From: Halomicrobium urmianum
Lineage (GTDB): Archaea; Halobacteriota; Halobacteria; Halobacteriales; Haloarculaceae
Reading direction: 5' to 3'
Assembly (NCBI RefSeq): GCF_020217425.1
Contig: NZ_CP084090.1
Location: 2,294,001-2,358,000 of the forward strand
Length of the DNA stretch: 64,000 bases
Shown here: positions 1-64,000 of the stretch, piece after piece
Position numbering within the stretch: the first letter of the stretch is position 1
Layout of the letters: every line of letters begins with the position of its first letter
Notes under the pieces: generated by a model
Database searches by the model: none
What the model was told of the DNA's origin: nothing
The model's input: the letters and a program-made list of their open reading frames with translations, nothing else
Translations under genes and position numbers: made by a program

Positions 1-3
1 CTG

Positions 4-22
4 ACCGGGGCTTCGGCCCGGT
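4..22. terminator. Short GC hairpin, terminator-like
   Basis: The sequence shows ACCGGG and CCCGGT arms closing a 7-nt loop. No T-run follows on either strand, so a terminator role is only a guess. It lies beyond the stop of the minus-strand gene that ends at 52, where a terminator would be expected. Confidence 0.3.
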
Positions 23-51
23 GGCCCGTAGCGCGACGGCGGCCGGGGGCC

Positions 52-762
52 TCACCTGGTCCGCGAGATGGGTTCGGGGTTGGCCTCGTGCCACTCCTCA
101 CAGAACGCCGCGATCTCCGCGACGCCCGCGTCGGGGTCGACGTCGACGGGGACCTCGCGGCGGGTCCTGCTCTCCAGTTCCGCGTCGCCGGCGCGGCTCT
201 CCTCGTTGGGCTCCTCGGCAGTGAGGTACGCCTCTTCCACGACGGCGACCGGCTGGCCGGTCTGGGTGCGGCGGGACTCGTCGGTGTGCACCTCGAACTC
301 CCGCTCCAGCGTGTGGACGCGACCGTCGTCGTCGCGGTAGGTGTACGAACCGAAAAAGCCCACGTCGGCGTCGGCCGACTCCGCGAGGTTCCGCCGCTGG
401 AATTCCCGGTCGATGACGTTCGTCCCCGGATGGTCGCTGGTGTCCATGTGGTCGTGAGCGAAGTCGGAGAGCCACGTCCACCCGTGCTCCTCGCCGAACT
501 CGGCGACGGCGTCCCCGAGCGTCTCGTTCTCGTCCAGGTCGCGCCGCTCCGCCTCGTCGACTGTCGCGTGTCCGGCGTCCTCGTCGACTTCGGCCCGGTA
601 GACGGCGTGATCGTCCGGGTCGTACACGCGCGGGTTGCCGAAGCCGGCGCCGCCGCCGACGCCGATCCACTCGAAGTCGTCCCGGCGCTGGCCCTGATAG
701 ACGATCGGGTAGTCCCGGTAGTGAGTCGTCTCCTCGTCCTCCGGCGTCTGGTTGTCGGACAT
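52..762 (-). CDS. Hypothetical acidic haloarchaeal protein
   Basis: The 236-aa product is soluble and very acidic, with many Asp and Glu and no signal peptide or membrane segment. I do not recognise a domain. The N-terminal half has a Gly-rich stretch (IGVGGGAGFGNPRVYD, about residue 33) and a Trp-rich segment near residue 95. The middle, from about residue 130, looks like alternating strands (FFGSYTYRDDDGR). It uses typical haloarchaeal codons and stands alone, with 224 bases between its start and the tRNA-Tyr. I am confident that it is a gene and make no claim about function. Confidence 0.75.
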   Translation of the reverse strand: MSDNQTPEDEETTHYRDYPIVYQGQRRDDFEWIGVGGGAGFGNPRVYDPDDHAVYRAEVDEDAGHATVDEAERRDLDENETLGDAVAEFGEEHGWTWLSDFAHDHMDTSDHPGTNVIDREFQRRNLAESADADVGFFGSYTYRDDDGRVHTLEREFEVHTDESRRTQTGQPVAVVEEAYLTAEEPNEESRAGDAELESRTRREVPVDVDPDAGVAEIAAFCEEWHEANPEPISRTR

Positions 763-986
763 GGAGTACTACACCTAGTAACCGGGTGTCCTTCAGAAAG
801 CGGACGCATATACGTTCTAACGTCGGCTTACTTGCCATGAACGCGCTACGCTGACGATCGAGTGGACTCTCGTGCGCGGACGTGAGATCGTATCACACCG
901 GCGCTATCGGCCGTTCTACCCCGCCGCCGTCGGTCGGAATGATAACCGTTAAGTTCGACAACCCCGCTACGTTCGAGTGCAACTGA

Positions 987-1060
987 CCGCCCTTAGCTCA
1001 GACTGGTAGAGCAGTCGACTGTAGATCGACTTGTCCCCCGTTCAAATCGGGGAGGGCGGA
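987..1060 (+). tRNA. tRNA-Tyr (anticodon GTA)
   Basis: A complete cloverleaf can be folded. The 7-bp acceptor stem is CCGCCCT at 987-993 with AGGGCGG at 1053-1059. The D stem is GCTC/GAGC, the anticodon stem GTCGA/TCGAC (1014-1018, 1026-1030), and the T stem CCCCG/CGGGG around a TTCAAAT loop. The anticodon at 1021-1023 is GTA, so the tRNA carries tyrosine. The first pair is C1-G72, an identity element of archaeal tRNA-Tyr. There is no intron and no encoded CCA. Its last 21 bases are repeated at 1172-1192. Confidence 0.97.
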
Positions 1061-1171
1061 CTTTTCCTGCGAACGAAGTGAGCAGTGAAAAGTCTCCGTG
1101 ACACGATTTGAACACGCCAGTCGCAGCCCCGCGCAGCGACCGGAGGGAGCGAGCAGGAACGTCTGGCATCT

Positions 1172-1192
1172 GTTCAAATCGGGGAGGGCGGA
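1172..1192 (+). repeat. Direct repeat of the tRNA-Tyr 3' end (att-like)
   Basis: These 21 bases are identical to the T-arm and acceptor end of the tRNA at 1040-1060. The two copies start 132 bases apart. The sequence on both sides of each copy differs. This layout is what remains when a short element integrates at, or is deleted from, a tRNA 3' end. No integrase lies between the copies. Confidence 0.8.
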
Positions 1193-1214
1193 CAGGGCGC
1201 CCCTCCGCCACGAG

Positions 1215-2165
1215 TCACCGTGCGTACGCGTCGAAGGGGTTGTCCTGCGTCAACCGCGTCACAGTCCCCTCGCCGACGCGCTCCCGGAGCTTCGGGAGGA
1301 AGGTCTCGGGGAGGTAGGTGTAGGGCCGCTGCTGGCCGCCGCCGGGTTCGGAGGGGTCGTACCAGCCGCGGTCCTGGCTGAGGAGGAGGCGGTCGCGGTG
1401 GCCGGCGTCGAGCATGCGCTCGATCAGGTCGAGGTATCGCTCGTCGTCCTGGTCGTCGCCGCCGATCCAGTCGTACTCGACGTAGGCGCCGCGGTCGGCG
1501 ACCGCCTCGTGATGGTCGGCGTCGTCGGCCTGCGCGTGGATCCAGATGAACCGGTCGGCGTCGTAGCCGGCGTCCTCGATCACGTCGAGTTGCTGGTGGA
1601 CGACGCCGCCGTGGAGCGTGTGGATCCCGATGGCGGCGCCCGTGTCAGCACCGGCGCGGGCGGCCGCACGCAGGATCTTCGCCTCGTCGGCGGAGAGGCC
1701 GGTGGGATCGTCGTCGTCGGTGCTGACCTTGATCCAGGCCGCGCGCACGCCGGTGTCCTCGACCCCTTCGGTCAGTTCGGACAGCAGCCACTCGTAGAGG
1801 TCGTCCTCGCTGGCCTCGCGGGCCCAGTCGGGGATCTTCGGCTCCTGGTAGATCCCGGTCGGGACGACGACGGGGAACTCCGCGGCCTCCGAGACCGCGA
1901 GATCGACGTCGACCCGGCGGCCGACGCCCTCCGGCGTGGCCTCGACAAGCGCCGTGACGCCCGCCGCCCGCGCGCGCTCGATCTCGGGCGCCATCACGTC
2001 GACCACGTCGTCTGGATCGGCGTCGGTCCAGTTGGCCGCCGCCATCGGCCCGAGATCCACGAAGACGTGTTCGTGCGGGAGTATCAGCCCCAGGTCCTCG
2101 CGGTCGTACGCGCCCAGCGTGGTGATCAGTTCGCTCACGTCGGACTCCTCCGGCCACACGGACAT
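1215..2165 (-). CDS. Phosphotriesterase-family metal-dependent hydrolase
   Basis: The 316-aa product belongs to the amidohydrolase/phosphotriesterase fold, whose members use a binuclear metal centre to hydrolyse esters or lactones. The N-terminal LPHEH metal motif of the family is present at about residue 30 (GLILPHEHVFVDLGP). Later strands carry GIHTLHGG and WIHAQADDADH, which fit the metal-binding histidines, and LLLSQDRGWY fits the conserved Asp region near the C-terminus. The substrate cannot be read from sequence; lactonase activity is common in archaeal homologues. The open frame extends further upstream, but the ATG at 2165 is preferred because homologues start just before the LPHEH strand and the longer form would overlap the divergent permease gene. 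Confidence 0.85.
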   Translation of the reverse strand: MSVWPEESDVSELITTLGAYDREDLGLILPHEHVFVDLGPMAAANWTDADPDDVVDVMAPEIERARAAGVTALVEATPEGVGRRVDVDLAVSEAAEFPVVVPTGIYQEPKIPDWAREASEDDLYEWLLSELTEGVEDTGVRAAWIKVSTDDDDPTGLSADEAKILRAAARAGADTGAAIGIHTLHGGVVHQQLDVIEDAGYDADRFIWIHAQADDADHHEAVADRGAYVEYDWIGGDDQDDERYLDLIERMLDAGHRDRLLLSQDRGWYDPSEPGGGQQRPYTYLPETFLPKLRERVGEGTVTRLTQDNPFDAYAR

Positions 2166-2304
2166 AACTTCGACCCCGCGCGGCGCGGTCGAACGAGATT
2201 GTCCACGGTGCCGTCCGCGAGCGACGCCGGAACCGCCGGCCAGTAGACGAGAGATCCTCTCTGCGGTGACAGATTCGGCCGGTAGGGGGCCGTACGCTCG
2301 GGAG

Positions 2305-3915
2305 ATGACGACGGACACTTGTACCGGGACGCACCTGAACGCGACCGTGAACGGAGAGGAAACCGAGCAGTCAGGCGCGGACGCGGAGGGGGCGTCGTTC
2401 GTAGAGTACGGCATCGACGATCGCCCGTCGCTGTCGAAGTCGACGGTCCTCGGCCTCCAGCACTACCTCACGATGGTCGGGGCGAACGTGGCGGTGCCGC
2501 TCATCCTGGCGGAGGCGATGGGGATGCCGGACACCGTGACGGCCAGGTTCGTCGGGACCTTCTTCGTGGTCTCGGGGATCGCGACGCTGGTCCAGACCAC
2601 GCTCGGCAACCGGTACCCCATCGTGCAGGGGGCACCGTTCTCGATGCTGGCACCGGCCATCGCCATCGTCACGACGGTCAGCGTGACCGGCCCCGAGCCG
2701 GCCTGGCAGGTGCGCCTCCAGGCGCTCCAGGGCGCGATCATCGTGGCCGGGGCGGTCGAGGTGGCCATCGGTTACTTCGGCATCGTCGGGAAACTCAGGC
2801 AGTACCTCTCGCCGGTAGCTATCGCGCCGACCATCGCGCTGATCGGCCTCGCGCTGTTCAACGTGGGTCAGATCACGTCCGCGACGAACGACTGGTGGCT
2901 GCTGGGGCTGACGCTGCTGTTGATCGTCGCGTTCTCGCAGTTCCTGGACCGGCGCCACTGGGCGTTCCGGCTGTTCCCGGTCATCCTCGGGCTCGCGATC
3001 GCGTGGGCCGTCGCCGCGGCGCTGTCGGTGGGCGGGATCTACCCGCCGGACGCGCCGGGCTACGTCGACCTCGGGACGGTGGCCGAGGCCCCGCCGCTGC
3101 TGCCGATCTATCCCCTCCAGTGGGGGATGCCCACCTTCCAGCTGTCGTTCGCCATCGGGATGTTCGCCGGCGTGGTGGCCTCGATCGTCGAGAGCTTCGG
3201 CGACTACCACGCTGTCGCCCGGCTGGTCGGCAGCGGTGCCCCCAGCGAGCGCCGCATCAACCACGGCATCGGCACGGAGGGGCTGATGAACGTCTTCTCC
3301 GGGCTCATGGGGACGGGCGGGTCGACCTCCTACTCCGAGAACATCGGGGCCATCGGCCTGACGGGAGTGGCCTCCCGGTTCGTCGTCCAGGTCGGCGCGC
3401 TCGCGATGCTGGTCGTCGGCTTCGTGGGCTACGCTGGCCAGCTGGTTGTGACCATCCCCGACCCCGTCGTCGGCGGGCTGTTCGTGGTCATGTTCGCCCA
3501 GATCGTCGCGGTCGGGCTGTCGAACCTGGCGCACGTCGACATGAACTCCTCGCGCAACGTCTTCGTCGTCGGGTTCGCGCTGTTCGTCGGGCTGGCGATC
3601 CCCGAGTACGTGGCGGCCGTCGGCGACATGGCGACGTTCCGCGAGGGGCTGGCCGGCGTGCCCGTGCTGGGTGCCGTGCTCGGAACGCAGGTGGTCGCGA
3701 ACACGACGTACGTCATCGGGAGCACCGGTATGGCCGTCGGCGGGCTGGCCGCGGTGGTCCTCGACAACGCGCTCCCGGGGACGGACGAGGAGCGCGGCCT
3801 CGCGCGGTGGGAGCGTCGCGCCGAGTCGCCGACGGCGTTCCGGCCCATCTGGCGCAACTGGTTCGGCGGCGACGCCGACTCCTCCGACGCCGACTCCTCC
3901 GACGCCGACCGGTGA
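2305..3915 (+). CDS. NCS2-family nucleobase (uracil/xanthine) permease
   Basis: The 536-aa product is a polytopic membrane transporter of the nucleobase:cation symporter-2 family. It imports uracil, xanthine or a related base with H+ or Na+. The family opening is clear (QHYLTMVGANVAVPLI, about residue 52), as is the NAT signature from E345 (ENIGAIGLTG), which follows the GTGGSTSYS loop. The tail is hydrophilic and ends in a DADSSDADSS repeat. The ATG at 2305 is chosen because the open frame before it is Arg- and Ala-rich junk antisense to the hydrolase. The gene is divergent from the hydrolase with 139 bases between, so the two may share control. Base specificity is not determined. Confidence 0.9.
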   Translation: MTTDTCTGTHLNATVNGEETEQSGADAEGASFVEYGIDDRPSLSKSTVLGLQHYLTMVGANVAVPLILAEAMGMPDTVTARFVGTFFVVSGIATLVQTTLGNRYPIVQGAPFSMLAPAIAIVTTVSVTGPEPAWQVRLQALQGAIIVAGAVEVAIGYFGIVGKLRQYLSPVAIAPTIALIGLALFNVGQITSATNDWWLLGLTLLLIVAFSQFLDRRHWAFRLFPVILGLAIAWAVAAALSVGGIYPPDAPGYVDLGTVAEAPPLLPIYPLQWGMPTFQLSFAIGMFAGVVASIVESFGDYHAVARLVGSGAPSERRINHGIGTEGLMNVFSGLMGTGGSTSYSENIGAIGLTGVASRFVVQVGALAMLVVGFVGYAGQLVVTIPDPVVGGLFVVMFAQIVAVGLSNLAHVDMNSSRNVFVVGFALFVGLAIPEYVAAVGDMATFREGLAGVPVLGAVLGTQVVANTTYVIGSTGMAVGGLAAVVLDNALPGTDEERGLARWERRAESPTAFRPIWRNWFGGDADSSDADSSDADR

Positions 3916-4102
3916 CCCGCCGGTCTGACGCTCCTTCGTCGGCAGTGATCGACTTCGTGCTCGCTCTGGTACGTGCGTGGCTTCGATCCGGCCCAAATCG
4001 TGCAGCAGTTTATATCTGTCTGGCACGTAACTCGCAGCGACCCGGTAGACGACGTTTACCACCAGACGGCGGTCGGACGAACGAACCGTAAACGATCGGC
4101 CC

Positions 4103-4110
4103 GCTTTTTA
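4103..4110 (+). promoter_or_regulatory. TATA box for the 4145 zinc-ribbon gene
   Basis: GCTTTTTA stands out in GC-rich sequence, and its centre is about 38 bases before the ATG. That spacing predicts transcription starting roughly 10 bases ahead of the start codon, which is usual for haloarchaeal genes with very short leaders. Confidence 0.5.
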
Positions 4111-4144
4111 GTGGTTCCCGACGACCTCACAGGCGTGGTCGCCG

Positions 4145-4306
4145 ATGGGAGTGTTAGACAAAGCACGGGACCTCTCCCGCCGGGGGAAGTCCAAGCGCCG
4201 CCCGTACGTGTGTGTGACGTGCGAGACGGCGTTCGAGGTGCAGTACCACGCCTGTCCGGCGTGCGGGGGATACGACGTGCGCCGGACGGAGTGGGTGGGT
4301 GACTGA
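4145..4306 (+). CDS. Small zinc-ribbon protein (53 aa)
   Basis: The frame from ATG to TGA reads MGVLDKARDLSRRGKSKRRP and then a four-cysteine zinc ribbon, CVTCETAFE followed about 14 residues on by CPACGGYDV. The two C-x2-C knuckles predict one structural zinc. A basic N-terminal helix precedes the ribbon. Haloarchaea carry many such proteins under 60 residues, and most have unknown roles in regulation or protein interaction. A TATA box lies just upstream. The gene is separate from both neighbours. I am confident of the gene and not of its function. Confidence 0.85.
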   Translation: MGVLDKARDLSRRGKSKRRPYVCVTCETAFEVQYHACPACGGYDVRRTEWVGD

Positions 4307-4814
4307 TACGGACTGCTGTAGCTGCGTTCCGGTTCGCCCGCACGACTACGGGCAGTCGCGCCGGCAGTGAACTGCAGCAGTCCGGACAACTCCCCGCGTC
4401 CACCAGGCACGACGCCTGACACCGGTCCAGCGCTCGCTGGGCCGTCCGGCACAGGCGCTTGCCGTGCCGGCCGCACCCCCTCACGGTTTTCGATCTTCCA
4501 GCAGCTGCCGGTCCGCGCGCACTGGGTTCGGCCGACCGTCGCCCGACGGTCACGCCGAACGAGCGCTCGGTCCCGGTCAAGTATGGTGGCTCAGGTACGG
4601 AATACGACCAAAAGGAGCCATTAAATTGTGATGTTGCGTAGGACGGATTTACAGTGACAATAGAGTTGCCTATTCTGGCTCGCCGAGCGGCCCCTCGGCG
4701 TCGACCGGCTCGGCGGTAGCCCGTCTGGTGTCGTGGTTCCGACGGTCGCCGCTGGGCCGCTTCGCGACCCGCGGTACCGCACTGTTCAAGTGCACTTGCC
4801 CGAATCACACTCGC
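4307..4814. other. 508-base stretch without a supported gene
   Basis: No frame here has convincing haloarchaeal codon use. A minus-strand frame near 4365-4490 has clustered cysteines (SCLVDAGSCPDCC) but no matching second knuckle or clear start, so I do not call it. The part near 4600-4670 is AT-richer and could hold promoter elements. No riboswitch fold is evident ahead of the cobamide genes. Confidence 0.5.
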
Positions 4815-5477
4815 GTGGCGGTATCGTTCGACTGCTTCGGGACGTTGGTGACCGTCGACCGACCCGGAGAGCCGTGGGCGGCGGTGGCGTCGGCACTGGC
4901 CGACCGCGGCGTCGCCGTCCCGGACGACTGGGAAGCCGCGTACCGGCAGTCCCACCGCGAGTACGACCCGGGGCGGGAGGCGCCGCTCGACGAGCACGTC
5001 AGGCTGGCGCTGGCCAGCCGCGGCGTCGACGTCGACCGGGAGACGGCGCGCGAGGCGACCCTCGCGGCCTTCGACGGCGCCGTCCGCCGCCGTCCGGGCG
5101 CGGACGCGGCCCTCACCGCCGCGCGCGAGCGCGGCCCGGTCGCCGTCTGCTCGAACTGCAGCGTCCCCGGCCTCGTCGAGCGGACGCTGGCGCGGGTCGA
5201 CCTCGACGTGGACGCAGTCGTGACGAGCGTAGACTTCGGCTGGCGCAAGCCCCACGAGCGAATCTTCCGGGCGACGGCCGACGCCCTCGACGTGCCTCCG
5301 ACGGCGCTGTGCCACGTCGGCGACGACCCGCGGACGGACGGCGGAGCGGAGCGGGCCGGCGGGACGGCTCTCGTCGAGGCCGACCCGGACCTCGCGCGGA
5401 TCGCCGACCGGCTCGGAGACGGGGACGTGGCTGGTGAGAGCGAGGAGACGGGAGGATGGGAGGGATCGACGTGCTGA
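4815..5477 (+). CDS. HAD-superfamily phosphatase, first gene of the cobamide operon
   Basis: The 220-aa product is a haloacid-dehalogenase-type hydrolase. Motif I is SFDCFGTL (nucleophile D6), motif II is the SNCS segment near residue 115, the motif III lysine sits in DFGWRKPHERIF, and motif IV is HVGDDPRTDGGA. All catalytic positions look intact. The GTG at 4815 puts motif I at the N-terminus as in the family; the frame upstream has no fold. The gene overlaps cbiB by 22 bases, so it is translationally coupled to cobamide genes. Inference: it may dephosphorylate a cobamide intermediate such as alpha-ribazole phosphate or a cobalamin phosphate, because no CobC- or CobZ-type phosphatase is seen nearby. 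This is unproven. Confidence 0.85.
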   Translation: MAVSFDCFGTLVTVDRPGEPWAAVASALADRGVAVPDDWEAAYRQSHREYDPGREAPLDEHVRLALASRGVDVDRETAREATLAAFDGAVRRRPGADAALTAARERGPVAVCSNCSVPGLVERTLARVDLDVDAVVTSVDFGWRKPHERIFRATADALDVPPTALCHVGDDPRTDGGAERAGGTALVEADPDLARIADRLGDGDVAGESEETGGWEGSTC

Positions 5478-6403
5478 TCGGTGCCCTCGCGGTGGGCGTC
5501 GCCGGCCTGCTGGAGGTCGGCGTCGCCGAGCCGCCCCGTCGCGCCCATCCGGTCGCCTGGTTCGGCCGGGCCGTCGCCCCGCTAGATCGGACGTGGGAGT
5601 ACCCCCGACCCGTCGGGCTCGTCGGCGCCGCAGTCCTCCCGCTGGCCGCGGCCGTCGCGGTGGGCGGCGCCGTCGCCCTGGCCGCGACCGCACACCTCCG
5701 ACTCGGGGCCCCCGCCGCCGGGCTGGCGCTGTTCGCGACGACGAGCCTCCGGATGCTGCTGGGCGAGGCGCGGGCGGTCGTCGCGGCGAGCGAGATCGAC
5801 CTCGACCTGGCTCGCCGGGACCTGCGCGCGCTGGCCGGCCGGGACGCCGACGCGCTGTCTGCCGGCGAGGTCCGCAGTGCCGCCGTCGAGAGCGCCGCGG
5901 AAAACCTCGCCGACGGACTGGTCGGGCCGCTGCTGTTCTTCGTCGTCGGCGTCGCGGGCGCCGCGGTCGCGGGGGCCCCGACCGCCGCCGCGCTCGCGGC
6001 CGGCGCGGGCGGCGCGGCGTGGGTCAAGGCGGTCAACACGATGGACTCGATGCTGGGCTACCGCTCGAAGCCGGTCGGCTGGGCGCCGGCCCGGCTGGAC
6101 GACGCCGTCCAGTGGGTGCCCGCCCGCGTCGCAGCGCTCGCGCTGGCCGTCGCGGCGGCCCGCCCGCGCTCCCTCGCCGACGCCCGGGACTGGCTCGACG
6201 CCGTGCCGTCGCCCAACTCCGGGTGGCCGATGGGGACCCTCGCGGCCGCCGCCGGTTGTCGGCTGACCAAGCCGGGCGCGTACGACCTCAATCCCGACGC
6301 GGACCTCCCGGACGCCGAGACGGCCCGCGGCGCCGTCCGGACCGTCGCGCTCGCTGGCGCGCTCTCCTATCTCCTCGCCGCGGGGGTGGTCGCGTGGCTC
6401 TGA
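5456..6403 (+). CDS. cbiB: Adenosylcobinamide-phosphate synthase CbiB
   Basis: The 315-aa integral membrane protein attaches the (R)-1-amino-2-propanol (phosphate) arm to adenosylcobyric acid. Family blocks are present: HPVAWFGR near the N-terminus, AAVESAAENLADGLVGPLL at about residue 142, VKAVNTMDSMLGYRS at about 190, and SPNSGWPMG near 257. Several hydrophobic segments separate them. The start lies inside the HAD gene and the end overlaps cobS by 10 bases, which implies one transcript with coupled translation. The substrate arm is made by CobD, encoded 1.4 kb downstream. Confidence 0.95.
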   Translation: MGGIDVLIGALAVGVAGLLEVGVAEPPRRAHPVAWFGRAVAPLDRTWEYPRPVGLVGAAVLPLAAAVAVGGAVALAATAHLRLGAPAAGLALFATTSLRMLLGEARAVVAASEIDLDLARRDLRALAGRDADALSAGEVRSAAVESAAENLADGLVGPLLFFVVGVAGAAVAGAPTAAALAAGAGGAAWVKAVNTMDSMLGYRSKPVGWAPARLDDAVQWVPARVAALALAVAAARPRSLADARDWLDAVPSPNSGWPMGTLAAAAGCRLTKPGAYDLNPDADLPDAETARGAVRTVALAGALSYLLAAGVVAWL

Positions 6404-7134
6404 CCGCGGTACGCGGGGCGCTGGGCTTCCTGACGCGCCTGCCGGTCGGCACGGACGACCGCGCCTGGGACGCGTTCCGGCGGACGCCCGCGGCCTTCCC
6501 GCTGGCGGGCTACGTCGCGGGCGCGCTCGTCGCCGTCCCCGTCCTCCTCCCGCTGCCGGACCCGACGGTGGCCGCGGCGTTCGTCGCGACCGTCGTCCTC
6601 GTGACGGGCGTCAACCACGCCGACGGGCTCGCGGACCTGGGCGACGCCGCCGTCGTCCACGGCGACCGTCGCGAGCGCCGCGAGGTCATGCACGACACGG
6701 CGGTCGGCGTCGGCGCCGCGCTGGCGCTGGGCGTCGGACTGGTCGGGCTGACGACGGCCGGACTCGCGCTGGCGGCGCTGCCGACCTTGCCCGCCGTCGG
6801 CCTCGCGCTCGCGGCGGAGGTGGGCGCGAAACTGGCGATGGCGACGCTGGTCTGCGCGGGCGAGCCCAGCCACGAGGGGTTCGGCGCGCAGTTCCTCGGG
6901 CACGCGGACCGCGGTGACCTCGCCGTCCCGGTTCTGGCCGCGCTGCCGGCCGCCGTCCCGGTGCGGATTCCGGGCCTCGTCGCCCTGCTCGCCGCGGTCG
7001 CCGTCGCCCTCGTCGTCCGCCGGTGGGCTGCCCGGCGGCTGGGCGGCGTCGGGGGCGACGTCCTCGGCGCGACCAACGAACTCGCGCGGATCGCCGCGCT
7101 GCACGCGGGGGTGGTCGCGTGGACGCTGTCGTGA
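6394..7134 (+). CDS. cobS: Adenosylcobinamide-GDP ribazoletransferase CobS
   Basis: The 246-aa membrane protein joins alpha-ribazole (phosphate) to adenosylcobinamide-GDP, the last step of nucleotide loop assembly. The start is FLTRLPVG as in the family. The acidic metal motif is NHADGLADLGDA, with HGDRRERREVMHDT after it. Membrane helices follow, and the protein ends near DVLGATNELARI. The GTG at 6394 is inside the cbiB stop region and gives the usual CobS N-terminus. It overlaps cobY by 16 bases. Confidence 0.95.
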   Translation: MALTAVRGALGFLTRLPVGTDDRAWDAFRRTPAAFPLAGYVAGALVAVPVLLPLPDPTVAAAFVATVVLVTGVNHADGLADLGDAAVVHGDRRERREVMHDTAVGVGAALALGVGLVGLTTAGLALAALPTLPAVGLALAAEVGAKLAMATLVCAGEPSHEGFGAQFLGHADRGDLAVPVLAALPAAVPVRIPGLVALLAAVAVALVVRRWAARRLGGVGGDVLGATNELARIAALHAGVVAWTLS

Positions 7135-7673
7135 TGGCCGGCGGCAGGGGCACCCGCCTCGACGCCGACCGGGAGAAGCCCCTGGTCCGCGTCGGCGGGC
7201 GGCCGATGGTCGACCGGGTGATCGACGCGCTCCGGGCCAGCGGCGTCGGTCAGGTCTACGCGGCCACCTCGCCCCACGCGCCCGCGACGTGCGAGCACGT
7301 CTCCGCGCCCGCGATCGAGACGCCCGGCGAGGGCTACGTGGCTGACCTCGAGGCGGTCCTGGCCGACGACCAGATCGAGCGGCCCGTGCTCACGGCCGTC
7401 GCCGACCTCCCGCTGCTTTCGGCCGACGCCGTCGACGACGTGCTGGCGGCCCACGAATCGGGGTCACTGACCGTCGCCGTCCCCGCAGACCTGAAGGCCG
7501 AACTGGGCGTCAGCGCCGACACGACGTTCGAACGGGAGGGGAGCGAGGTCGCGCCGGCGGGCCTGAACGTCGTCGGCGACGGCCCCGACCGGACGCTCGC
7601 GATCGAGGACCCGCGCCTCGCGGTCAACGTCAACCGTCCGGGCGACCTCGCAGTCGCGCGCGGCCGGGCCTGA
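7119..7673 (+). CDS. cobY: GTP:adenosylcobinamide-phosphate guanylyltransferase CobY
   Basis: The 184-aa product is the archaeal, non-CobU enzyme that transfers GMP to adenosylcobinamide phosphate. It has a MobA-like nucleotidyltransferase fold. The nucleotide motif is VMAGGRGTRLDADREKPL at the N-terminus, the metal-binding strand is TAVADLPLLSADAV, and GLNVVG comes later. The GTG at 7119 begins VDAVVMAGG, which is the family start. It is the last gene of the tight HAD-cbiB-cobS-cobY run; 87 bases separate it from cobD. Confidence 0.93.
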   Translation: MDAVVMAGGRGTRLDADREKPLVRVGGRPMVDRVIDALRASGVGQVYAATSPHAPATCEHVSAPAIETPGEGYVADLEAVLADDQIERPVLTAVADLPLLSADAVDDVLAAHESGSLTVAVPADLKAELGVSADTTFEREGSEVAPAGLNVVGDGPDRTLAIEDPRLAVNVNRPGDLAVARGRA

Positions 7674-7760
7674 AACGGGCGTTCTTCGGGGTCTCGACGT
7701 TCGTCCAGCGAACGGACGCGGCGCGAAACCGTTATCCCGCGCACTCTCGACGTCCCAGAC

Positions 7761-8810
7761 ATGGACCCCGACGCCGTCGACGACCTGCATTCAGGTGCCC
7801 ACGAGGGCAGCGGCGTCGACGAGTCGGGACACGTCCCCCACGGCAGCACCGACGACCCGCAGCTGCTGGACTTCAGCGCGAACACGAATCCCCGGACGCC
7901 GGAGGGGGTGGCGCGGATCTACGAGGCGGCGCTGGCCGAGGCCAGGGCGTACCCGTCGACGGACTACTGCGGGTTCCGGACGGCCGCCGCCGAGTACGTG
8001 GGCTGCGAGGGCCGTCAGGTGATCCCCACCGGCGGGGGCCTCGGCGCGATCAGGCTGACGCTGGAGACCTGCGTCCGCCCGGGCGACACCGTGCTCGTCC
8101 CGGCACCGAGCTTCGGCGAGTACGCCCGCGAGGTCCGCCTGCAGGGCGCCGAGCCGGTGTTCGTCGACCACGACGCCGTCGACGAGCAGGACCCGGCCGA
8201 TCACGCGGCGGCCGTCGTCTGCAACCCGAACAACCCGACCGGTGACGCGTACGACCGCGAGCGGCTCCGCGCGTTCGCCGAGCGCTGCCGCGAGTCGGGG
8301 ACCGTGCTGCTCCTCGACGAGGCGTTCATGGACTTCGCCGACCGACCTTCGCTGGCCGGGACCGACGGCGTCGTCGTCGCCCGCTCGCTGACGAAGATCT
8401 TCGGGCTGCCGGGCCTGCGGGCCGGCTTCGCCGTCGCGACGGGCGACCTGCGGGACCGCCTGGACGTCGCCCGGACGCCGTGGACGATGGGCGGCCCCGC
8501 GGCCACCGTCGGCACCTACTGCCTGCGCCGGGAGCCGTTCGTCGTCGAGACCCGCGAGCGGGTCCACCGGGAACGGGCGCGCATGCGCGAGCGCCTCTCC
8601 CAGCGGTTCGCGGTCACGGGCTCCGACGCCCCCTTCCTCCTGCTCGAACTCGATTCCCCGGGCGACGTCGACGACGTACTCTCGACGCTACGGGAGCACA
8701 ACGTCACCGCCCGGGACGCCCGCACGTTCCGCGGGCTGGACCGCCACGTCCGCGTCGCCGTGCGGACCCGCGAGGAGAACGGTCGCCTGCTCGACGCGCT
8801 CGATGTTTGA
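7761..8810 (+). CDS. cobD: Threonine-phosphate decarboxylase-type PLP enzyme CobD
   Basis: The 349-aa product is a fold-type I PLP enzyme related to histidinol-phosphate aminotransferase. In the cobamide pathway CobD decarboxylates L-threonine phosphate to aminopropanol phosphate, the CbiB substrate. The N-terminal region has LLDFSANTNPRTP, the PLP region CNPNNPTGD, and the catalytic lysine is K212 in ARSLTKIFGLPGLRAGF. Family membership alone cannot separate CobD from a HisC paralogue. The flanking cbiB-cobS-cobY and cbiZ decide the call. It overlaps cbiZ by 8 bases. Confidence 0.88.
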   Translation: MDPDAVDDLHSGAHEGSGVDESGHVPHGSTDDPQLLDFSANTNPRTPEGVARIYEAALAEARAYPSTDYCGFRTAAAEYVGCEGRQVIPTGGGLGAIRLTLETCVRPGDTVLVPAPSFGEYAREVRLQGAEPVFVDHDAVDEQDPADHAAAVVCNPNNPTGDAYDRERLRAFAERCRESGTVLLLDEAFMDFADRPSLAGTDGVVVARSLTKIFGLPGLRAGFAVATGDLRDRLDVARTPWTMGGPAATVGTYCLRREPFVVETRERVHRERARMRERLSQRFAVTGSDAPFLLLELDSPGDVDDVLSTLREHNVTARDARTFRGLDRHVRVAVRTREENGRLLDALDV

Positions 8811-9507
8811 GGCGACCGTCCGCGACGGCGTCTGTCGCTGCCGGCGGCCGAACACTCGCTGGCTGGCTACCGGCCCCGACGGCGGGTTCCGGACGGCCGA
8901 CGCGGCCTACGACGTCACAGTCCCGGAGGGGTTCGACCGGACGGACCTGCGAGCGTACGCCGCCGAGCGGCGCGACGCGGCGGCCTTCGAAGCGCCCGGG
9001 CCGACGCTGTTGACCGGCGTCGACGTCGCCCACGCCCGCTGTGCCAGCGACGGGCCGGTGACCGTCCTGGCGACGGCGGGCGTCTCGAACCCGGCGGCGC
9101 TGCCCGTGGCTGGAGGCACCGTCGGGGAAGGAACTGCGGACGCGCCGGACTGGCGGCCGGGCACGGTCAACCTGATCGCCGTCACGGACCGAGCGCTGGG
9201 CGAGGGGACGCTCGCGGAGCTACTGGCCACCTGCGTCGAGGCGAAGGCGGCGACGCTCGCGGCGGTCGCCGGCTACCCCGGCACCACGAGCGACGCCGCG
9301 GTGGTCGGCTGCGACCCCGACGGCGACCCGGCCGAGTTCGCGGGCAGCGCGACCGAGGTAGGCGCCGCGACGCGGGCCTGCGTGCGCGACGCGGTCCTGG
9401 CGAGTCTCGGATCCAGGTACCCCGACGGCGAGTTCCCCCGTCGCGTCGCCGAGGCCGAGCACGGCGTCGTCACCGACCGCGAGCCCGACGTGTTCGCGCC
9501 GGCGTGA
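8803..9507 (+). CDS. cbiZ: Adenosylcobinamide amidohydrolase CbiZ
   Basis: The 234-aa product cleaves the aminopropanol arm from adenosylcobinamide to give adenosylcobyric acid. This lets archaea salvage incomplete corrinoids that CbiB can then re-use. The conserved C-terminal block is clear: RALGEGTLAELLATCVEAKA at about residue 130, followed by GYPGTTSDAAVVG. The ATG overlaps the cobD stop. Having CbiZ beside CbiB, CobY and CobS supports a salvage-capable pathway. No signal peptide is present, so it is cytoplasmic. Confidence 0.93.
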   Translation: MFEATVRDGVCRCRRPNTRWLATGPDGGFRTADAAYDVTVPEGFDRTDLRAYAAERRDAAAFEAPGPTLLTGVDVAHARCASDGPVTVLATAGVSNPAALPVAGGTVGEGTADAPDWRPGTVNLIAVTDRALGEGTLAELLATCVEAKAATLAAVAGYPGTTSDAAVVGCDPDGDPAEFAGSATEVGAATRACVRDAVLASLGSRYPDGEFPRRVAEAEHGVVTDREPDVFAPA

Positions 9508-9708
9508 ACCGGGTCCGCGGGACGGCCTCGCAGCAGCAAGCCGGTCGCTGATTGCCGTTCGCGGCGAAAGACGGACGTCGATGTCTCCGCCGAGGCCGCT
9601 CCACGGACTTGTCGGTGAGCCACTGCGTGCGTATCGCCCCGCCCGCTGTCGACACCGTGCGCGAGATGCACCGACGGTCAGGCGCCGGGTCCGCGGGAGC
9701 GCCGGCGG

Positions 9709-10710
9709 ATGACCGCCGTCGAGACGGCGCTGGGAGCCGCCGTGCTCGTCGGAACGGTCCTCGATGTACTCTGGACGACGCTGTGGGTGTCCGGCGGTGC
9801 CGGGCCGCTCACCGCGCGCCTGGCCACGTGGACGTGGCGGGGGTGGCGGGCAATCGGTCGGGACAGCCTGCGAGTCCGCTCGCTTGCCGGCCCGGTGATC
9901 CTCGTGCTCGGCCTCTTCTCGTGGATCGCGCTGCTGTGGGCCGGCTGGGTGCTCCTCTTCTCGGGGCTCGAGGCGCCACTGCTCGACACCCGCGACGGCG
10001 GACCGGTCTCCCTGACCGAGCGCTTCTACTTCGTCGGGTACTCCCTGTTCACGATGGGCAACGGTGACTTCGCGCCCAGGGACGGGGCCCCGCAGGTCGC
10101 GACCGCGCTCACGACGGCGAGCGGGATGCTGTTCGTGACGCTGGCCGTCACGTACGTCCTCTCAGTGCTGGACGCGGTCACGCAGAAGCGCTCGTTCGCT
10201 CGGTCGGTCACCGGGCTCGGGACGAGCGGGGAAGCCATCGCGCTCGCGGGCTGGGACGGCGAGGGCTTCGACGATCTGGACCTCTCGCTGCAGGACCTCT
10301 CCGCCCAGCTCGACGCGCTCTCGTCGAACCACAAGGCCTACCCGATCCTCCACTACTTCTACAGCCCCGAGCGGGAGCGGGCCCCGAGCGTCGCCATCCC
10401 GGCGCTCGACGAGGCGCTGACCCTCCTCCGGTTCGGCGTCGACGAGGCCGAGCGACCGAACCGGGCAGCGCTGGGGAGCGCGCGGTCGAGCGTCGGAGGC
10501 TACCTCGACACGCTGACCACCACGTTCGTCTCCGCGGCCGACGAGACGCCGCCCCCGCCGTCGCTGGATCGGCTCCGGGCGGCCGGCGTTGACACCGTCG
10601 ACGAGGACGCGTTCGCAGACGCGCTCGCGGACCTGCGCGAGCGCCGCCGGAGGCTGCTGGACGTGGCCCGGTCAGACGTCCGCGAGTGGCCGGAGTCGGA
10701 CGGGGAGTGA
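9709..10710 (+). CDS. Two-helix ion channel (K+ channel-like) with long cytoplasmic domain
   Basis: The 333-aa product has an N-terminal hydrophobic segment, a second helix near residues 62-88, a re-entrant pore segment YFVGYSLFTMGNGDFAP at about residue 106, and a further helix after it (MLFVTLAVTYVLSVLDAV). This is the layout of two-transmembrane K+ channels. The filter reads TMGNGD where canonical channels have T-V/I-GYGD, so selectivity may differ. The C-terminal ~170 residues are acidic, probably helical, and not an RCK domain that I can recognise. It stands alone, about 200 bases after cbiZ. Confidence 0.75.
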   Translation: MTAVETALGAAVLVGTVLDVLWTTLWVSGGAGPLTARLATWTWRGWRAIGRDSLRVRSLAGPVILVLGLFSWIALLWAGWVLLFSGLEAPLLDTRDGGPVSLTERFYFVGYSLFTMGNGDFAPRDGAPQVATALTTASGMLFVTLAVTYVLSVLDAVTQKRSFARSVTGLGTSGEAIALAGWDGEGFDDLDLSLQDLSAQLDALSSNHKAYPILHYFYSPERERAPSVAIPALDEALTLLRFGVDEAERPNRAALGSARSSVGGYLDTLTTTFVSAADETPPPPSLDRLRAAGVDTVDEDAFADALADLRERRRRLLDVARSDVREWPESDGE

Positions 10711-10745
10711 CGGCGAGCGTCGGTCGTCCGAGAGCAGAGCGGTGT

Positions 10746-12308
10746 TCAGTCCCCGTTGCCCGCCCGGCGCGCCTCGTAGGTCTGCCCGCGGAAGCGGAAC
10801 CGGCGGCGGTCGCTGTCGTACCCGAGCGTCCGGTCGACGGCGCGCTCGTCGGTCCGGACGACGACGCGCTCGACGTCGTCCGCTGCGTGGGCGAGTGCGT
10901 TCCGGAGCGCGCGGTTGCGGTCGCGCATGAGAACCTCGGCGATGAGCCGCCGGTCTGCGGCCTCCCGAGTCGGAGACGACCGAGGGATCGACGGGCTTTG
11001 CTCGTCGGCGTCGTCGGCCGGCGCCATCGCCAGCGCCGCGTCGGCCGGCCGCTCGCCGTCGCCGTAGCTGTCGGTGGTCACCGTGACCGTCCCGCCGTCG
11101 CGCTCCGCCGCGGCGTCCCCGGTCGGGACCACCTCGACGGGGTCGCCCACCAGTTCGACCAGCGCGCCGCTGGCGTCGGCGTTGCGGCCGTAGCCCGCTA
11201 CGACGGCGTAGATTCCGCCGCCGAGGAAGCCGGCCGTGAGGCCGCTGTGATCGTCGCAGGGGACGGGATCGCCGGTGAACGCGCGGAGCGGCCACGTTTT
11301 CCGGTCGCCGGGTGCGAGCCCGCGGCAGTCCGCCGTGTGTCCCCAGGGCGCGACGTGGTACCACTGCCCGTCGGCCAGCTTGTAGAGGTTCCAGTGGCCG
11401 CAGCGGAGCGTCTCGCGGCTGTGATTGACCATCTCGAACTCGATGCGGCCGTCCAGCGCCCGCCGCTCGACCGAAGGGCGCACGAACGCCCGCGTCGACG
11501 CGTCCGCCTCGTGGTACCACTGGACGGTCTGCTCGCTGTCGCCCCGGCTGATCACCGGCACCGACCGGCCGGCGAACCGGGACTCCGCCTCGGGTCCGGG
11601 GCCAGTCGTGTCCCAGACAGCGATCCGGACGGTCTCGTCGCGGCCGCGGAACTCGTAAGTTCCCGTCGGTCGCTCGGTCCCCTGCTCGCCGACGAGACGG
11701 TACTCCACGCGGACGCGCTCGCCGGGATCCAGTCGGCGGGTGTCGGTCATCCAGGGGCCGACGTCGGCGACGTACCAGTACCCGTCGTCGCGGGTGACCT
11801 CGGGCACCGTCTCCGCGAGGTCGTTGTTCGCCGTGGGGACGAGGTGGAGGCGCGCCTCGTGGTCGTACCCGTCGGGCTGTCTGCCGTGGACCCGTCCGAC
11901 TGCGGGGAGCCACTCGACCCGGAACGTGCTCTCGAAGTCATTGGCGTTCTCGAGAACGCCGCGGACCCGCGCCGGGTGGTCGGCCGTGGCCGTGCGGTCG
12001 AACGCCAGGCGGACGTCCGCGTAGTCGTCGGTGTGGAACCGCGTCGGCCCCAGCGCGTACGTCCGCGGGCCGGTCTCCAGGTCGATCACGCTCGCCGGGT
12101 CGTCCGGCCAGCCGTCCGCCGTCGGGGACTCGTCGGTCGAGGAGCCGTCCGTCTCCGTGCCGTTCCCCGCCGATCCGTCGCCGGCCTCGTCGGGGACGGG
12201 CGCGGGCGTCACGGTCGACTGTTCGTCGCGGGGACTGCCGAGCACGCTACACCCCGAGAGCGTGGCCGTGCCGGTCGCCAGCGACGTGAGGAGGGCGCGT
12301 CTGCGCAT
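10746..12308 (-). CDS. Tat/lipobox exported lipoprotein, unknown function
   Basis: The 520-aa product begins MRRRALLTSLATGTATLSGC. This is a twin-arginine leader ending in a lipobox whose cysteine would be lipid-modified. A Thr/Ser/Asp-rich linker follows (about residues 25-65) and then a large extracellular domain rich in beta-strand-like sequence. The ATG at 12308 is preferred over one 27 bases upstream because it starts directly at the RRR. I do not recognise the mature domain. It is convergent with the channel gene and divergent from cobA. Confidence 0.8.
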   Translation of the reverse strand: MRRRALLTSLATGTATLSGCSVLGSPRDEQSTVTPAPVPDEAGDGSAGNGTETDGSSTDESPTADGWPDDPASVIDLETGPRTYALGPTRFHTDDYADVRLAFDRTATADHPARVRGVLENANDFESTFRVEWLPAVGRVHGRQPDGYDHEARLHLVPTANNDLAETVPEVTRDDGYWYVADVGPWMTDTRRLDPGERVRVEYRLVGEQGTERPTGTYEFRGRDETVRIAVWDTTGPGPEAESRFAGRSVPVISRGDSEQTVQWYHEADASTRAFVRPSVERRALDGRIEFEMVNHSRETLRCGHWNLYKLADGQWYHVAPWGHTADCRGLAPGDRKTWPLRAFTGDPVPCDDHSGLTAGFLGGGIYAVVAGYGRNADASGALVELVGDPVEVVPTGDAAAERDGGTVTVTTDSYGDGERPADAALAMAPADDADEQSPSIPRSSPTREAADRRLIAEVLMRDRNRALRNALAHAADDVERVVVRTDERAVDRTLGYDSDRRRFRFRGQTYEARRAGNGD

Positions 12309-12417
12309 GATCGGTGCAACCGGTGGCGACGGCATGGGCTTTCCGGAGGTTCAGTCGCAGTCGAAGCGTCGGGGCGTCGACCGCGGACGCTTAGTGGTCC
12401 CGCGCCGACGCCCGGAT

Positions 12418-13074
12418 ATGAGCGACGCCGACGGATCCCGTTCCGACGGACCCAGCGCCGAACCGATCGAACCGGCCGAGCCCGAGGAGCTCGGCCTCGT
12501 GCAGGTGTGGTGGGGCGACGGGAAGGGCAAGACCACCGCCGCGCTGGGGATGGGGATGCGCGCCGTCGGCCACGGCTACCGCGTCCACCTCCTGCAGTTC
12601 ATGAAGGGCGGCACGGGCAGCGTCGAGGACGTCCGCGGCGAGTACAACGCCATCGCCGAGCTGCCGGGCTTCTCCTACGAGAACGCGGGCCACTACGGCT
12701 GGCACGGCTTCCTCGACGGCAGCGACGACGACGAGCACGCCGCCCGCGCGGAGGGCGCGCTGGCCCGCGCCCGGGAGATCGCCGCGGCCTCCGCCGAGGC
12801 GTCCGGCCCGCTCCCGCTCGACGGCCCCGCCGACGACGGCGTCCACGTGCTGCTCCTCGACGAGGTGCTGTACGCCGCGAACCGCGACCTGCTCGACCCC
12901 GAGGACGTCGTGGCGCTGGTCGAGGACGCGCCGGACGACCTGGAACTGGTCCTGACCGGCGGCCACGAAGAACCCAACTACCTCCGCGAGCACGCCGACC
13001 TGATCTCCGAGGTCGGCAAGCGCAAGCACCCCATCGACGCCGGCCAGGGCGCGCGGAAGGGGACGGAGTTCTGA
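12418..13074 (+). CDS. cobA: Cob(I)alamin adenosyltransferase, CobA/BtuR type
   Basis: The 218-aa product adenosylates reduced corrinoid, which must precede the CbiB, CobY and CobS steps. The family P-loop GDGKGKTTAALG begins at about residue 33. It is followed by HLLQFMKGGTG, a Walker B-like VLLLDEVLYA, and VLTGGHEEPNYLREHADLISE, all BtuR-family blocks. The first ~27 residues are an acidic extension. The ATG at 12418 avoids a longer frame antisense to the lipoprotein. It lies 3 kb from the main cob operon, probably as a separate unit. Confidence 0.93.
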   Translation: MSDADGSRSDGPSAEPIEPAEPEELGLVQVWWGDGKGKTTAALGMGMRAVGHGYRVHLLQFMKGGTGSVEDVRGEYNAIAELPGFSYENAGHYGWHGFLDGSDDDEHAARAEGALARAREIAAASAEASGPLPLDGPADDGVHVLLLDEVLYAANRDLLDPEDVVALVEDAPDDLELVLTGGHEEPNYLREHADLISEVGKRKHPIDAGQGARKGTEF

Positions 13075-13104
13075 CGCCGGTCCCGCGGTCGCCCGGCGTC
13101 GGGA

Positions 13105-13476
13105 TCAGGCGGGGATCCATCGCTCGACCGTCGCCTCGGGGTCGTCGGTCCCGGCCGGACAGACGACGGTACCGGTCCGCTCGGCGTCGGTCGGGACGTG
13201 GGCGAACGTCAGCGACTCGTTCGCGCAGTCGACCGCTACCGTCACGGACTCCAGCCCCTGACTGCCCGGGTTGTCGACGCTCACTGTCGCGGCCAGGCGG
13301 CCGTCGTCCGTCGCCTCGGTCCCCGCGACGGTCGCGACCGGATCGGCGCTTGCGGGCGTCGTGACGGCGTGCCAGGCGACGTAGCCGAACAGCAGGAGCG
13401 TGACGGCGACGCTGACGACCGTCACGACCCACTCCGCCGCCGACGGTTCGTCGCCGCCCCCGGAGAAGGAGCTCAC
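13105..13476 (-). CDS. TIGR02588-type single-span membrane protein
   Basis: The 123-aa product has one transmembrane segment (WVVTVVSVAVTLLLFGYVAW) and an outside domain with VSVDNPGSQGLESVTVAVDC, consistent with a small Ig-like fold. It starts with GTG at 13476. The start overlaps the TGA of the upstream membrane gene in a GTGA junction, so the pair is translationally coupled. This family is known to occur next to TIGR02587. Function is unknown. Confidence 0.75.
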   Translation of the reverse strand: MSSFSGGGDEPSAAEWVVTVVSVAVTLLLFGYVAWHAVTTPASADPVATVAGTEATDDGRLAATVSVDNPGSQGLESVTVAVDCANESLTFAHVPTDAERTGTVVCPAGTDDPEATVERWIPA

Positions 13477-14324
13477 AGTATCACCCGCGCGGCCGCGCCG
13501 CCGACGGTGGTCGGGAACGACAGGACGACGACCTTCTGGACGTTCACGGCGAGCGAGTAGGTGAGGTAGCCGAAGGCCCACAGCAGGAGCGCGGCGACGG
13601 ACAGCCCCACGGCGAAGACGACGCAGACCTGTCCGGCGTGGATCAGCGCGGACCACTCCCGGTCGACCGTCCGACGGGACTGGCCGCGGAACTCCAGCTC
13701 GTAGAGGAGCAGGTACGTGGTGCCCAGCGTCAGCGCGGCGATCGCGCCGAGTCGCGCCCAGTCGGTCGACGCCGCGAGGACGTTCATCTCCACGCTCGCT
13801 GCCAGCGGGAACGAGAAGAAGATCCCGCCCGCGGCGAAGGCGGCCAGGTTCCCCCGCAGCGTCAGCGACTCGGCGTCGTCGCTCTCGTCGTCTTCCGTCT
13901 CCCGGAGGAGCCGGTTCGACAGCGCCGCGCCGAACCCGAGCGGGACGGCCTGGACGAGGGCCATCCGCGCGACCACGTGCGCCGGCGTCGACAGGTCGAC
14001 GATGCCGTACGCCCACAGGACGACGAGGGCCGCGACGACGCTCTGGAGGACGAGCTCGGCGGCGTCGACCGCCAGCCGGATCGGATCGTAGCGCGCCTCG
14101 TCCCCGTCGCCCTCCTCCTCGACGCGGAACCCGCTGCTGCGGGCGACGAGCAGCACGAGAGCGAGGCCCGCGACGGCGTAGCCGAGCACCTGCCACGCCG
14201 GTCGCTCCCACGCGATCCACCACATCTCGACGGTGAGCAGGCCCATGACGCCGGCGGCGATCAGTGCGCCCGTCACTCCGCGGACCTGGTTCCGGAGGAC
14301 GCGGCTGACCGACGTCACGGCCAT
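13473..14324 (-). CDS. TIGR02587-type integral membrane protein
   Basis: The 283-aa product is hydrophobic, with about seven predicted spans. It has a cytoplasmic acidic loop near residues 70-80 (EEEGDGDEARYD) and a second near 140 (ETEDDESDDAES). The motif MALVQAVPLGFGAALS and the strand GNLAAFAAGGIFFSFPLA match what I recall of the TIGR02587 family. Its partner TIGR02588 follows immediately. The reaction or transported substrate is unknown. Confidence 0.75.
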   Translation of the reverse strand: MAVTSVSRVLRNQVRGVTGALIAAGVMGLLTVEMWWIAWERPAWQVLGYAVAGLALVLLVARSSGFRVEEEGDGDEARYDPIRLAVDAAELVLQSVVAALVVLWAYGIVDLSTPAHVVARMALVQAVPLGFGAALSNRLLRETEDDESDDAESLTLRGNLAAFAAGGIFFSFPLAASVEMNVLAASTDWARLGAIAALTLGTTYLLLYELEFRGQSRRTVDREWSALIHAGQVCVVFAVGLSVAALLLWAFGYLTYSLAVNVQKVVVLSFPTTVGGAAARVIL

Positions 14325-14449
14325 CGCCTCGCGTTCCGTGTTCCGGACACGCCCCTCACTACGCCGCTCAGGGGCTTAAAAGCAGAGACGGGGTGTCCGG
14401 CGACGGGGCCGCCGGCGGGACGGTCCCGTCGACGAACCGGTCGCGGGAG

Positions 14450-14635
14450 TCAGGGAAGGAGCGCCTCGTCGCAGGACTCGCAGACGCGCAACCCGTACTT
14501 GACGTCGACGTGCGTGGCCGATTCGCAGAGTTCGCACTCCTTTCGGGCGGTGAACATGCCGGGCTGTTCGATCCGTTTGTCGAGTGGTAGGCGCCGGGAC
14601 TGGGACCGTCCGCTGTGGGTATTTGGTCCGAGCAC
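14450..14635 (-). CDS. Small zinc-finger protein, start uncertain
   Basis: The C-terminal 35 residues form a compact four-cysteine ribbon, CELCESATHVDVKYGLRVC then ESCDEALLP. The frame gives 61 aa from 14635, or 35 aa from the ATG at 14557 (MFTARKECELC). The upstream part is Arg- and Ser-rich and may be untranslated, so I favour the shorter form, but I give the full frame. No function can be assigned. Confidence 0.55.
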   Translation of the reverse strand: MLGPNTHSGRSQSRRLPLDKRIEQPGMFTARKECELCESATHVDVKYGLRVCESCDEALLP

Positions 14636-14687
14636 GGCGTTCCCGCTAGGCGCTCGACGCGGAAGAGTCCAAGGCGGGCGAGGGTAG

Positions 14688-14957
14688 TCACGCCGAGTCC
14701 AGCAGGTCGTCTACGAGGTCACGCGCCGCTGCCACGGACTCGTCGGCGTCCTCGTCGCCGGTCGAGTCGACCTCCGAGAGCAGGCGGTCGACCTGCTCCA
14801 GTCGCTCCCGTCGAACGGCGGGGTCGAGGTCGCTCCGCGCGAGGTCCCTCGCGACCGCCTCGGCCTCGCCGAGCCAGCGGCTCGCGGTCCGCTCGACCGG
14901 TCGCTCGGCCGTCGCGGCGAGGTGTTCGTGTAGCTCGCGCAGACGGTCGTCGGTCAC
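14688..14957 (-). CDS. Small acidic helical protein
   Basis: The 89-aa product, from the GTG at 14957, reads as a helical, charged protein ([20 protein letters not shown], then [16 protein letters not shown]). No membrane or metal motif is present. The open frame continues upstream but becomes antisense to cbiP, so the shorter start is chosen. It is divergent from cbiP with 76 bases between them. I do not know its function. Confidence 0.65.
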
Positions 14958-15033
14958 GACTGACGATTGCGGGCGACGCGTCAAAAGCGCACTGTCGAAC
15001 CACTCTTGGCCCCGGGAAACGCAGGGGGGAGCG

Positions 15034-16512
15034 ATGGCCGAGACCCTCCTCGTCGCCGGCACGGCGAGCCACGTCGGCAAGTCGACGGTCGCGGCGGGCC
15101 TGTGCCGGCTGCTGGCCGACCGCGGAGCCGACGTCGCGCCGTTCAAGGCCCAGAACATGAGCAACAACGCCCGCGCGGTGGCGAACGCGACGGGCGAGGG
15201 CTGGGGCGAGGTCGGCGTCTCACAGTACGTCCAGGCTCGCGCCGCCCGGATCCCGGCCACCACCGACCACAACCCGGTTCTCCTGAAGCCCCGCGGGTCC
15301 GGCGAGTCGCAGGTCGTGCTCCACGGCGAGGCGGTCGGCCACTACGCGGCCGGCGAGTACTACGACGACCACTGGGACGACGCGCTCGCGGCCGCCCGCG
15401 AGTCCCACGCGCGGCTCGCGGCCGACCACGACGTCGTCGTCGCCGAGGGGGCGGGCTCCATCGCGGAGATCAACCTCAGGCACCGCGACCTGGCGAACCT
15501 GGAGACGGCGCGGTTCGCCGACGCGGACGTCCTGCTGGTCGCCGACATCGAGCGCGGCGGCGTGTTCGCGTCGCTGGTGGGGACGCTCGAACTCCTGCCC
15601 GGGGACGTCCGCGAGCGGGTGGTCGGCTGCGTGATCACGAAGTTCCGCGGCGACCGGTCGCTGCTGGCCCCGGGGCTCGAGGAGTTCGAGGAGCGGACCG
15701 GCGTGCCCGTGCTGGGCGTGCTGCCCCACGACGACCCCGGCCTCCCCGAGGAGGACAGCCTCGCGCTACCGGACGAGGGCGAGCGGGCCGTCCGCGGGGC
15801 CGACGACGGCGTCCCCGACGAACAGTCCGTCACGGTCGGCGTCCTGCGCCTGCCGCGCATCTCGAACGCCACGGACGTCGAGCCGCTGGTCCGCGAGCCC
15901 GGCGTCCGCGTCCGGTACGTCCCAATCGAGGATTCGCTGGACGGACTGGACGCCCTCGTCCTCCCGGGGACGAAGAACACCGTCGACGATCTGCTGGCGG
16001 TGCGCGACGCGGGCACGGACGAGCGGATCCGGGCGTTCGACGGCCCGATCGTCGGCCTCTGCGGCGGCTACCAGCTGCTGGGCGAGCGGATCGAGAACGC
16101 CGCCGTCGAGGGGACGGGCGAGCGGGAGGCGGTCGAGGGGATCGGTCGCCTCCCCGTCGAGACGCGCTTCCGCGAGGACAAGGCGGTCCGGGCGGTCACC
16201 CGCGAGATCGCCGGCGCGGGTCCGCTCGCCGGCTTCGAGGGCGAGATGTCGGGCTACGAGATCCACATGGGCCGGACCGAGCGCCGCGGCGGGACGCCGG
16301 TCGGCGAGACGGGCGTCGCGAGCGGGGCGGTCCTGGGGACATACCTCCACGGCCTGTTCGAGAACCCGGGCGCGAGAGATGCCTACGTGAGAAACACGTA
16401 CGAGGCGGCCGGACGCGAACGGCCGGCGGCCGCGCGGGAGCGAGGATATCCGGCGGATAGCGCCGCAGACCTGTTGCGCGAGCACGTCGACCTGTCCGTC
16501 CTCCGGAGATGA
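15034..16512 (+). CDS. cbiP: Cobyric acid synthase CbiP/CobQ
   Basis: The 492-aa enzyme amidates the b, d, e and g carboxylates of adenosylcobyrinic acid a,c-diamide using glutamine and ATP. The N-terminal synthetase domain has the P-loop-like [19 protein letters not shown] and [10 protein letters not shown]. The C-terminal class I glutamine amidotransferase domain has its nucleophile at C343 ([10 protein letters not shown]) and the catalytic histidine at H439 (YLHGLFEN). Length is normal. No cbiA is in the window, so earlier corrin-ring steps must be encoded elsewhere or be absent. Confidence 0.95.
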
Positions 16513-16585
16513 GCGCACCGCGTCAGAGATGGCAGCCGCGCAGCCAGTTGTATACCAGAAAGCTTTCCCCGCGGTAGCGTGACCA

Positions 16586-17323
16586 GTGAACGAATTCATG
16601 GTCCCCTTCACGCGACGGCGCGCCCTCCACGGAGCCGCAGGACTGGTCGCCGCGCTAGCCGGCTGTAGCGGCACCGGTTTCGGCGAGTCAGAATCGACTC
16701 GAACACACGCGCGGGAGACGCCCGCCGACGAGCCCGGACACGGTTCGGAGGCCGATCCGCCCCACGTGGCGGTCCGGTCGGCCACTGATCGGCCACCGGT
16801 GTGGTTCGCCGACGAGGACGGCGGCGGCCGGCCGAGTGTCGCCGAGCGACACTACCACGGCGACAGGACGGTGATCGACGGCGAGGACCGGGCCGGCCGC
16901 GTCCGGGTCGCCGACGGGGTGGACACCGAGCCCGTCCGATCGTTCCTCGACGAGACCGACTTCGAGAGCGAGACCGTCTACCTGGAGGTCAACCAGGTCG
17001 AGGAGTGCTTCCGGCTGGAGCTGTGTAGCATTCAGTGGCAGCCCGACGAGGTCCGGACCGACTACGGGCGCGTCCTCCGTCCGTACGACGAGCGCTGCGA
17101 GGCCGACGCGAAGGTCTACGAGGCCCGCCTGATCCGCATCCCCGACGCGCTCGACCACGAGGACGTGAACGGCTACGGCTCTTCGGTCGGCGGCGGTGCC
17201 TGCGGCGAGCGGATGGCCCGCGCGAGGGCCGAAGGCGATAGCGCCAGCAGCAGTGGCAGCAGTAGCAGCAGCGGGGCAGCCGATGGCAACGCCAGCGCTT
17301 CCACAACGGGAGGTGCCCAGTGA
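16586..17323 (+). CDS. Lipobox-bearing exported protein
   Basis: The 245-aa product begins with GTG at 16586, or with ATG at 16598. Either way it contains FTRRRALHGAAGLVAALAGC, a Tat-type leader with a lipobox cysteine. The mature part has a core with two cysteines (ECFRLELCSIQW) and ends in a Ser-rich low-complexity tail (about residues 213-240). The domain is unrecognised. The TGA overlaps the ATG of the next gene by one base, so these two lipoproteins form an operon. Confidence 0.7.
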   Translation: MNEFMVPFTRRRALHGAAGLVAALAGCSGTGFGESESTRTHARETPADEPGHGSEADPPHVAVRSATDRPPVWFADEDGGGRPSVAERHYHGDRTVIDGEDRAGRVRVADGVDTEPVRSFLDETDFESETVYLEVNQVEECFRLELCSIQWQPDEVRTDYGRVLRPYDERCEADAKVYEARLIRIPDALDHEDVNGYGSSVGGGACGERMARARAEGDSASSSGSSSSSGAADGNASASTTGGAQ

Positions 17324-18609
17324 TGCGCGACGGCGGACGGATCACCCGTCGCGGACTGCTGGCGCTGGCGGGGTCGACCGCACTCGCCGGCTGTAATACC
17401 CTCGAGGGTATTAGGAGTGGCGGCGAGCCGACGATCAGCGCCTACGATCTGCCCGACGTCGACGAGGAGGCCGAGCCCGCGGTGGTCGCGTCGGTACCGG
17501 TCGAGATCGGTGCCGAGTACCTCGGCGGCGCCCGCGACCGGATCGACGACCTGCTGTCGACGCTGCCGACGCCGTTCGGCCCGGACGAGATTCCCAACGG
17601 TCACGTCCGGGAGCGACTCGTCGACGCGGCCGAGCACGCGACGACCGACCAGAGCGAGGCCCGCCGAGCGGAGACCGAGTTCGAGGCGCTCCGGTCGCTC
17701 CGGCGCGGGCGGGAGAACGCCCGCTACGCGGCCGCCGGGTGGGCCGTCGCCGACGAGGGGCTGACTGTCGAAGACGTCCGCGCGGAGCGACGGGAGGCCG
17801 TGACCGAGGCCGCGGAGTTCCGGGAGCGCCGCGAGTACGTCGGCGCGGACCCCGTGCGCGCGGCGCTGGTCCACGCCCGCATCGAGGACGCCCTGCGGTG
17901 GGCAGTCGAGGACGACCCGGTACACCGATCACAGCGGGACGGGGCGCTCCTGACGGTCGCCGAGTGGGGCGAGGCGGCCGAGTCGACGCGGGCGCACGCG
18001 GCGGATGCCCGCCACCTCCAGGAGCGGTTCGCCGCGTCGCTGCCCGACGACGCCGGCACCGTCGACGCGACGCTGACCGGCGCGGCCGAGGCGCTGCTCG
18101 CTGACGTCCGCGACCGGCAGTCGTCGCTGCCGCCGGAGCCGACCGTCGATGACCAAGAGCGGGCCACCAGACTCCTCGACGAACTCCACTGGGAGGCCGA
18201 GTCGGGGACGAAGCAGCTCGCGGAGGCGGCTGGACCGGCCAGCGCCGTCGTCGACGCGACTGGTCAGCTCGCCCACTTTCGGGCGTTCGACCAGGTCCGA
18301 CAGCGCGTCGACGACGGCGAGCGGTTCCGCGTCGAGAGCGCCGAGGCGGTGCGGACCCTCCGGTCGGACGCGCTCGACGCGCTGCAGTCGGCTCTGGCGG
18401 AGAGCCCGTCGTCTGGGCTGGCGCGGACCGTCGTCGCCGACGTCGCCTGGCGCGTGGCGAACGGCGACCGGAACCTCGCCCGCCTGAACGGGGAGGTTCA
18501 GGCCTCGCGACTGGACCGCCCCGTCAGGGAGTACGTCGTCGCGACGGCAGTCGCTCGCGCCACACCGTGGGCCGTCGAGCAGGGCGTCGACGCGCTGGCG
18601 TCGAACTGA
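17323..18609 (+). CDS. Tat lipoprotein, long helical extracellular domain
   Basis: The 428-aa product starts MRDGGRITRRGLLALAGSTA and reaches the lipobox LAGC. The mature protein is almost entirely Glu/Arg/Ala-rich and predicted helical, with no transmembrane segment after the leader. The ATG at 17323 shares a base with the previous stop. Its role is unknown. It may be a surface partner of the preceding lipoprotein, given the operon. Confidence 0.75.
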   Translation: MRDGGRITRRGLLALAGSTALAGCNTLEGIRSGGEPTISAYDLPDVDEEAEPAVVASVPVEIGAEYLGGARDRIDDLLSTLPTPFGPDEIPNGHVRERLVDAAEHATTDQSEARRAETEFEALRSLRRGRENARYAAAGWAVADEGLTVEDVRAERREAVTEAAEFRERREYVGADPVRAALVHARIEDALRWAVEDDPVHRSQRDGALLTVAEWGEAAESTRAHAADARHLQERFAASLPDDAGTVDATLTGAAEALLADVRDRQSSLPPEPTVDDQERATRLLDELHWEAESGTKQLAEAAGPASAVVDATGQLAHFRAFDQVRQRVDDGERFRVESAEAVRTLRSDALDALQSALAESPSSGLARTVVADVAWRVANGDRNLARLNGEVQASRLDRPVREYVVATAVARATPWAVEQGVDALASN

Positions 18610-18660
18610 CCGGTCGGAGCGGGCGGCCGCTGGTCCGGGGTGGTTCGATTCTCCGACAGT

Positions 18661-18670
18661 ATTTTAAAAT
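18661..18670 (+). promoter_or_regulatory. Strong TATA box for the MinD-like gene
   Basis: ATTTTAAAAT is centred 27-28 bases before the ATG at 18693, which places transcription start at or next to the start codon (leaderless). It is the clearest promoter in this part of the window. Confidence 0.7.
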
Positions 18671-18692
18671 AAGGCGGCACAGTGGAGGTAGA

Positions 18693-19460
18693 ATGGTCGA
18701 GGCGTTCGCGGTGGCCAGCGGGAAGGGCGGGACGGGCAAGACCACGAGCACGCTCGCCCTCGGCATGGCGCTGTCGGCGGACTACGACGTGACGGTCGTC
18801 GACGCGGACACCGGGATGGCGAACCTGCTCTTCCACGCCGGCCTCTCGGAGGTCGACGTCACGCTCCACGACGTGCTCGGCGGCGAAGCGCCCGTCGAGG
18901 CGGCGACCTACGAGCGGTTCGGCATGACGGTAGTCCCCTGCGGGACGAGCCTGGACGGGTTTCGCGACGCCGACGCCGCGCGCCTGCGGGAGGTGGTCGC
19001 GACGCTCGCGGCCGACACCGACGTCATCTTGCTCGACTCCGCCGCGGCGCTGGGCAGCCGCTCGGCCGTGCTGCCCATCGTGCTGGCCGATCGCGTCGTG
19101 GTCGTCCTCCAGCCGACGATCCCGTCGCTGTCGGACGCGCTGAAGGTCCAGGAGTACGCCACCTCCTACGGCACCGGCGTCGCCGGCGTGCTGTTCAACA
19201 AGGTTCGAGAGGACGACGCCATCGACCGCGTCGCCGAGCAGTCCGAGCGCTACTTCGAGGGGCCGACGCTGGCGACGGTGCCGGCCCACGAGGCCGCCCG
19301 GGAGGCCCGCCGCGCCGGACGCCCGCTGCTGGCCCACGCCCCAGACTCGCCGCCGGCCGAGGCCTTCCGCGCGGCCGCCGCGGGCATCGAGGTGCGCGAC
19401 CGCGCCTCGGAGGACGTGGCGGATCGGTTCCGCAGCGCGGTCGTCCCCGAGTCGCCATGA
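18693..19460 (+). CDS. MinD/ParA-family ATPase
   Basis: The 255-aa product is a deviant-Walker-A ATPase. KGGTGKTTS at residues 11-19 carries the signature lysine. VVDADTGMANLLFHAG is the switch I region, and VILLDSAAALGS is the Walker B. Such proteins position cell structures at membranes or poles. Haloarchaea have several MinD paralogues and I cannot say which this is. No membrane-targeting amphipathic helix is obvious at the C-terminus. The stop overlaps the next start (ATGA), which implies that the two products act together. Confidence 0.85.
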   Translation: MVEAFAVASGKGGTGKTTSTLALGMALSADYDVTVVDADTGMANLLFHAGLSEVDVTLHDVLGGEAPVEAATYERFGMTVVPCGTSLDGFRDADAARLREVVATLAADTDVILLDSAAALGSRSAVLPIVLADRVVVVLQPTIPSLSDALKVQEYATSYGTGVAGVLFNKVREDDAIDRVAEQSERYFEGPTLATVPAHEAAREARRAGRPLLAHAPDSPPAEAFRAAAAGIEVRDRASEDVADRFRSAVVPESP

Positions 19461-20008
19461 ACCTCCCCGACGGTCGCCTCCTGAAGTCCCGGGTCGTCGA
19501 CGACCCCCGGGACCCGCTCGCGGCGGCGCTGGACCGCGCGGTCACCGGCTACGCCGTCCTCGAACCGCAGGAGGCGCTGCTGCTCGACACCGGGGGCACG
19601 GGCGTCCTGACGTTCCGCGACGGCGTCCCCGAACTGGCCTACCACACCGGCACGGACCGGGGCGGCCCCGAGGCGCTCGCCGACCTCGCGACGCCGGGGT
19701 CCTATCACGTCGAACTGTACGACCTGGCCCCGGACGCGCTCGACGCGCTGGGCGACCCCGACGCGCTCTCCGTGCCGCCGGGGATGCCCGCCGAGCGACT
19801 GGCCGGCGACCCCGCGCTGGCGGCCAGCACCCGCCGGGCCGCCCCGGAGCCCCGGGAACCTGACCCGACCGCCGGCGACGGCGGGGAGCGGGACCCCGGC
19901 GCAGTCGAGGCGTTCCTCCGCGACGAGGCGAAGATCGAGGCGATTCGCGAGCAGGCCCGTGCAGAGGCCCAGCGGCGCGCCGAAGAGTGGGGCTTCGACT
20001 GCGAGTGA
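19457..20008 (+). CDS. Partner protein of the MinD-like ATPase, unknown family
   Basis: The 183-aa product has an N-terminal alpha/beta part (residues 1-100, LLLDTGGTGVLTFRDGVPEL) and a charged helical C-terminus (DEAKIEAIREQARAEAQRRA). It has no membrane segment. It is coupled to the ATPase gene by a 4-base overlap. A regulator or cargo adaptor for the ATPase is a reasonable inference. I recognise no named domain. Confidence 0.7.
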   Translation: MNLPDGRLLKSRVVDDPRDPLAAALDRAVTGYAVLEPQEALLLDTGGTGVLTFRDGVPELAYHTGTDRGGPEALADLATPGSYHVELYDLAPDALDALGDPDALSVPPGMPAERLAGDPALAASTRRAAPEPREPDPTAGDGGERDPGAVEAFLRDEAKIEAIREQARAEAQRRAEEWGFDCE

Positions 20009-20158
20009 TCCGCCGCGACCGCCGAGCCGACGCCGAGGACGACGGTCCGCCGTCGCGATCGCCGAGGCCGTGCTCCGACGGCCGACCGGCGACGGGGCGT
20101 CTCACCTCGTGAGAGCGGTCCCCTTCCTATAACTTGCCGGCGTCCTTCGTTTCAGACG

Positions 20159-20608
20159 ATGTACGATCGAATCCTGCTCCCGACCGACATGAGTCCCGGA
20201 GTGGACCGGGCGATCGAGCACGCGGTCGACGCCGCACAGCGGTACGACGCGGAGCTGCACGTCCTGTACGTCGTCGACGCGGAGGCGTACAGCTCCTACC
20301 CCGGCGACGAGTACGTCCACGAGTTCGAGGGGCTGGAGAACGCGCTCGAGGAGGCGGGCGGCGACGCCGTCGAGGACATCGTCGAGACCGCGTCCGCGGC
20401 CGGCGTCGACACCGAAGCGGTGATCAGACGCGGCGTGCCCCACGAGGAGATCCTCGCGTACATGGACGAGGCGGACGTCGGCCTGACGGTCCTCGGCTCG
20501 AAGAACCGATCCGGCGAGTACCGGCGACTGCTGGGGAGCGTCGCCGAGCGAGTCGCCCGGATGGCAGAGCGGCCCGTCACCGTCATCAAGACGCCCGTCG
20601 ACGAGTGA
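20159..20608 (+). CDS. Universal stress protein (UspA family)
   Basis: The 149-aa product has the UspA fold. The N-terminal strand is YDRILLPTDMSPG, and the ATP-site region toward the C-terminus is LGSKNRSGEYRRLLGSVAERV, compatible with the G-x2-G-x9-G-S/T motif, ending in RPVTVIK. The length is typical. A TATAAC element about 30 bases upstream suggests a leaderless start. It is a single-gene unit. Confidence 0.9.
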   Translation: MYDRILLPTDMSPGVDRAIEHAVDAAQRYDAELHVLYVVDAEAYSSYPGDEYVHEFEGLENALEEAGGDAVEDIVETASAAGVDTEAVIRRGVPHEEILAYMDEADVGLTVLGSKNRSGEYRRLLGSVAERVARMAERPVTVIKTPVDE

Positions 20609-20752
20609 GCGACGGGGCCGGGACCGGCGGCGTCGGCCGACCAGCGGCACCGCAGTCGGACCCGGGCCACGGTGGTCCCGAGCGAATGCGGGTGCTCCAC
20701 CTCTCCTGACTGCGAGTGCGCTGGCCGGTCCGCCGGCACCGCGTCCGTCGCT

Positions 20753-20986
20753 TCAGTCCATCGTGACGGGGATCCACCACACCCGGCTGCGCCCGCCGAC
20801 CTTCTTGCTCGTGAGGTCCGTCTCCTCCTGGAGGTCGTGGAGCTTGTTCAGCGCGGTCCGGCGCGAGCAGCCCAGCCGATCCGCCACCTCCGACGCCGTC
20901 AGGGGTTCGGCGTAGTCCTCGCGCTGTTTGAACACCTCGATGACGTCCGATTCGGTGTACTCGACTTCCCGCCCGGGTGGAGACAT
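20753..20986 (-). CDS. Small winged-helix DNA-binding protein
   Basis: The 77-aa product is one helix-turn-helix domain: LTASEVADRLGCSRRTALNK is the HTH, and the wing ends in SRVWWIPV. This size is typical of haloarchaeal stand-alone wHTH regulators. Its promoter at 21007-21016 predicts a leaderless transcript. Its target is unknown. The palindrome at 21176-21194 is a nearby candidate operator, but the link is not shown. Confidence 0.8.
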   Translation of the reverse strand: MSPPGREVEYTESDVIEVFKQREDYAEPLTASEVADRLGCSRRTALNKLHDLQEETDLTSKKVGGRSRVWWIPVTMD

Positions 20987-21006
20987 GGGTCCGGCTTGGG
21001 GTTGGG

Positions 21007-21016
21007 CCTATTTATC
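21007..21016 (-). promoter_or_regulatory. TATA box for the 20753-20986 regulator
   Basis: Read on the minus strand this is GATAAATAGG, centred 26-27 bases before the ATG at 20986. It therefore predicts transcription starting at the start codon. Confidence 0.6.
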
Positions 21017-21175
21017 TGTAGTTGCGAGAAGGGATTCTTTGGTCAGGAAGTCTGGTAACCGATAGGGGAGAACCGCTGGAGAGCGACGCACGAGGCCCGT
21101 GGAACGGGGCGTCTCCCGCGGTCGATCGCGGCCGGCGCTCGCTGGCTGGCGGCGGTCGCCCGCTCTGCGATCGGA

Positions 21176-21194
21176 TGTTACAGCCCCTGTAACA
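21176..21194. promoter_or_regulatory. Perfect 8-bp inverted repeat, candidate operator
   Basis: TGTTACAG, three C bases, then CTGTAACA form a symmetric dimer site in an otherwise gene-free stretch (20987-21379). A TATA-like GTAAGTATAG follows about 40 bases later. Only very short open frames lie behind it, for example a 27-codon frame from 21257, so the regulated transcript is unclear. Confidence 0.5.
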
Positions 21195-21379
21195 CGTCCG
21201 GGATCGGTACCGATCGACGGGAGGTAAGTATAGGCACCCGGCTACGCTGGCAGACGATGGGGAGTGGTAATCCGCCAGTGTCTCACCGTCCCCGGAACCG
21301 GTCCGGTCCCTTCACGGACTCCCCGCTTCGATCCCGCTGACGACCCGCTCCGGCCACCTCGACCGCCGATCGACGGGTC

Positions 21380-22177
21380 CTACTCGTCCGACAGGGCTTC
21401 CTCGAGGGGTGTCGCCCTGTCGACGACGTGCCCGTAGGTCCGCTCGGCCCACGCCCTGACGTCCTCGTTTTCGGAGACGAACAGGCCACGGAGGTTGTTC
21501 GCGTCGTCGTAGCCGGCGACCAGCGCGCTCCCGTCGCGGAGCGTCAGCCCGAACGACAGTGGGTCCGGGTGAACGAACACCTCCACGCCGCCGTGCTCGC
21601 GGGCCCGCGCCAGCGCGTCCGGGAACGCCGACGCCGACTGCTGGAGCACGCCCTCGTCGATCACCATCTCGAAGGTCGTCCCCCGTTCGAGCAGCGACAT
21701 CGCCGTCCGGTTGAACGTCCGCGCGACGATGGGCGTGACGAGACGGAGGTGCCCGCCCGCGCCGGCCTCGAGCCACTCGATGAGGCGGTCGACCGCCGCG
21801 AGCGGCTCCTGCTCCGTCGCGACCGTCACCTCGGCCGTCTCGTAGGCGGCGTCGGGAAGCTCGCCGCAGGCGTCGCCGAGGTCCGCGACGATGGGGCCCA
21901 GCTGGCGGGCGCGCTCGACGGTCCCGACGAACTCCGCGTAGGCCTCCCTCACGCGGCGCCCGGTACCGGTCACGTGGTACCGGCCGTCGCGCTTCACTAC
22001 CCAGTGTCGCTCCAGAAAGCCCGCCAGCACCCGCTGGACCGTGGTCCGCGTCACCGGCACGCGGTCGCACAGGTCCGTCGGCCGGGCGGGGCCGTCGCAC
22101 AGCGTATCGAGGATCGCCACCCGCTGTTCGGACCCCGTGAGAAACCGGACGTCCCCGAATACCTCGTCGTCGCCCAT
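21380..22177 (-). CDS. Winged-helix transcriptional regulator with C-terminal sensor domain
   Basis: The 265-aa product has an N-terminal wHTH (about residues 15-80: VAILDTLCDGPARPTDLCD, then the recognition helix RTTVQRVLAGFLERHWV). A ~170-residue C-terminal domain follows, of the kind haloarchaeal regulators share with methanogenesis-regulator-like proteins. Motifs there are LRLVTPIVARTFN and a final AWAERTYGHVVDRATPLEEAL. The ATG at 22177 directly precedes the wHTH; the longer frame is unsupported. Its upstream region contains the detached pirin 3'-end repeat. The ligand is unknown. Confidence 0.8.
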   Translation of the reverse strand: MGDDEVFGDVRFLTGSEQRVAILDTLCDGPARPTDLCDRVPVTRTTVQRVLAGFLERHWVVKRDGRYHVTGTGRRVREAYAEFVGTVERARQLGPIVADLGDACGELPDAAYETAEVTVATEQEPLAAVDRLIEWLEAGAGGHLRLVTPIVARTFNRTAMSLLERGTTFEMVIDEGVLQQSASAFPDALARAREHGGVEVFVHPDPLSFGLTLRDGSALVAGYDDANNLRGLFVSENEDVRAWAERTYGHVVDRATPLEEALSDE

Positions 22178-22240
22178 GCTGTCGGGTGCTGAAGATAGTC
22201 TCGTTGATAGTTCTGGCGGGACGGTCGTCGCTCGGCCCCT

Positions 22241-22293
22241 CTCAGAGCACGAACGGCCCGCGCTGGCGGACGGGCTCACCGTGGGGACGGCCG
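22241..22293 (-). repeat. Detached copy of the pirin gene 3' end (left repeat)
   Basis: These 53 bases match 23853-23905 at all positions but one. On the minus strand they encode the last ~17 codons and stop of the pirin gene, with no pirin body attached. With the right copy they bracket the HEPN-MNT pair as an attL/attR-like direct repeat 1.6 kb apart. Confidence 0.85.
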
Positions 22294-22543
22294 CGCGGAG
22301 CTCTCTCCGTATGCGTGTGAGAGGACGAAACGATCGTCCGTGGACCCGATGACCGACGGTGTTGTGGGAGTGTCCGACTACTCCACGGAAAGCCTCGGGG
22401 TCGCCGGACGCCGTCGTCTTCCGGGATGACGAGAGAGCAAAGCTCTCTCGATCCACTTGACCCCGAGGCGGTTCACCGTTGTTCGCTCTCGGCGGTAACA
22501 GCAATTCAGTGGAAGACCTGCCAGTTCCTACCGGAGAGACTTC

Positions 22544-23044
22544 TCAACAAAGACAGACGCCGTCTTCACGAATCTGGTCGACCGTGAAGTCGTGGATGGC
22601 TTCCGCGAGCGCCGCCATCGCGTCCTCTTTCTGCGCAGTCGGCACCTGGCCGCCGTAGTAGTGTTCCGTTCGGTTAGACCGATACAGCGATCGCAGTGAG
22701 TCCGCGGTATCTGTCTCGAGTAGCCCGACCTGGACGATCCGATCGTAGACCGTCGTGTGGTCCATGAAGTCCTCGAGCGAGTCGTTCGTCGCCCAGAGCA
22801 GGTATCCCTCGAGCGTCCGCTCGATGGCTCCGAAGGAGAGTTCGACGACGGCGCCGTTGAATCCGTCCTGGCTCCGGAGCGTCCTGACCGCTTCCAGGTA
22901 TCGACAGCCCTTCGTAAGTTGCACCTTCCACTCCTCGCCCTGGTCGATACCCGCTTCGAAGTCGGGCTGACCGAATCCGGCATACTCGAAGGCGTCCTCC
23001 GCCTGTTCGATCGCCGTCGTGACTGCTGTCGGGTCGCTACTCAT
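22544..23044 (-). CDS. HEPN-domain protein, probable toxin of a HEPN-MNT pair
   Basis: The 166-aa product is all-helical. The HEPN ribonuclease signature R-x4-6-H is present as R122-S-N-R-T-E-H128 followed by YYGG, in the usual C-terminal helix. In characterised systems the HEPN toxin cleaves RNA and the MNT partner silences it. The start overlaps the MNT stop by 8 bases, the standard layout here being MNT first and HEPN second. The catalytic pair looks intact, so it may be active. Confidence 0.8.
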   Translation of the reverse strand: MSSDPTAVTTAIEQAEDAFEYAGFGQPDFEAGIDQGEEWKVQLTKGCRYLEAVRTLRSQDGFNGAVVELSFGAIERTLEGYLLWATNDSLEDFMDHTTVYDRIVQVGLLETDTADSLRSLYRSNRTEHYYGGQVPTAQKEDAMAALAEAIHDFTVDQIREDGVCLC

Positions 23045-23729
23045 CCGTCTGCTGGTGCGTCAGAATATTCTGCAGCGTCTGGAACGCTTCAGTCTCATAG
23101 ACGGTAATCCCGGACACGACGATCTCTCGAATGTCGTCCGTGAAGGCGGGGATCGAGTCGACTGACTCGACGGCGATGTGAAACGCGTATCGCTCCCCGC
23201 CGAATCGTCGCTCTTCGAGTTCGTCCGCGATCCGGTTCACTGCCCGTTGCGCGGCAGCCCTGCTCTCGTCGACGGCTACCCACAGGTCGATGTCACTGCG
23301 ACGGTCGGCCTCCCCGCGAGCGACGCTTCCGTAGAGAACGATTCCGAGCACCTCGTCGAGATCGGATTGCAGTCGATCGACCGCAGCCTTCACCGGTTCG
23401 TGGTACTCTTCCTGCGGAACTCGAAGTAGTGGATCGTCCGGGACTGCAAGCCTGGTACGGTTGATCTGAACCGGTTTCCTGTTCCCTTCGGGCTTGTACT
23501 CCACGAGGTCGTTCTCTGCGAGCACGTCTACTGCTCTCCTGATCGTCATCTCCGAGTGGTCGATCCACTCTTCGAGCTCTCTCGGCGTGAAGGACTCGTA
23601 TCGATGCCGAGATAAAAACGACAGGATGTCGTCAGTGGCGTCGGATCCGTACAGACCGGGTTCGTTAGCCGGAACAGGGACCTGTATCGATATTCCCGAG
23701 GACGTATTCGACCGCACATTCTGGGGCAT
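23037..23729 (-). CDS. MNT nucleotidyltransferase antitoxin with N-terminal wHTH
   Basis: The 230-aa product has an N-terminal winged helix (about residues 32-80; SFTPRELEEWIDHSEMTIRR) and then a minimal nucleotidyltransferase domain. The family motif GS-x10-DxD is complete: G134-S135 and D146/D148 in YGSVARGEADRRSDIDLW. MNT antitoxins modify the HEPN toxin with AMP or bind it. The wHTH suggests that the protein also represses its own operon. AT-rich sequence upstream (23740-23790) can hold the promoter. Confidence 0.85.
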   Translation of the reverse strand: MPQNVRSNTSSGISIQVPVPANEPGLYGSDATDDILSFLSRHRYESFTPRELEEWIDHSEMTIRRAVDVLAENDLVEYKPEGNRKPVQINRTRLAVPDDPLLRVPQEEYHEPVKAAVDRLQSDLDEVLGIVLYGSVARGEADRRSDIDLWVAVDESRAAAQRAVNRIADELEERRFGGERYAFHIAVESVDSIPAFTDDIREIVVSGITVYETEAFQTLQNILTHQQTDE

Positions 23730-23852
23730 ACCACAGATTTCGAGGCGTTAATATATAAGCTTTATATTGATACCGGCGACCTCTTTATATACTACTCCAA
23801 CGTGGTCCGACTGGATCGGTCAACGCACTCCCTGCTCCGTCCCACTCGTCCA

Positions 23853-23905
23853 CTCAGAGCACGAACGGCCCGCGCTGGCGGACAGGCTCACCGTGGGGAC
23901 GGCCG
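23853..23905 (-). repeat. Pirin 3'-end repeat (right copy, within the gene)
   Basis: This copy overlaps the final codons and stop of the intact pirin gene. Its partner is 22241-22293, 52 of 53 bases identical. Sequence outside the 53 bases is unrelated between the two copies. Confidence 0.85.
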
Positions 23906-24603
23906 GCGACGGCGACGGCGCGGAGGTCGCCGTCGCTCCGGACCTCGACGGACCGGGCGTCCGTGACCGGGAGGACGTCTCCCTCGGAGAAGGCCGCGCC
24001 GTCGGCCGTCCCCTCGCCCGACACGCCGTAGAGGAACCCGGACCAGCCGTCGGGGAGCGACCAGGTCCACGCGCCGTCGACGGCGACGTCGAGGTACTCC
24101 GTCGGCGTGTGGAGGGCGATCGGCGACCCCTCGCCGACGACGGTCGTCACGGTCGCGCCGTCGCGCTCTTCGGTCGGGAGCTCTGCGGCCGCCGCGTCCT
24201 CGTAGTCCGGATCGACCTCCTTGCGGTCCCGCGGGAGATTGAGCCACAGCTGGAGTCCGTTACAGCCCTCGTCGCCGGCGGGGAACTCCGAGTGTCGGAT
24301 CCCGGCACCCGCGGTGATCCGCATGACTTCGCCCTCGCGGGCGGTGTTGGTCACCCCGAGGGAGTCCTCGTGGTCCATCCCGCCTTCGAGCATGTACGAG
24401 ACGATCTCGAACCCGCGGTGGGGATGGGTCGGGAACCCCTCGCCGGGCTCGATGTAGAACCGCTCGAACAGGACGAACGGGTCGAGGCTCGACGGGTAGC
24501 TGTTCGTCGGGAACGCCCGATTCGAGGTCACGCCGGTCCCGTGCTGGACGGGCTCGCCGGCTATCGGCCCCCCGGGAGCCCCGCTCGTCTCGTCGGATGC
24601 CAT
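23854..24603 (-). CDS. Pirin-family cupin protein
   Basis: The 249-aa product is a bicupin. The N-terminal metal-site motif is FPTHPHRGFEIVSYMLEGGM (about residue 57), which supplies the His ligands of iron-binding pirins, followed by HEDSLG and ITAGAGIRHSE. The C-terminal cupin ends in RPHGEPVRQRGPFVL. Pirins act as quercetinases or redox-linked cofactors, and the role here is unknown. Its last 17 codons lie in the direct repeat described above, so its 3' end may have been replaced by an incoming copy. Confidence 0.88.
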   Translation of the reverse strand: MASDETSGAPGGPIAGEPVQHGTGVTSNRAFPTNSYPSSLDPFVLFERFYIEPGEGFPTHPHRGFEIVSYMLEGGMDHEDSLGVTNTAREGEVMRITAGAGIRHSEFPAGDEGCNGLQLWLNLPRDRKEVDPDYEDAAAAELPTEERDGATVTTVVGEGSPIALHTPTEYLDVAVDGAWTWSLPDGWSGFLYGVSGEGTADGAAFSEGDVLPVTDARSVEVRSDGDLRAVAVAGRPHGEPVRQRGPFVL

Positions 24604-24790
24604 GGCAGACGGGACGTGACTGCCGCTGAAAAGGGAAGCGCCTCCGGAAACCGCGAGCTTTCATCGATAGTGATGGGACGCCTCCGGGACGGGAGACGAC
24701 ATCACGAGCAGGCGAGCTGCGTGGAGACACGAGCGACACTCCGGTGACAAACCACTTGTAGAACCGTTGCAGGGACCGACGTCGGGCGGT

Positions 24791-24800
24791 ATATTTTTCC
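24791..24800 (+). promoter_or_regulatory. TATA box for the 24825 zinc-ribbon gene
   Basis: ATATTTTTCC is centred about 30 bases upstream of the GTG at 24825 in GC-rich surroundings and predicts a transcript with almost no leader. Confidence 0.55.
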
Positions 24801-24824
24801 CTCTAGGGTAACTCCTGGCGTACC

Positions 24825-25061
24825 GTGAGTGATCCCACACCAGTTCCGATCGGACTCGCAGAGCCCGAGCACGGAGAGGGAGTTGATCCTCGCCCCCTGC
24901 GCGGTCAACACTGCGTCAATTGCGGGTACGACATGTTCTGGGGAGCAATGGCGTTCAGTTCGGAACCGGAACCGACCGAACCGGCAACGGGAGACTGTCC
25001 GAAGTGCGGGGCGAGATACGAACTCTTCGCCGTTGCTCTGCCCGAGGACCGCGACGAGTAG
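24825..25061 (+). CDS. Small zinc-ribbon protein (78 aa)
   Basis: Two cysteine knuckles are present, CVNCGYDMFW and CPKCGARYELF, separated by about 25 acidic residues. This predicts one zinc site. The start is GTG, supported by the TATA spacing. A poly-acidic tail (PEDRDE) ends the protein. No partner gene is evident and the function is unknown. Confidence 0.75.
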   Translation: MSDPTPVPIGLAEPEHGEGVDPRPLRGQHCVNCGYDMFWGAMAFSSEPEPTEPATGDCPKCGARYELFAVALPEDRDE

Positions 25062-25171
25062 TCGGACGGGAGCGTAGACGTCTATCTACTTTGTTTGGAT
25101 TTTACAACAAAATTATAACTTATGCTTCCGGATTCATCATATTTTTCTAAGACCTCTTCAATCGGGATCAC

Positions 25172-26722
25172 ATGAGACGCGATGGTAGCCGATTCGGTCT
25201 CGCTACAGGTGGGATGGCCCTGTTCGCGTCCCTCGAGCTCGCCCTGCGGTCGCTCTCTGACGTCGTTCCGCTAGTCGATCTGATGGGGACGGTGCTGTCA
25301 CTCGCTGTGCCACTCGCCAGTGACCAGCCGACACTGACGTGGATGGTCGGGTGGTTCTTCCTCGCGACTCTCACGTACAAGACGTATCGGCGTGTCGACG
25401 AGCTTCGCGGCGCGTCGGTTTCACTTCGGAAGTACGAGTGCTTCGCAGCGGCACTCGTCGCGACGGCGGTCGGCGTCACGGTCAAACAGCAGATCTTCAC
25501 GGGGACGTTCGACCACGGGTCGATCCCGTCGCCGTTCGCGGAGAACGCCGCGTTCCTGCTCCTCGGTGCCGTCGGGCTCCGGTACGCGCTGATGCGGGAC
25601 CGGTTCGTCGACGACGTCCTCCTGGCCGTCGTGCTCGGGCCCGCGATGGCGATCACTGCGACGCTGTATCCACTCCCCGAAGTCGCGGTCGTCGTCTGGG
25701 TTATCGGAGCGATCGGGGTCAATACGGTCCCGTTCGGCCCGCAGCTCGAGAAGATCCTCAACGACCCGATCGAGCGGTTGATGATCGGTATCGCAGCCGC
25801 GAAGTCGGGAGCGACGGGTCTGGTTACGTCGCTGTACGTCTTTTCGGGGCTGATCTTTTCGCTGGCTGCGATTATCGACTCCGGTGGCACGACGCGGGGC
25901 AACATTCTCACGCTCGTTCAGAGCGCAGCCGCGGGCGGTCAATCCGGAGCGTTCGTGACCACAGCGCTCTCCACAGAACTCTTCCTGTTTTTCGTCATGT
26001 TCTTGCCGGCGATTTACGGCGTCTGGTACTGGCTCCGGATAGTCGAGCGGTTACCCTTCGACCTGGGATTCGTAACGCCGTCCTCGGAAGGGACGTGGCT
26101 CGAGGCGGGCAACGACGGGCCACAGATCGACCACCTGGAGTACCGCGCTATCCCGCCCGGCTACGGGCTTCCGATAGCGCTCCTGTACGCTCCGCTGATC
26201 GTGTACGTGAACGTGTTCGGGTCTGTCTCGGACGGTGTCCCGCTGGGATATCTCGCCGCGACGGCCTGTCTGGCGCTGATCGCGATCGGTACCGTGATTG
26301 CGACGCGACGGAGCGACCCGCAGTCGCAGGACGTCGACGTGACGCGGCTCGCGCCGAAAGCGCTCGCGCTTCAGGCGGCCGTGATCGCGATCGCGGCAGA
26401 AGGACCTGTCCCACAGGCCGTTCACAGTTTGCTGACTCTGTCCTCACTCGGTGGTCTCGAAGGGAGCGTGCTGTCGGCAATTGCCACGACCGTGATCTTC
26501 GCGGGCGGCGTGTACGTCCCGTCCTACATTCCGTCGCTGCTGGAGACGAATCCGACGCTGGGGGTGAGCATCTCGGCGGTCGTCGTCGGTTTCCTGATCG
26601 GACTGTTCGGAGGCGGCATCCAGTTTATCGAAGCGATCGGCGGTCTCGTCATGATCGCCGGCCTCCTCGGTTCCGCGTTCGGCCTTTGGGAGGAGATCGA
26701 GGACTTCGTCGCGACCGACTGA
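25172..26722 (+). CDS. Polytopic membrane protein, unknown function
   Basis: The 516-aa product has about 12 hydrophobic segments in two blocks (residues 10-280 and 330-510) joined by a hydrophilic loop (PSSEGTWLEAGNDGPQIDHL). Short conserved-looking polar sites within helices (NTVPFGPQLEK; AAKSGATG) hint at a transporter or channel, but I cannot name a family. The preceding 25080-25170 is AT-rich and holds the likely promoter. It stands alone before the threonine synthase gene. Confidence 0.75.
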   Translation: MRRDGSRFGLATGGMALFASLELALRSLSDVVPLVDLMGTVLSLAVPLASDQPTLTWMVGWFFLATLTYKTYRRVDELRGASVSLRKYECFAAALVATAVGVTVKQQIFTGTFDHGSIPSPFAENAAFLLLGAVGLRYALMRDRFVDDVLLAVVLGPAMAITATLYPLPEVAVVVWVIGAIGVNTVPFGPQLEKILNDPIERLMIGIAAAKSGATGLVTSLYVFSGLIFSLAAIIDSGGTTRGNILTLVQSAAAGGQSGAFVTTALSTELFLFFVMFLPAIYGVWYWLRIVERLPFDLGFVTPSSEGTWLEAGNDGPQIDHLEYRAIPPGYGLPIALLYAPLIVYVNVFGSVSDGVPLGYLAATACLALIAIGTVIATRRSDPQSQDVDVTRLAPKALALQAAVIAIAAEGPVPQAVHSLLTLSSLGGLEGSVLSAIATTVIFAGGVYVPSYIPSLLETNPTLGVSISAVVVGFLIGLFGGGIQFIEAIGGLVMIAGLLGSAFGLWEEIEDFVATD

Positions 26723-26861
26723 TACCGTTTCCATCCGGTGGTCTCTCTGACCGAAATCGGATCCGGTCAGCCGCGTTCTCGGACAGGCGAGCGCTATCGA
26801 GGTCGATAGCACGGACGGGGTCAGAGGCTTTACCACGGAGTCCCAGAAGGGGGTACGGATC

Positions 26862-27938
26862 ATGCCAGCGACGCTCCGCTGTTCGGTCTGCGAATCTGAG
26901 TACGAGGACCGGTGGCGCTGTACCTGCGGCAGCCCGCTCGACTACGCGAACCCGTCGCGCCCGGACGGCCCGCCGCCCGCGCTCACTGTCAGCGACGTGG
27001 GCGACGGCCTGTGGGCGTTCGACGACTTCCTCCCGATGGACGCGCACGCGACGCTCGGCGAGGGGTTCACGCCCCTCGTCGACGCGCCCGACTGGGACGC
27101 CGCGTTCAAACTCGAGTACGTCTCTCCGACGGGGAGCTTCAAGGACCGCGGCGCGGCGACGACCGTCTCACGGGCCGTCGAGTGCGGCGCCGAGACGGTC
27201 GTCGACGACTCGTCGGGGAACGCCGGAGCGGCCCTGGCCACCTACGCGGCGCGGGCCGGCGTCGACGCGGAGGTGTACGTCCCCGCGTCGGTGAAAGACG
27301 CCAAGCTCCGGGCGATCCGACGTGCGGGCGCGACGCCCGTGCGCGTGGAGGGGTCCCGGCAGGACGTGACCGACGCCTGCGTCGCCGCCGTCGAGGACGG
27401 CGACGCGTGGTACGCCTCCCACGCGTGGAACCCCGCCTTCTTCGCCGGGACCGCCACGTTCGCCTACGAGGTCGCCGCGCAGCGAGGCTGGCAGGCACCC
27501 GACGCCGTCGTCGTCCCGCTGGGCCACGGGACGCTGTTCCTGGGCGCGTATCGCGGCTTCCGCGCGCTCCGCGAGGCCGGCTGGACGGACTCGATGCCCC
27601 GGCTGCTCGGCGTGCAAGCGGCGAGTCAGTCGCCGATCGCCGACGAGTTACACGGGGGCCGGACGGGCGAGAACGACGTCGCCGACGGCATCCAGATCGC
27701 GAACCCGGCCCGGAGGGACCAGATCCTCGACGCCGTCGCGGCGACCGACGGGGACGCCATCGCCGTCGACGCCGCGGCGACGGAGGCCGAACTCGAATCG
27801 CTGCACCGGCGCGGCCTCTACGTGGAACCGACGTCGGCGGTCGCTCCCGCGGCGCTGCGCGCGTACCGGGACAGCGGCCTCGTCGACGACGATGACGACG
27901 TCGTGGTGGCGCTCTCGGGGAGCGGGCTCAAGACGTAG
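26862..27938 (+). CDS. thrC: Threonine synthase-family PLP enzyme
   Basis: The 358-aa product is a fold-type II PLP enzyme. An N-terminal zinc-ribbon-like patch (C7, C10, C20, C22) precedes the catalytic region. The PLP lysine is K94 in PTGSFKDRGAATT, followed by DDSSGNAGAALATYAARAG. The phosphate loop near the C-terminus is VALSGSGLK. Threonine synthase converts O-phosphohomoserine to threonine. Haloarchaea carry paralogues of this family, so the exact substrate is probable rather than certain. Confidence 0.82.
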   Translation: MPATLRCSVCESEYEDRWRCTCGSPLDYANPSRPDGPPPALTVSDVGDGLWAFDDFLPMDAHATLGEGFTPLVDAPDWDAAFKLEYVSPTGSFKDRGAATTVSRAVECGAETVVDDSSGNAGAALATYAARAGVDAEVYVPASVKDAKLRAIRRAGATPVRVEGSRQDVTDACVAAVEDGDAWYASHAWNPAFFAGTATFAYEVAAQRGWQAPDAVVVPLGHGTLFLGAYRGFRALREAGWTDSMPRLLGVQAASQSPIADELHGGRTGENDVADGIQIANPARRDQILDAVAATDGDAIAVDAAATEAELESLHRRGLYVEPTSAVAPAALRAYRDSGLVDDDDDVVVALSGSGLKT

Positions 27939-28032
27939 CCGTTCGGGGAGCGGGACGCGCAGTCTGCCCCGTCGATGCGGGAAAGAATGCGACGGCGTCG
28001 CGTCCCGCCCGGCCGCCGCGACCGGCACCGCG

Positions 28033-28225
28033 TCACACCGTCTGGCCGCCGTCGACGACCATGGGGTGCCCGAGCACGAAGGAGGCGGCGTCCGAACGCA
28101 GCCACAGGACGGCCTCGGCGATCTCCCCGGGCTCGTCCATCCGGCCGATCGGCTCCCGGTCGATCACCTCCTGGCGGCCGTCCTCGGTACCACCGGTGAA
28201 GGTGTCCTTCATCGACGTGTCCGAC
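28033..28225 (-). pseudogene. C-terminal remnant of a short-chain dehydrogenase
   Basis: The minus-strand frame gives IDREPIGRMDEPGEIAEAVL, then LRSDAASFVLGHPMVVDGG and the stop. This is the highly conserved C-terminal end of classical SDR oxidoreductases. Upstream of about 28225 the homology stops, and there is no Rossmann glycine motif or YxxxK. It is therefore a truncated leftover with no catalytic part. Confidence 0.75.
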
Positions 28226-28294
28226 ACCTCGCGCTCGTCGTCGCGGGTGCCGACAACTCCGACGGCCTCGCGAGCGGAGTGGAAGCGATACGGA

Positions 28295-28531
28295 TCACGC
28301 GGTCGGTTGGTTTTCGCCGGATCGACCGTCCGCCGAGACCAGCAGTCCGAGCGCCGCACCGCCGAACCCGAGGGCGGCGATGCCGTCGGCGAGGTCGACT
28401 GTGGCGACCGTGACCATCGCGAACCCGATGCCGCCCAGCGACTGGATCGCGAGGAGGATCCACGGCCGGGTCGTGACCCCGTAGACGAGGTTCGGGGTCG
28501 TGAGGATCGCCCCGCCGCCGACGAGCAACAC
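28295..28531 (-). CDS. Small two-span membrane protein (possible)
   Basis: The 78-aa frame from GTG has two hydrophobic helices (ILLAIQSLGGIGFAMVTVAT and LGFGGAALGLLVSA). It is divergent from the Lrp-type gene. Codon use is plausible, but it sits next to an SDR remnant and could itself be a fragment. I recognise no family. Confidence 0.45.
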   Translation of the reverse strand: MLLVGGGAILTTPNLVYGVTTRPWILLAIQSLGGIGFAMVTVATVDLADGIAALGFGGAALGLLVSADGRSGENQPTA

Positions 28532-28575
28532 CCCGTCGAAACCGGGCCGGCCGCTCGCGCGTTCGGGACATCCCC

Positions 28576-28587
28576 GTTTCTTATGGG
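28576..28587 (+). promoter_or_regulatory. TATA box for the Lrp-type regulator
   Basis: GTTTCTTATGGG is centred about 28 bases before the ATG at 28611 and would give a leaderless transcript. Confidence 0.5.
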
Positions 28588-28610
28588 TTCTGCGGGCGTC
28601 AGCCAGGACG

Positions 28611-29078
28611 ATGGACTACGAACTCGACGACGTCGACAGGGAGATTCTCCACGCGCTCCAGGAGGACGCTCGCAACCTCTCGTCGGGCGAGATAGCGGAG
28701 CGGACCGAAGCCTCGTCGAGTACGGTGCGCAAGCGGATCCAGCGGCTGGAGTCGGAGGAGGTTATCAAGGGCTACAGCGCCGACATCGACTACCAGGAGT
28801 CGGGCTACCCGCTCCGGATGCTCCTGTTCTGCACCGCGCCGATCCCGGAGCGGGGCGCTCTCCTCGGGGACATCCTCGAGATATCGGGCGTCGTCTCGGT
28901 CCAGGAACTGGTGACCGGCGACGAGAACCTCCTGGTGACCGTCGTCGGCGAGCACGACGAGGACATCACGTCGGTCGCGCAGGAACTGCTGGACATGGGC
29001 GTCACCGTCGCCGACGAGGTCCTCGTCCGGAGCCACGAGACCACGCCGTTCGGCGGATTTTCTTCGGACGAGGAGTGA
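28611..29078 (+). CDS. Lrp/AsnC-family transcriptional regulator
   Basis: The 155-aa product starts MDYELDDVDREILHALQEDA, the typical Lrp/AsnC opening. The HTH is LSSGEIAERTEASSSTVRKR. A RAM-type alpha/beta ligand domain follows (residues 65-140). The ATG at 28611 is chosen because it begins the family N-terminus and has a TATA box at leaderless distance. It lies directly upstream of dabB-dabA on the same strand and is a close relative of the N-terminal part of the 36394 regulator. Inference: the two paralogues flank and may control the inorganic-carbon block. Confidence 0.87.
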   Translation: MDYELDDVDREILHALQEDARNLSSGEIAERTEASSSTVRKRIQRLESEEVIKGYSADIDYQESGYPLRMLLFCTAPIPERGALLGDILEISGVVSVQELVTGDENLLVTVVGEHDEDITSVAQELLDMGVTVADEVLVRSHETTPFGGFSSDEE

Positions 29079-29270
29079 CCGGCGGGAGCGGCCGGCGGTC
29101 CGCGGGCGCACGCGCCGAGACCTGGAACTGCTGATCGCGATCGTTCAGCCGCTGCTGTGGACGGCGGACCCTGGCCCTGCGACTGACCGGGCCTCGCAGT
29201 CGACGACCGGACGGGCTGACCCGCCGCCAGGTTTGCTACCCGATACCATAATGTTCTTTCGCACGATTCT

Positions 29271-29306
29271 ATCGAACGTTTTGATCGAACAGAAAGCATT
29301 ATAACC
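29271..29306 (+). promoter_or_regulatory. dab operon promoter with paired ATCGAAC repeats
   Basis: ATCGAAC occurs at 29271-29277 and again at 29284-29290, a 13-base period. A TATA element, GCATTATAACC (29296-29306), follows immediately. The repeats sit just upstream of the TATA, where a haloarchaeal activator would bind. Transcription should start near 29330, leaving a leader of about 75 bases before dabB. Confidence 0.5.
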
Positions 29307-29403
29307 AGTTCGTTCGCTACACTGGGTTGAAGCGACCACTCCGTGATGGGGTCGCCGACCCACACGACCGGCGACGAACGCCCGTCCGGGACGAGACCTC
29401 ACG

Positions 29404-30915
29404 ATGACCGACAACACACGTCCGAACGACGCCGTACCGCTCTCGGAAGCGACGACATCGTCGAGCCCGTTCGTCCCGCGAGCGTCGACGTGGCTGGTCT
29501 GGGGCCTGTTCCTGCTGGCCGCGGGGCTGCTCGCCGTGACGACGGCGGGCGGATACGAGCTGACGGTCCCCGGACCGTTCGCCGTCGACGGGCTGACGGT
29601 GCTCATGTGGACCGTTGTAACCTTCTTCAGCGGCATCGTCCACAGCTACTCCCGCCGCTACATGGCCGGCGACGAGCGCGTCGAGGGATTCTTCGCCCGC
29701 GTGCTCGGGTTCACGCTCGCGGTGATGACGATGGCCGCGGCCGACCACCTCGCGCTGTTCGTGGCCGCGTGGCTGGCGATGGGCCTGCTGATGGCGTCGC
29801 TCATCGGCCACGACCGCGAGTGGCACCAGGCCAGGGCCGCCGCGGGGCTCGCGCGCCGGTACTTCGTCGCCTCCAGCGCGCTCCTCGCCGTCGCGGCGGC
29901 GATCCTGGCGTGGGCGACGGGCACCGCGACGATCACCGGAGTTCTCGGTAGCGTCGACGGGATTCCGACCGCGGCCGCGCTCACGGCCGCCGGCTGTCTG
30001 GTCCTCGCGGCGATGATCCAGTCGGCGCTCCTGCCCTTCCACCGCTGGCTGCTGTCCTCGATGACCGCGCCCACGACGGCGTCCGCGCTGATGCACGCCG
30101 GGTTCGTCAACGCGGGCGGCGTCCTCCTGACCCGGTTCGCGCCGCTGTTCGCCGACCGGGTCGCCGTCATGTCTGCCGTCGTCGCCGTCGGCGCGGTCAG
30201 CGCGCTCGCCGGCCAGGCGATGCTGCTCGTCCAGACGGACGTCAAGCGCAAGCTCGGGACCTCCACCGTCGCCCAGATGGGCTTCATGATCCTGCAGGCC
30301 GGGCTGGGCTTCTTCGCCGCCGCGATCACGCACCTCGTCCTCCACGGGTTCTACAAGGCGTACCTGTTCCTCTCTTCGGGCGCGGCCGTCGAGCAGACCG
30401 CACCGAAGGGGAGCTACGGCGACGGAGGCGGCCTCGCGACGCTGGCCGTCGCGGGCCTGACCGCGATCGGCGGCGGCGCGCTGTTCGCCGCCCTCACTGG
30501 GAAGGGGATCGCGTTCGACGGCGGCGTCGCCCTGACGTTCGACAGCGGCGTGGTCCTGACGCTCGTCGTCGTCGTGACGACGCTGCACGCGGCGCGGGAC
30601 GTCCTTCGCCGGACGAAGCTGTCGCCGATCGTCAGGCTCGCCGCGACGCCGCTGCTCGTCCTGACCGCCATCGGCGTCTACGGCCTGCTGTTCGAGGCGA
30701 TCTCGACGGTGATGGCCGACGTCCCGATGTACTCGTCACCGACCGAACTGACCGCCGTCCACGGCGCCGTCGCCGCCCTGTTCGTCGCCGGCTACGCGGT
30801 GACGGACCTCGGCTGGCACCGGTCCAGCCGGCGGCTCTACGTGACGCTTCTGAACCTCTCGCAGCCGGATTCGGACACCGTTCTCACCCGCAAGGAGGAC
30901 TACAATGACGCGTAA
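29404..30915 (+). CDS. dabB: DabB: NuoL/MrpA-like proton-conducting subunit of the DAB inorganic-carbon transporter
   Basis: The 503-aa membrane protein belongs to the proton-conducting antiporter subunit family (NuoL/NdhF/MrpA). The conserved core includes FSGIVHSYSRRYMAGDERVE, then HRWLLSSMTAPTTASALMHA, a classic NuoL helix-7/8 block, and LVQTDVKRKLGTSTVAQMGF. About 13 helices are expected. It overlaps by 11 bases the DUF2309 gene that follows. That pairing, with no other complex I genes around, identifies DabB, which couples ion flow to CO2 or bicarbonate uptake by DabA. Confidence 0.9.
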   Translation: MTDNTRPNDAVPLSEATTSSSPFVPRASTWLVWGLFLLAAGLLAVTTAGGYELTVPGPFAVDGLTVLMWTVVTFFSGIVHSYSRRYMAGDERVEGFFARVLGFTLAVMTMAAADHLALFVAAWLAMGLLMASLIGHDREWHQARAAAGLARRYFVASSALLAVAAAILAWATGTATITGVLGSVDGIPTAAALTAAGCLVLAAMIQSALLPFHRWLLSSMTAPTTASALMHAGFVNAGGVLLTRFAPLFADRVAVMSAVVAVGAVSALAGQAMLLVQTDVKRKLGTSTVAQMGFMILQAGLGFFAAAITHLVLHGFYKAYLFLSSGAAVEQTAPKGSYGDGGGLATLAVAGLTAIGGGALFAALTGKGIAFDGGVALTFDSGVVLTLVVVVTTLHAARDVLRRTKLSPIVRLAATPLLVLTAIGVYGLLFEAISTVMADVPMYSSPTELTAVHGAVAALFVAGYAVTDLGWHRSSRRLYVTLLNLSQPDSDTVLTRKEDYNDA

Positions 30916-33310
30916 CGCCCACCTCGACGACCGCATCGATCGCGCAGCCGAGACGGTCGGCACGGTCTGGCCGCTGCACTCCTTCGTCACGGCCAACCCG
31001 CTTGCCGGACTCGAGGACCGGCCGTTCCACCGTGCCGCCGCGGAGGCCGAGCAGTTGTTCGGCGGCCGGGGCTATCCGCACCCATCGGTCTTCCGCCGGG
31101 CCTGGGAGAACGGCCAGATCGACCCCGAGGTGCTGCGCGAGGAACTCGACGCCCGCGGCGTCGACGGCGAGCCCGAGGCCCTCCTGGACGAGATGGCCGC
31201 GGACGAGGCCGAGGCCGACGACGCCGGCTCCGACTCGCCGGCCGACGAGCTCGACCGCGTACTCTCGAAGTGGCTGGCCGCCTTCCTCGATCAGGGCCAG
31301 GCCGAGTGGGCGATGCCCGACCGCGAGGCGGGGTTCTACGCCGCCTGGCGCGCTGTCGCGCCGCACGACGGCGACGTCCCGGGCTGCGAGCGGGCGTCCG
31401 AGCTCCCCGATACCGCGACGGCGGCGCTGGAGGCGGCCGTCGACGGGATCCCCGAGGACCGCTGGGGGGACGTCTTCGAGCACCACCTCGCCGCGCTGCC
31501 CGGCTGGACCGGCCTCGTCAAGCAACGGGAGGACGCGGACGCCGACCCGTGGCAGGGCGAGTTCCCGATCTCGCTGCGCGAGTACCTGGCGGTGCGGCTG
31601 ACGCTGGCCGACAAGCTCGGTGCGCCGATCGACCCCGGGGAGACCCCCGGCGAGAGCGACGACGCTGACGCCGACGAGGTGCCCCTCGAAGAGGTCTGGC
31701 TGAGCGCGTGGGAGAAGAGCTACCGCGACCGGCTCGTCGACGGCCTCGACGACGACGTCGAGGCGTCCTCGGCGGGCACGGACGGGTCGCGCCCGGCCGC
31801 CCAGCTCGTGTTCTGCATCGACACGCGCTCGGAGATCGTCCGCCGGCACATCGAAGACGCGGGGCCCTACGACACGCACGGCTACGCCGGCTTCTTCGGC
31901 GTCCCGATGCGCTACGAGGGCTACGAGTCGGACGTGGCCGTCGACGCCTGCCCGCCCATCGTCGACCCGGAGCATCGGGTCGCCGACCGGCCGGCCGAGG
32001 ACTGCCGGGACGACGCGTCGGCGTACGACGGCTGGCGCCACCTGGTCTCCGCGGGGCGCAAGCACCTCAAGTCGCTCAAGACCGACGTGGCCGCGGCCTT
32101 CACCTTCGTCGAGGGCGCCGGGAGCGCCTACGGCGCCGCGATGGCCGGCCGGACGCTGCTGCCCGCCGCCGTCCACGACCTCGCCGACGCCGTCGACGAG
32201 CGGACGCCCGATTCCCACGAGTTCTGCTCGCCGACGGTCGAGCGCGAGGGCGAGGCGCACGCCAACGGCGGCCTCCCGCGGGGGATGACCCTCGACGAGA
32301 AGGCGGGCTACGCCGAGGCCGCCTTCGACCTCATGGGCTGGGAGTCGTTCGCCCGCCTGGTCGTCTTCACGGGCCACGCGAGCGAGACGACGAACAACCC
32401 GTTCGAGTCGAGCCTCGACTGCGGCGCCTGCGCCGGCAACCCCGGCGGGCCCAGCGCCCGCGTGCTCGCCGAGATCTGCAACGACCCCGCGGTCCGGTCG
32501 GAACTCCGTGACCGCGGGCACGAGATTCCGGCGGACACCGTCTTCCTCGCCGCCGAACACAACACGACGACCGACGAGATCGCGCTGTTCGACGGCGACG
32601 TGCCCGAGAGCCACGCCGAGGACGTCGAGCGCCTCCGCGAGGACCTGGCCGAGGCCCGCGCCGCCGCGGCGGCCGAGCGCACCGAGTCGATGCGGACCGG
32701 CCGCGACGACGGCGTCCGCGAGACGGAGCGCCGGGCCGCCGACTGGGCCGAGACCCGCCCCGAGTGGGGGCTGGCCGGCAACGCCTCGTTCGTCATCGGC
32801 CCGCGCGAACTGACCGAGGACCGCGACCTCGACGGCCGCGCGTTCCTGCACTCCTACGACTGGAGCACGGACCCCGACGGCGACGCGCTGGAGGCCATCG
32901 TGACGGGGCCGCTCGTCGTCACGCAGTGGATCAACAACCAGTACTACTTCGCCACCGTCGACAACGCCGTCTACGGCAGCGGCTCGAAGGTCACCCAGAA
33001 CCCCGTCGGCAACGTCGGCGTCTACCAGGGCAACGGCGGCGACGTCATGACCGGGCTGCCCCTCCAGTCGCTCAAGGTCGACGACGACCAGCCCTACCAC
33101 CAGCCGCTCCGCCTGACCGCGGTCGTCCACGCGCCGGTCGATCGGGTCACCGAGATCCTCGGCCGCCACGAGGAGGTCGCTCAACTGTTCGACAACGGCT
33201 GGATGCGCCTGACCGTCGTCGACCCCGAGCGGGGCAACGAGCCAGTCCACTACCAGGGCGACCTGGAGTGGGACGCCGCGCCGCAGAAGGTGGCCGCGCT
33301 CGCGGACTGA
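30905..33310 (+). CDS. dabA: DabA (DUF2309): zinc-dependent, carbonic-anhydrase-like subunit of the DAB transporter
   Basis: The 801-aa product matches DUF2309. The zinc site of characterised DabA proteins is formed by Cys, Asp, His and Cys. Here they are C304 and D306 in LVFCIDTRSEIVRRHIE, H491 in FTGHASETTNNPFESSLDC, and C506 at the end of that motif. The 15-residue His-Cys spacing equals that of the bacterial enzyme. HNTTTDE and a C-terminal MTGLPLQSL block are also present. It is soluble and membrane-associated through DabB. It converts CO2 to bicarbonate in a vectorial reaction energised by DabB. Confidence 0.92.
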   Translation: MTRNAHLDDRIDRAAETVGTVWPLHSFVTANPLAGLEDRPFHRAAAEAEQLFGGRGYPHPSVFRRAWENGQIDPEVLREELDARGVDGEPEALLDEMAADEAEADDAGSDSPADELDRVLSKWLAAFLDQGQAEWAMPDREAGFYAAWRAVAPHDGDVPGCERASELPDTATAALEAAVDGIPEDRWGDVFEHHLAALPGWTGLVKQREDADADPWQGEFPISLREYLAVRLTLADKLGAPIDPGETPGESDDADADEVPLEEVWLSAWEKSYRDRLVDGLDDDVEASSAGTDGSRPAAQLVFCIDTRSEIVRRHIEDAGPYDTHGYAGFFGVPMRYEGYESDVAVDACPPIVDPEHRVADRPAEDCRDDASAYDGWRHLVSAGRKHLKSLKTDVAAAFTFVEGAGSAYGAAMAGRTLLPAAVHDLADAVDERTPDSHEFCSPTVEREGEAHANGGLPRGMTLDEKAGYAEAAFDLMGWESFARLVVFTGHASETTNNPFESSLDCGACAGNPGGPSARVLAEICNDPAVRSELRDRGHEIPADTVFLAAEHNTTTDEIALFDGDVPESHAEDVERLREDLAEARAAAAAERTESMRTGRDDGVRETERRAADWAETRPEWGLAGNASFVIGPRELTEDRDLDGRAFLHSYDWSTDPDGDALEAIVTGPLVVTQWINNQYYFATVDNAVYGSGSKVTQNPVGNVGVYQGNGGDVMTGLPLQSLKVDDDQPYHQPLRLTAVVHAPVDRVTEILGRHEEVAQLFDNGWMRLTVVDPERGNEPVHYQGDLEWDAAPQKVAALAD

Positions 33311-33423
33311 GGTCGCTGTACTTCCGGGGTGCGGATCGGCGACGTCGTCGGGCACCAGAGGGGCGGATCGCCCGTCGCCCCGGACCCGTGCGCTCCAGGG
33401 GACTTCGTCGACTGGTTCGCGCC

Positions 33424-35670
33424 TCAGCGTCGCCCGAACAGCTCCTCAGTCAACGACCGGCTCTGTGGTCGCTCGGCCAGGAGAACGCTCGCGTCCACGT
33501 CGTCGACGACGTCGACGAAGAGCGCCCCGCGGACGATCCGCGAGAGGAGACCGCGCTCGGTCACTCCCAGGATCAGGAGGGTGTGCTCGGAAGCCGCGTC
33601 CTCGATCGCGGCCTCGACGTCGCCGGACTCGACCGCGAGGGTCGCGTCTCGAAGGCCGTGGTCTTCGGCCCACTGGTTCAGGAACGCTCGGCCCTCGGGC
33701 TCCTCGTCGGCGACGTGCAGCAGCGTCACGCGCGCACCGGTCACGTCTCGAAGTGCGGCCGCGACTTCCGCGGAGAGGTCCGAGGAGGGGCCGCCCGCCG
33801 TCGGGACCAGCACTCGCTCCGGGTCCAACGAGTTCCCGTCCAGCACGAGTACGTCGCACGGCAGTTCGTGAGCGAGTTCGTCCAGGGTCCCTTCGGCGCG
33901 TCCCGCAGCGAGGTGGTTTCCGCCGCGCCCCATCACGAGCGCGTCGGCGTCGTCCTCGGCGGCATCGAACACCTCCGCGAGGCCCCTGTGAGAGACGATG
34001 GTCCGGGTCTCGACCGGGACGTCGAAGGCCTCGGCATCGCGCCTCGCGTCTGCCAGCAGGCGTTCGGACTCGGTCTCGGTGCGCTGGGTCTGGACCACGT
34101 CCAGCGGCGTCTGGTCGGGAACGGTCACGACGTGAATCGCGAGGACCGTCCCGCCCTTCGCAGCGGCCAGGGCGCCCGCGAGCGTGACGAGCGCGCCCTC
34201 GGACCGCGGGTTCGAGAGGGCGACCATGACGGTCGGTCCGTCCCCGCCATTCGGCGCGACGGCGTCAGCGGCGTCGGCCACCGGTCCGGGAACGGTCTCC
34301 CTGTTGTCCCGGAGGAACGACGAGAGCACTCCCTCCCGGGGCGTCCGCGAGCGGGCGTAGAGGGCGTACCAGGTCAGCGCGAGGACGACGAACAGCCCCG
34401 CGAGCGCGATCTCAATCGCGTCCATGAACGCCACGAGGCCGAGCGAGAGGAGGGATCCGACGATCGGCGTCACCGGGTACAGCGGGACCTCGAAGTCCGG
34501 ATCGTACTCGGAGTCGGCCTCGCGGAAGACGATCAGCGCGACGTTCATCAGCGCGTAGACGATCAGGTGCAGCACCGAGGCCGCCTTCGCCAGTATCTCG
34601 ATATCCCGACCCAACAGGGCCACGAAGACGACAATCATCGCGCCGGTGACGAGGATCGACCGGTAGGGCGTGGCGTAGCTCGGGTGGATCTCGTTGAGCC
34701 AGTCGGTGACGATGCGGTCCCGACCCATGGCGAAGTTGATGCGGGCCGACGCGAGGATCGACGCGTTGGCAGAGGAGGCCGTCGCCAGCAGGGCGCCGAG
34801 CGTCATTACCGTCGCCGCCGCGGCCGCAACGCCCTCGACGGGACCGAGCGACGCCGGGAAGGCGACCTCGGCCGCCTGGGCGACGGGCGCGTCGTCGCTG
34901 AGGTCCGGCCAGGAGACGACGCCCAGCATGATCGACACCAGGATCGCGTAGAGGACGGTCACGATGCCGACGCTCCCGATGACCGCCAGCGGGAGGTTCC
35001 GGCCGGGGTTCTTCAGCTCCTCGGCGACGGTGGCGATCTTCGCGTACCCGAGGAAGGAGACGAACACCAGCGCCGTCCCCGGCAGGATGGCGCTCGCGCC
35101 GAACGGCGCCAGGCCGCCGCTGCCGGTCAGCGTCCCGTAGTCGAAGGCGAACCAGCCCGCGACCGCGAAGGCAGTGAGAATCGCCAACAGTAGCGTGACG
35201 ATGACCGTCTGGACGCCGCCGGTCTCCTTCGCACCCACGTAGTTGACGCCGACGAACGCCAGCCCCGCCAGCATGGCACCCACCTGGATCTCGTTGAGGA
35301 AGAGCACGCTCGGCAGCGGTGCGAGGGTCGCGAGGTACTGGCCGAACCCGATGCAGTAGAACGCGGAGGCGAAGGCCAGCCCCATCCAGTCGCCCATGCC
35401 GGCGATCGAACCGAAGATCGGTCCCAGCGACCGGTTAACGTAGTAGTACCCGCCGCCAGCCTTCGGCATGGCCGTCCCCAGTTCCGAGACCGACAGCGCG
35501 TTCACCATGGCGATGATCCCGCCGGCAACGAACGAGACCACGACGACGGGCCCGGCCTCGCTCGCGGCGACCCCCGGCAGCACGAAGATCCCGGCGCCGA
35601 TCATCGTCCCGATGCCGATAGTCAGCGCGGAGACGAGGCCGAGGTCTTTGGCGAGTTCTTCGTCAGTCAC
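33424..35670 (-). CDS. APC-family amino-acid permease fused to two UspA domains
   Basis: The 748-aa product has about 12 membrane helices in residues 10-440. These show the APC family start (GLVSALTIGIGTMIGAGIFVLPG) and a substrate-site helix with FVSFLGYAKIATVAEELKNP. Two UspA-type nucleotide-binding domains follow at about 475-605 and 610-740. The tandem Usp tail is known in haloarchaeal cationic amino-acid or amine transporters and presumably gates transport by nucleotide. The substrate is unknown. A free UspA gene lies upstream on the same strand, and hairpins separate the two. Confidence 0.87.
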   Translation of the reverse strand: MTDEELAKDLGLVSALTIGIGTMIGAGIFVLPGVAASEAGPVVVVSFVAGGIIAMVNALSVSELGTAMPKAGGGYYYVNRSLGPIFGSIAGMGDWMGLAFASAFYCIGFGQYLATLAPLPSVLFLNEIQVGAMLAGLAFVGVNYVGAKETGGVQTVIVTLLLAILTAFAVAGWFAFDYGTLTGSGGLAPFGASAILPGTALVFVSFLGYAKIATVAEELKNPGRNLPLAVIGSVGIVTVLYAILVSIMLGVVSWPDLSDDAPVAQAAEVAFPASLGPVEGVAAAAATVMTLGALLATASSANASILASARINFAMGRDRIVTDWLNEIHPSYATPYRSILVTGAMIVVFVALLGRDIEILAKAASVLHLIVYALMNVALIVFREADSEYDPDFEVPLYPVTPIVGSLLSLGLVAFMDAIEIALAGLFVVLALTWYALYARSRTPREGVLSSFLRDNRETVPGPVADAADAVAPNGGDGPTVMVALSNPRSEGALVTLAGALAAAKGGTVLAIHVVTVPDQTPLDVVQTQRTETESERLLADARRDAEAFDVPVETRTIVSHRGLAEVFDAAEDDADALVMGRGGNHLAAGRAEGTLDELAHELPCDVLVLDGNSLDPERVLVPTAGGPSSDLSAEVAAALRDVTGARVTLLHVADEEPEGRAFLNQWAEDHGLRDATLAVESGDVEAAIEDAASEHTLLILGVTERGLLSRIVRGALFVDVVDDVDASVLLAERPQSRSLTEELFGRR

Positions 35671-35673
35671 GCC

Positions 35674-35799
35674 GACTCACCCCCGTGGTGAGTCGATCGG
35701 GAGTGACGAAGAACACTGAGTCGCTCATACGAGATCACCTCTCGTGGTGATCGCGTGAGCGGGGGAGCAGTCAGAGTCAGTCACGGGAGATCACTCCCG
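35674..35799 (-). promoter_or_regulatory. Row of three hairpins between the two Usp genes
   Basis: Three perfect inverted repeats lie in 126 bases. GACTCACC/GGTGAGTC (35674-35694) has a 5-base loop. GATCACC/GGTGATC (35733-35752) is extended by GCTCA/TGAGC at 35723 and 35756. CGGGAG/CTCCCG (35784-35799) spans the stop of the upstream gene. The first two share the CACC...GGTGA core. They could be terminators, RNA-processing sites or protein-binding sites. Confidence 0.6.
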
Positions 35800-36216
35800 C
35801 TCGGGGTCGGGCAGTGACACCACCGGAACCGCCGGGTCGGTAGTCAGGCGGGTCGCGGTGTCGCCGGTGAGCAGTCGCACGATGCGGCTCCCGCTGCGAG
35901 GGCGGAAGACCAGCGCCGTCGCGCCAACGTCCTCGGCCGCCTCGAACAGCGTTACGACGACGTCGGTGCCGTAGTCGGTCCGCGTGTCGACCGCGACGTC
36001 GGCGCCCAGGCGCACCTCGACGACGGCGAGGTACTCGGCGGCATCCTCCCGGCGCTTCTCCAGCGGCGCCTTGTCGATCGCCCCGCCACCCTTCTCGATC
36101 ACGTGGACGGCCGTGACCCGGCTGACCTCGTCGAGGTGCGGCGCCAGCGCTGCGACCGTGGCCTCCGCGTCGGCCTCGCTCGCGACGGGCACGAGCACGT
36201 GGTCGAGCAGCGTCAC
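35791..36216 (-). CDS. Universal stress protein (UspA family)
   Basis: The 141-aa product has the UspA fold: DHVLVPVASEADAEATVAAL at the N-terminus and FRPRSGSRIVRLLTGDTATR near the C-terminus. The canonical nucleotide motif is only partly matched. It lies upstream of, and is co-oriented with, the permease-UspA fusion, so the two probably form a unit. The hairpins between may set their relative expression. Confidence 0.85.
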   Translation of the reverse strand: MTLLDHVLVPVASEADAEATVAALAPHLDEVSRVTAVHVIEKGGGAIDKAPLEKRREDAAEYLAVVEVRLGADVAVDTRTDYGTDVVVTLFEAAEDVGATALVFRPRSGSRIVRLLTGDTATRLTTDPAVPVVSLPDPERE

Positions 36217-36393
36217 AGGTCGTCGTCACCTCCCGTGAGCGATTCCATGTGCGGGGGCTGGCCCTTCCCAAACATAAGAATGTCGGTGTGTTTACTCGAT
36301 CCGAAAATATCACCCGATCATTCTAGGGTTACCGTAATCTAGCGGTACTATTTTACTCAACGGTGAATGTCCTCGGAACGGCGGTGTCAAGTA

Positions 36394-37176
36394 ATGCCCG
36401 AGTATACTGCCGGCATGGACTACCGGCTCGACGAGATCGACCGACGGATCGTTTACGAGTTGATGCGGGACGCCCGCGACACGTCGGCGCCGGAGATCGC
36501 AGAGCAGGTCAACGTCTCTCCGGGGACTATCAGGAACCGGATCAACCAGCTCGAGGACCACGGGATCATCAAGGGATACGCGGCGTCGGTCGACTTTGAG
36601 CGCGCGGACGGGCGGCTGACCAACCTCTACATGTGCAACGCCCCCATCTCGGAGCGGGAGTCGCTCGCCCGCGAGGTCAGCGCCATCCCCGGCGTGATCA
36701 ACGTCCGCGAGCTGATGACCGGCCGGCGAAACCTCCACGTGCTGGCGGTCGGCGAGGACACCGAGGACCTCCGCCGCATCTCGCGGGCCCTCTCCCGGCT
36801 CGGGATCGACATCGAGGACGAAGATCTCGTCCAGACGGAGACGACCAGCCCCTACGACGCCTTCGGACCCGACGAGGATCGCCCCGCCGCCGGCGCGACC
36901 GACTTCATCAGCCTCGCCGGTGACGCCAGCGTCGTCGACGTGACCGTCCAGTCTGATGCGCCAATCGTCGACCGGACACTGGCGGACGCAGTCCAGTCGG
37001 GCATCCTCGAGGAGAGCTCGCTGGTGATCGCCATCGAACGGGACGACCGAACGCTGACCCCGCACGGTGAGACGGTGATCCGCCCAGACGACATTGTGAC
37101 CATCCTCTGCCGGGGTGGCGACCCCGAGCAAGTGGTGTCCGGATTCGTCGCCGACGGAACCCGGCCGGAACTGTGA
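36394..37176 (+). CDS. Lrp/AsnC regulator fused to a TrkA_C (RCK_C) domain
   Basis: From 36394 the product is 260 aa. It has an Lrp-type HTH (SAPEIAEQVNVSPGTIRNRI), a RAM-like middle domain, and from about residue 165 a TrkA_C domain (VVDVTVQSDAPIVDRTLADA, ending IRPDDIVTILCRGGD). RCK_C domains bind small ligands, c-di-AMP in several proteins. Possible starts are 36367, 36394 and 36415; a TATA-like ACTATTTTAC at about 36348 favours 36394. The GTG of the next gene overlaps its stop. It is a paralogue of the 28611 regulator. Confidence 0.85.
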   Translation: MPEYTAGMDYRLDEIDRRIVYELMRDARDTSAPEIAEQVNVSPGTIRNRINQLEDHGIIKGYAASVDFERADGRLTNLYMCNAPISERESLAREVSAIPGVINVRELMTGRRNLHVLAVGEDTEDLRRISRALSRLGIDIEDEDLVQTETTSPYDAFGPDEDRPAAGATDFISLAGDASVVDVTVQSDAPIVDRTLADAVQSGILEESSLVIAIERDDRTLTPHGETVIRPDDIVTILCRGGDPEQVVSGFVADGTRPEL

Positions 37177-37318
37177 TCCGCGTCCTCCTCCAGCGGCTGT
37201 TTCCGACGGACGCCTCGCTGTACGAGTGTCGCCAGTGCGGGACCGCGATGGCGGAACGCGCCGAGGCCTGCCGGAATGCGAGGTCCCTGAGATTGCACGC
37301 TACGACATCGACGAGTAG
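37173..37318 (+). pseudogene. Frameshifted small zinc-ribbon gene
   Basis: From the GTG at 37173 the frame reads MIRVLLQRLFPTDASLYEC, RQCGTAMAERAEACRN, and then turns to nonsense. In the next frame the end is CEVPEIARYDIDE and stop at 37318. One missing T after the AAT near 37278 would restore a continuous 48-aa protein with both knuckles, C-x2-C and C-x2-C. It is either a real inactivating deletion or a sequencing error. The start overlaps the upstream regulator's stop, so it was once co-translated with it. Confidence 0.7.
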
Positions 37319-37357
37319 GATCGTGGACGTCCGACCGGGGACGAATCGATCGGGAAA

Positions 37358-37690
37358 CTACGACTGTCGATCCGCCGGCTCGTAGACGAACCGCTCGACC
37401 GGGCCGGCGATTCGGCCGGTTCGCAGTTCCCCGTCGCGTAGGGGCCGATCACGACCCCGGTGAATCCACTGTCGACCTCCGTCGAGAGGTACGTCGCCCG
37501 TGCTTCGGCCAGTTCCTTCCCGTCGACGAGGAACCGGTACCGCTCCGCCCGGCGTCGATCCCCAGCGCCACGGGCTCCTCGACCGGTCTCCGGGCCACCG
37601 CCTCGGTCGCGTCGCCGATCCGCAGGCGGACGACCGCCTCCCGCCGGTCGCCCCCGACGACGCACAGCGCACAGGGTGCCGTTCCTCCAC
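37358..37690 (-). pseudogene. Decayed C-terminal domain resembling GH43-type glycosidases
   Basis: Three minus-strand frames carry consecutive pieces of what looks like one beta-sandwich domain: VVRLRIGDATEAVARRPVEE, then YRFLVDGKELAEARATYLST with VDSGFTGVVIGPYATGN, then GPVERFVYEP and stop. The order and the GFTG...YATGN block resemble the C-terminal region of GH43 glycoside hydrolases. At least two frameshifts break it, and no catalytic part is present. The family assignment is from memory and tentative. Confidence 0.45.
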
Positions 37691-37906
37691 CACCGGCGCG
37701 ACCCCCGCCTCGTCGCCCGGAGCGGAACTGAACCGCACGCACTCTCCGAGCAGTACGACCGTTCATACGGATATTGCCAAGCGCTCTCACACCCGGGACA
37801 ACGGCAATTTGAGGCGACTGGAGGTCAAGAATTAGTAGTATGGGTGTCACGAAGTCCTCCCCTCATATATTAGGTGTTTCATTTATTGATGTGCATGTCG
37901 TCAGGT

Positions 37907-38116
37907 ATGACGATGAGTGTTCTTCAGCAACTCCAGGGATTCATACGGTCTCAAAACCAGCCAGAACAACCAGACGACACTGAAAGGCAGTCAGAATGTC
38001 TCTATCACTGTGATTCGTGCAATCAGACGTACGTAAGCAGGACGATGGAATCGTGTCCCGGGTGCGAAGGCGCTATCGAAAACGTCCCGACCGGACGAGA
38101 CCTCGGACAGGTCTGA
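37907..38116 (+). CDS. Small zinc-ribbon protein
   Basis: The product reads MTMSVLQQLQGFIRSQNQPE and then a ribbon with CDSCNQTY and CPGCEGAIENVP. The C-x2-C pairs are about 16 residues apart. Starts at 37907 and 37913 are equally possible, giving 69 or 67 aa. A CTCATATATTAGG element near 37861 is a likely promoter. Function is unknown. Confidence 0.72.
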   Translation: MTMSVLQQLQGFIRSQNQPEQPDDTERQSECLYHCDSCNQTYVSRTMESCPGCEGAIENVPTGRDLGQV

Positions 38117-38174
38117 AACCGGCGACTCCACAGGCCGGCAAAAATATTTGGCCGTGGGGTTATGTCCGTAGCTT

Positions 38175-38189
38175 TACTTCTCTGAAGTA
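38175..38189 (+). promoter_or_regulatory. Inverted repeat at the DUF7344 gene start, candidate autoregulatory operator
   Basis: TACTTC, TCT, GAAGTA is a perfect 6-bp inverted repeat ending 5 bases before the ATG at 38195. It overlaps the weak TATA (CTTTACTTC) and the expected transcription start. A wHTH protein is encoded immediately downstream. Confidence 0.5.
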
Positions 38190-38194
38190 GATCA

Positions 38195-38563
38195 ATGTCC
38201 TATACGCTTGCTGGGGGAGACACGGAAGACACGCGGATCGACGCTCAGGAGGCTGCACGTGAGGACGCTCTCGATACCTACTTCACGGTCCTTTCGAACC
38301 AGCGCCGTCGCCGCGTCCTCGACTGTCTGCGGGAGTACGAGACGCCGATAGCGCTGGCCGACCTGGCGGACGAAGTTGCTGTCCGCGAGTACGATTCCCC
38401 CGTCACCGAGATCCCGGCCGAGGAGGTCAAGGAGATCTACGTCTCGCTGTACCACGTCCACGTCCCGCGGATAGCGGATGCCGACTTGATAGAATACGAC
38501 CAGGAAGACGACCTGGTGACGCTGTTGGACGACGGCCAGGAGCTGATCGAGGTCATCCCGTAG
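38195..38563 (+). CDS. Haloarchaeal wHTH protein (DUF7344-like)
   Basis: The 122-aa product has the common haloarchaeal pattern TYFTVLSNQRRRRVLDCLRE, then PIALADLADEVAVRE and a partner helix ending in LYHVHVPRIADADLIEYD. This is a winged-helix DNA-binding domain. The C-terminal strand pair (LVTLLDDGQELIEVIP) forms the wing. Such genes often regulate themselves or neighbours. The DUF number is from memory. Confidence 0.82.
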   Translation: MSYTLAGGDTEDTRIDAQEAAREDALDTYFTVLSNQRRRRVLDCLREYETPIALADLADEVAVREYDSPVTEIPAEEVKEIYVSLYHVHVPRIADADLIEYDQEDDLVTLLDDGQELIEVIP

Positions 38564-38586
38564 CAGCGATTCGGGACCGCTCGGTC

Positions 38587-39042
38587 TCAGTCGTCGCCGG
38601 TACGAAGAACCGACAGCCGGAACTGATCGAACTCGCTGATCACGTCGAGGAACTCGCCCGGATCGACCGGCTTCTCGATGACGGCGTCCTCGTCTGCGTC
38701 GTGATCGAGGTCGCGAGATTCGATGACGTCTTCGTCCATTCCGGAGAGAACGATAACGGGGCCGTCGTCCAGTTGGGGATGATGTTTGATCTCGTGGAGG
38801 ACGTCCTCGCCGTCCACTCTGGGCAATCGGAGGTCTAACAGGACCATGTCCGGACGGGGCGCATCTTCGTAGTCGCCCCGGCGGTGAACGAAGTCCAGTG
38901 CTTGCTGGCCGTCGGCAACTGTGTGCAGTTGGTTGTTGATGTGACCGTCGCTGAAGGCCTCTTCGACGAGGCGTACGTCCCCTGGATTATCTTCGACCAG
39001 CAGTATCTCCGCCTCGTCGGGAGTGGAGGGCCGGCGGTCCAT
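38587..39042 (-). CDS. Stand-alone response-regulator receiver protein
   Basis: The 151-aa product is one CheY-like domain. It has the acidic pair in ILLVEDNPGD (E17, D18), the phospho-acceptor D70 in DMVLLDLRLPRV, and the conserved lysine in VIEKPVDPGEFL. The HINNQLHTVADGQQALDF stretch is typical of Rcp1-like regulators that partner histidine kinases. No kinase gene is adjacent. It is convergent with the DUF7344-like gene. Confidence 0.9.
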   Translation of the reverse strand: MDRRPSTPDEAEILLVEDNPGDVRLVEEAFSDGHINNQLHTVADGQQALDFVHRRGDYEDAPRPDMVLLDLRLPRVDGEDVLHEIKHHPQLDDGPVIVLSGMDEDVIESRDLDHDADEDAVIEKPVDPGEFLDVISEFDQFRLSVLRTGDD

Positions 39043-39176
39043 GCGTGGACCTACTGGTGGGGGAGCATAAGCGACTTGGGTGAGAGGACTCAGAAATCAA
39101 GTGTTCCCAACGTAGTGGCTGAAAACTACGTACGCCGGCTGAACGGCTCGCCGAACTCCAGAACCGGACTCGAATC

Positions 39177-39186
39177 TTTATATTCT
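39177..39186 (+). promoter_or_regulatory. TATA box for the 39206 membrane gene
   Basis: CTTTATATTC is centred 25 bases upstream of the ATG at 39206, predicting a leaderless mRNA. Confidence 0.6.
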
Positions 39187-39205
39187 AGCGGGAGTTATTC
39201 AATTA

Positions 39206-39559
39206 ATGGTACTCGATCCTCTGGGCACTGCGGGGACCGGGTTCTGTCTCGGTATCGTCACTCTCGCGTTCGTGGTCCTTCGTTTCGTGACCGCGGACAT
39301 CCACGATACGACCGCTTGGGCTGCGTTTCGGGTGGGCTACCCGGTCAGGACGATAGCAGTCGTCGCCTGTCTGGCCGCCGTCTTCCTCGCAGTCGGGCGG
39401 CCGGTCGGCACGGTCCATCTGATCGGCCGGACGATCGACACTGCCACCATGCTGAGCGTCGGCCTCTGGGGGACGCTAGTTGGCCTCCTCGTCCAGGTGG
39501 CGCTGCTACTGGGCCTCGTCCTCGCCGATCGAACCGTCACTGGCTTGGGGGTCGAGTAA
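39206..39559 (+). CDS. Small membrane protein, four predicted spans
   Basis: The 117-aa product is mostly hydrophobic (GFCLGIVTLAFVVLRFV; RTIAVVACLAAVFLAV; LWGTLVGLLVQVALLLGLVL). Short polar loops separate about four helices. No family is recognised. The TATA box at leaderless distance supports the start. Confidence 0.7.
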   Translation: MVLDPLGTAGTGFCLGIVTLAFVVLRFVTADIHDTTAWAAFRVGYPVRTIAVVACLAAVFLAVGRPVGTVHLIGRTIDTATMLSVGLWGTLVGLLVQVALLLGLVLADRTVTGLGVE

Positions 39560-39769
39560 TTCCCGTGCACTTCGCCAGTCAGCTCCTCTACGTCGCGGGA
39601 TATCTGGGGGCATAACTGCGTAACCACTGTGTTACTAGTACATAGAATGACAGAAAACATCCTACACGAGGACCAATCGCGTCGCAAGCGCCGACGGATT
39701 TCAATCTTCTTTTGACAACCGCCAACCGTATCGGGAGAGGTGAGCGGGTCGCGATCGACGACTAGAGCG

Positions 39770-40024
39770 TCACTCGTCAAGCTGGGTCGCATCGACCACT
39801 GTGAGTAGTTCAGCAGTCAGTGCATCGAGGACGTCATCGTGTTCTTCGCGTCTGCTATCTGGTGACGGTTCCCAGAGTTCTAGCTTGTATTCGCCGGCCG
39901 CAGTCATCGTCCTGTTGACCGTGTTCATCATTATAACAGAATTCCGATATATGATGGCTGCCCGACGTTCGTTGACCTCCAGATATTCGATTCCGGCAGC
40001 ATCGAAACCGGCGCTGAGATCCAC
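39770..40024 (-). CDS. Hypothetical small protein
   Basis: The 84-aa frame starts with GTG at 40024 and reads FDAAGIEYLEVNERRAAIIY, then RNSVIMMNTVNRTMTAAGEY and an acidic C-terminus (EHDDVLDALTAELL). Its composition is haloarchaeal and better than the overlapping plus-strand frame. No family is recognised. It marks the edge of the AT-richer accessory region. Confidence 0.5.
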   Translation of the reverse strand: MDLSAGFDAAGIEYLEVNERRAAIIYRNSVIMMNTVNRTMTAAGEYKLELWEPSPDSRREEHDDVLDALTAELLTVVDATQLDE

Positions 40025-42187
40025 CTGTTCAGAGAGTGCATAGCGCTAGGTTGGTCCATCGTCCCCCATCCTGCTCCACCCTTCTTTCTCTCTGTACTAG
40101 TGTTGCACGAAAGTTGGACTTGGGTCAAGTTGTCCCGATTGCGATGTCCTCTTAGCTGATGGCCTCGCCACAACCATAACTAATACTATAGTAACAAATT
40201 TATTATTAATCCGGTGTTTCGACGCTACGATGTGAATCTTTGCTTTGGATATTCACCCTGTCCTGTGTTCGACATACCGGACGCGTATTTCGCTGTACTT
40301 GCGCCCATATTTCGTGATTCTGTACCCACGGCGTGATTTTCCTAATCGGATTTCAGGGCGGTTTGAGTCGGTTACAACCGATAATTTGCTCAGCTCCAGA
40401 TTTCCTATTTCGGACAGATGCTCCGGATGTTCGACGTACGCGGCTCGTTCTTCTCCAGGCTGATGTGGACAGGAATTGTCGATACGCGGACGTAGACGCC
40501 TTGTAGGGGCGTATCTTGGCTATCTCTGGATCGTTGACCGACTACGAAATCCAGACTGCATTCTCGTTCCGATAGCCTCGTGCAATCCCTCCGGCGGCTG
40601 TGAGCGACGAAGTCGCTCAGTTGGTCGGCCCTCATAGTCGTTTCATACCCGAAAACAGAGCTATATGGAGCGTTAACTACCGGTTTGGTGGGGTCATATT
40701 CTGATTCTCGTCCGGTAATAGAGAAGAGGCCAACGAGCAACAAGAACTAGACAGACCATCCAGAGCGCGACCCACGCGTACATAAACACTCGAGAGAGCT
40801 GCCAGATCCGGAGAGCAGACCAGAACGAGGGACGAGAGACAGGCGATCGAGACCGACCAGATACCCCATCCAAGCGTTCCTAATCGGTCGCCGTCGTGCG
40901 GTTAGCCGATCGCGGACGAGTCGACTGGAATCGACGCAGCGACAACCACAGAGAAACGACCGACAAGCGCCCCAGCAGTCCATAGCACTTCGAGCACGAC
41001 CTGGGCGGACGGCTCCCCGCAAACCGATACATCGTCGCGAGAACCCTACAGACGGCGAATAGGCGGACGCTGGCAGGGGTGCCAACACCGCAGACTATAC
41101 TGCCGTCGACGAACCGACTCGACCGGTCACGTATCCACACCAGCACGCTCTGCCCCCCTACAGACCACCGGGCTGCACTCGTCCTAATCGGTTGCAGTCT
41201 GGCGATTCTGGGCTGTCGAGAGCGGCCGAACAACGGGGGATAACCCCGTCCGGAAGTGCCCTCTGAGTTCTCGCTCGATGCTCGCTGGTCGCCTGTACGA
41301 CGCCCGTAACTGCCCGTCACGGCTGCTTCTAAGTCGTTCTTGGATACACGGCAGGTCCTCTCCGTCGTACTCGCCGCCCTCGCCCTGCCACTAGTTATCT
41401 CGGTTCCTCATTCATCATCCTCTCTTGCGGACGAGCGGGCTATCTAGGAACCTCCGAAGACAGGCGGAGGGCTATCGAGCGCACCGCTCTGGGTATACAG
41501 CGCCGTTTGAGTATCTAGGATCCCCGCTGATGACTATCGGCGGACGCCGATCGACAGTCAATCACCGTCGACGGTGTCACTCCTGCCCCGATCAACAGCA
41601 CTCGACTGTTCGAATCGAGCAGCGCCGTCGGTATTCCGAGAAAGTATCATATGATCCATCATACTTCACAACGGTCAGCAGAATTATGATAATCTGTCGA
41701 CGGGCGCAACGCCAGCGTTACGGTGGGGCCGACGCTCCAGTTGTACATGGTCGGCGGTCGTGTGTCCGGGACTGGGGCCCGCTTTCCACTCGAGGTCAGA
41801 TCGATCAATCGAGGAATCCATCGTGTTTCTCGCGATAGTCGAGGGGCATCCGTCGACGCGTACTGATGGGCCGAGATGTAGTGTTCATGTAACATTCCAT
41901 ATCTATAGGGTATGTGGTGTTTCGCCCTTTCGCGACGGATCATCGGACCGATTGCGAAGCCTCATAGCCGTCGCTGGTCAGTCCCCTCGCGGTCTCCATC
42001 TTGGGTCTCGGTTGCACCGGAGTCACGTACTGGTCTCGGGTTGGGGCTGATGGAGATTGGACGGGTCCATCCACCAACGCCTCAACGAAGACCACCCCGG
42101 GCAGCGCGGACCGGTTCTCGTCGCAGCGCGTAATTTATTTGCCCCCGAGAGTGGTGCGGGCACCCTCGCGTGCCTGCAGTGATTCCA
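40025..42187. other. 2.1-kb gene-poor, AT-richer stretch with decayed coding traces
   Basis: All frames are broken by stops, and the longest have non-haloarchaeal composition. On the minus strand at about 40700-41000, pieces of a membrane protein seem visible in two frames (IWSVSIACLSSLVLV, then FMYAWVALWMVCLVLVARWP), as if a gene had lost frame. I see no tRNA, transposase or CRISPR repeat. TAATTTATTT near 42130 is probably the promoter of the next gene. Confidence 0.5.
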
Positions 42188-42364
42188 ATGACTACCATGG
42201 ACGACGATGTATTCTCCGACCTTGCAGCGGACCTCGAAGCGTGGCTGGCGACGCAGTCCCAGGATGGCGCCCCCGATCTCGTGCTGGTCGGACTCCTGCG
42301 CGGCTACGCCGACGAAATCGAACGCCACGGGTACGTTCCGCGGTCGTGGCTGTCTGACGAGTAA
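42188..42364 (+). CDS. Small acidic protein (58 aa)
   Basis: The product reads MTTMDDDVFSDLAADLEAWL and ends in LLRGYADEIERHGYVPRSWL. It is a compact helical protein of a kind common on haloarchaeal mobile regions. The ATG at 42188 or 42197 is possible. The function is unknown. Confidence 0.6.
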   Translation: MTTMDDDVFSDLAADLEAWLATQSQDGAPDLVLVGLLRGYADEIERHGYVPRSWLSDE

Positions 42365-42506
42365 CGATTCACGGTTCACAGACATCAGCAACGGTATCGA
42401 CCCAATCACACGGATCAGCAAGTCCAAGCGTCTCCATTGAGACACCACCACACGAGCATGAGCAGCACGAACTCCACACTCACTCCCGTCGACGAGTTAG
42501 CCTAAC

Positions 42507-43109
42507 ATGAGCGGGCTCGAGTTACGGGACGGGACCCTCGTCGTCGATCGCGAACCGAATCAACTCGACGAACTCGCGATCGCGTTCTCAGAGCTTCTCG
42601 ACCAGTTCGATATCGACCACGTCTACATTGCTGGCTACGTCTCGATACTCGCCGGGCGAGCAAGGTCGACGGAAGACGTCGACGTACTCATCGAACCAAT
42701 CGCGGAATCGACTGCTGAGGAGCTCGCTGCGACGCTGGACGAGCAGGACTTCTGGGGCCCGGCGATGCCCCTGTCGTCGATGTACGAGATGCTTAACAAC
42801 GGCGACAACATCTGGGTTGCACCAGCCGACCAGATAACGCCACATCTCGAGGTCAAGTTCGTCCGCGACGAGTTCGACCGAGCTTCCCTCGACAATGCGA
42901 TAGAGGCCCGGATTAGCGGTGAGACGATCCCGATCGGTCCCTTCGAACTCCAGATCGCCTACAAACTCTCTCTTGGGGCCCAGAAGGACATCGAAGACGC
43001 AGTCCACCTCTACACGTTTTTCGAGGAAAGCCTTAGTGGCTCCCGCATCGAAGAGTGGGTACAGCGACTCGGCGTCGAAGACGAATATGACCGACTCAAA
43101 CGTGCGTGA
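42507..43109 (+). CDS. Nucleotidyltransferase-like protein, possible toxin-antitoxin component
   Basis: The 200-aa product contains YIAGYVSILAGRARSTEDVD followed by VLIE, similar to the GG/S...DxD strand of AbiEii/DUF6036-type nucleotidyltransferase folds. A later LEVKFVRDEFD and FELQIAYKLSLGAQKDIEDA fit the same fold. It overlaps the next small gene by 23 bases. Such a pair suggests a two-gene toxin-antitoxin or abortive-infection module. That is inference from layout and fold, not proof. Confidence 0.65.
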   Translation: MSGLELRDGTLVVDREPNQLDELAIAFSELLDQFDIDHVYIAGYVSILAGRARSTEDVDVLIEPIAESTAEELAATLDEQDFWGPAMPLSSMYEMLNNGDNIWVAPADQITPHLEVKFVRDEFDRASLDNAIEARISGETIPIGPFELQIAYKLSLGAQKDIEDAVHLYTFFEESLSGSRIEEWVQRLGVEDEYDRLKRA

Positions 43110-43338
43110 CTATATCGACGGGAAACACGCTCGCGACCGGGAGCAGCGCATCGAGTCCATCAAGCGCTGGGTCGAATACATCAAGTCAGAACCGCCTGAG
43201 AAGTGGGGCCCACAGCAGAACGCAGTCGTCAACGGCCAGCTTGAGGCCGCCCAGAACGCGCAAACGTCAGCAGATCACCAGCAGCACGTCTCTGACATAG
43301 CAAGTGACATCCTGGCCGTACGCGACGATTCTGACTGA
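43087..43338 (+). CDS. Small charged partner of the nucleotidyltransferase-like gene
   Basis: The 83-aa product begins MTDSNVRDYIDGKHARDREQ and is predicted helical and highly charged, with GPQQNAVVNGQLEAAQNAQ in the middle. It has no known motif. Its start lies inside the preceding gene, so translation is coupled. Confidence 0.65.
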   Translation: MTDSNVRDYIDGKHARDREQRIESIKRWVEYIKSEPPEKWGPQQNAVVNGQLEAAQNAQTSADHQQHVSDIASDILAVRDDSD

Positions 43339-44058
43339 GGCCAGCGGGTTGCGGCTAGCACAAGTCCGTCCTTCGAGACACCCGTCTGTTCTATGGAATT
43401 CTCGTCCTCGCGTTCAAACACCGAGATCGAGAGCCGACTCTCCTTACGAACGACCAATCGTTCGCCGAATTGCAGCCGACTGCGCACTCGCTGCCCGAGG
43501 TCGGTCTCGAATACGTTCCGTAGCTCGTCGATCAGGTAGATCATTCGACGATAGTTCCCTAGTATCCTGCAGTGAGACAGCTGGTCAATACAGCCACCTT
43601 TTTCATCGTCGGGTGGCCTCGCTCCGCTCGGCCACCACTCCTCGAAAAACGTGGGCGAAAAAGGCTGAACGCTCGCTTCGCTCGCGTTCAGTGAACCGCG
43701 CTCACTGCGTTCGCGCGGATGCTACGCTCAGTCCACACACCTACTGAGCGGCTGTTCCACTCCGAATCGGACAGGGAGAATATCCTCGATGCGATTAGTT
43801 GCTTCGGTCAGTACAGAGTACACACCTATCGTTCGATCCAAAGCACATACCTTGTAAAAACTGTCATTCTATTAGAAGAAATCTAGTAGAGTTCCGGGAT
43901 CTCCTCATTCTCGTCGGTACTGGTCATTGTCCAATCTACCACTCCTATCCCAACATTCCTGAGAACCTCTCGAAGTACGATTTCTTGTAGAAGACATTCT
44001 TAGGAGCCGGGTGCGATACCGCTATTTAATATCTCTAGAACTACATATTTCGAACGTC
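43339..44058. other. 720-base intergenic stretch with palindromic GC islands
   Basis: No convincing gene is present; one 89-codon minus-strand frame (43275-43544) lacks a recognisable domain. CTGAACGC/GCGTTCAG at 43665-43691 forms an 8-bp hairpin, followed by a second GC-rich inverted repeat (CCGCG...CGCGG, about 43695-43718). The part from 43780 to 44040 is AT-rich and probably carries the promoter of the hydrolase gene. Confidence 0.5.
43665..43691. terminator. 8-bp hairpin
   Basis: CTGAACGC and GCGTTCAG flank an 11-base loop, perfectly paired. It lies after the two-gene module that ends at 43338, but about 330 bases away, so a terminator role is uncertain. Confidence 0.35.
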
Positions 44059-45189
44059 ATGGAACGCCACAAAGCCAAATCACGTCTGGAATCCAGGTTA
44101 CAATCTGCCGTCGAAGACAACTCTGACCTCCACTCTGCGTACTTGTTGGTACATTCCGATAGCCGTGACCTACATTGGAATCTGGCCACCGGGCAGGCGG
44201 GAGATGTCGAGGCCGCTCCAGAGCAACCCTACTACGCAGCCAGCATCGGCAAGACCTTCACCTCGACACTCGTGGCTATGCTCTCCGACGACGGCCAGCT
44301 CAGTTTTGACGACTCGATCTCGGAGTATCTATCGGAGTCGATTCTCGATAATCTTCACACGATCGGCGGGACAGACTACACCGGCGATATCCGCATCCGT
44401 CATCTCCTCGGTCACACCTCTGGGCTTCCTCATTCCCTCCCCGAAGGTGGAAAAATGTTCTTGAACACGCGATTAGAAGAATCTCCCGTGGGGAAGACGC
44501 TGTTCGACGAAATGTTAGAAGAACCGGACCGGACGTGGGAACCGGAGGAAACGATCGAATGGGCCAAACAAAATCTGGAACCCCACTTCCCACCCGGCGA
44601 GGGCTGCTACTATTCGGAATTCGGATACAACCTGCTCGGATTGATCATCGAAAATGTGACCGGCCGACCGTATCACGAGGCTCTGGAGGAATTCCTTTTT
44701 ACTCCATTAGAGATGGAGCACTCGTACTTACCGCCGTTCTCGGAACCCGCAGTGGACAGCGCGCTTCCCACAGCCCCGTTTTACATCGAGGAAAAGAAAA
44801 TCGATGTGGATGATGTACCCGCGTTGAGTGCCTTCTATGCCGGTGGACAAACGGTGAACACCGCAGAAGAGCTGTTCCGGTTCCATCAAGCCTTGGTTGA
44901 GGGTAAACTCGTATCCGGGGAGACGCTGCAGGAGATGCTACAGTGGAACAAACTGTGGCAAGGAATCGACTACGGTTACGGCGTCGTCCGTATCCGCCCT
45001 TTGCCGTTTCTCAAACGATTCCACTCGTGGGGGGGACTCGGGGCGAGTAGTGCATTCATGGTGTATAATCCCACTATTGACGTCTACCTGGTCGGGACAT
45101 TCAACCAGTGGTCGTATATGCGGAGGAGCATGATGTTTCTCTTCCAAACGCTACGGTCAATCGCAAAGGTGGAGCGGTCCGGGCAATAG
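44059..45189 (+). CDS. Beta-lactamase/DD-peptidase-fold serine hydrolase
   Basis: The 376-aa product has the serine motif S62-I-G-K65 (AASIGKTFTSTL), the conserved HLLGHTSGLP block, and the second motif region YYSEFGYNLLG, where Tyr-Ser-Glu replaces the usual Tyr-x-Asn. A late FHSWGG corresponds to the His/Lys-x-Gly strand. There is no signal peptide. In archaea, which lack peptidoglycan, members act as esterases or peptidases. The ATG at 44059 is preferred over 44011. Codon use is less GC-biased than in the core genome, hinting at transfer. Confidence 0.82.
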   Translation: MERHKAKSRLESRLQSAVEDNSDLHSAYLLVHSDSRDLHWNLATGQAGDVEAAPEQPYYAASIGKTFTSTLVAMLSDDGQLSFDDSISEYLSESILDNLHTIGGTDYTGDIRIRHLLGHTSGLPHSLPEGGKMFLNTRLEESPVGKTLFDEMLEEPDRTWEPEETIEWAKQNLEPHFPPGEGCYYSEFGYNLLGLIIENVTGRPYHEALEEFLFTPLEMEHSYLPPFSEPAVDSALPTAPFYIEEKKIDVDDVPALSAFYAGGQTVNTAEELFRFHQALVEGKLVSGETLQEMLQWNKLWQGIDYGYGVVRIRPLPFLKRFHSWGGLGASSAFMVYNPTIDVYLVGTFNQWSYMRRSMMFLFQTLRSIAKVERSGQ

Positions 45190-45359
45190 CCTTGCAGGCG
45201 ATGAAAATCTACTTTTCGAGTTAGCAGTCAGGAGCTTTAGGTACCGAGCTTTGCCATATTGGTGAGTAATCGATACGCACGCTGTATTGGGTGTATTTTA
45301 CAGTTCCAGTGGCTATATAGTTTATTTCCCTGTACCTTGTCTACTTCTCATCCGTCTTC

Positions 45360-48300
45360 TCACTCGTCCTCGTCGATCTGGTTCAGCAGATACCGGATCG
45401 GATACATCGCAGTCAGTCCGGGCGTGTCGATCCGGAAGTCCTGCGGCGGCGTCGTGTTGCTGTAGGTCTTCTCGACGCGTGGCTCGCCCTCGATGGGGTC
45501 GTTGAGCGCACCGAGGACGTCGTGACCGGCCGACTGGGTCATCACGATCCAGATGGCTTCCTCGGGCTCGCAGGCGGCGAGTTTGTCATAGTCCTCGGGG
45601 ACGGCGCGGTGGTAGTCGTTGTTGACCCGCTCGACCTCGACGGTGACGGTGATTTCACCGTCGGCGTCGAGGCCGACGATGTCGAGTCGCCGCTGCTCGG
45701 TCTGCTCGGCCACCTCGGCCAGCGAGTCGGCCTCCTCGCCCGTCCCCATCGCCAGCGACGCGGGGACAGTGGTCTGCTCGTCGTCGGGTTCGTAGTAGGG
45801 GACGACCTCGACGACGTCGGAGTCCTCGTCGGCGACGTACTCGGCTTCGAGGTGCTGTCGGCCGGCCTCGACGGCCATGACGTGCTGGCTGGACTCCTCG
45901 AGGTCGCCGACGCCGTGGCCGTAGTCGATGCCACGCCGGTAGCTCTCGCCGATCGCCGAGCGGCCGTCCGGGGTGACCGTGTACAGACGATGGGGATGGT
46001 CCGCGTCGTGACGCAGCAGGTCGGCGTCGATCAGTTCCTGGACGGCCTCGGAATCGATCCCGACGTACTCCTGCAGCCGGAGCATCGAGTCCCGCAGGAG
46101 GTCGTACTCCAGTGGGTCGTAGCGGAGCTGCTGGGCGTTGTAGACGGCCTGCAGGAAGAGCAGCTGGCGGTCGGTCCAGTCGCTGGCCGCCCGCTCGTCG
46201 GCAGAGAGTTTCAGTGGGACCTCACAGATCGGGACGTCGTCGCGGTCGACAGCTTTCAGGGTGTGACAGCACTCGATCACCCGTCGCATTCCCCTGCTAG
46301 TGGATGCGTACCGGTTGCCACAGAGCTCGCAGACCAGCGCGTGGACCTCGGCGTCGTACTCGACGGGTTCGGGCAGGCGGTTGGTGTACGGCAGCGCGCT
46401 GTCGATGTGGCCAGAGGGCGTTTCGAGTGCCTGATCCGTCTCGGCAGAGCTGGCCTCGGTAGTACTCGGCGAATCCAGCGTCAGTCCTGCCTCGGCCCTG
46501 GTGCGGGCTTCGAGGTCCCGGCGCGTTCGCTCGAAGGTCGGATCCGCGTCGGCCGTGCCCTCCCGGTCGGGATGGCCAGGAGGCAGCGGGAGCGACTCGA
46601 CGCGGAACGGCCGGGGTTCGCGGTCGCCGAACCCCGCGGGCAGGCTCACCAGCCACTCGCCGCGGGAGAGCGCCCGGAGGCGGTTCCCGACCGCGTCGGG
46701 ATCGTAGTCGTCGGTGGCCAGCCGACGGGCGAGTTCCCGGTCGACGGCGACGTTGCCCGTGACGATCGTCGAGACGTTGTTGAGCACCTCCTGGTAGACC
46801 CGCTCGCTCTGCGAGCGGAGCTGGCCGGGGAACTGCATCGCCAGCGTCATCGAGCAACCGAAGCTTCTGGACTGGGCCAGCAGTTCCTGGAGGAGGTTCG
46901 TGACTGCGACGCTGGCGGCCTCCTCGAGGTAGACGTTGACCAATGCGTGATCGTTGTCGGTGTCGGGGACGCTCTCGTTCTCAGCATCGTCGTCCTGTGC
47001 CTCGCTCTCAGTGTTATTCTGGTCCCGTCGCCTGAGGGCCGTCCAGAGGTTCGACAGGAGGACGAGCGTGAGAACGCGCTGGGCGTGGCTACGAAGCCCG
47101 CCCGTATCGACGATGACGACGACGTCCTCGTCGAGGTAGTCGGCGAAGTCGAACTGTGGGTCGTCGAGGCCCTCGGGGACGTGGTTGAACAGCGCCGCGA
47201 GGCGGCGGTCGGCGGGGATCTTCTCGATGCGGTTGGCGACGCCCTGCATGATCTGGTCGAACGCGCGAGCGTCGTTGGCGACGACGCCGGCGAGCATCCG
47301 CTCGAGGTCGTCGTTGGAGACGGTCGGCGCCGACTCTCGCTCGTGCATCTGCCGGACCGAACTATGGAGTTCCGAGTGGGCGAACGCGTCGTCGCCGCTG
47401 ACAGGATCGAACAGCGCCTTGACGAGGTAGCGGATGACGTCCGGGGAGCGGACGGCCTGGTCGAACCGCTCCTGGCCCATGATCTGGGTGAGCATCTCCA
47501 GGTAGTGGTCGACCGTGTCCTCGACGGCCGTGGTGCGATCGACGCCAGCCGCTAGTTCGTCGCGGATGTCAAACACGGAGATGGCCGGGATGACTTCGGC
47601 ACAGTCGAAGTACAGCACGTTCTCGAGGTGGCCGTAGCGCTCGTAGTGGGCTCGAAGGTAGTCGGTGGCCATGCCGTCGCCCTTCGGGTCGATGAGGATG
47701 TCGGCGCCGTCCGTGGCCGCGTAGTTGTGGAGAATTGCGGTCAGGAGGCTGGTGGACTTGCCCGATCCCGTCTTCCCAAACCAGGCGAGGTGGAGCGGCT
47801 GGAGCTCCGGTGGGAGGGTGACCGGTTCGTCTCTGGCCGTGGCGTTCTGGGTCTGTGGGCGGCCCAGGGGGAGGCTGCTGTCCTGGTACGTGGTGAGGAC
47901 GTCGGCAGGCGGGGCCGGGGTGGCCTGGCGTTCGCCCGGTATTGGATCGAGTGCGCGCTGGCCGGCTGCGGTCAGGGCGGTGCCGTCGACGAGGCAGAAG
48001 CTGCCCACCTCGGTCGCGTCGGCGACGATGCCTCTCGACGTAGTGTTCATGCCCGGGAGGCGAGCGGTGAGACCGTCGTAGTCGGGCTGGTGGACGGTGC
48101 GGTCGCGGATTGCCTCGAGGATCCGTGTGGGGTCGTCGGGTTCGGTCGCCACCACGTCGTAGGTCGTGTGCCCGACGTGGCCGAACGCCGTCCCGAGGTC
48201 GTGGGCGAGCGTAGTGGTTGTGGGGGAGTCGTGGACGAGGGCTCTCGCGTTGACGACGAACGAGCGGCGGGCGTTCTTGGCAGCGAGTTCCTCGAAGCGC

Positions 48301-49061
48301 TGTCGGTCGGGTGCTGGCGGCTCGTACTCCTCGGCCTGGCCGACGAGTGCGGAGACGATGGCGTCGCTGGTCGCGTCGGTTCCGTGTTCGAGGGCGTGGC
48401 GGCGTTCTTCGGCCTGGGCCGTCCAGTCGGCCATCGGCTCGAGCAGGAGCTGGACGACCGCTGGTGTGTCGGCTTGTGCGAGGATTTCGACGAGGCCGCT
48501 CAGTGGCACGCGATGGTCGTCGGCGGTCGTCGAGCCTCTGTTCGTGGTGGTGTCGACCGTCTCGGTACTGGCGTCCTCGTAGAAGGTCGTGAACGGGGTC
48601 AGGCGCGTCTGCCAGTCCTTCGGGTGATCTGGGCGGCCGTGGAACTCGACGGCGCTGTAGTCGGGTGTGGCGTCTGTGTCGGTGTGGAGCAGGTCGACCG
48701 CAGGGTGGACATCGGTCTCGGTGAGTTCGTAGCTCGTCGGGAGGCAATCCCGCAGCGTCCGTTCGAGTGGCGCGAGAAGTTCCGGTGGGTCGATGGTGAC
48801 CGCGTACTCGACGGTGGTCTCGTCTGTGGGGTCGGCGACCAGGAGGACCTCGATCGTCGGGGTTGGAGAGCCCGGTGTGAGTCGATCGAGGAGTGACTGG
48901 TCGGCGGGGTGGTCGAGCTGGTGGAGGCGCTGGAAGCCCGTGCTGATCGTTCCCGGGTCCAGCGGGTCGTCGGCCGGTGTGATCGTGAGGTAGGTCGTCG
49001 TCTCTGGGGTTGGGAGGGATTCGTCAGGATCGTTAGCTGGTGAGTCGCGTCCAAACCGCAT
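45360..49061 (-). CDS. VirD4/TraG-like conjugation ATPase of a haloarchaeal mobile element
   Basis: The 1233-aa product has a ~400-residue N-terminal domain and then a P-loop at about residue 430 (LAWFGKTGSGKSTSLLTAIL). DILIDPKGDGMATDYLRAHY follows, as in TraG/VirD4/HerA ATPases. A second motor motif region is VVVIVDTGGLRSHAQRV, with VNVYLEEAASVAVTNLLQEL after it. Later come a cysteine patch (VCELCGNRYAS...ECC, about residue 925) and a C-terminal wHTH-like region. Such proteins pump DNA in conjugative plasmids and integrative elements. No relaxase or VirB4 partner is recognised in the window, so the element is partial. Confidence 0.8.
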   Translation of the reverse strand: MRFGRDSPANDPDESLPTPETTTYLTITPADDPLDPGTISTGFQRLHQLDHPADQSLLDRLTPGSPTPTIEVLLVADPTDETTVEYAVTIDPPELLAPLERTLRDCLPTSYELTETDVHPAVDLLHTDTDATPDYSAVEFHGRPDHPKDWQTRLTPFTTFYEDASTETVDTTTNRGSTTADDHRVPLSGLVEILAQADTPAVVQLLLEPMADWTAQAEERRHALEHGTDATSDAIVSALVGQAEEYEPPAPDRQRFEELAAKNARRSFVVNARALVHDSPTTTTLAHDLGTAFGHVGHTTYDVVATEPDDPTRILEAIRDRTVHQPDYDGLTARLPGMNTTSRGIVADATEVGSFCLVDGTALTAAGQRALDPIPGERQATPAPPADVLTTYQDSSLPLGRPQTQNATARDEPVTLPPELQPLHLAWFGKTGSGKSTSLLTAILHNYAATDGADILIDPKGDGMATDYLRAHYERYGHLENVLYFDCAEVIPAISVFDIRDELAAGVDRTTAVEDTVDHYLEMLTQIMGQERFDQAVRSPDVIRYLVKALFDPVSGDDAFAHSELHSSVRQMHERESAPTVSNDDLERMLAGVVANDARAFDQIMQGVANRIEKIPADRRLAALFNHVPEGLDDPQFDFADYLDEDVVVIVDTGGLRSHAQRVLTLVLLSNLWTALRRRDQNNTESEAQDDDAENESVPDTDNDHALVNVYLEEAASVAVTNLLQELLAQSRSFGCSMTLAMQFPGQLRSQSERVYQEVLNNVSTIVTGNVAVDRELARRLATDDYDPDAVGNRLRALSRGEWLVSLPAGFGDREPRPFRVESLPLPPGHPDREGTADADPTFERTRRDLEARTRAEAGLTLDSPSTTEASSAETDQALETPSGHIDSALPYTNRLPEPVEYDAEVHALVCELCGNRYASTSRGMRRVIECCHTLKAVDRDDVPICEVPLKLSADERAASDWTDRQLLFLQAVYNAQQLRYDPLEYDLLRDSMLRLQEYVGIDSEAVQELIDADLLRHDADHPHRLYTVTPDGRSAIGESYRRGIDYGHGVGDLEESSQHVMAVEAGRQHLEAEYVADEDSDVVEVVPYYEPDDEQTTVPASLAMGTGEEADSLAEVAEQTEQRRLDIVGLDADGEITVTVEVERVNNDYHRAVPEDYDKLAACEPEEAIWIVMTQSAGHDVLGALNDPIEGEPRVEKTYSNTTPPQDFRIDTPGLTAMYPIRYLLNQIDEDE

Positions 49062-49359
49062 TGCTGATGTTAGTTACACAGTCCGAACTCAGTGATTTAT
49101 GTATTGCCATCGACCCGGGTGATTGGCATGCTGCTGTGGCCGATAGTGGCTGGTCGCTCGTGAAGGGGAACGCGATGAAGGGTGAACGAGGGTGATCGTG
49201 GTGCGTGGATACTGACGTGATCCCGCGGTTAGGTGTATCGAGGTGGCTGGGGTAAGCTTTCTGGCTGTATCGAACGTTCCGTTGCCACCCGTGGTTCGGA
49301 TGCCGATCGACCGTTTCGGTCGCCAGGGGGTTGTGTGACGGGGTACAGAACGTAGTGCG

Positions 49360-49518
49360 TCACGCTGGTTCGACGACATCGGTGCATTGGGGGCACTCTG
49401 CGAACACGCCAGTCGAGCCGTCGTCTTTCTCGTACTCGATGAGTCGGTATACCGGTGGAACCTCGCTCTCGCAGTGCGGGCAGGTGCCCAGCGCCGCTTG
49501 ATTGTAGTCTGGCGTCAT
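49360..49518 (-). CDS. Small zinc-ribbon protein (DUF7837-like, 52 aa)
   Basis: The minus-strand frame reads MTPDYNQAALGTCPHCESEV, then PPVYRLIEYEKDDGSTGVF and AECPQCTDVVEPA. The two C-P-x-C knuckles define a zinc ribbon. Very similar tiny proteins accompany conjugation-type ATPases in haloarchaeal elements, as far as I recall. It is upstream of, and co-oriented with, the ATPase gene. Confidence 0.78.
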   Translation of the reverse strand: MTPDYNQAALGTCPHCESEVPPVYRLIEYEKDDGSTGVFAECPQCTDVVEPA

Positions 49519-49759
49519 CTATGTAGGGACGGTAGGACACATGATGCGTGTGATAGTGCTGTTCACTGTCTCAAGTGTCTCATACTCCCGTGGAATGTTA
49601 TAGCTTATCATGGGTGTAGATATGGATCGGAAAGGTGTGGCGGAGTAGCTGGGTAGAACTCCCCCTCTATTGATGAGTGTTGGTTCTGCGAAAGGGGGCA
49701 GATCGCAGGAGAGTGGATGGTGGGCATGTTCGACGATGTGGCGTGGTGGTGGACCGCTT

Positions 49760-49854
49760 GAAAGCCCCACGGCGCTGGACGGCACCTCAGCGGGATATCC
49801 TCGCTGCGCTCGGATAGGGCCCGCTGACGTGGCCGCCAGCGCCGTGCCCCTTTC
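49760..49854. other. 95-nt near-perfect hairpin, structured RNA or mobile-element site
   Basis: The outer arms GAAAG...CACGGCGCTGG-type and CCAGCGCC...CTTTC (49760-49778, 49836-49854) pair. Inside them CACCTCAGCGGG pairs with CCCGCTGACGTG at 11 of 12 positions. A third stem, TATCC/GGATA, closes an 11-base apical loop. The element lies between the ATPase/zinc-protein unit and the OB-fold gene. It could be a small RNA, an oriT or single-strand origin, or a recombination site. No open frame fits it. Confidence 0.6.
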
Positions 49855-50267
49855 AGTCCCGCCCAGTGGGGAGTTCCGGCCCACCTGCCGGTGGCCGGCC
49901 TGTACCCTCACTCCCGCCCTCCAGCGCGCTCCCTGCGGTCGCTCCCCGCCCACCTCCACGTTCCGGGCGCTCCGCGCCGGGCTTTCGCAGGTGGGTTATA
50001 TAGCCAGTCTGAGCATTTCTTCTTTATATAGGAATGCGCGGAATATGTGGATGGTGGAAATTGGAGTTTTAGGGCCTGTGTTCGTACTATATGGAGTAAT
50101 TGCACTATACTAATTCCAGTAATTTTATAAGGTATGAACTCAATGAAATATATGTAGGAAGACACCTTACGGACGCGCCGGACGCACCGCTCTCGGGCGG
50201 TCACGTCGGCGCAGAAGTCCGGGTGCTGGAACACCCGAACGGTGTCTTTCTACGAGGGAGAAAGACG

Positions 50268-51348
50268 ATGCAATCTAGCAAATCCAGCGGTAAGAAAGCA
50301 ACGGGTATCGATCAGGAGATTCGCCTCGGCGCGAAAGTCGAGGGGACCGAAACGCTGCTCGAACAGGTCGCCGAAACCCAGCACGGCGACGAACTCGATT
50401 ATCGGCTCAACCGGGGCCACGATTCCCGTGGCTCGCACTACGCTCGGCAGACCGATTACGACTGGACGCGCTCGACCGAGGTCGGTCCCGATCGCCGCTT
50501 CGGCGAGACGCTCGCCCAGCAAGAACGCCGACACGGTCGGGACGCCGAACAGGCCCGGCATCGGGAGGCGGCCCGCGATGCAGACGATGCAGGGATCGAC
50601 CGAGCTGCGTCGAGAACTGACCACTGCCGGGCAGGCCCAGCGTCGGCGGGACTTCTGGGAGCGGAAGCATCTCGCTGCCGGTCGGCAGACCGTGACCGTT
50701 CCCACGGGGAACTATTCGCGGACGGTCGATCCGCGGCGGCATCTCGAACGGGACACGCTGGCCGAGATTAATTCGCACGCCCATCGGATTGCCCAGCGGT
50801 TCGACGTGAGTCGGGCCGGGATTGCCCGGCGACTCGCCGAGGAGTTCGACAAGCAGAGCGTGGACGTCCCCGGGGCCGTGCTGACGGTCCTCGACGGTCT
50901 CAAAGACGATATTGGCGTGCCGACGTCAGTCGACGACATCGACCCCGAAGGCGAATCGGTGACTGTCGAGGGACGGATTACGACGCTGTTCGATCCGGCA
51001 AGCCCGAACCAGTACCAGGTGGGCTATCTCGAAGACGACGCCGGCAACCGGGTGAAGGTCACCGTCTGGGTACGGTCGACCCACGGCCCGATGATCCGCA
51101 CGCTTCGAGAGGGCGACCGGGTGCGTATTGTCGACGGCAAGCCCGGGCAGTTTGCCGGGACCAAGACCGTCGCCGTTACGAGCGAGACCTGTCTATGTGT
51201 GCTTGAGCAGGGTGAAGGACCTGCTCCGACTGGCGAGTGTCGGATCGCAATGGGCTGTAATGGCTCCCGCGTTCGGATGGCCGCGTGGCGAGCTGACGCA
51301 CCCACTCATCAGTGGGCGAACGTCCGGAACGCAATCGGGCAGAGCTAG
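50268..51348 (+). pseudogene. Frameshifted OB-fold (RPA-like) DNA-binding protein of the mobile element
   Basis: From the ATG at 50268 the frame reads MQSSKSSGKKATGIDQEIRL and runs to DADDAGIDRA near 50610. The continuation, RRELTTAGQAQRRRDFW onward, is in the next frame to 51348. The second part contains an OB-fold segment: VTVEGRITTLFDPASPNQYQ, VGYLEDDAGNRVKVTVWV, and LREGDRVRIVDGKPG. Joined, they make about a 359-aa protein like those found beside haloarchaeal conjugation ATPases. One base near 50600-50620 breaks it, by real decay or by sequencing error. Confidence 0.7.
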
Positions 51349-51520
51349 GGCATACCCATCCTAGCCTCAGGGACTAGCCTTACGGCATCGTACTGTCTCG
51401 AGATCCTTTTCAGCGCGGTAGAGACGAGCGCATTGAGATTATACAGGATTGTTAGGACTGTGGCTGGCACGAAGCACGCTATATACGCGTCCAATCTATC
51501 CACCAGACTCGCGACCGACG

Positions 51521-51802
51521 TTCGGCCTCGACGACGGTGAAACTGATGGCATCATCCTCGCGAACGCGATCGATGTCGACGGACTTCTCACTGACGAGTT
51601 CGGCGGGACGAACTTCCCACTGATTCACGCCGTGCTGTAGGGGCCGCGGATCATCCCGACGCCGCGGCTCATCGTGGATTACGCTCGGAATGGGCATCCG
51701 AGCCACGAGAAGGTTCGAACGCTGATCACGACGATCAGCCCACATCGGAGCTGGGAGGCCAGCCCCTACGTCACGCAATTGCTCCAGCGCCTCGACACGT
51801 GA
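51521..51802 (+). pseudogene. C-terminal remnant of a PIN-domain (VapC-like) protein
   Basis: The frame shows GLDDGETDGIILANAIDVDG, LLTDEFGGTNFPLIHAVL, a TAG stop at 51638, then GPRIIPTPRLIVDYARNG and on to TGA at 51802. The GE..(A)..LA acidic helix and the LTDE strand are PIN nuclease features. The N-terminal catalytic strand is missing. The internal stop plus the lost 5' half make it a pseudogene. Confidence 0.65.
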
Positions 51803-51872
51803 ATCAGCACTTCCGGTCCCATTTCGAGGTCTGTTTCTGGTTTTGATCTCTCACCGAGGCCAGCAGCAGCTA

Positions 51873-53795
51873 CTACTCGAGAGATGCACTCGTTGATTCG
51901 CCGTCGATCCGGAGTGCATTGTCCTCCATGGTGACTTCGCTGCTGTCATTCCGCTGGCCGAAATATTGCAGGCGGTCACTCGTCCCCTCGACCGTGTTGT
52001 CCACGATCGTGACATCACGGGCCTTCGCCACCGAGATCCCGTATGGGCCGTAGTCGAGACGGTTCACGTCGGCGATCCGGTTCCCCGCTACTTCGATGCC
52101 CGCGGCGTTCTCGATGTCGATTCCGACGCCGGCGGTCATCTCGATGTCGTTGTTCAACAGGCGGATGTTCCGGTTCGGTTGGCCCTCTTCGGGAACGTCC
52201 TGTCGAGTCAGGAGGTGTATCCGGATGCCGGCTGGGTGGTCGCCAGCGAAATACACCATCCCCGCACGCCGGATCGTATTGTTCTCGACAGTGACGTCGT
52301 CGACGTAGCCCTTCGGCGCGAAGTTCTCGTCGTTGTCACACTCCAGCTCGACGGGATTCCGCGAGGCACCGTCGAGGACGTTCCCTGTAACCGCCCCGTT
52401 GCGAGCCACGACGCGTACGAGAATGCCACGGTGATCCCGCAACTCGTTGTTTCGGACGGTGAAGTTCTGACTTCCAGTCTCTCGGTTCCCGATGTAGTCG
52501 CCAACTGATAGCGTCTCTGCGATCGGTTCCTCGAACGTAATCGTCGCTGGTTTCTCCCGGCTTCCTGGTGAAGAGAATCGCGACTCGTAGTATGCGATCG
52601 CCGGTAAGTCACCCAATCGAACGCCACTCTGGGAGAGCGCCTCGAGCGTATCGTCAGAACCGACGACGAAGGGATGAACACCCTCGACACCGACGGTATG
52701 TTCGTCGAGGAGTTCGGTCACGCTGGTGAACTTCTGCTGGACGACGATACTGTCGTCGAGCAGGCACTCGTGCCGGCACCCCTCGATGGTGGCACTTGAC
52801 CGGCAGTTGACGATGCGGATCCCATCGGCGTCCGACGCTACCTGTCGGTCGCCGTCGGGTGGCGGGATGATCGTTGTTCTGCGGAATACCGGGTCCGAAC
52901 AGACGGCCGCCGAGAACACCGAACCGCCGGACGCGTAGGCGGTGACGTCCTCAACTACCGGGCGCTCGGTCATGTAGAACGCCCATGCAGTACCATGGTT
53001 GCGCGCGACGACCGTGAGCCGATGGCCCACGGCTACTCCGTTCGGGCTCACTCCGTTACGGAGCGACAGCTCGAAACGCCTATTTCCCACGCTCTCGATA
53101 GACGAAAAGAACTTGTCGAATCCGTCCTCTTTGCGAATCCCCTCCACGAACGACCCGTCAGCCTGGTGAACGCTGGCCCACACCCGGGCAGCGTTATCGA
53201 ACATCGCATTCGAGAGCGAGGGATAGCCGTCGTCTACGGCGAGGGTGATTCGCCGGCGGTCAGGCCCGAGGTCGACAATCTCCCCCTGGGTGAACGGAAC
53301 GGGGTCGTAGTCCAGGGTGAGATCCCGGACGGTCACGTCACGGCCGCCCATGATCCTGATCCCCGTCCGCAACGGGTCGGTGAACACGAACTTTGCACCG
53401 TTGCCCTCGATGGTGACGTCGCCGATACCGGTCACCCGGGCATGTGCACGCTTGTTACCCGGTTCGACCTCCCGGAGTGGTTCGAATCGGTAGGTACCCG
53501 GGTCGACCTGCAGCGTGGCGTCGGGCAGGCTGCTGGCAGCGTGGAGGGCCGCCCGAAAATCAGCCAACGTCCCACCCGTGAAGATCCGTCCGTTGTTCGT
53601 GGTTGCAGTCGCCGTATTCGTGGGGGTAGGAGTGTCGGTGTCGGTTTCAGTGAACACGACGGTGGGGGTTTCAGTTTCGTTTTCCGCGGTAGTTGTACTC
53701 GAATTTCCGAAGGCACTACACCCTGCCAGCGATGTGGTCCCTCCCGCGGCTAGAGCCAGCAATTGACGACGGCGAAGCGCCTTCTCGTTGTCCAT
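51873..53795 (-). CDS. Exported lipoprotein with a right-handed beta-helix
   Basis: The 640-aa product starts MDNEKALRRRQLLALAAGGT and reaches a lipobox SLAGC. A Thr-rich linker (about residues 35-70) follows. The mature part is built of repeated short strands of the parallel beta-helix type (DVTIEGNGAKFVF, DVTVRDLTLDY, TVENNTIRRAGMVYF, IEVAGNRIADVN, VTIVDNTVEGTS). This fold is usual in polysaccharide lyases and hydrolases, so a surface sugar-acting enzyme is plausible. Catalytic residues cannot be named. The ATG at 53795 is used instead of 53810. Confidence 0.8.
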   Translation of the reverse strand: MDNEKALRRRQLLALAAGGTTSLAGCSAFGNSSTTTAENETETPTVVFTETDTDTPTPTNTATATTNNGRIFTGGTLADFRAALHAASSLPDATLQVDPGTYRFEPLREVEPGNKRAHARVTGIGDVTIEGNGAKFVFTDPLRTGIRIMGGRDVTVRDLTLDYDPVPFTQGEIVDLGPDRRRITLAVDDGYPSLSNAMFDNAARVWASVHQADGSFVEGIRKEDGFDKFFSSIESVGNRRFELSLRNGVSPNGVAVGHRLTVVARNHGTAWAFYMTERPVVEDVTAYASGGSVFSAAVCSDPVFRRTTIIPPPDGDRQVASDADGIRIVNCRSSATIEGCRHECLLDDSIVVQQKFTSVTELLDEHTVGVEGVHPFVVGSDDTLEALSQSGVRLGDLPAIAYYESRFSSPGSREKPATITFEEPIAETLSVGDYIGNRETGSQNFTVRNNELRDHRGILVRVVARNGAVTGNVLDGASRNPVELECDNDENFAPKGYVDDVTVENNTIRRAGMVYFAGDHPAGIRIHLLTRQDVPEEGQPNRNIRLLNNDIEMTAGVGIDIENAAGIEVAGNRIADVNRLDYGPYGISVAKARDVTIVDNTVEGTSDRLQYFGQRNDSSEVTMEDNALRIDGESTSASLE

Positions 53796-53925
53796 AGCAC
53801 GCAGTATCACTTATATACAATAAGGGTGATGGGCAAAGATGCTCCGGGGATACGGCGCTTGCAGGGATTTCTGGTGAACACAAATCCGTTCTCTCTCTCC
53901 AGCGACAGCAAATTGGTGAGAGCAG

Positions 53926-54426
53926 GTGACAGACATCAATTCGTTGGATACAGGCGTTTGGTACTTTCGACGACTCGCCGGACTGCAACCTGGTCAACGA
54001 TTTCATCGACGCGGATCTCGTCATTCCCGCCCCCGAGGACGATATCCTTGTCCACGAGCCAAGCAGCACTGCCCTCGACTCGACGGCTCAGCGTCCGTTT
54101 TCCACTGTGGCTGGACGGTCGCGGGCGACCGCGAATATACGATCATGCCGGCGCTGATCGACTCGGTCGGCCGGCGCGAAACCAACGACGACATCGATAC
54201 CTGCATCGACCGGCAGGGCGTCGCCGGCCTCGTGACGGCGCTCACCTACGCCGTCGCCCGGGAATGCGGTGACGTGACCCACCGTCTGATGGTCGAGGAG
54301 CTCGATATCTCGCCGCTGGCCACGGAGATGATTCTCCAAGCACTCCGGTCCGTTATCCACGAGCATCACGACATCGACGAATCAGGGGCGTCGCTTGACG
54401 AGTTGGACGTCGATGACGAGGCCTGA
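53926..54426 (+). pseudogene. Hypothetical gene with two compensating frameshifts
   Basis: The plus frame from GTG at 53926 is open throughout, but residues ~14-55 are Arg/Pro-rich and look out of frame. The neighbouring frame over the same bases gives FDDSPDCNLVNDFIDADLVI and PAPEDDILVHEPSSTALDS, which has good haloarchaeal composition. The original frame then resumes with VFHCGWTVAGDREYTIMPAL and an acidic, helical C-terminus (LVTALTYAVARECGDVTHRL). The likely ancestral protein is ~165 aa. At present the part from the ATG at 54145 (93 aa) could still be made. The family is unknown. Confidence 0.55.
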
Positions 54427-54469
54427 TCTCGACAGTTGAGAAACGGTTAACGGGAGGCGTGAGAAATTC

Positions 54470-54874
54470 GTGTGCGTGACGGACGACCTCACGTATCCGT
54501 CTGTGGAACTTGTTCTAGATCTCCACGAACAAATCGTAGCAGAGGGTGACACCACGGAACCGGGAGTTCGGTCTGAGGACGCGATTGACTTTGCGCTGCA
54601 GTATATTTCGGAGGGGTTCTTCGGGGAGGCGCCCGAGACGATCCACGATAAAGCGGTTCACCTGATGCGACTGCTGGTTGCGGAGCATCCATTCGTCGAC
54701 GGAAACAAACGAACAGCGCTCCGAACGGTAGTCGTCTTCTATATGCTAAATGGGTACACGTTCGACTATGGCGATGAAATTCGAGCCCTCTTGCACCGCT
54801 TCGCAACTGACGACGCCACGGTCGATACAGACACTGCAGTCATCTACTTCCGGGCCTGTGCTCGTCGCAACTGA
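54470..54874 (+). CDS. Fic/Doc-family toxin (Doc type)
   Basis: The 134-aa product carries the motif EHPFVDGNKRTAL from H73, matching the HxFx[DN]xNKR Doc signature. Length and helical pattern are those of Doc toxins, which phosphorylate EF-Tu in bacteria. The start is GTG at 54470 or 54476. A Phd-type antitoxin is not recognisable immediately upstream; the 54145 product or the 54908 product could serve, but this is conjecture. Confidence 0.85.
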   Translation: MCVTDDLTYPSVELVLDLHEQIVAEGDTTEPGVRSEDAIDFALQYISEGFFGEAPETIHDKAVHLMRLLVAEHPFVDGNKRTALRTVVVFYMLNGYTFDYGDEIRALLHRFATDDATVDTDTAVIYFRACARRN

Positions 54875-54907
54875 TAAAGGGACACACTGAGTATTCTCTT
54901 TAGAGCA

Positions 54908-55078
54908 ATGGCGTCCAGCACCGATTCCTCGACGGCGGTCGACGACGAGGTCCGCCAGCTGTACGAGCGGTACCAGGCGGCCGAGAGCGACGCCGAACGT
55001 CGCGAGATCGCCCTCGAAATGGGGGAGCTCGATGGACGACGCCACGCGGAGATCTACGCAGCGCTCGAAGACGAGTAA
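54908..55078 (+). CDS. Small charged helical protein (56 aa)
   Basis: The frame from ATG to TAA reads MASSTDSSTAVDDEVRQLYE and RYQAAESDAERREIALEMGE, ending in RRHAEIYAALEDE. It is a helical, acidic miniprotein, 33 bases after the Doc toxin. It may be the missing antitoxin or unrelated. Confidence 0.6.
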   Translation: MASSTDSSTAVDDEVRQLYERYQAAESDAERREIALEMGELDGRRHAEIYAALEDE

Positions 55079-55175
55079 TCCATCCCGATTACTCTGTGCT
55101 GCCGTCGCTATCGACGGGGCAGTCAGTATCCGTTATAGAGCGTGGGGTAGACGACTACTATGGTACATTCACAGG

Positions 55176-55355
55176 AGTTCAGGGACGATCAAGTTCACTG
55201 TTTGGAACAAGAGCAACCAGACGGTCGTGCAGGAAGGTGAAATGGTCCGGTTCCGGGCGGCAGCCAAGAACTGGTACGAAGGCCGGTGCTCAATCGCGCT
55301 AACTGGCTGGTCTGATATCCACTTCCCAGAGCGTGGCTGCTGGTGGGACGCATAG
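55176..55355 (+). pseudogene. OB-fold fragment
   Basis: The frame gives GTIKFTVWNKSNQTVVQEGE, MVRFRAAAKNWYEGRCSIAL and stop. The GTIKFTVW strand and the loop before a second strand resemble the C-terminal part of haloarchaeal single-strand-binding OB domains. The N-terminal strands are absent or out of frame. Confidence 0.4.
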
Positions 55356-55433
55356 CCAGTTGACGCATTCTTCTCCGGTTCCTCGTCGTGGATGACATCG
55401 CCGTAGACGAATTCATGTTCATCCTTCTCGAAC

Positions 55434-55866
55434 TCAGCCGACCGGGCGACTGCTCCGGCGACGAAACCTTCGGTTGTTCGGATCGTCTGTCACTCGCTTT
55501 CTGATGGGTTTCTTCCACCATCTCCTTTGAGTAGTATTGTTACGTTGTAGCAGGGTTAAACTCCCCGAGCTCTGTCTGGAGAATCTCGAATGCGTTGATT
55601 CGTCACTCGTTGCTTCGACCCAGCAGGTTCCGACTGAACTCGTCGTCGAGTCGCACTTCCTGAGGATGTGGCTCTTACCGGTGAACGCCTTGACTCTGTT
55701 CGGGAGATACACCGGATTGGACTTGGAGTCAACCCCGAACTGCTCGAACTGTTCTCCGAGGTAGCGCTGGAGGGGAACGGACGTGTTGATCTGCTTCCGG
55801 TTCGCGTGTGGCATCATCTTCTCGTACGTCTATCTGTCACCCAGACAGGCGTAGTCGATGTACGGC
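55434..55866 (-). pseudogene. Unrecognised decayed gene on the minus strand
   Basis: The frames read CLMLKPYIDYACLGD, a stop, then YEKMMPHANRKQINTSVPLQ, RYLGEQFEQFGVDSKSNPVY and LPNRVKAFTGKSH, after which composition degrades to Ser/Arg-rich. This looks like one protein-coding segment with an internal stop and frame loss. I do not know the family. Confidence 0.4.
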
Positions 55867-55885
55867 TTCAGCATGAGGCATCGGC

Positions 55886-56077
55886 GAAGTCCAGGTGGAA
55901 CTGCTACCGGAAGAGAAAGTTGCGACGATCGAAGTATTGTTCTAACTACACAAGGGCATGATAATGGTCGGTGACGGTGTCAACGACGCCCCAGGACTCG
56001 CCACAGCAACCCTCGGTATAGCGTTGTGCGGCGCGGGAACCGACGTCGCGCTTTACACTGCCGACGTGGTCTTGATC
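55886..56077 (+). pseudogene. Fragment of a heavy-metal P-type ATPase
   Basis: The frame gives EVQVELLPEEKVATIEVLF, a TAA stop at 55943, then [20 protein letters not shown] and [14 protein letters not shown]. The GDGVNDAP motif and the preceding LLPEEK hinge are the P-domain end of P1B-type metal ATPases. Everything before and after is missing, so it is a short relic. Confidence 0.8.
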
Positions 56078-56178
56078 TATCAAACGAGATATCACTACAG
56101 AACACGTCCCAGGAACGGGCACACATCGTGCTTTCTGGGGCTAGTTTTATTGACAACTAGTTATAATTTGTGTAGAGT

Positions 56179-58176
56179 ATGACTCCTGACAACAAGAAGC
56201 GTCCAACTGTCGATCGTACCAGACGTCAAGTCCTGCAGACAGGTATCGCGGCGGCGGGTCTCGCTGGACTCGGGACGGTGAGCGCGGACTCCGAGTGCGC
56301 GCCCCGCCGGCATGAAGACCTCGCCACCGAGCGACTGGGCCCAGCCAGTCTCGCGACTCCCATCGTGACGGCCGAACTTGTGGACGACACCGTCTATGTC
56401 GTCACGCGCGGGCTGCGTCCACCTATTCTCGGAGCGTTCGACCTTGGTTCCCGGGAGATCACGAGCCACTATGAACTGCCGAGCGGTAGCGGTTCATGGG
56501 CGAGCACATCGATTAACGGCGGATCCGATCTCTACGTTGGGACGTACGGCGTCGCCGACCTCTACCACTTCGAGACGGACACTGCGGATCTCTCGCGGGT
56601 CGCGCGCCTCGAGGACGAGTCCTTCGTCATGGACATGGACGCCCACCCCGGCGACCAGCAGGTCTACGCCGGAACGTATCCGACAGCAAGCGTCTACGAG
56701 TACGATCAATCGACCGGTTCGGTCCGCGACCTCGGCTCGGTGGCGCCGGACGAAGCGTACGTTCGGAGCGTCGCCGTCACCGCGGACACGGTGTTCGCCG
56801 GCGTCGGCTCTCACGCGGACCTCGTCGCCATTGACCGGGCGACTGGTGAGATGGAATCCATCCTCCCGCCGGAGTTCGAGGACGACAGCTTCGTCTATGA
56901 CCTGGAGGCGGCGGACGGGATAATCGTAGCCGGTACGGAACCGTCGGGCCGCTTGGCCGTCATCGACCAGGCGGACTACAGCTCCTACGAGATCGCACGT
57001 CCCGACGGACAGGACACCATCGACGCCGCGACGGTCACAAACGGGTCGGTGTACTTCACGGCGCGCCACTCGGGAGCAGTCTACAGGTACGATCGGTCGA
57101 GCAAGGAGATAACGCGGTTGGCGGTCCCGTCACCCGGCGACGAGACACGCGACCTGTTCGAACGCGACGGGACGCTCGTGGGGGCCGCCGGCAGTGGCGC
57201 CGTCTGGACGTACGGGCTCGACGACGACGCGGTGACGATTGTGGATCTCCAGTCAGCCGGCTTACCAGCGCACGTTGAGCCGCCGCAGTCGCTGGCGATG
57301 CTGGACGGTAACCCCGTGGTCGGGGGACACTGGCGGTTCACCGTCCACGACGTGGACGAGGGATCGACAACTCAGTTCCGAACGTACGGTGAGCCGAAGG
57401 CGATGACGGCGGTCGACGAGGAACTGTACCAGGCAATATATCCGGGTGCTATCATTGCGAAGTACGATCCGACGACCGACGAGGTCACGCAGACAGCCAG
57501 CGTGGGCAAGGAGCAGAACCGGCCGCGAGACGTCCACTACGACGCTCGGAGCGGATCGCTGTTCGTCGGGACGCGGCCGCAGTACGGAAAGATTGGCGGG
57601 GCACTGGTCAAATACGACCCCGATTCGGACGCCGTCACGGACGTTTACCGGAATGTCGTCCAGGACCAGTCGATCACGGCGGTCACGTCGATCCACGACA
57701 CGGCTGTTGTGGGGACTGAGATCTACGGTGGAATCGGAGCCGAACCCGTCGCCGACGAGGCCAAGCTAGCGGGGGTCAACTCCCGGACGATGGAAAAGCA
57801 GTGGGAGATGACGCCGGTACCCGGCGCCGAGACCATCCGACACCTCGTCACCAGTCCGGACTCGTCCGCAGGTCGAGCCACCGTGTACGGCATCACGAAC
57901 GACGGTGTGTTCTTCGCGATCGATCCGCGGACGCGCTCGACGCTCGCTCGCGAAAACGTCGTCGGCCGTGGCGGCGAACTCGTGATGCGCGATCGGTCGA
58001 TACTCGGCGTCAGTGACCAGGCACTGTTCGAGTTCGACACCGCGTCGGACGAGTCCGCGGTGTTGAAGCGCGGCTTCGACGCCGGCTGGTACAACGAACC
58101 GCAGCTCGCGACGGACGGGTGTGCCGTCTACCTGCTCAGCAGCCGTGACCTGGCTCGCGTGACGGTCCAGCGGTAG
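56179..58176 (+). CDS. Tat-exported beta-propeller protein
   Basis: The 665-aa product starts with the leader [20 protein letters not shown], giving a secreted protein. The mature part consists of repeated blades with a common pattern ([80 protein letters not shown]). It is a PQQ/WD-like propeller of six to eight blades. Binding of polysaccharide or protein outside the cell is likely. An AT-rich promoter (TTATAAT, about 56160) precedes it. It lies between the beta-helix protein and GH84, which suggests a surface carbohydrate-processing set. Confidence 0.8.
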
Positions 58177-58362
58177 CGTAGCGAAACGGACCCTGATTCG
58201 AACCCCTCGTCGACTCCCTCTCCGATTCGCCTCTCACCGCAGCAACGGCGAGTCGTGGTCTGCCCGGAACCTGGGCTAGTGGGTGCTCGGCCACAGACTT
58301 TTTATTATTTGATTTCTAATTAGTATTGAATTACAATTAATCAGCAACCATAGCGGAGGAAA

Positions 58363-59625
58363 GTGAGATCACTGACGCGACGAGGAGCGCTGAAAATCGC
58401 AGGCGGCGTTGCTGCGACGGCGTCGCTCCCGGCAGGAACTGCCGTGGCCACCGGTTCGGGCGACTCGTCCACCGACTACCCGGCGGAGATCGAACGAATG
58501 CTCCCGCAGCCGAAGGCAGTCGAGTATCACGGATCCCACGTTACGCTGGGACCGCGTGCCCTTATCGCGACGACGGCGAGCGCCGACGAACCCGCGGTCT
58601 CCCAGCTCGCGTCACACCTGTCCGAGTGGGGGGTCACGGAGGGAGAGGATCCGGTACAGGTCGTCTCGCCCGAGGGAATACGCGACACGCCATTCCTGTT
58701 CGTCGTCGACACGCGCGACGCGACGCCGGCCGTCGACGAGTATCTCGACGAGCTGGACGCGACTATCTCGTGGGGCGACCTGGGTGACGAGGGGTACACG
58801 CTCCAGATTGGTAGGGGGGCCGACGACCAGAAAACCGCCGTGCTGAGCGGGTCGACGTGGGACGGCATCTACAACGCCGTCCAGACGCTCCGCCAGATCG
58901 TGACCGCGGAGAGCAACCAGCACTGGGTCCCGACAGTCTCCGTCGACGACTATCCCGCTCCGTATCCGTATCGTGGCGTCATCGAGGGGTTCTATGGACC
59001 GCCCTGGTCACACGAACAGCGCCTCAGCATCATCGACTCTCTCGGCGATTACAAGCTGAACACGTACATCTACGCGCCGAAAGACGACCCCTACCATCGA
59101 GCCAAGTGGCGCGAACCGTATCCGTCCGACCGAAAGCGGGAGATCGGTGAACTGGCCGATGCCGCGGACAGGAACCACGTCGAGTTCATGTTCTCGATCA
59201 GCCCCGGCGTCGACATCGCCTACTCGAGCGACGAGGACTTTCAGGCGCTCGTGGCGAAGACGGAGGAGATCCGGGACGTCGGCGCGGACACCTTCGGGTT
59301 GCTCCTCGACGACATCGTCACTGAGCTAGAAGGCCAGGACGCCGAGCGCTTCGATTCGCCCGCCGAAGCCCAGGCGTACCTCATCAACCGCTACGACGAC
59401 CACCTCAAGTCTAAGGACTCCGGTCACTGGCTGTACGTCGTCCCGACCGACTACTACCAGGCGGGTAGCACCGATTACCGCGAAACCCTCGCGAATCAGG
59501 TCCACGACGACGTCATCATGGGCTGGACGGGCGTTGGCGTCACCGACCCCGAGATCACGAACGAGGAAGCGGCGCGCGTGCGGGACGTGTTCGACCACGA
59601 GTTACTGACGTGGGGGCTCTGTTGA
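58363..59625 (+). pseudogene. GH84 beta-N-acetylglucosaminidase, truncated at its 3' end by a MITE
   Basis: The 420-aa open frame starts with a Tat leader (MRSLTRRGALKIAGGVAATA). It then has a GH20b-like N-terminal domain and the GH84 barrel (YRGVIEGFYGPPWSHEQRL at about residue 205, YIYAPKDDPYHRAKWREPYP at about 242). The catalytic Asp pair is D316-D317 in FGLLLDDIV. The stop is supplied by the inserted repeat (codon 421), within the barrel, so the end of the barrel and any later domains are lost. The family removes N-acetylglucosamine from glycans; this copy is probably inactive or unstable. Confidence 0.82.
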
Positions 59626-59698
59626 AATCCTATTATACAGACACTATTCTCGGTGAAATAGCCGATACAGTGATCACTCTGAGGATTTCAACAGGGCC
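59615..59698. mobile_element. 84-bp MITE-like element with 17-bp terminal inverted repeats
   Basis: GGCTCTGTTGAAATCCT at the left end and its complement at the right (59682-59698) match at 16 of 17 positions. The 50-base interior is AT-rich and non-coding. No target-site duplication is seen. Left and right flanks belong to two unrelated truncated genes. The ends resemble those of haloarchaeal IS5-like elements, as far as I recall; the parent IS is not in the window. Confidence 0.8.
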
Positions 59699-60937
59699 GT
59701 CGGTTTCGAACTGACGGACGCCGAGCGAACAGCCTACCAGCGCCTGACGGACGCCGTCGTCGACGCGGTCTCCGACATCGAACGGCGACATCAGAACCGG
59801 CTCTACGACCTCAGCGGAAGCTTCGCCCGGAAGCTCCAGGTCATCAGAAACAACGCCGACGGACCGACGCCAGCCATCGCGGACTACTTCGAGTACACGC
59901 AAGAGCGACGCGAACTGATCGCCGATGCCGTTGCCCGACAGGCCGTGACGCTCGAGCTCCTGCGAGAGAGCGTCGCAAGCGACCGGAAGGCGATCGTCTT
60001 CCAGGAGCGGATCGAACAACTTGAACGGATGGTCGCACCCAGGGAGACCCGAGGCCGTAATAATCGTACCGGTGAGCTCGCCGACACCGATAACGACCGT
60101 GCTCAGCTCTACGAACAGTATCCCGAACTCGAGGAGATAGACGAGCAGCTGGAGGACCTCTTTTTCACGAGTAGTTATCAACCGGTGATGTACCACTCTG
60201 GCCACCGAAGCGAGGCCTGGAACGACTTCGTGATAGAGTGGTTCCGGGACGAGGGATTCGCCAACGTCATGCTGAGTGTGAAGGCACTCATCGAGGGCGT
60301 GGACGTTCCTAGCGCCGATGTGGGGATCGTCCGAGTCTCGTCCGGGAGCGTCAGGCAACGCATCCAGACGCTCGGGCGTGTACTACGAACGGGGAATGAC
60401 CCGGATCGCAAGGCAGAGATGTACGTCCTGTATGCCCGGGACACCGTCGACGAGAACATCTTCGAGCGGTACGACTGGCGGCAGGAGCTTTCACAGGCAG
60501 AGGTCCGACACCTGACGTGGGAGACCGGCGAAGATAGCATCGACGGCGAACTCAGACCGGCGACCGACGATGAGATTCCGGATCCACCGACGGAAACGAC
60601 CGTGCCAGACCCAGAGGAGCTAGAGCGAGGCGACGCGTACGACGGACCGAACGATGGGTTCGAGTTCAGCGTCGACGCCGACGGCAAACCGTTCAAAGAG
60701 ACCCAGGACGGACGGCAGTACATCGAGGCCGATGAGTATCGTGACGTCGCCACCTACGTCCAGCGGCAGAAGGGCGGCGGCACCGTCGTGGTGAACGAGG
60801 CCAATCACGCAGTGACGTATCTCGGTGACGAGTGGGTGTTCGTAGACGTCGTCAGTGACCCCAGCGACATCGAGTACAGGGAACAAGACACGAGGGGGCT
60901 GACTGAGGAAGCCGATTTTGGGATCGACGACCTGTAA
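59699..60937 (+). pseudogene. C-terminal part of an SF2 helicase, 5' end lost at the MITE
   Basis: The frame is open from the first base after the MITE. It has helicase domain 2: AIVFQERIEQLERM, PVMYHSGHRSEAWNDFVIEW (motif IV region), VKALIEGVDVPSADVGI (motif V) and RQRIQTLGRVLRTG (motif VI). A ~150-residue acidic C-terminal extension follows. No helicase domain 1 or Walker motif is present. It may be the counterpart of the helicase whose N-terminal half starts at 62951, but it lies upstream of it, so a simple split gene is excluded. Confidence 0.75.
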
Positions 60938-60966
60938 TGTAGTACATCAGGACTGCCAGTTCCGGG

Positions 60967-62811
60967 TCACATGGTGTCTGCGACGTACGTCTGGATCTGC
61001 TCCTCGACGAGTTGTGCGGGCTCTTTGCCCGCCTCCTCGGCAAGTTCCGAAAGGACAGCGGCTATCGGTCCCTCGAGCGTGATCGAAAACTCTCGCTGCA
61101 CGTCTGCGATATCGAGCCGCGCACGAAGTGCGTCTTCGACGAACGCGCCAGTAGAGGCGTACTCGCTGTCGTCCCCGCAGAGAGCGTCGACGAGCGTCCG
61201 CTGGTTGGCAGTGAGATCGAGCGGTACCGGTGCAGTCTCGGGAGCAGACACCTGCGTAACGGTCGGCTCGCTTCCGTCGACTGCGCGCTTGAGATGCTCG
61301 CTAACTGCCTCGACAACAAATCCCTCGTCGCGACGGCTGGCTAGCGCTGCGACGACTGCCGAGACTTCGACGGTGTCAGCTGTCGCAGTCGGCTCGCCGT
61401 TTGTTTTAGCTGTCTCGCTCGGTTCATCTAGCTCTCCGGAATCCGAAGAACCGGCTGTAGCAGCGACGTTTTGGCGCCCGTCACCATTCTCGTTCTCGTC
61501 TCTGTTCACGTCTACTCTCGAGCCCGATTGCCGTCGTCCGAGGTCCTGATCGGACTGACTGTCGTGACGTCGGGCGAAATTCCAGAACGACTCGTGCTGC
61601 TCGCGCAGCGGACTGAGCGTCTCCGTGGACAGGTACTGAATAGCGTCGCCCGTCCGGTCGGCGGTGACGAGGTTCCAGAACTCGTCTGTGTCGAATGCAA
61701 CCTGACCACCTGACATACCGACGAGGAGAAACGGCCAGGGCTGATCGGGGCCTTCGACTCTGATGCCGTCATCGTACTGTGCCCAGAGCGTCGTTGTGGC
61801 GTTCCAGTCGCGGACGTGCTCGTCGACGGTGAACGCGTACGTATCGCTGTCGGACGACGCGAGAACGATATCTCCCGGACTGACGTGACTCCAGTGTTCT
61901 TCTTGCTCTTCCGGTAGCCCCCACGCGTAACCGACATCGCGTCCGATCCCGTCGATTGCGTCGAGGTCGCGCGTCTGGTTCGCGACGGTCGCCTCGATCG
62001 CGTTCGCGATCGTCTCGTTGGTCGCCTCGATCACGAGAATGCCCGGAGGTGTCTCGTCGTCATCGGCATCGCCGTCCACAAGTTCCGGGAGAAATTCCTT
62101 CGCGATCTCCGCCCACTCGTGGCTGTGGTCCCTGACGCCGGTGATGAGCCCGTGATACGACTTCGATTCGACCATCTGGTCGTTCACCTCGAAGAACGTC
62201 CGCATCACCGTTTCCGGGTCGTGTTCCTCCCTAAGGAAGTACACCGGTTCTGGCATACCGCCGGCGGAATCCGTCGCCGCCTTCCCGGCCCGGACCACGA
62301 ACTTCCACATCCCGTGCTGGCGGTCGCTCACGCTCGACCCCTGTGGCATCTCGGAACTCGGGGTGGGGCCGTGCTCTCTCAGGTGCCGAACGTTCTCCGT
62401 CGCTCCGCGGTGTTCTGGCGGGTCAACTTCGGCGAAGTTGTACTGGTTCGTACTCGGCTCGATCCCCGCTTCCTCCAACGCCAGTAAGTACGAGCCGAAG
62501 ACGGACTCGTACGTCTCGAAGCTATAGGTGCTGAACTCGGTGATCTGCTCACCAGTCGGGGACTGTCCGAGTTCGGACGCGACGCGCTCGAGTTCCGCGA
62601 CAAGTTCTTCGGGACTGGCGTCCGGGGGATCACGATCGCCAGTGACACCGGCGGCTTCGAGCGCATTATACCACGTACCGAACTCGGCAATATAGTCCCG
62701 GATACCGCCGTCACACTCCGCCGCCACGGTCGATATATTGGGCGGTGTGTCGCTGTCAGCAGACACCGCTCGCAGATCCTCGAGAAGTTGTCCCCTGTCG
62801 ATTGCCTCCAT
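60967..62811 (-). CDS. Modular DNA-binding/PUA-like protein, candidate defence gene
   Basis: The 614-aa product has two tandem homing-endonuclease-associated repeats at residues ~5-56 and ~66-118 (second: LVAELERVASELGQSPTGEQ ... FGSYLLALEEAGIEP). A region with REHGPTPSSEMPQGS follows. At ~250-390 there is a PUA/EVE-like domain (YAWGLPEEQEEHWSHVSPGD, IVLASS, then PWPFLLVGM). After a Ser/Glu-rich linker come two ribbon-helix-helix-like units (VPLDLTANQRTLVDALCG; FSITLEGPIAAVLSELAEEA). PUA-like domains of this kind recognise modified bases in restriction proteins. No nuclease motif is seen. It is divergent from a helicase gene. Confidence 0.7.
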   Translation of the reverse strand: MEAIDRGQLLEDLRAVSADSDTPPNISTVAAECDGGIRDYIAEFGTWYNALEAAGVTGDRDPPDASPEELVAELERVASELGQSPTGEQITEFSTYSFETYESVFGSYLLALEEAGIEPSTNQYNFAEVDPPEHRGATENVRHLREHGPTPSSEMPQGSSVSDRQHGMWKFVVRAGKAATDSAGGMPEPVYFLREEHDPETVMRTFFEVNDQMVESKSYHGLITGVRDHSHEWAEIAKEFLPELVDGDADDDETPPGILVIEATNETIANAIEATVANQTRDLDAIDGIGRDVGYAWGLPEEQEEHWSHVSPGDIVLASSDSDTYAFTVDEHVRDWNATTTLWAQYDDGIRVEGPDQPWPFLLVGMSGGQVAFDTDEFWNLVTADRTGDAIQYLSTETLSPLREQHESFWNFARRHDSQSDQDLGRRQSGSRVDVNRDENENGDGRQNVAATAGSSDSGELDEPSETAKTNGEPTATADTVEVSAVVAALASRRDEGFVVEAVSEHLKRAVDGSEPTVTQVSAPETAPVPLDLTANQRTLVDALCGDDSEYASTGAFVEDALRARLDIADVQREFSITLEGPIAAVLSELAEEAGKEPAQLVEEQIQTYVADTM

Positions 62812-62950
62812 GTAGGGGCTATCTGGGTAGAGTACTGTATCGGTTTTGCTACTGATACTGGCCGGGAAGGCTTTTGCACTCCACTCGTACTTTCATCGTA
62901 TCGACGACGCGAGCGCTCGTCTATGACAGTGCTCCGGTCTCCAGCCACCA

Positions 62951-64000
62951 ATGCCAGGCAACGACCCTCTCCAGTCGCGTGACGACAAGACGACCCCCGC
63001 AGAACAGTTCGAGAGCGATCGTCTCGACCGAGAGTCGATCGACGCGACGAAGTACCCCGCTCAGGTCGATCGCGCTGCCGTCGACGTACTACGCGGGATC
63101 GCCGTCGGCGAGACCGACGACATGACCGATTTCGGCGGAACGATCGACCAGTGGAACTTCGACGAGGCGACTGGTCCGTTCTACGTCGAGGGCCTCACCG
63201 AGATCGCGGGTTCTGACTCCCCGCTAGCCGCGAACCTCCGAGAGTACGACGAGGAGACGATCGGCGAGCTCGCCTTCCAGCTCAACTCCCTTCGGCACAC
63301 GCTCGATACGACCGGCGAGCCGATGGACATCGATCGCGCACTCGAGGCACTCCTGGAGAAAAATGCCACGAGTGCGATCGACCGCAGCATCAAGTCTGGT
63401 GGTAACCAGGGCGCCGGACTGCGGTCGCTCAGAGACACTGACTCAGTGAGTGACCTTGCAGCTCGGCTGTTCTCGGACCCCCGCGTCGGCGCATACGCAC
63501 AGGCACTGATCGATCTGCTCCCTGAGTCTGACGTCGGCCGAGCGGAGTTGATCACTCAGCTTGACGAAGCACAAATGACGACGCCGCTGTGGCCCCACCA
63601 GCGCGAGGCCCTCCAGCGCTGGCACGCCAATGGCCAGCGGGGGCACGTCGACATGGCGACCGCGACCGGGAAAACCGTCCTTGGACTGGCCGCCGTCGCC
63701 CTCCGATACGGTTCGCTCCACCCGACGGATACAAACGAAGCTGAATCACTCGAGCGATCGTCGAACGTCCCGCCAGTTCCGGAGCAGCCGCGTGTCTTGA
63801 TCGTCGCCGGATCGGACCTCCTGCTCGACCAGTGGCGGTCCGAACTTGACGAGCACCTGGACATCCCTGAAGACCGTACGACGCCGGTTAGCGAGGATGA
63901 TCACCGGACGATCGAACTTGAGTGGGGAGACATCGAGTTCCGGACCGCACAGGGCCTCCTCAGGACGCCCGAGTTCAGCCGATACGATCTTGTCATCCTC
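62951..64000 (+). CDS. SF2 helicase, N-terminal part, continuing past the window
   Basis: The frame from the ATG at 62951 is open for 350 codons to the window end. An N-terminal helical domain (~residues 1-205) precedes helicase domain 1. The Q-like motif is LWPHQREALQRWHANGQRGH, Walker A is MATATGKTVLGLAAVAL, motif Ia region is RVLIVAGSDLLLDQWRSEL, and the window stops at DLVIL, just before the expected DE of Walker B. Domain 2 lies outside. It is divergent from the modular gene with 139 bases between, which suggests shared control. Defence helicases of this class translocate on DNA. Confidence 0.85.
   Translation, partial: MPGNDPLQSRDDKTTPAEQFESDRLDRESIDATKYPAQVDRAAVDVLRGIAVGETDDMTDFGGTIDQWNFDEATGPFYVEGLTEIAGSDSPLAANLREYDEETIGELAFQLNSLRHTLDTTGEPMDIDRALEALLEKNATSAIDRSIKSGGNQGAGLRSLRDTDSVSDLAARLFSDPRVGAYAQALIDLLPESDVGRAELITQLDEAQMTTPLWPHQREALQRWHANGQRGHVDMATATGKTVLGLAAVALRYGSLHPTDTNEAESLERSSNVPPVPEQPRVLIVAGSDLLLDQWRSELDEHLDIPEDRTTPVSEDDHRTIELEWGDIEFRTAQGLLRTPEFSRYDLVIL

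Follow-up and report, generated by a model that had tools for sequence, protein, structure and literature searches.

A haloarchaeal family of DNA palindromes, dispersed between genes and placed upstream of plasmid SSB-like genes

The hairpin that lies between a coupling ATPase gene and an OB-fold gene in Halomicrobium urmianum belongs to a dispersed haloarchaeal family of DNA palindromes of about 110 nt. The members of this family occur in two settings: as a dispersed, REPIN-like repeat, and as a plasmid copy held at a fixed place upstream of an SSB gene. The hairpin was picked out in a stretch of 64,000 nucleotides of NZ_CP084090.1 (the window, in what follows), for which a preliminary description made from the letters alone had proposed a fold at 49760-49854. 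That fold was borne out with borders shifted by no more than 2 nt, giving a hairpin of 99 nt. Its outer stem pairs 49758-49764 with 49850-49856 and is followed by a long GC-rich inner stem and the apex TATCC/GGATA; the longest inverted repeat found (I1) joins 49759-49794 to 49820-49855 with 81% complementarity. The pairing was said to be far more than chance, and it is: when the 141 nt of 49740-49880 were folded as RNA, the minimum free energy was -76.2 kcal/mol (z -3.1), which 1 of 200 shuffles equalled or beat, and when folded as DNA it was -40.9 kcal/mol (z -3.4), which none of 200 did. The statement that the hairpin has no coding capacity needs a qualification, since two mechanical ORFs cross it (49519-49959 on the minus strand and 49670-50113 on the plus strand), but none of the frames stays open in a consistent way when 40 homologous copies are compared. 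The junction of divergent genes was described correctly, with the TraD-like frame on the left and the OB-fold frame on the right (Table 1). What the earlier account did not contain is the multiplicity of the hairpin, which is one of many dispersed copies.

Table 1. Features of the window around the hairpin (positions of the window; strand given as + or -, or a point where none applies)
Feature	Position	Strand	Basis
TraD/VirD4-like coupling ATPase, 1233 aa	45360-49061	-	Pfam DUF87 and TrwB_AAD_bind above cut-off
Hairpin	49758-49856	+	RNA and DNA folds, inverted repeat I1, R1 match 49754-49868
Conserved 3' tail of the hairpin, TCCCGCCC (consensus AGTCCCACCC; chromosomal type AGTCCACCAGG)	49857-49864	+	Alignments A1 and A3
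GC-rich noncoding DNA that contains the second inverted repeat, I2 (49880-49899 x 49976-49995)	49880-49995	.	Inverted-repeat search
AT-rich stretch with TATA-like sites at 50023-50032 and 50120-50132	50000-50170	+	Composition, sequence
Leader inverted repeat GAAGACACC..GGTGTCTTTC, directly 5' of the OB gene	50158-50251	+	Kept in 7 sequences of A3
OB-fold (SSB-like) gene, broken by a frameshift that lies between ~50590 and 50680	50268-51348	+	Two tblastn pieces in different frames

The coupling ATPase reached an E value of 6e-8 against the NCBIfam model SXT_TraD, yet stayed below its cut-off. To the right of the hairpin, the block 49944-49988 (GTTCCGGGC..GCCGGGCTTTCGC) is conserved in alignment A3 and recurs near OB genes elsewhere, a recurrence that is supported by partial DNA matches to positions 205-250 of the query in several genomes. 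The AT-rich stretch that follows, of which the block TTTATATA is kept in A3, is likely the promoter region of the OB gene, judging from its composition and sequence. The OB gene itself is broken. By tblastn, one piece (50268-50633) matches residues 1-125 of the pNG500 protein at 67%, and the other (50674-51333) matches residues 117-344 at 48%; at the OB gene of a relative from the same genus (L158) there is a single open frame of 386 aa. Because the SSB gene is frameshifted, the window locus is probably the relic of an integrated plasmid, and its hairpin-SSB copy may itself be a relic with the SSB gene decaying.

The family was traced both by DNA search and by a structural model. Related stretches were found by DNA search in 86 of the 195 relatives (G000 counted), and some of these matches cover the second GC-rich block alone, without the hairpin. 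Twenty aligned copies (A1) were folded, showing two-sided change at 12 of 25 pairs, and they form the basis of model R1. This model matches 15 places in the window's own genome, two of which overlap on opposite strands as expected of a palindromic element, and it matches 40 of 99 genomes sampled evenly from the order Halobacteriales, some of them at 35 or more places each; Halorussus is a copy-rich genus, with at least 35 R1 places in G183. The window hairpin scores 95 bits against R1 (E 3.3e-18), although this score is not independent, the model having been built from the window copy and 19 others. Family copies share GAAAGCCC at the 5' end, CCCTTTCA together with TCCACCAGG or TCCCACCC at the 3' end, and the apex region ATATCC..GGATAG. 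A pattern for the apex core picked out 62 stretches in the genomes of 84,980 species, of which 61 are haloarchaeal by title and the remaining one is from a gut Tidjanibacter MAG. An RNA-family search of the window and six related loci against Rfam gave no relevant match, the viral contigs and phage records searched had no match to the hairpin family, and a literature search that included short DNA strings of the family found no description of it.

The stem of this family appears to evolve as a DNA palindrome and not as an RNA helix, because its changes are almost purely Watson-Crick. The evidence comes from an alignment (A4) of 95 R1 matches, 92 of them distinct, which were aligned to a structure-aware model that favours pairing but has no obvious bias against G.U. 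Among the 2286 cells of A4, 97.4% are paired, compared to 80.6% in shuffles, none of which (0 of 500) did as well, and slid controls gave 26-57%. The compensatory changes looked for in homologues are abundant: 23 of the 25 stem pairs carry two-sided changes among the 92 distinct copies, and counted by cell there are 325 two-sided changes as against 6 one-sided ones, a one-sided share of 0.018. In RNA helices of equal G+C, drift passes through G.U pairs. In haloarchaeal SRP RNA (G+C 0.70), to which the same count was applied in 28 of 30 loci from the same order, two being omitted, G.U amounts to 11.5% of standard pairs, and 154 one-sided changes stand against 325 two-sided ones (ratio 0.32); in the hairpin family G.U is 0.9%, and the tolerance of G.U that is typical of RNA helices is thus absent. 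With A4 refolded without the structure of R1, G.U came to 1.2% and the one-sided ratio to 0.048, and single copies folded on their own had a median z of -4.4, with 74 of 92 lying below all 50 of their own shuffles. Taken as sequence evidence, this argues that the arms of the palindrome are kept complementary at the level of DNA, and a small RNA is disfavoured as the nature of the hairpin; the scarcity of G.U could come in part from repeated copying from parents that were already matched. The functional ideas of the preliminary description (oriT, single-strand origin, recombination site or small RNA) are partly supported as a set: nearly pure Watson-Crick pairing speaks against the small RNA, and the linkage to an SSB-like gene and a coupling-type ATPase would fit a single-strand origin or oriT.

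In the first setting, the copies are spread over chromosomes and megaplasmids. Six R1 copies were found along 150 kb of NZ_CP099994, a plasmid of Halorussus salilacus; all six lie between annotated genes, in three cases convergent ones. At the tryptophanase junction of this species there are about 515 nt containing the hairpin and tandem partial repeats, and in H. limi the same two genes stand 103 nt apart with no hairpin, so that the hairpin has been gained or lost at this one chromosomal site. R1 had no match in five orthologous Halorussus stretches (L277-L281), an absence that is clean at tryptophanase only, as the gene content differs at thiC and hemE aligned on one side. Several copies in the window's own genome are arranged as tail-to-tail pairs 370-470 nt apart. 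Two further genomes, G002 with 23 copies and G139 with 10, have no OB match.

There are several smaller regularities around these copies. Partial repeats of the 5' end occur upstream of hairpins at a spacing of 48, 51, 54, 57, 63 or 72 nt (L089-L095, L098, L100, L107 and L121-L127 are among such loci), and the spacing is a multiple of 3 in all 25 loci that have one, out of 83. A coding gene in these repeats was considered and rejected: some frames look protein-like, but the stops differ by locus and no frame is consistently open, and by eye the frame shifts between lineages relative to the conserved nucleotides. A CRISPR-like array was rejected as well; repeats with a period of 54 are present, but within one array the variable parts frequently occur in duplicate. 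Tandem repeats of 26-27 nt lie directly 3' of the hairpin in three Halorussus loci (L091, at 1124-1223, L093 and L094). In G002 (L109-L120) an inverted partner comes after the hairpin, and the two together carry the terminal motif GTGTTCAGATAAGAGAC at their flanks in a MITE-like manner.

In the second setting, to which the window copy belongs, the hairpin lies upstream of a plasmid SSB-like OB-fold gene and shares its strand. Used as a query against plasmid records, the window hairpin had twelve matches, eleven in Haloarcula and one in Salinibaculum; the hairpins of pNG500 and pHH126 are each directly followed downstream by a gene annotated as SOSS-B family (OB-fold). The pNG500 OB protein has matches in 97 of 195 relative genomes. 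Presence in related elements, the other point that bore on the preliminary description, was found at the corresponding place: R1 matches upstream of the OB gene and on its strand in 16 of 30 loci, including ones whose proteins are only about 40-46% identical, and in a further 40 loci at E<0.03 in 24, all on the OB strand. These counts are of loci and not of independent events, with near-duplicates among them (L216/L217 and L232/L233/L235). Where the 5' pattern is also seen, the hairpin starts 690-880 nt before the tblastn match. The window's own genome has a second hairpin-OB pair on contig C2, with R1 at 96319-96441 and the OB match at 94905-95603, both on the minus strand. PLSDB assigns the type MPF_T to seven of the nine plasmid records with an OB gene that were viewed. 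The OB protein has only weak matches in Pfam (REPA_OB_2, E 0.004, below cut-off), and a nine-sequence profile of it hits archaeal OB-fold proteins and SSBs of solved structure (2kbn, E 4e-8; 1o7i, E 5e-4). The linked gene resembles Rfa5 and Rfa6 of Halobacterium salinarum in having a single OB fold and being borne on a minichromosome; deletion of these two single-OB SSBs leads to mitomycin C sensitivity, and the portion of the account consulted makes no mention of an upstream element (PMC5924565). The OB member of pNRC200 has 900 nt, a length from which we infer that it fits the 299 aa of Rfa6 (PMC5924565).

In most other plasmids the hairpin is joined to the SSB gene by a noncoding module of 540-710 nt. 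Twenty-two loci of 543-710 nt each were aligned (A2; 796 columns) with a mean column identity of 70%, and the identity between genera can be as high as about 90%. The A2 profile matches 35 of the further 40 loci, 21 of the 40 being themselves in the profile. Of the 164 plasmid records hit by one module stretch used as a query (254 places in all), 47 matched over at least 80% of its length; phage records gave no match. In the window and Haloarcula forms a shorter GC-rich stretch accompanies the hairpin (A3). The A2 profile matches neither of these forms, and the idea that the module extends the window form was rejected for that reason. RNAalifold predicts 119 pairs for the A2 module, 15 with two-sided change, and G.U is 9.4%. 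Of 23 loci, 6 have a TATA-like box 63-71 nt in front of the hairpin. By these two signs the region may be an RNA leader or otherwise structured at the RNA level, though the predicted fold may also be partly spurious. In most of the 23 loci (L202-L241) a short inverted repeat ends one base before the OB start codon, and its sequence varies by locus with complementarity kept (GGAAC..GTTCC, GGATC..GATCC). In pNRC200 (L242 5085-8808) the A2 profile match is split in two by intervening genes for TnpB and a PhzF-like protein.

It is worth comparing the family with known systems, as far as the consulted portions of the cited papers describe them. REPINs and REP-BIME are extragenic, dispersed inverted doublets of about 100 nt with predicted ssDNA folds (PMC3116915). 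The palindrome family is like them in being dispersed, intergenic and multi-copy, in its compensatory changes on both sides, and in its tandem arrays that include flanking sequence (PMC3116915). It differs in that several carriers have no RAYT/Y1 gene (PF01797 is absent from G002, G011, G169 and G139), in its own, haloarchaea-restricted sequence, and in the position-fixed plasmid form. The nearest described archaeal kind is the SMRs, or PATEs, of Haloquadratum walsbyi, by a comparison of descriptions and not of sequence: these are also about 110 bp, with inverted ends, tens of copies and no transposase of their own, but SMR-A insert into IS605-type palindromes, whereas the present family lies between ordinary genes (PMC3119063). 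Frpo/ssi of F-like plasmids is likewise a DNA hairpin upstream of an SSB gene on the same strand in conjugation-type plasmids (PMC11541004); it differs from the present case, where Haloarcula-type loci have TATA-like sites downstream of the hairpin and dispersed chromosomal copies exist. Among haloarchaeal mobile elements, the pleolipoviruses likewise have a conserved DNA hairpin, their Rep-Arvir origin, in which stem-disrupting mutations abolished replication, but that hairpin is about 22 nt and lies downstream of the rep gene (PMC13107129).

The explanation that we favour, and hold to be probable, is that the palindrome would act as a hairpin in single-stranded DNA or as an extruded cruciform. 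Its copies on chromosomes and megaplasmids are REPIN-like repeats between genes, present in some species and missing in others. On plasmids there is one copy of fixed place and orientation upstream of the gene for the single-OB-fold SSB, which in most lineages opens the module, and there it may serve the replication or transfer of the element or the expression of SSB. The window copy is of this plasmid kind, in the shorter Haloarcula-type form. Most likely, a REPIN-like element was taken by plasmids into an SSB-linked control region, or came out of one. An unlikely alternative to this explanation is a structured RNA, with the hairpin as the 5' domain of a leader RNA or as a separate noncoding RNA controlling the SSB gene. 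The module speaks for it, being highly conserved up to the start codon, with its two-sided pairs, its share of G.U, the TATA-like boxes in front of the hairpin and the changing inverted repeat before the ATG; but the pairing of the hairpin itself is untypical of RNA, the majority of copies lie between unrelated genes, the OB gene in the window and in Haloarcula has an AT-rich, TATA-like region of its own 3' of the hairpin, and Rfam has no match. A transcription terminator or barrier between convergent genes would suit the intergenic position of all six annotated copies and the convergent flanks of three, yet it seems highly improbable given the absence of a T-tract, the strong conservation of the ends and the apex, and the fixed upstream place before SSB genes; a scan of the window for terminators, of the bacterial type, shows no such site at the hairpin.

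Two other explanations concern the processing and the mobility of DNA. The plasmid copy might serve as an oriT, as a single-strand initiation site, or as a Frpo-like ssDNA promoter that provides for SSB during entry. Its constant position ahead of an SSB-like gene, on that gene's strand, the MPF_T typing and the pairing kept at the DNA level agree with such a site, and a bacterial Frpo can directly precede a plasmid SSB gene (PMC11541004, in the portion consulted); we nevertheless regard it as distinctly unlikely, since many chromosomal copies have no SSB or transfer genes nearby, as in the two OB-free genomes above, and no archaeal promoter motif was noticed in the stem. A bolder version would make the hairpin and module together a cis-acting ssDNA site that folds on the entering strand and recruits host transcription or priming so that SSB is made first, an archaeal counterpart of Frpo and oriT of which the chromosomal copies are escaped end versions. 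We hold this to be quite improbable; if true, it would be the long-missing cis-acting site of haloarchaeal conjugation-type plasmids. The palindrome could also be an end or a target of IS200/IS605-type elements, a PATE or small mobile repeat, to judge from the size, noncoding nature, copy number and inverted ends that resemble the Haloquadratum SMRs (PMC3119063, as far as its consulted portion describes them). This is very doubtful in view of the four copy-carrying genomes, among ten searched, that have no Y1 match, one of which (G139, with its 10 copies) lacks TnpB (PF07282) as well, and of ten Y1 genes that have no R1 match within 1.5 kb. Mobilisation by Y1 or TnpB was rejected, the copies being uncorrelated with either gene in the genomes searched.

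Haloarchaeal conjugation-type plasmids have VirB4-like and coupling proteins, and for most of them we know of no transfer origin. The hairpin and module offer a concrete noncoding sequence, a palindrome next to an SSB gene, for deletion, mapping and assay. Archaeal relaxases are described as largely unknown, with none known for most haloarchaeal elements (PMC3158045, in its consulted portion). A REPIN-like family without the Y1 transposase in several of its carriers raises the question of the copying enzyme, and the G.U count is a cheap means of telling DNA palindromes from RNA helices. Elsewhere in the window, a DabA-like inorganic-carbon transporter subunit adjoins a proton-antiporter-like protein at 29404-33310, and a 614-aa protein with homing-endonuclease-associated HNH repeats is encoded at 60967-62811 on the minus strand.

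Follow-up and report, generated by a model that had tools for sequence, protein, structure and literature searches.

A putative DNA-reading protein encoded opposite an SF2 helicase in a haloarchaeal cassette that has decayed in Halomicrobium urmianum

What role is played by a protein that joins HNH-associated repeats to a predicted reader of modified bases and is encoded back to back with a large helicase? The question is raised by the last 3 kb of a 64,000-nucleotide stretch of the Halomicrobium urmianum genome (the window; NZ_CP084090.1, positions 2,294,001–2,358,000), for which an earlier note had suggested an undescribed defence module. The gene layout described there is correct. An intact ORF of 614 codons, which we call P, occupies 60967–62811 on the minus strand and is separated by 139 bp (62812–62950) from a divergent helicase gene, H, that begins at 62951 on the plus strand. 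We give an even chance to the reading developed below, in which P reads DNA as one subunit of a split modification-directed restriction or defence complex, encoded by a haloarchaeal cassette, h2-P-H, where h2 is a second helicase.

All parts of P are encoded on the minus strand. The protein opens with two HNH_repeat (PF18780) units (residues ~6–55 and 66–118; 62458–62796), which the earlier note had recognized and which Pfam finds with E=4e-22; both are helical in the AF2 model. A winged-helix-like segment follows (residues ~139–247; 62071–62397). The model does not confirm its fold, pLDDT being below 50 for residues 121–197. This segment also exists as stand-alone proteins of ~155–170 residues with a Cys-rich motif at the end; copies at L010:1378–1971, L013:1375–1836 and L015:1429–1935 have a terminal motif similar to CxFCGExVxKGGLPxH. 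Next come the EVE/PUA-like predicted modified-base reader (residues ~257–416; 61564–62043), identified by hhalign and Foldseek, a disordered acidic linker, and a triple ribbon-helix-helix (RHH)-like tail (residues ~478–614; 60970–61380), identified from the model, a TraY match and homology to the helicase tail. Pfam finds no AAA domain in P. The AF2 model as a whole is of modest confidence (mean pLDDT 60). In a Foldseek comparison of this model with the PDB, an ASCH domain of the PUA superfamily ranks first (E=0.02, with no match below 0.001), the tandem RHH of TraY second (E=0.034, probability 0.99) and a YTH domain fifth (E=0.19). These are the folds that would be expected for P.

H is an SF2 helicase with ResIII/DEAD and Helicase_C domains. 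Only its 5′ part lies in the window (62951–64000); the gene extends as far as what would be position 66223, and ends there in a triple-RHH tail of its own. ResIII is matched in the window part (4.7e-6) and Helicase_C in the second frame (4.9e-10). H resembles XPB/Dnd-type helicases and matches the PADLOC PbeA models weakly (1.6e-18). Its first 452 residues are 75% identical to an intact helicase of 1064 residues in genome G396, and comparison with this protein reveals single-base deletions at ~64287, ~65169 and ~65477. The large helicase proposed to face P is thus there, but as a gene frameshifted three times. On the other side of P, and convergent with it, lies the 3′ half of the second SF2 helicase, h2 (59690–60937, plus strand). 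It keeps Helicase_C (E=5e-9), has lost the ATP-binding 5′ half, and is 74% identical over 330 residues to residues 223–552 of the G396 protein L160:6676–8340, which has the same place and orientation. The ORF at 59945–60937 belongs to h2, whose open frame reaches back to ~59690; on its 5′ side h2 abuts unrelated sequence. A GH84-like gene, read from sequence at 58363–59700, appears to stop early at 59625 and abuts the truncated h2, so that the boundary between the two is likely to be a recombination junction.

P is therefore the sole intact gene of h2-P-H in this genome. Because H is frameshifted and h2 truncated, the module is unlikely to provide working defence in this genome, and P is either a remnant or functions together with different proteins. 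Some 4–8 kb past the end of the window a McrB-like gene (L003:8571–11915; 68571–71915 in window numbering) appears to be split by an IS transposase gene into an EVE-like front half (71025–71906) and an AAA half (68571–70049), with McrC beyond. Both halves match one 1104-residue protein in L112, and this McrB/McrC is separate from P. The frameshifts of H could alternatively be assembly errors, in which case the P–H pair would be intact and active in the window strain, whatever its mechanism. The three deletions do fall within 1.2 kb, and the remaining indels relative to the G396 helicase are all in frame. No deletion, however, falls in a run of more than a few identical bases, and the clear truncation of h2 and the split of the nearby McrB point to an island in decay; we regard assembly error as unlikely.

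P carries a predicted reader domain of the PUA superfamily, as the earlier note supposed. There is no significant Pfam EVE match in P itself; the assignment comes from profile–profile comparison by hhalign with the N-terminal domains of McrB (98.6%, E=1e-15) and with EVE-HNH-type proteins (99.2%, E=9e-20). The best PDB matches of the McrB N-terminal profile are the McrB chains 6p0f and 6ut5, with EVE proteins next, and one relative matches Pfam EVE itself (4.8e-5). Residues ~257–416 match both the N-terminal domain of McrB-like AAA proteins, whose genes are followed by one of ~450 codons in the position of McrC, and the front half of ~335-residue proteins that end in HNH. EVE/YTH-like domains confer specificity on modification-dependent restriction systems; in T. 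gammatolerans, the YTH-like domain of McrB binds m6A (PMC7641849). By this kinship the domain in P may bind a modified base as well; counted against the proposal is that Trp297 of P is not kept in the G396 ortholog. A haloarchaeal family of ~330–530-residue proteins combining an EVE/PUA-like domain with HNH (L074, L076, L077, L078, L079 and L067) probably consists of uncharacterised modification-dependent endonucleases.

The kinship of P to nucleases extends beyond this domain. The closest of its long relatives, in G120 (596 residues) and G211 (599 residues), are co-linear with it over ~420 residues and end in an HNH_2 nuclease, the nearest solved structures of which are TagI and EcoKMcrA. Other HNH-bearing relatives occur in G419 and on a Halobacterium plasmid. 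Whereas the relatives in G120, G211, G419 and GSL-19 have HNH, it is absent from P and its orthologs in G365 and G396, and in P a triple-RHH tail stands in place of the C-terminal nuclease. The HNH form occurs more widely and is thus presumably the ancestral one; P would then descend from an EVE/PUA-HNH endonuclease composed of two HNH_repeats, a winged-helix-like segment, an EVE-like domain and HNH. This qualifies the earlier view that P belongs to no named family. No PADLOC-DB 2.0 model matches it (E≤1e-5), profile searches do not place it in a housekeeping family, and we found no published description of the P–H cassette architecture in a literature search that took in few subscription journals and preprints; the protein nevertheless has a clear parent in the HNH-bearing EVE-type proteins, the one on the Halobacterium plasmid being annotated ‘HNH endonuclease’ in the public record.

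The surroundings of these relatives are restriction- or defence-like. Neighbours include type I RM-like genes, a PLD-SNF2 helicase on one side with a IIG/DrmMI-like methylase on the other, and SMC/Mre11-like genes. The suggestion of a defence module is consistent with these loci and with an EVE-like domain common to P and McrB, although in the window genome the module has decayed. The viral contigs searched contain no P-type proteins, and the plasmids searched only HNH-type or partial relatives. Genes that resemble type IV CRISPR Csf2/Csf3 by eye occur near P-type and HNH-type relatives (L160:2810–6219 and L161:3–260); the two in L160 have no Pfam or NCBIfam match.

The tail that replaces the nuclease is where P and H meet in sequence. 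In the AF2 model the P tail forms three strand-helix-helix (βαα) units with pLDDT mostly 48–79, and Pfam RHH_1 gives a weak, sub-threshold match (E=0.031); we have moderate confidence in this prediction of RHH units. The earlier note had seen two such units in P; the model has three, and the helicase tail has them too. Indeed, P and H are homologous in their C-terminal ~137 residues: hhalign aligns 127 columns at 97.9% and E=4.8e-13, the best of 200 random 140-residue windows from the same loci reaching E=0.011. Structure prediction for the helicase tail was unusable (pLDDT 44). A profile of the reader tail searched against 391 genomes independently recovers the helicase tail of G194, where by inspection a helicase, an RHH protein and an HNH_repeat protein form one operon. 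It also recovers small proteins in which a triple-RHH tail follows a BRCT-like front, such as L175:7510–8352 and L177:7539–8222, beside methylase-like and PLD/SNF2-helicase-like genes. In G245 and G040, again by inspection, a TFIIB-repeat protein with three RHH-like units is divergent from an RHH-tailed helicase that is followed by AddB and AddA; the G245/G040 tails match poorly in hhalign, and not all pairwise tail comparisons are significant. The six RHH-tailed helicases form one clade (support 100/99), in which the placement of the window helicase with those of G396 and G365 rests on its first 445 residues and the direct comparison with G396.

The RHH fold requires two strands. Three units per chain would leave one unpaired in cis, and we infer from this that the tails of P and H pair with each other. 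The tail strands, in which each protein has 0–1 Lys/Arg among 18 positions, are almost devoid of basic residues, unlike the DNA-contacting strands of RHH proteins (PMC10853773). This bears on whether the chief role of P is transcriptional regulation, in which case its RHH tail, either by itself or together with that of the helicase, would bind the divergent promoter and autoregulate the cassette in the manner of CopG/Arc-type RHH antitoxins. RHH folds are classical operator binders and the two genes diverge across a short intergenic region. Yet the tail strands are short of the usual basic residues, no operator or inverted repeat is common to the intergenic regions of the three genomes with a P–H pair (window, G365 and G396), and such a role leaves the EVE-like domain, the HNH_repeats and the nuclease kinship unexplained. 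We therefore consider it improbable.

The pairing of P with H is conserved where P-type proteins, HNH-less and with an RHH tail, are found. These come from three genomes: that of the window, G396, and G365 (the Halorientalis sp. LUM.68 MAG), the last being the single additional locus recovered when genome contigs were scanned with an alignment of the P-type pair. P is 46% identical to its ortholog in G396 and 45% to that in G365 over the full length (43–46% pairwise across the three), and the architecture is kept. In all three P is divergent from H at a distance of 114–176 bp, and H is intact in G365 and G396. In G396, moreover, h2 is longer and the h2-P-H triad has the same order and orientation as in the window. 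The association with a helicase put forward in the earlier note thus recurs in two other genera.

Genes for an AddAB-like nuclease (PD-(D/E)XK/UvrD AddB/AddA) immediately follow H in G365, as they do its sister helicases in G245 and G040. They are not a constant neighbour; G396 has a different set, further off. The AddAB-like pair of the window genome (equivalent of 74030–79481) was considered as part of the cassette and rejected, since its AddB has no match to that of G365 and the similarity in AddA is no more than ~26%; the G365-type AddB is absent from the window genome. Helicases adjoined by AddAB-like genes in three relatives, with H itself resembling XPB/Dnd-type enzymes, could also be a cassette for DNA repair or recombination rather than defence. 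Against this stand the patchy distribution (three P-type genomes in the samples searched, and a helicase family in 47 of 391 genomes), the predicted reader of modified bases, an island that contains IS elements and restriction genes, and the decay of the partners of P in the window genome. A repair function is accordingly no likelier, in our judgement, than a regulatory one.

The HNH_repeats are linked to the H family more broadly. Among the 47 loci with a called H relative, which are not all independent, they occur in the same ORF in 16 (2 to 6 units) and in a neighbouring gene in 12, as raw counts. The link between HNH_repeat readers and this helicase is hence recurrent. Tail matching is perhaps recurrent as well: in L106:6797–12273 (G361) a helicase and a divergent HNH_repeat protein share a helix-hairpin-helix (HhH) tail (47% over 62 residues, E=2e-10), and a domain common to helicase and neighbour is also present in L103, L104 and L113. 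Proteins of 2.7–3.3 thousand residues (L112:107–9907, and L138 and L140–L143) fuse the SF2 helicase to two HNH_repeats; that of L112 additionally contains DUF5797 and DUF4011, together with an SF1 helicase and a nuclease domain, MTES_1575. We rejected the term ‘ARMADA-like’ for the DUF4011-SF1-MTES_1575 fusions because ARMADA is defined otherwise (PMC12458937). At L109:3806–8569 a 1587-residue protein with 13 HNH_repeats adjoins a helicase of the H family.

Taken as a split complex, the cassette would operate as follows. P would select DNA by sequence through its HNH_repeats and by a modified base through its EVE-like pocket, dock on H by pairing of the matching triple-RHH tails, and load H, which would then translocate on the DNA or unwind it. 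Cutting would occur in trans by other nucleases, for example those encoded by the AddAB-like genes downstream of H. This reading is favoured by the co-linear HNH relatives, the McrB-homologous reader, the conserved P–H pair and the homology of the tails, whose strands are almost without Lys/Arg. It is further favoured by the HNH_repeats fused or adjacent to the helicase, the clade of RHH-tailed helicases, the AddB/AddA genes behind H in G365, G245 and G040, and the relatives of P in restriction-type loci. The low pLDDT of the models for P and the helicase tail, the frameshifts of H in the window and the occurrence of the P–H pair in three genomes count against it. Docking of P on H and an antiviral function are both predictions from sequence. 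That P instead acts as a protective or dominant-negative reader, protecting host sites that are modified or specified by the repeats against H or a related EVE-HNH endonuclease, would suit a protein that has every reader part of the endonuclease without the nuclease and is intact where H is broken, but is the least probable of the alternatives because P is always found with H, the common tail suggests partnership, and no cognate HNH form occurs in the same loci.

If P is the reader of a split complex, a plausible route leads from a single-chain modification-dependent endonuclease to the reader of a motor-driven complex, in which the nuclease is lost and a tail in common with the helicase is acquired. 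The findings also connect HNH_repeat, an uncharacterised domain, with a single helicase family throughout the haloarchaea, and the P–H pairs of G396 and the Halorientalis MAG are partners on which docking can be tested. More tentatively, and with the balance somewhat against it, matching tails may constitute a docking code in haloarchaeal defence loci, in which an adjacent helicase motor and reader share a C-terminal adaptor (triple RHH in the window clade, HhH in the G361 clade). HNH_repeat-array, EVE-like and TFIIB-like readers could then be swapped on one motor, and former nucleases such as P recruited to it. Under such a code, the tails alone could be enough to tell which parts of an unknown archaeal defence system belong together.

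Effector-associated domains reportedly follow a comparable principle, the same small adaptor being found on proteins of one conflict operon, for which homotypic interaction has been proposed. The adaptors of P and H differ in having an RHH or HhH fold and in their restriction-like helicase context in haloarchaea. DndE and TraY likewise bring tandem RHH folds into complexes that target DNA and include a motor or an ATPase (PMC10853773), whereas the tails of P and H have three units rather than two, are poor in basic strand residues and occur on both partners. PbeA/Dnd-type SF2 helicases and the BRIGADE, ARMADA and Dpd systems (PADLOC; PMC12458937) are approached through the PbeA match of H, and some distant H relatives lie near a TGT/DpdA-like gene, identified from sequence reading only; the P–H cassette has none of the defining genes of these systems.

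The closest likenesses are to modification-dependent restriction. With the EVE-HNH endonucleases (VcaM4I; PMC7897488) and the SRA-HNH enzyme TagI, P has a PUA-superfamily reader in common, and its HNH-bearing relatives have the same order of reader and HNH. Unlike these enzymes, P is without HNH and adds two HNH_repeats, a winged-helix-like segment, a triple-RHH tail and a helicase partner. McrBC systems whose McrB has an EVE/YTH-like N-terminal domain, of the T. gammatolerans type (PMC7641849), possess a homologous reader and couple it to an NTP-driven motor. In the P–H cassette this motor is a separate SF2 helicase instead of a fused AAA+ GTPase, and McrC is missing. The cassette would thus work like a modification-dependent restriction system that dispenses with both HNH and AAA/McrC.
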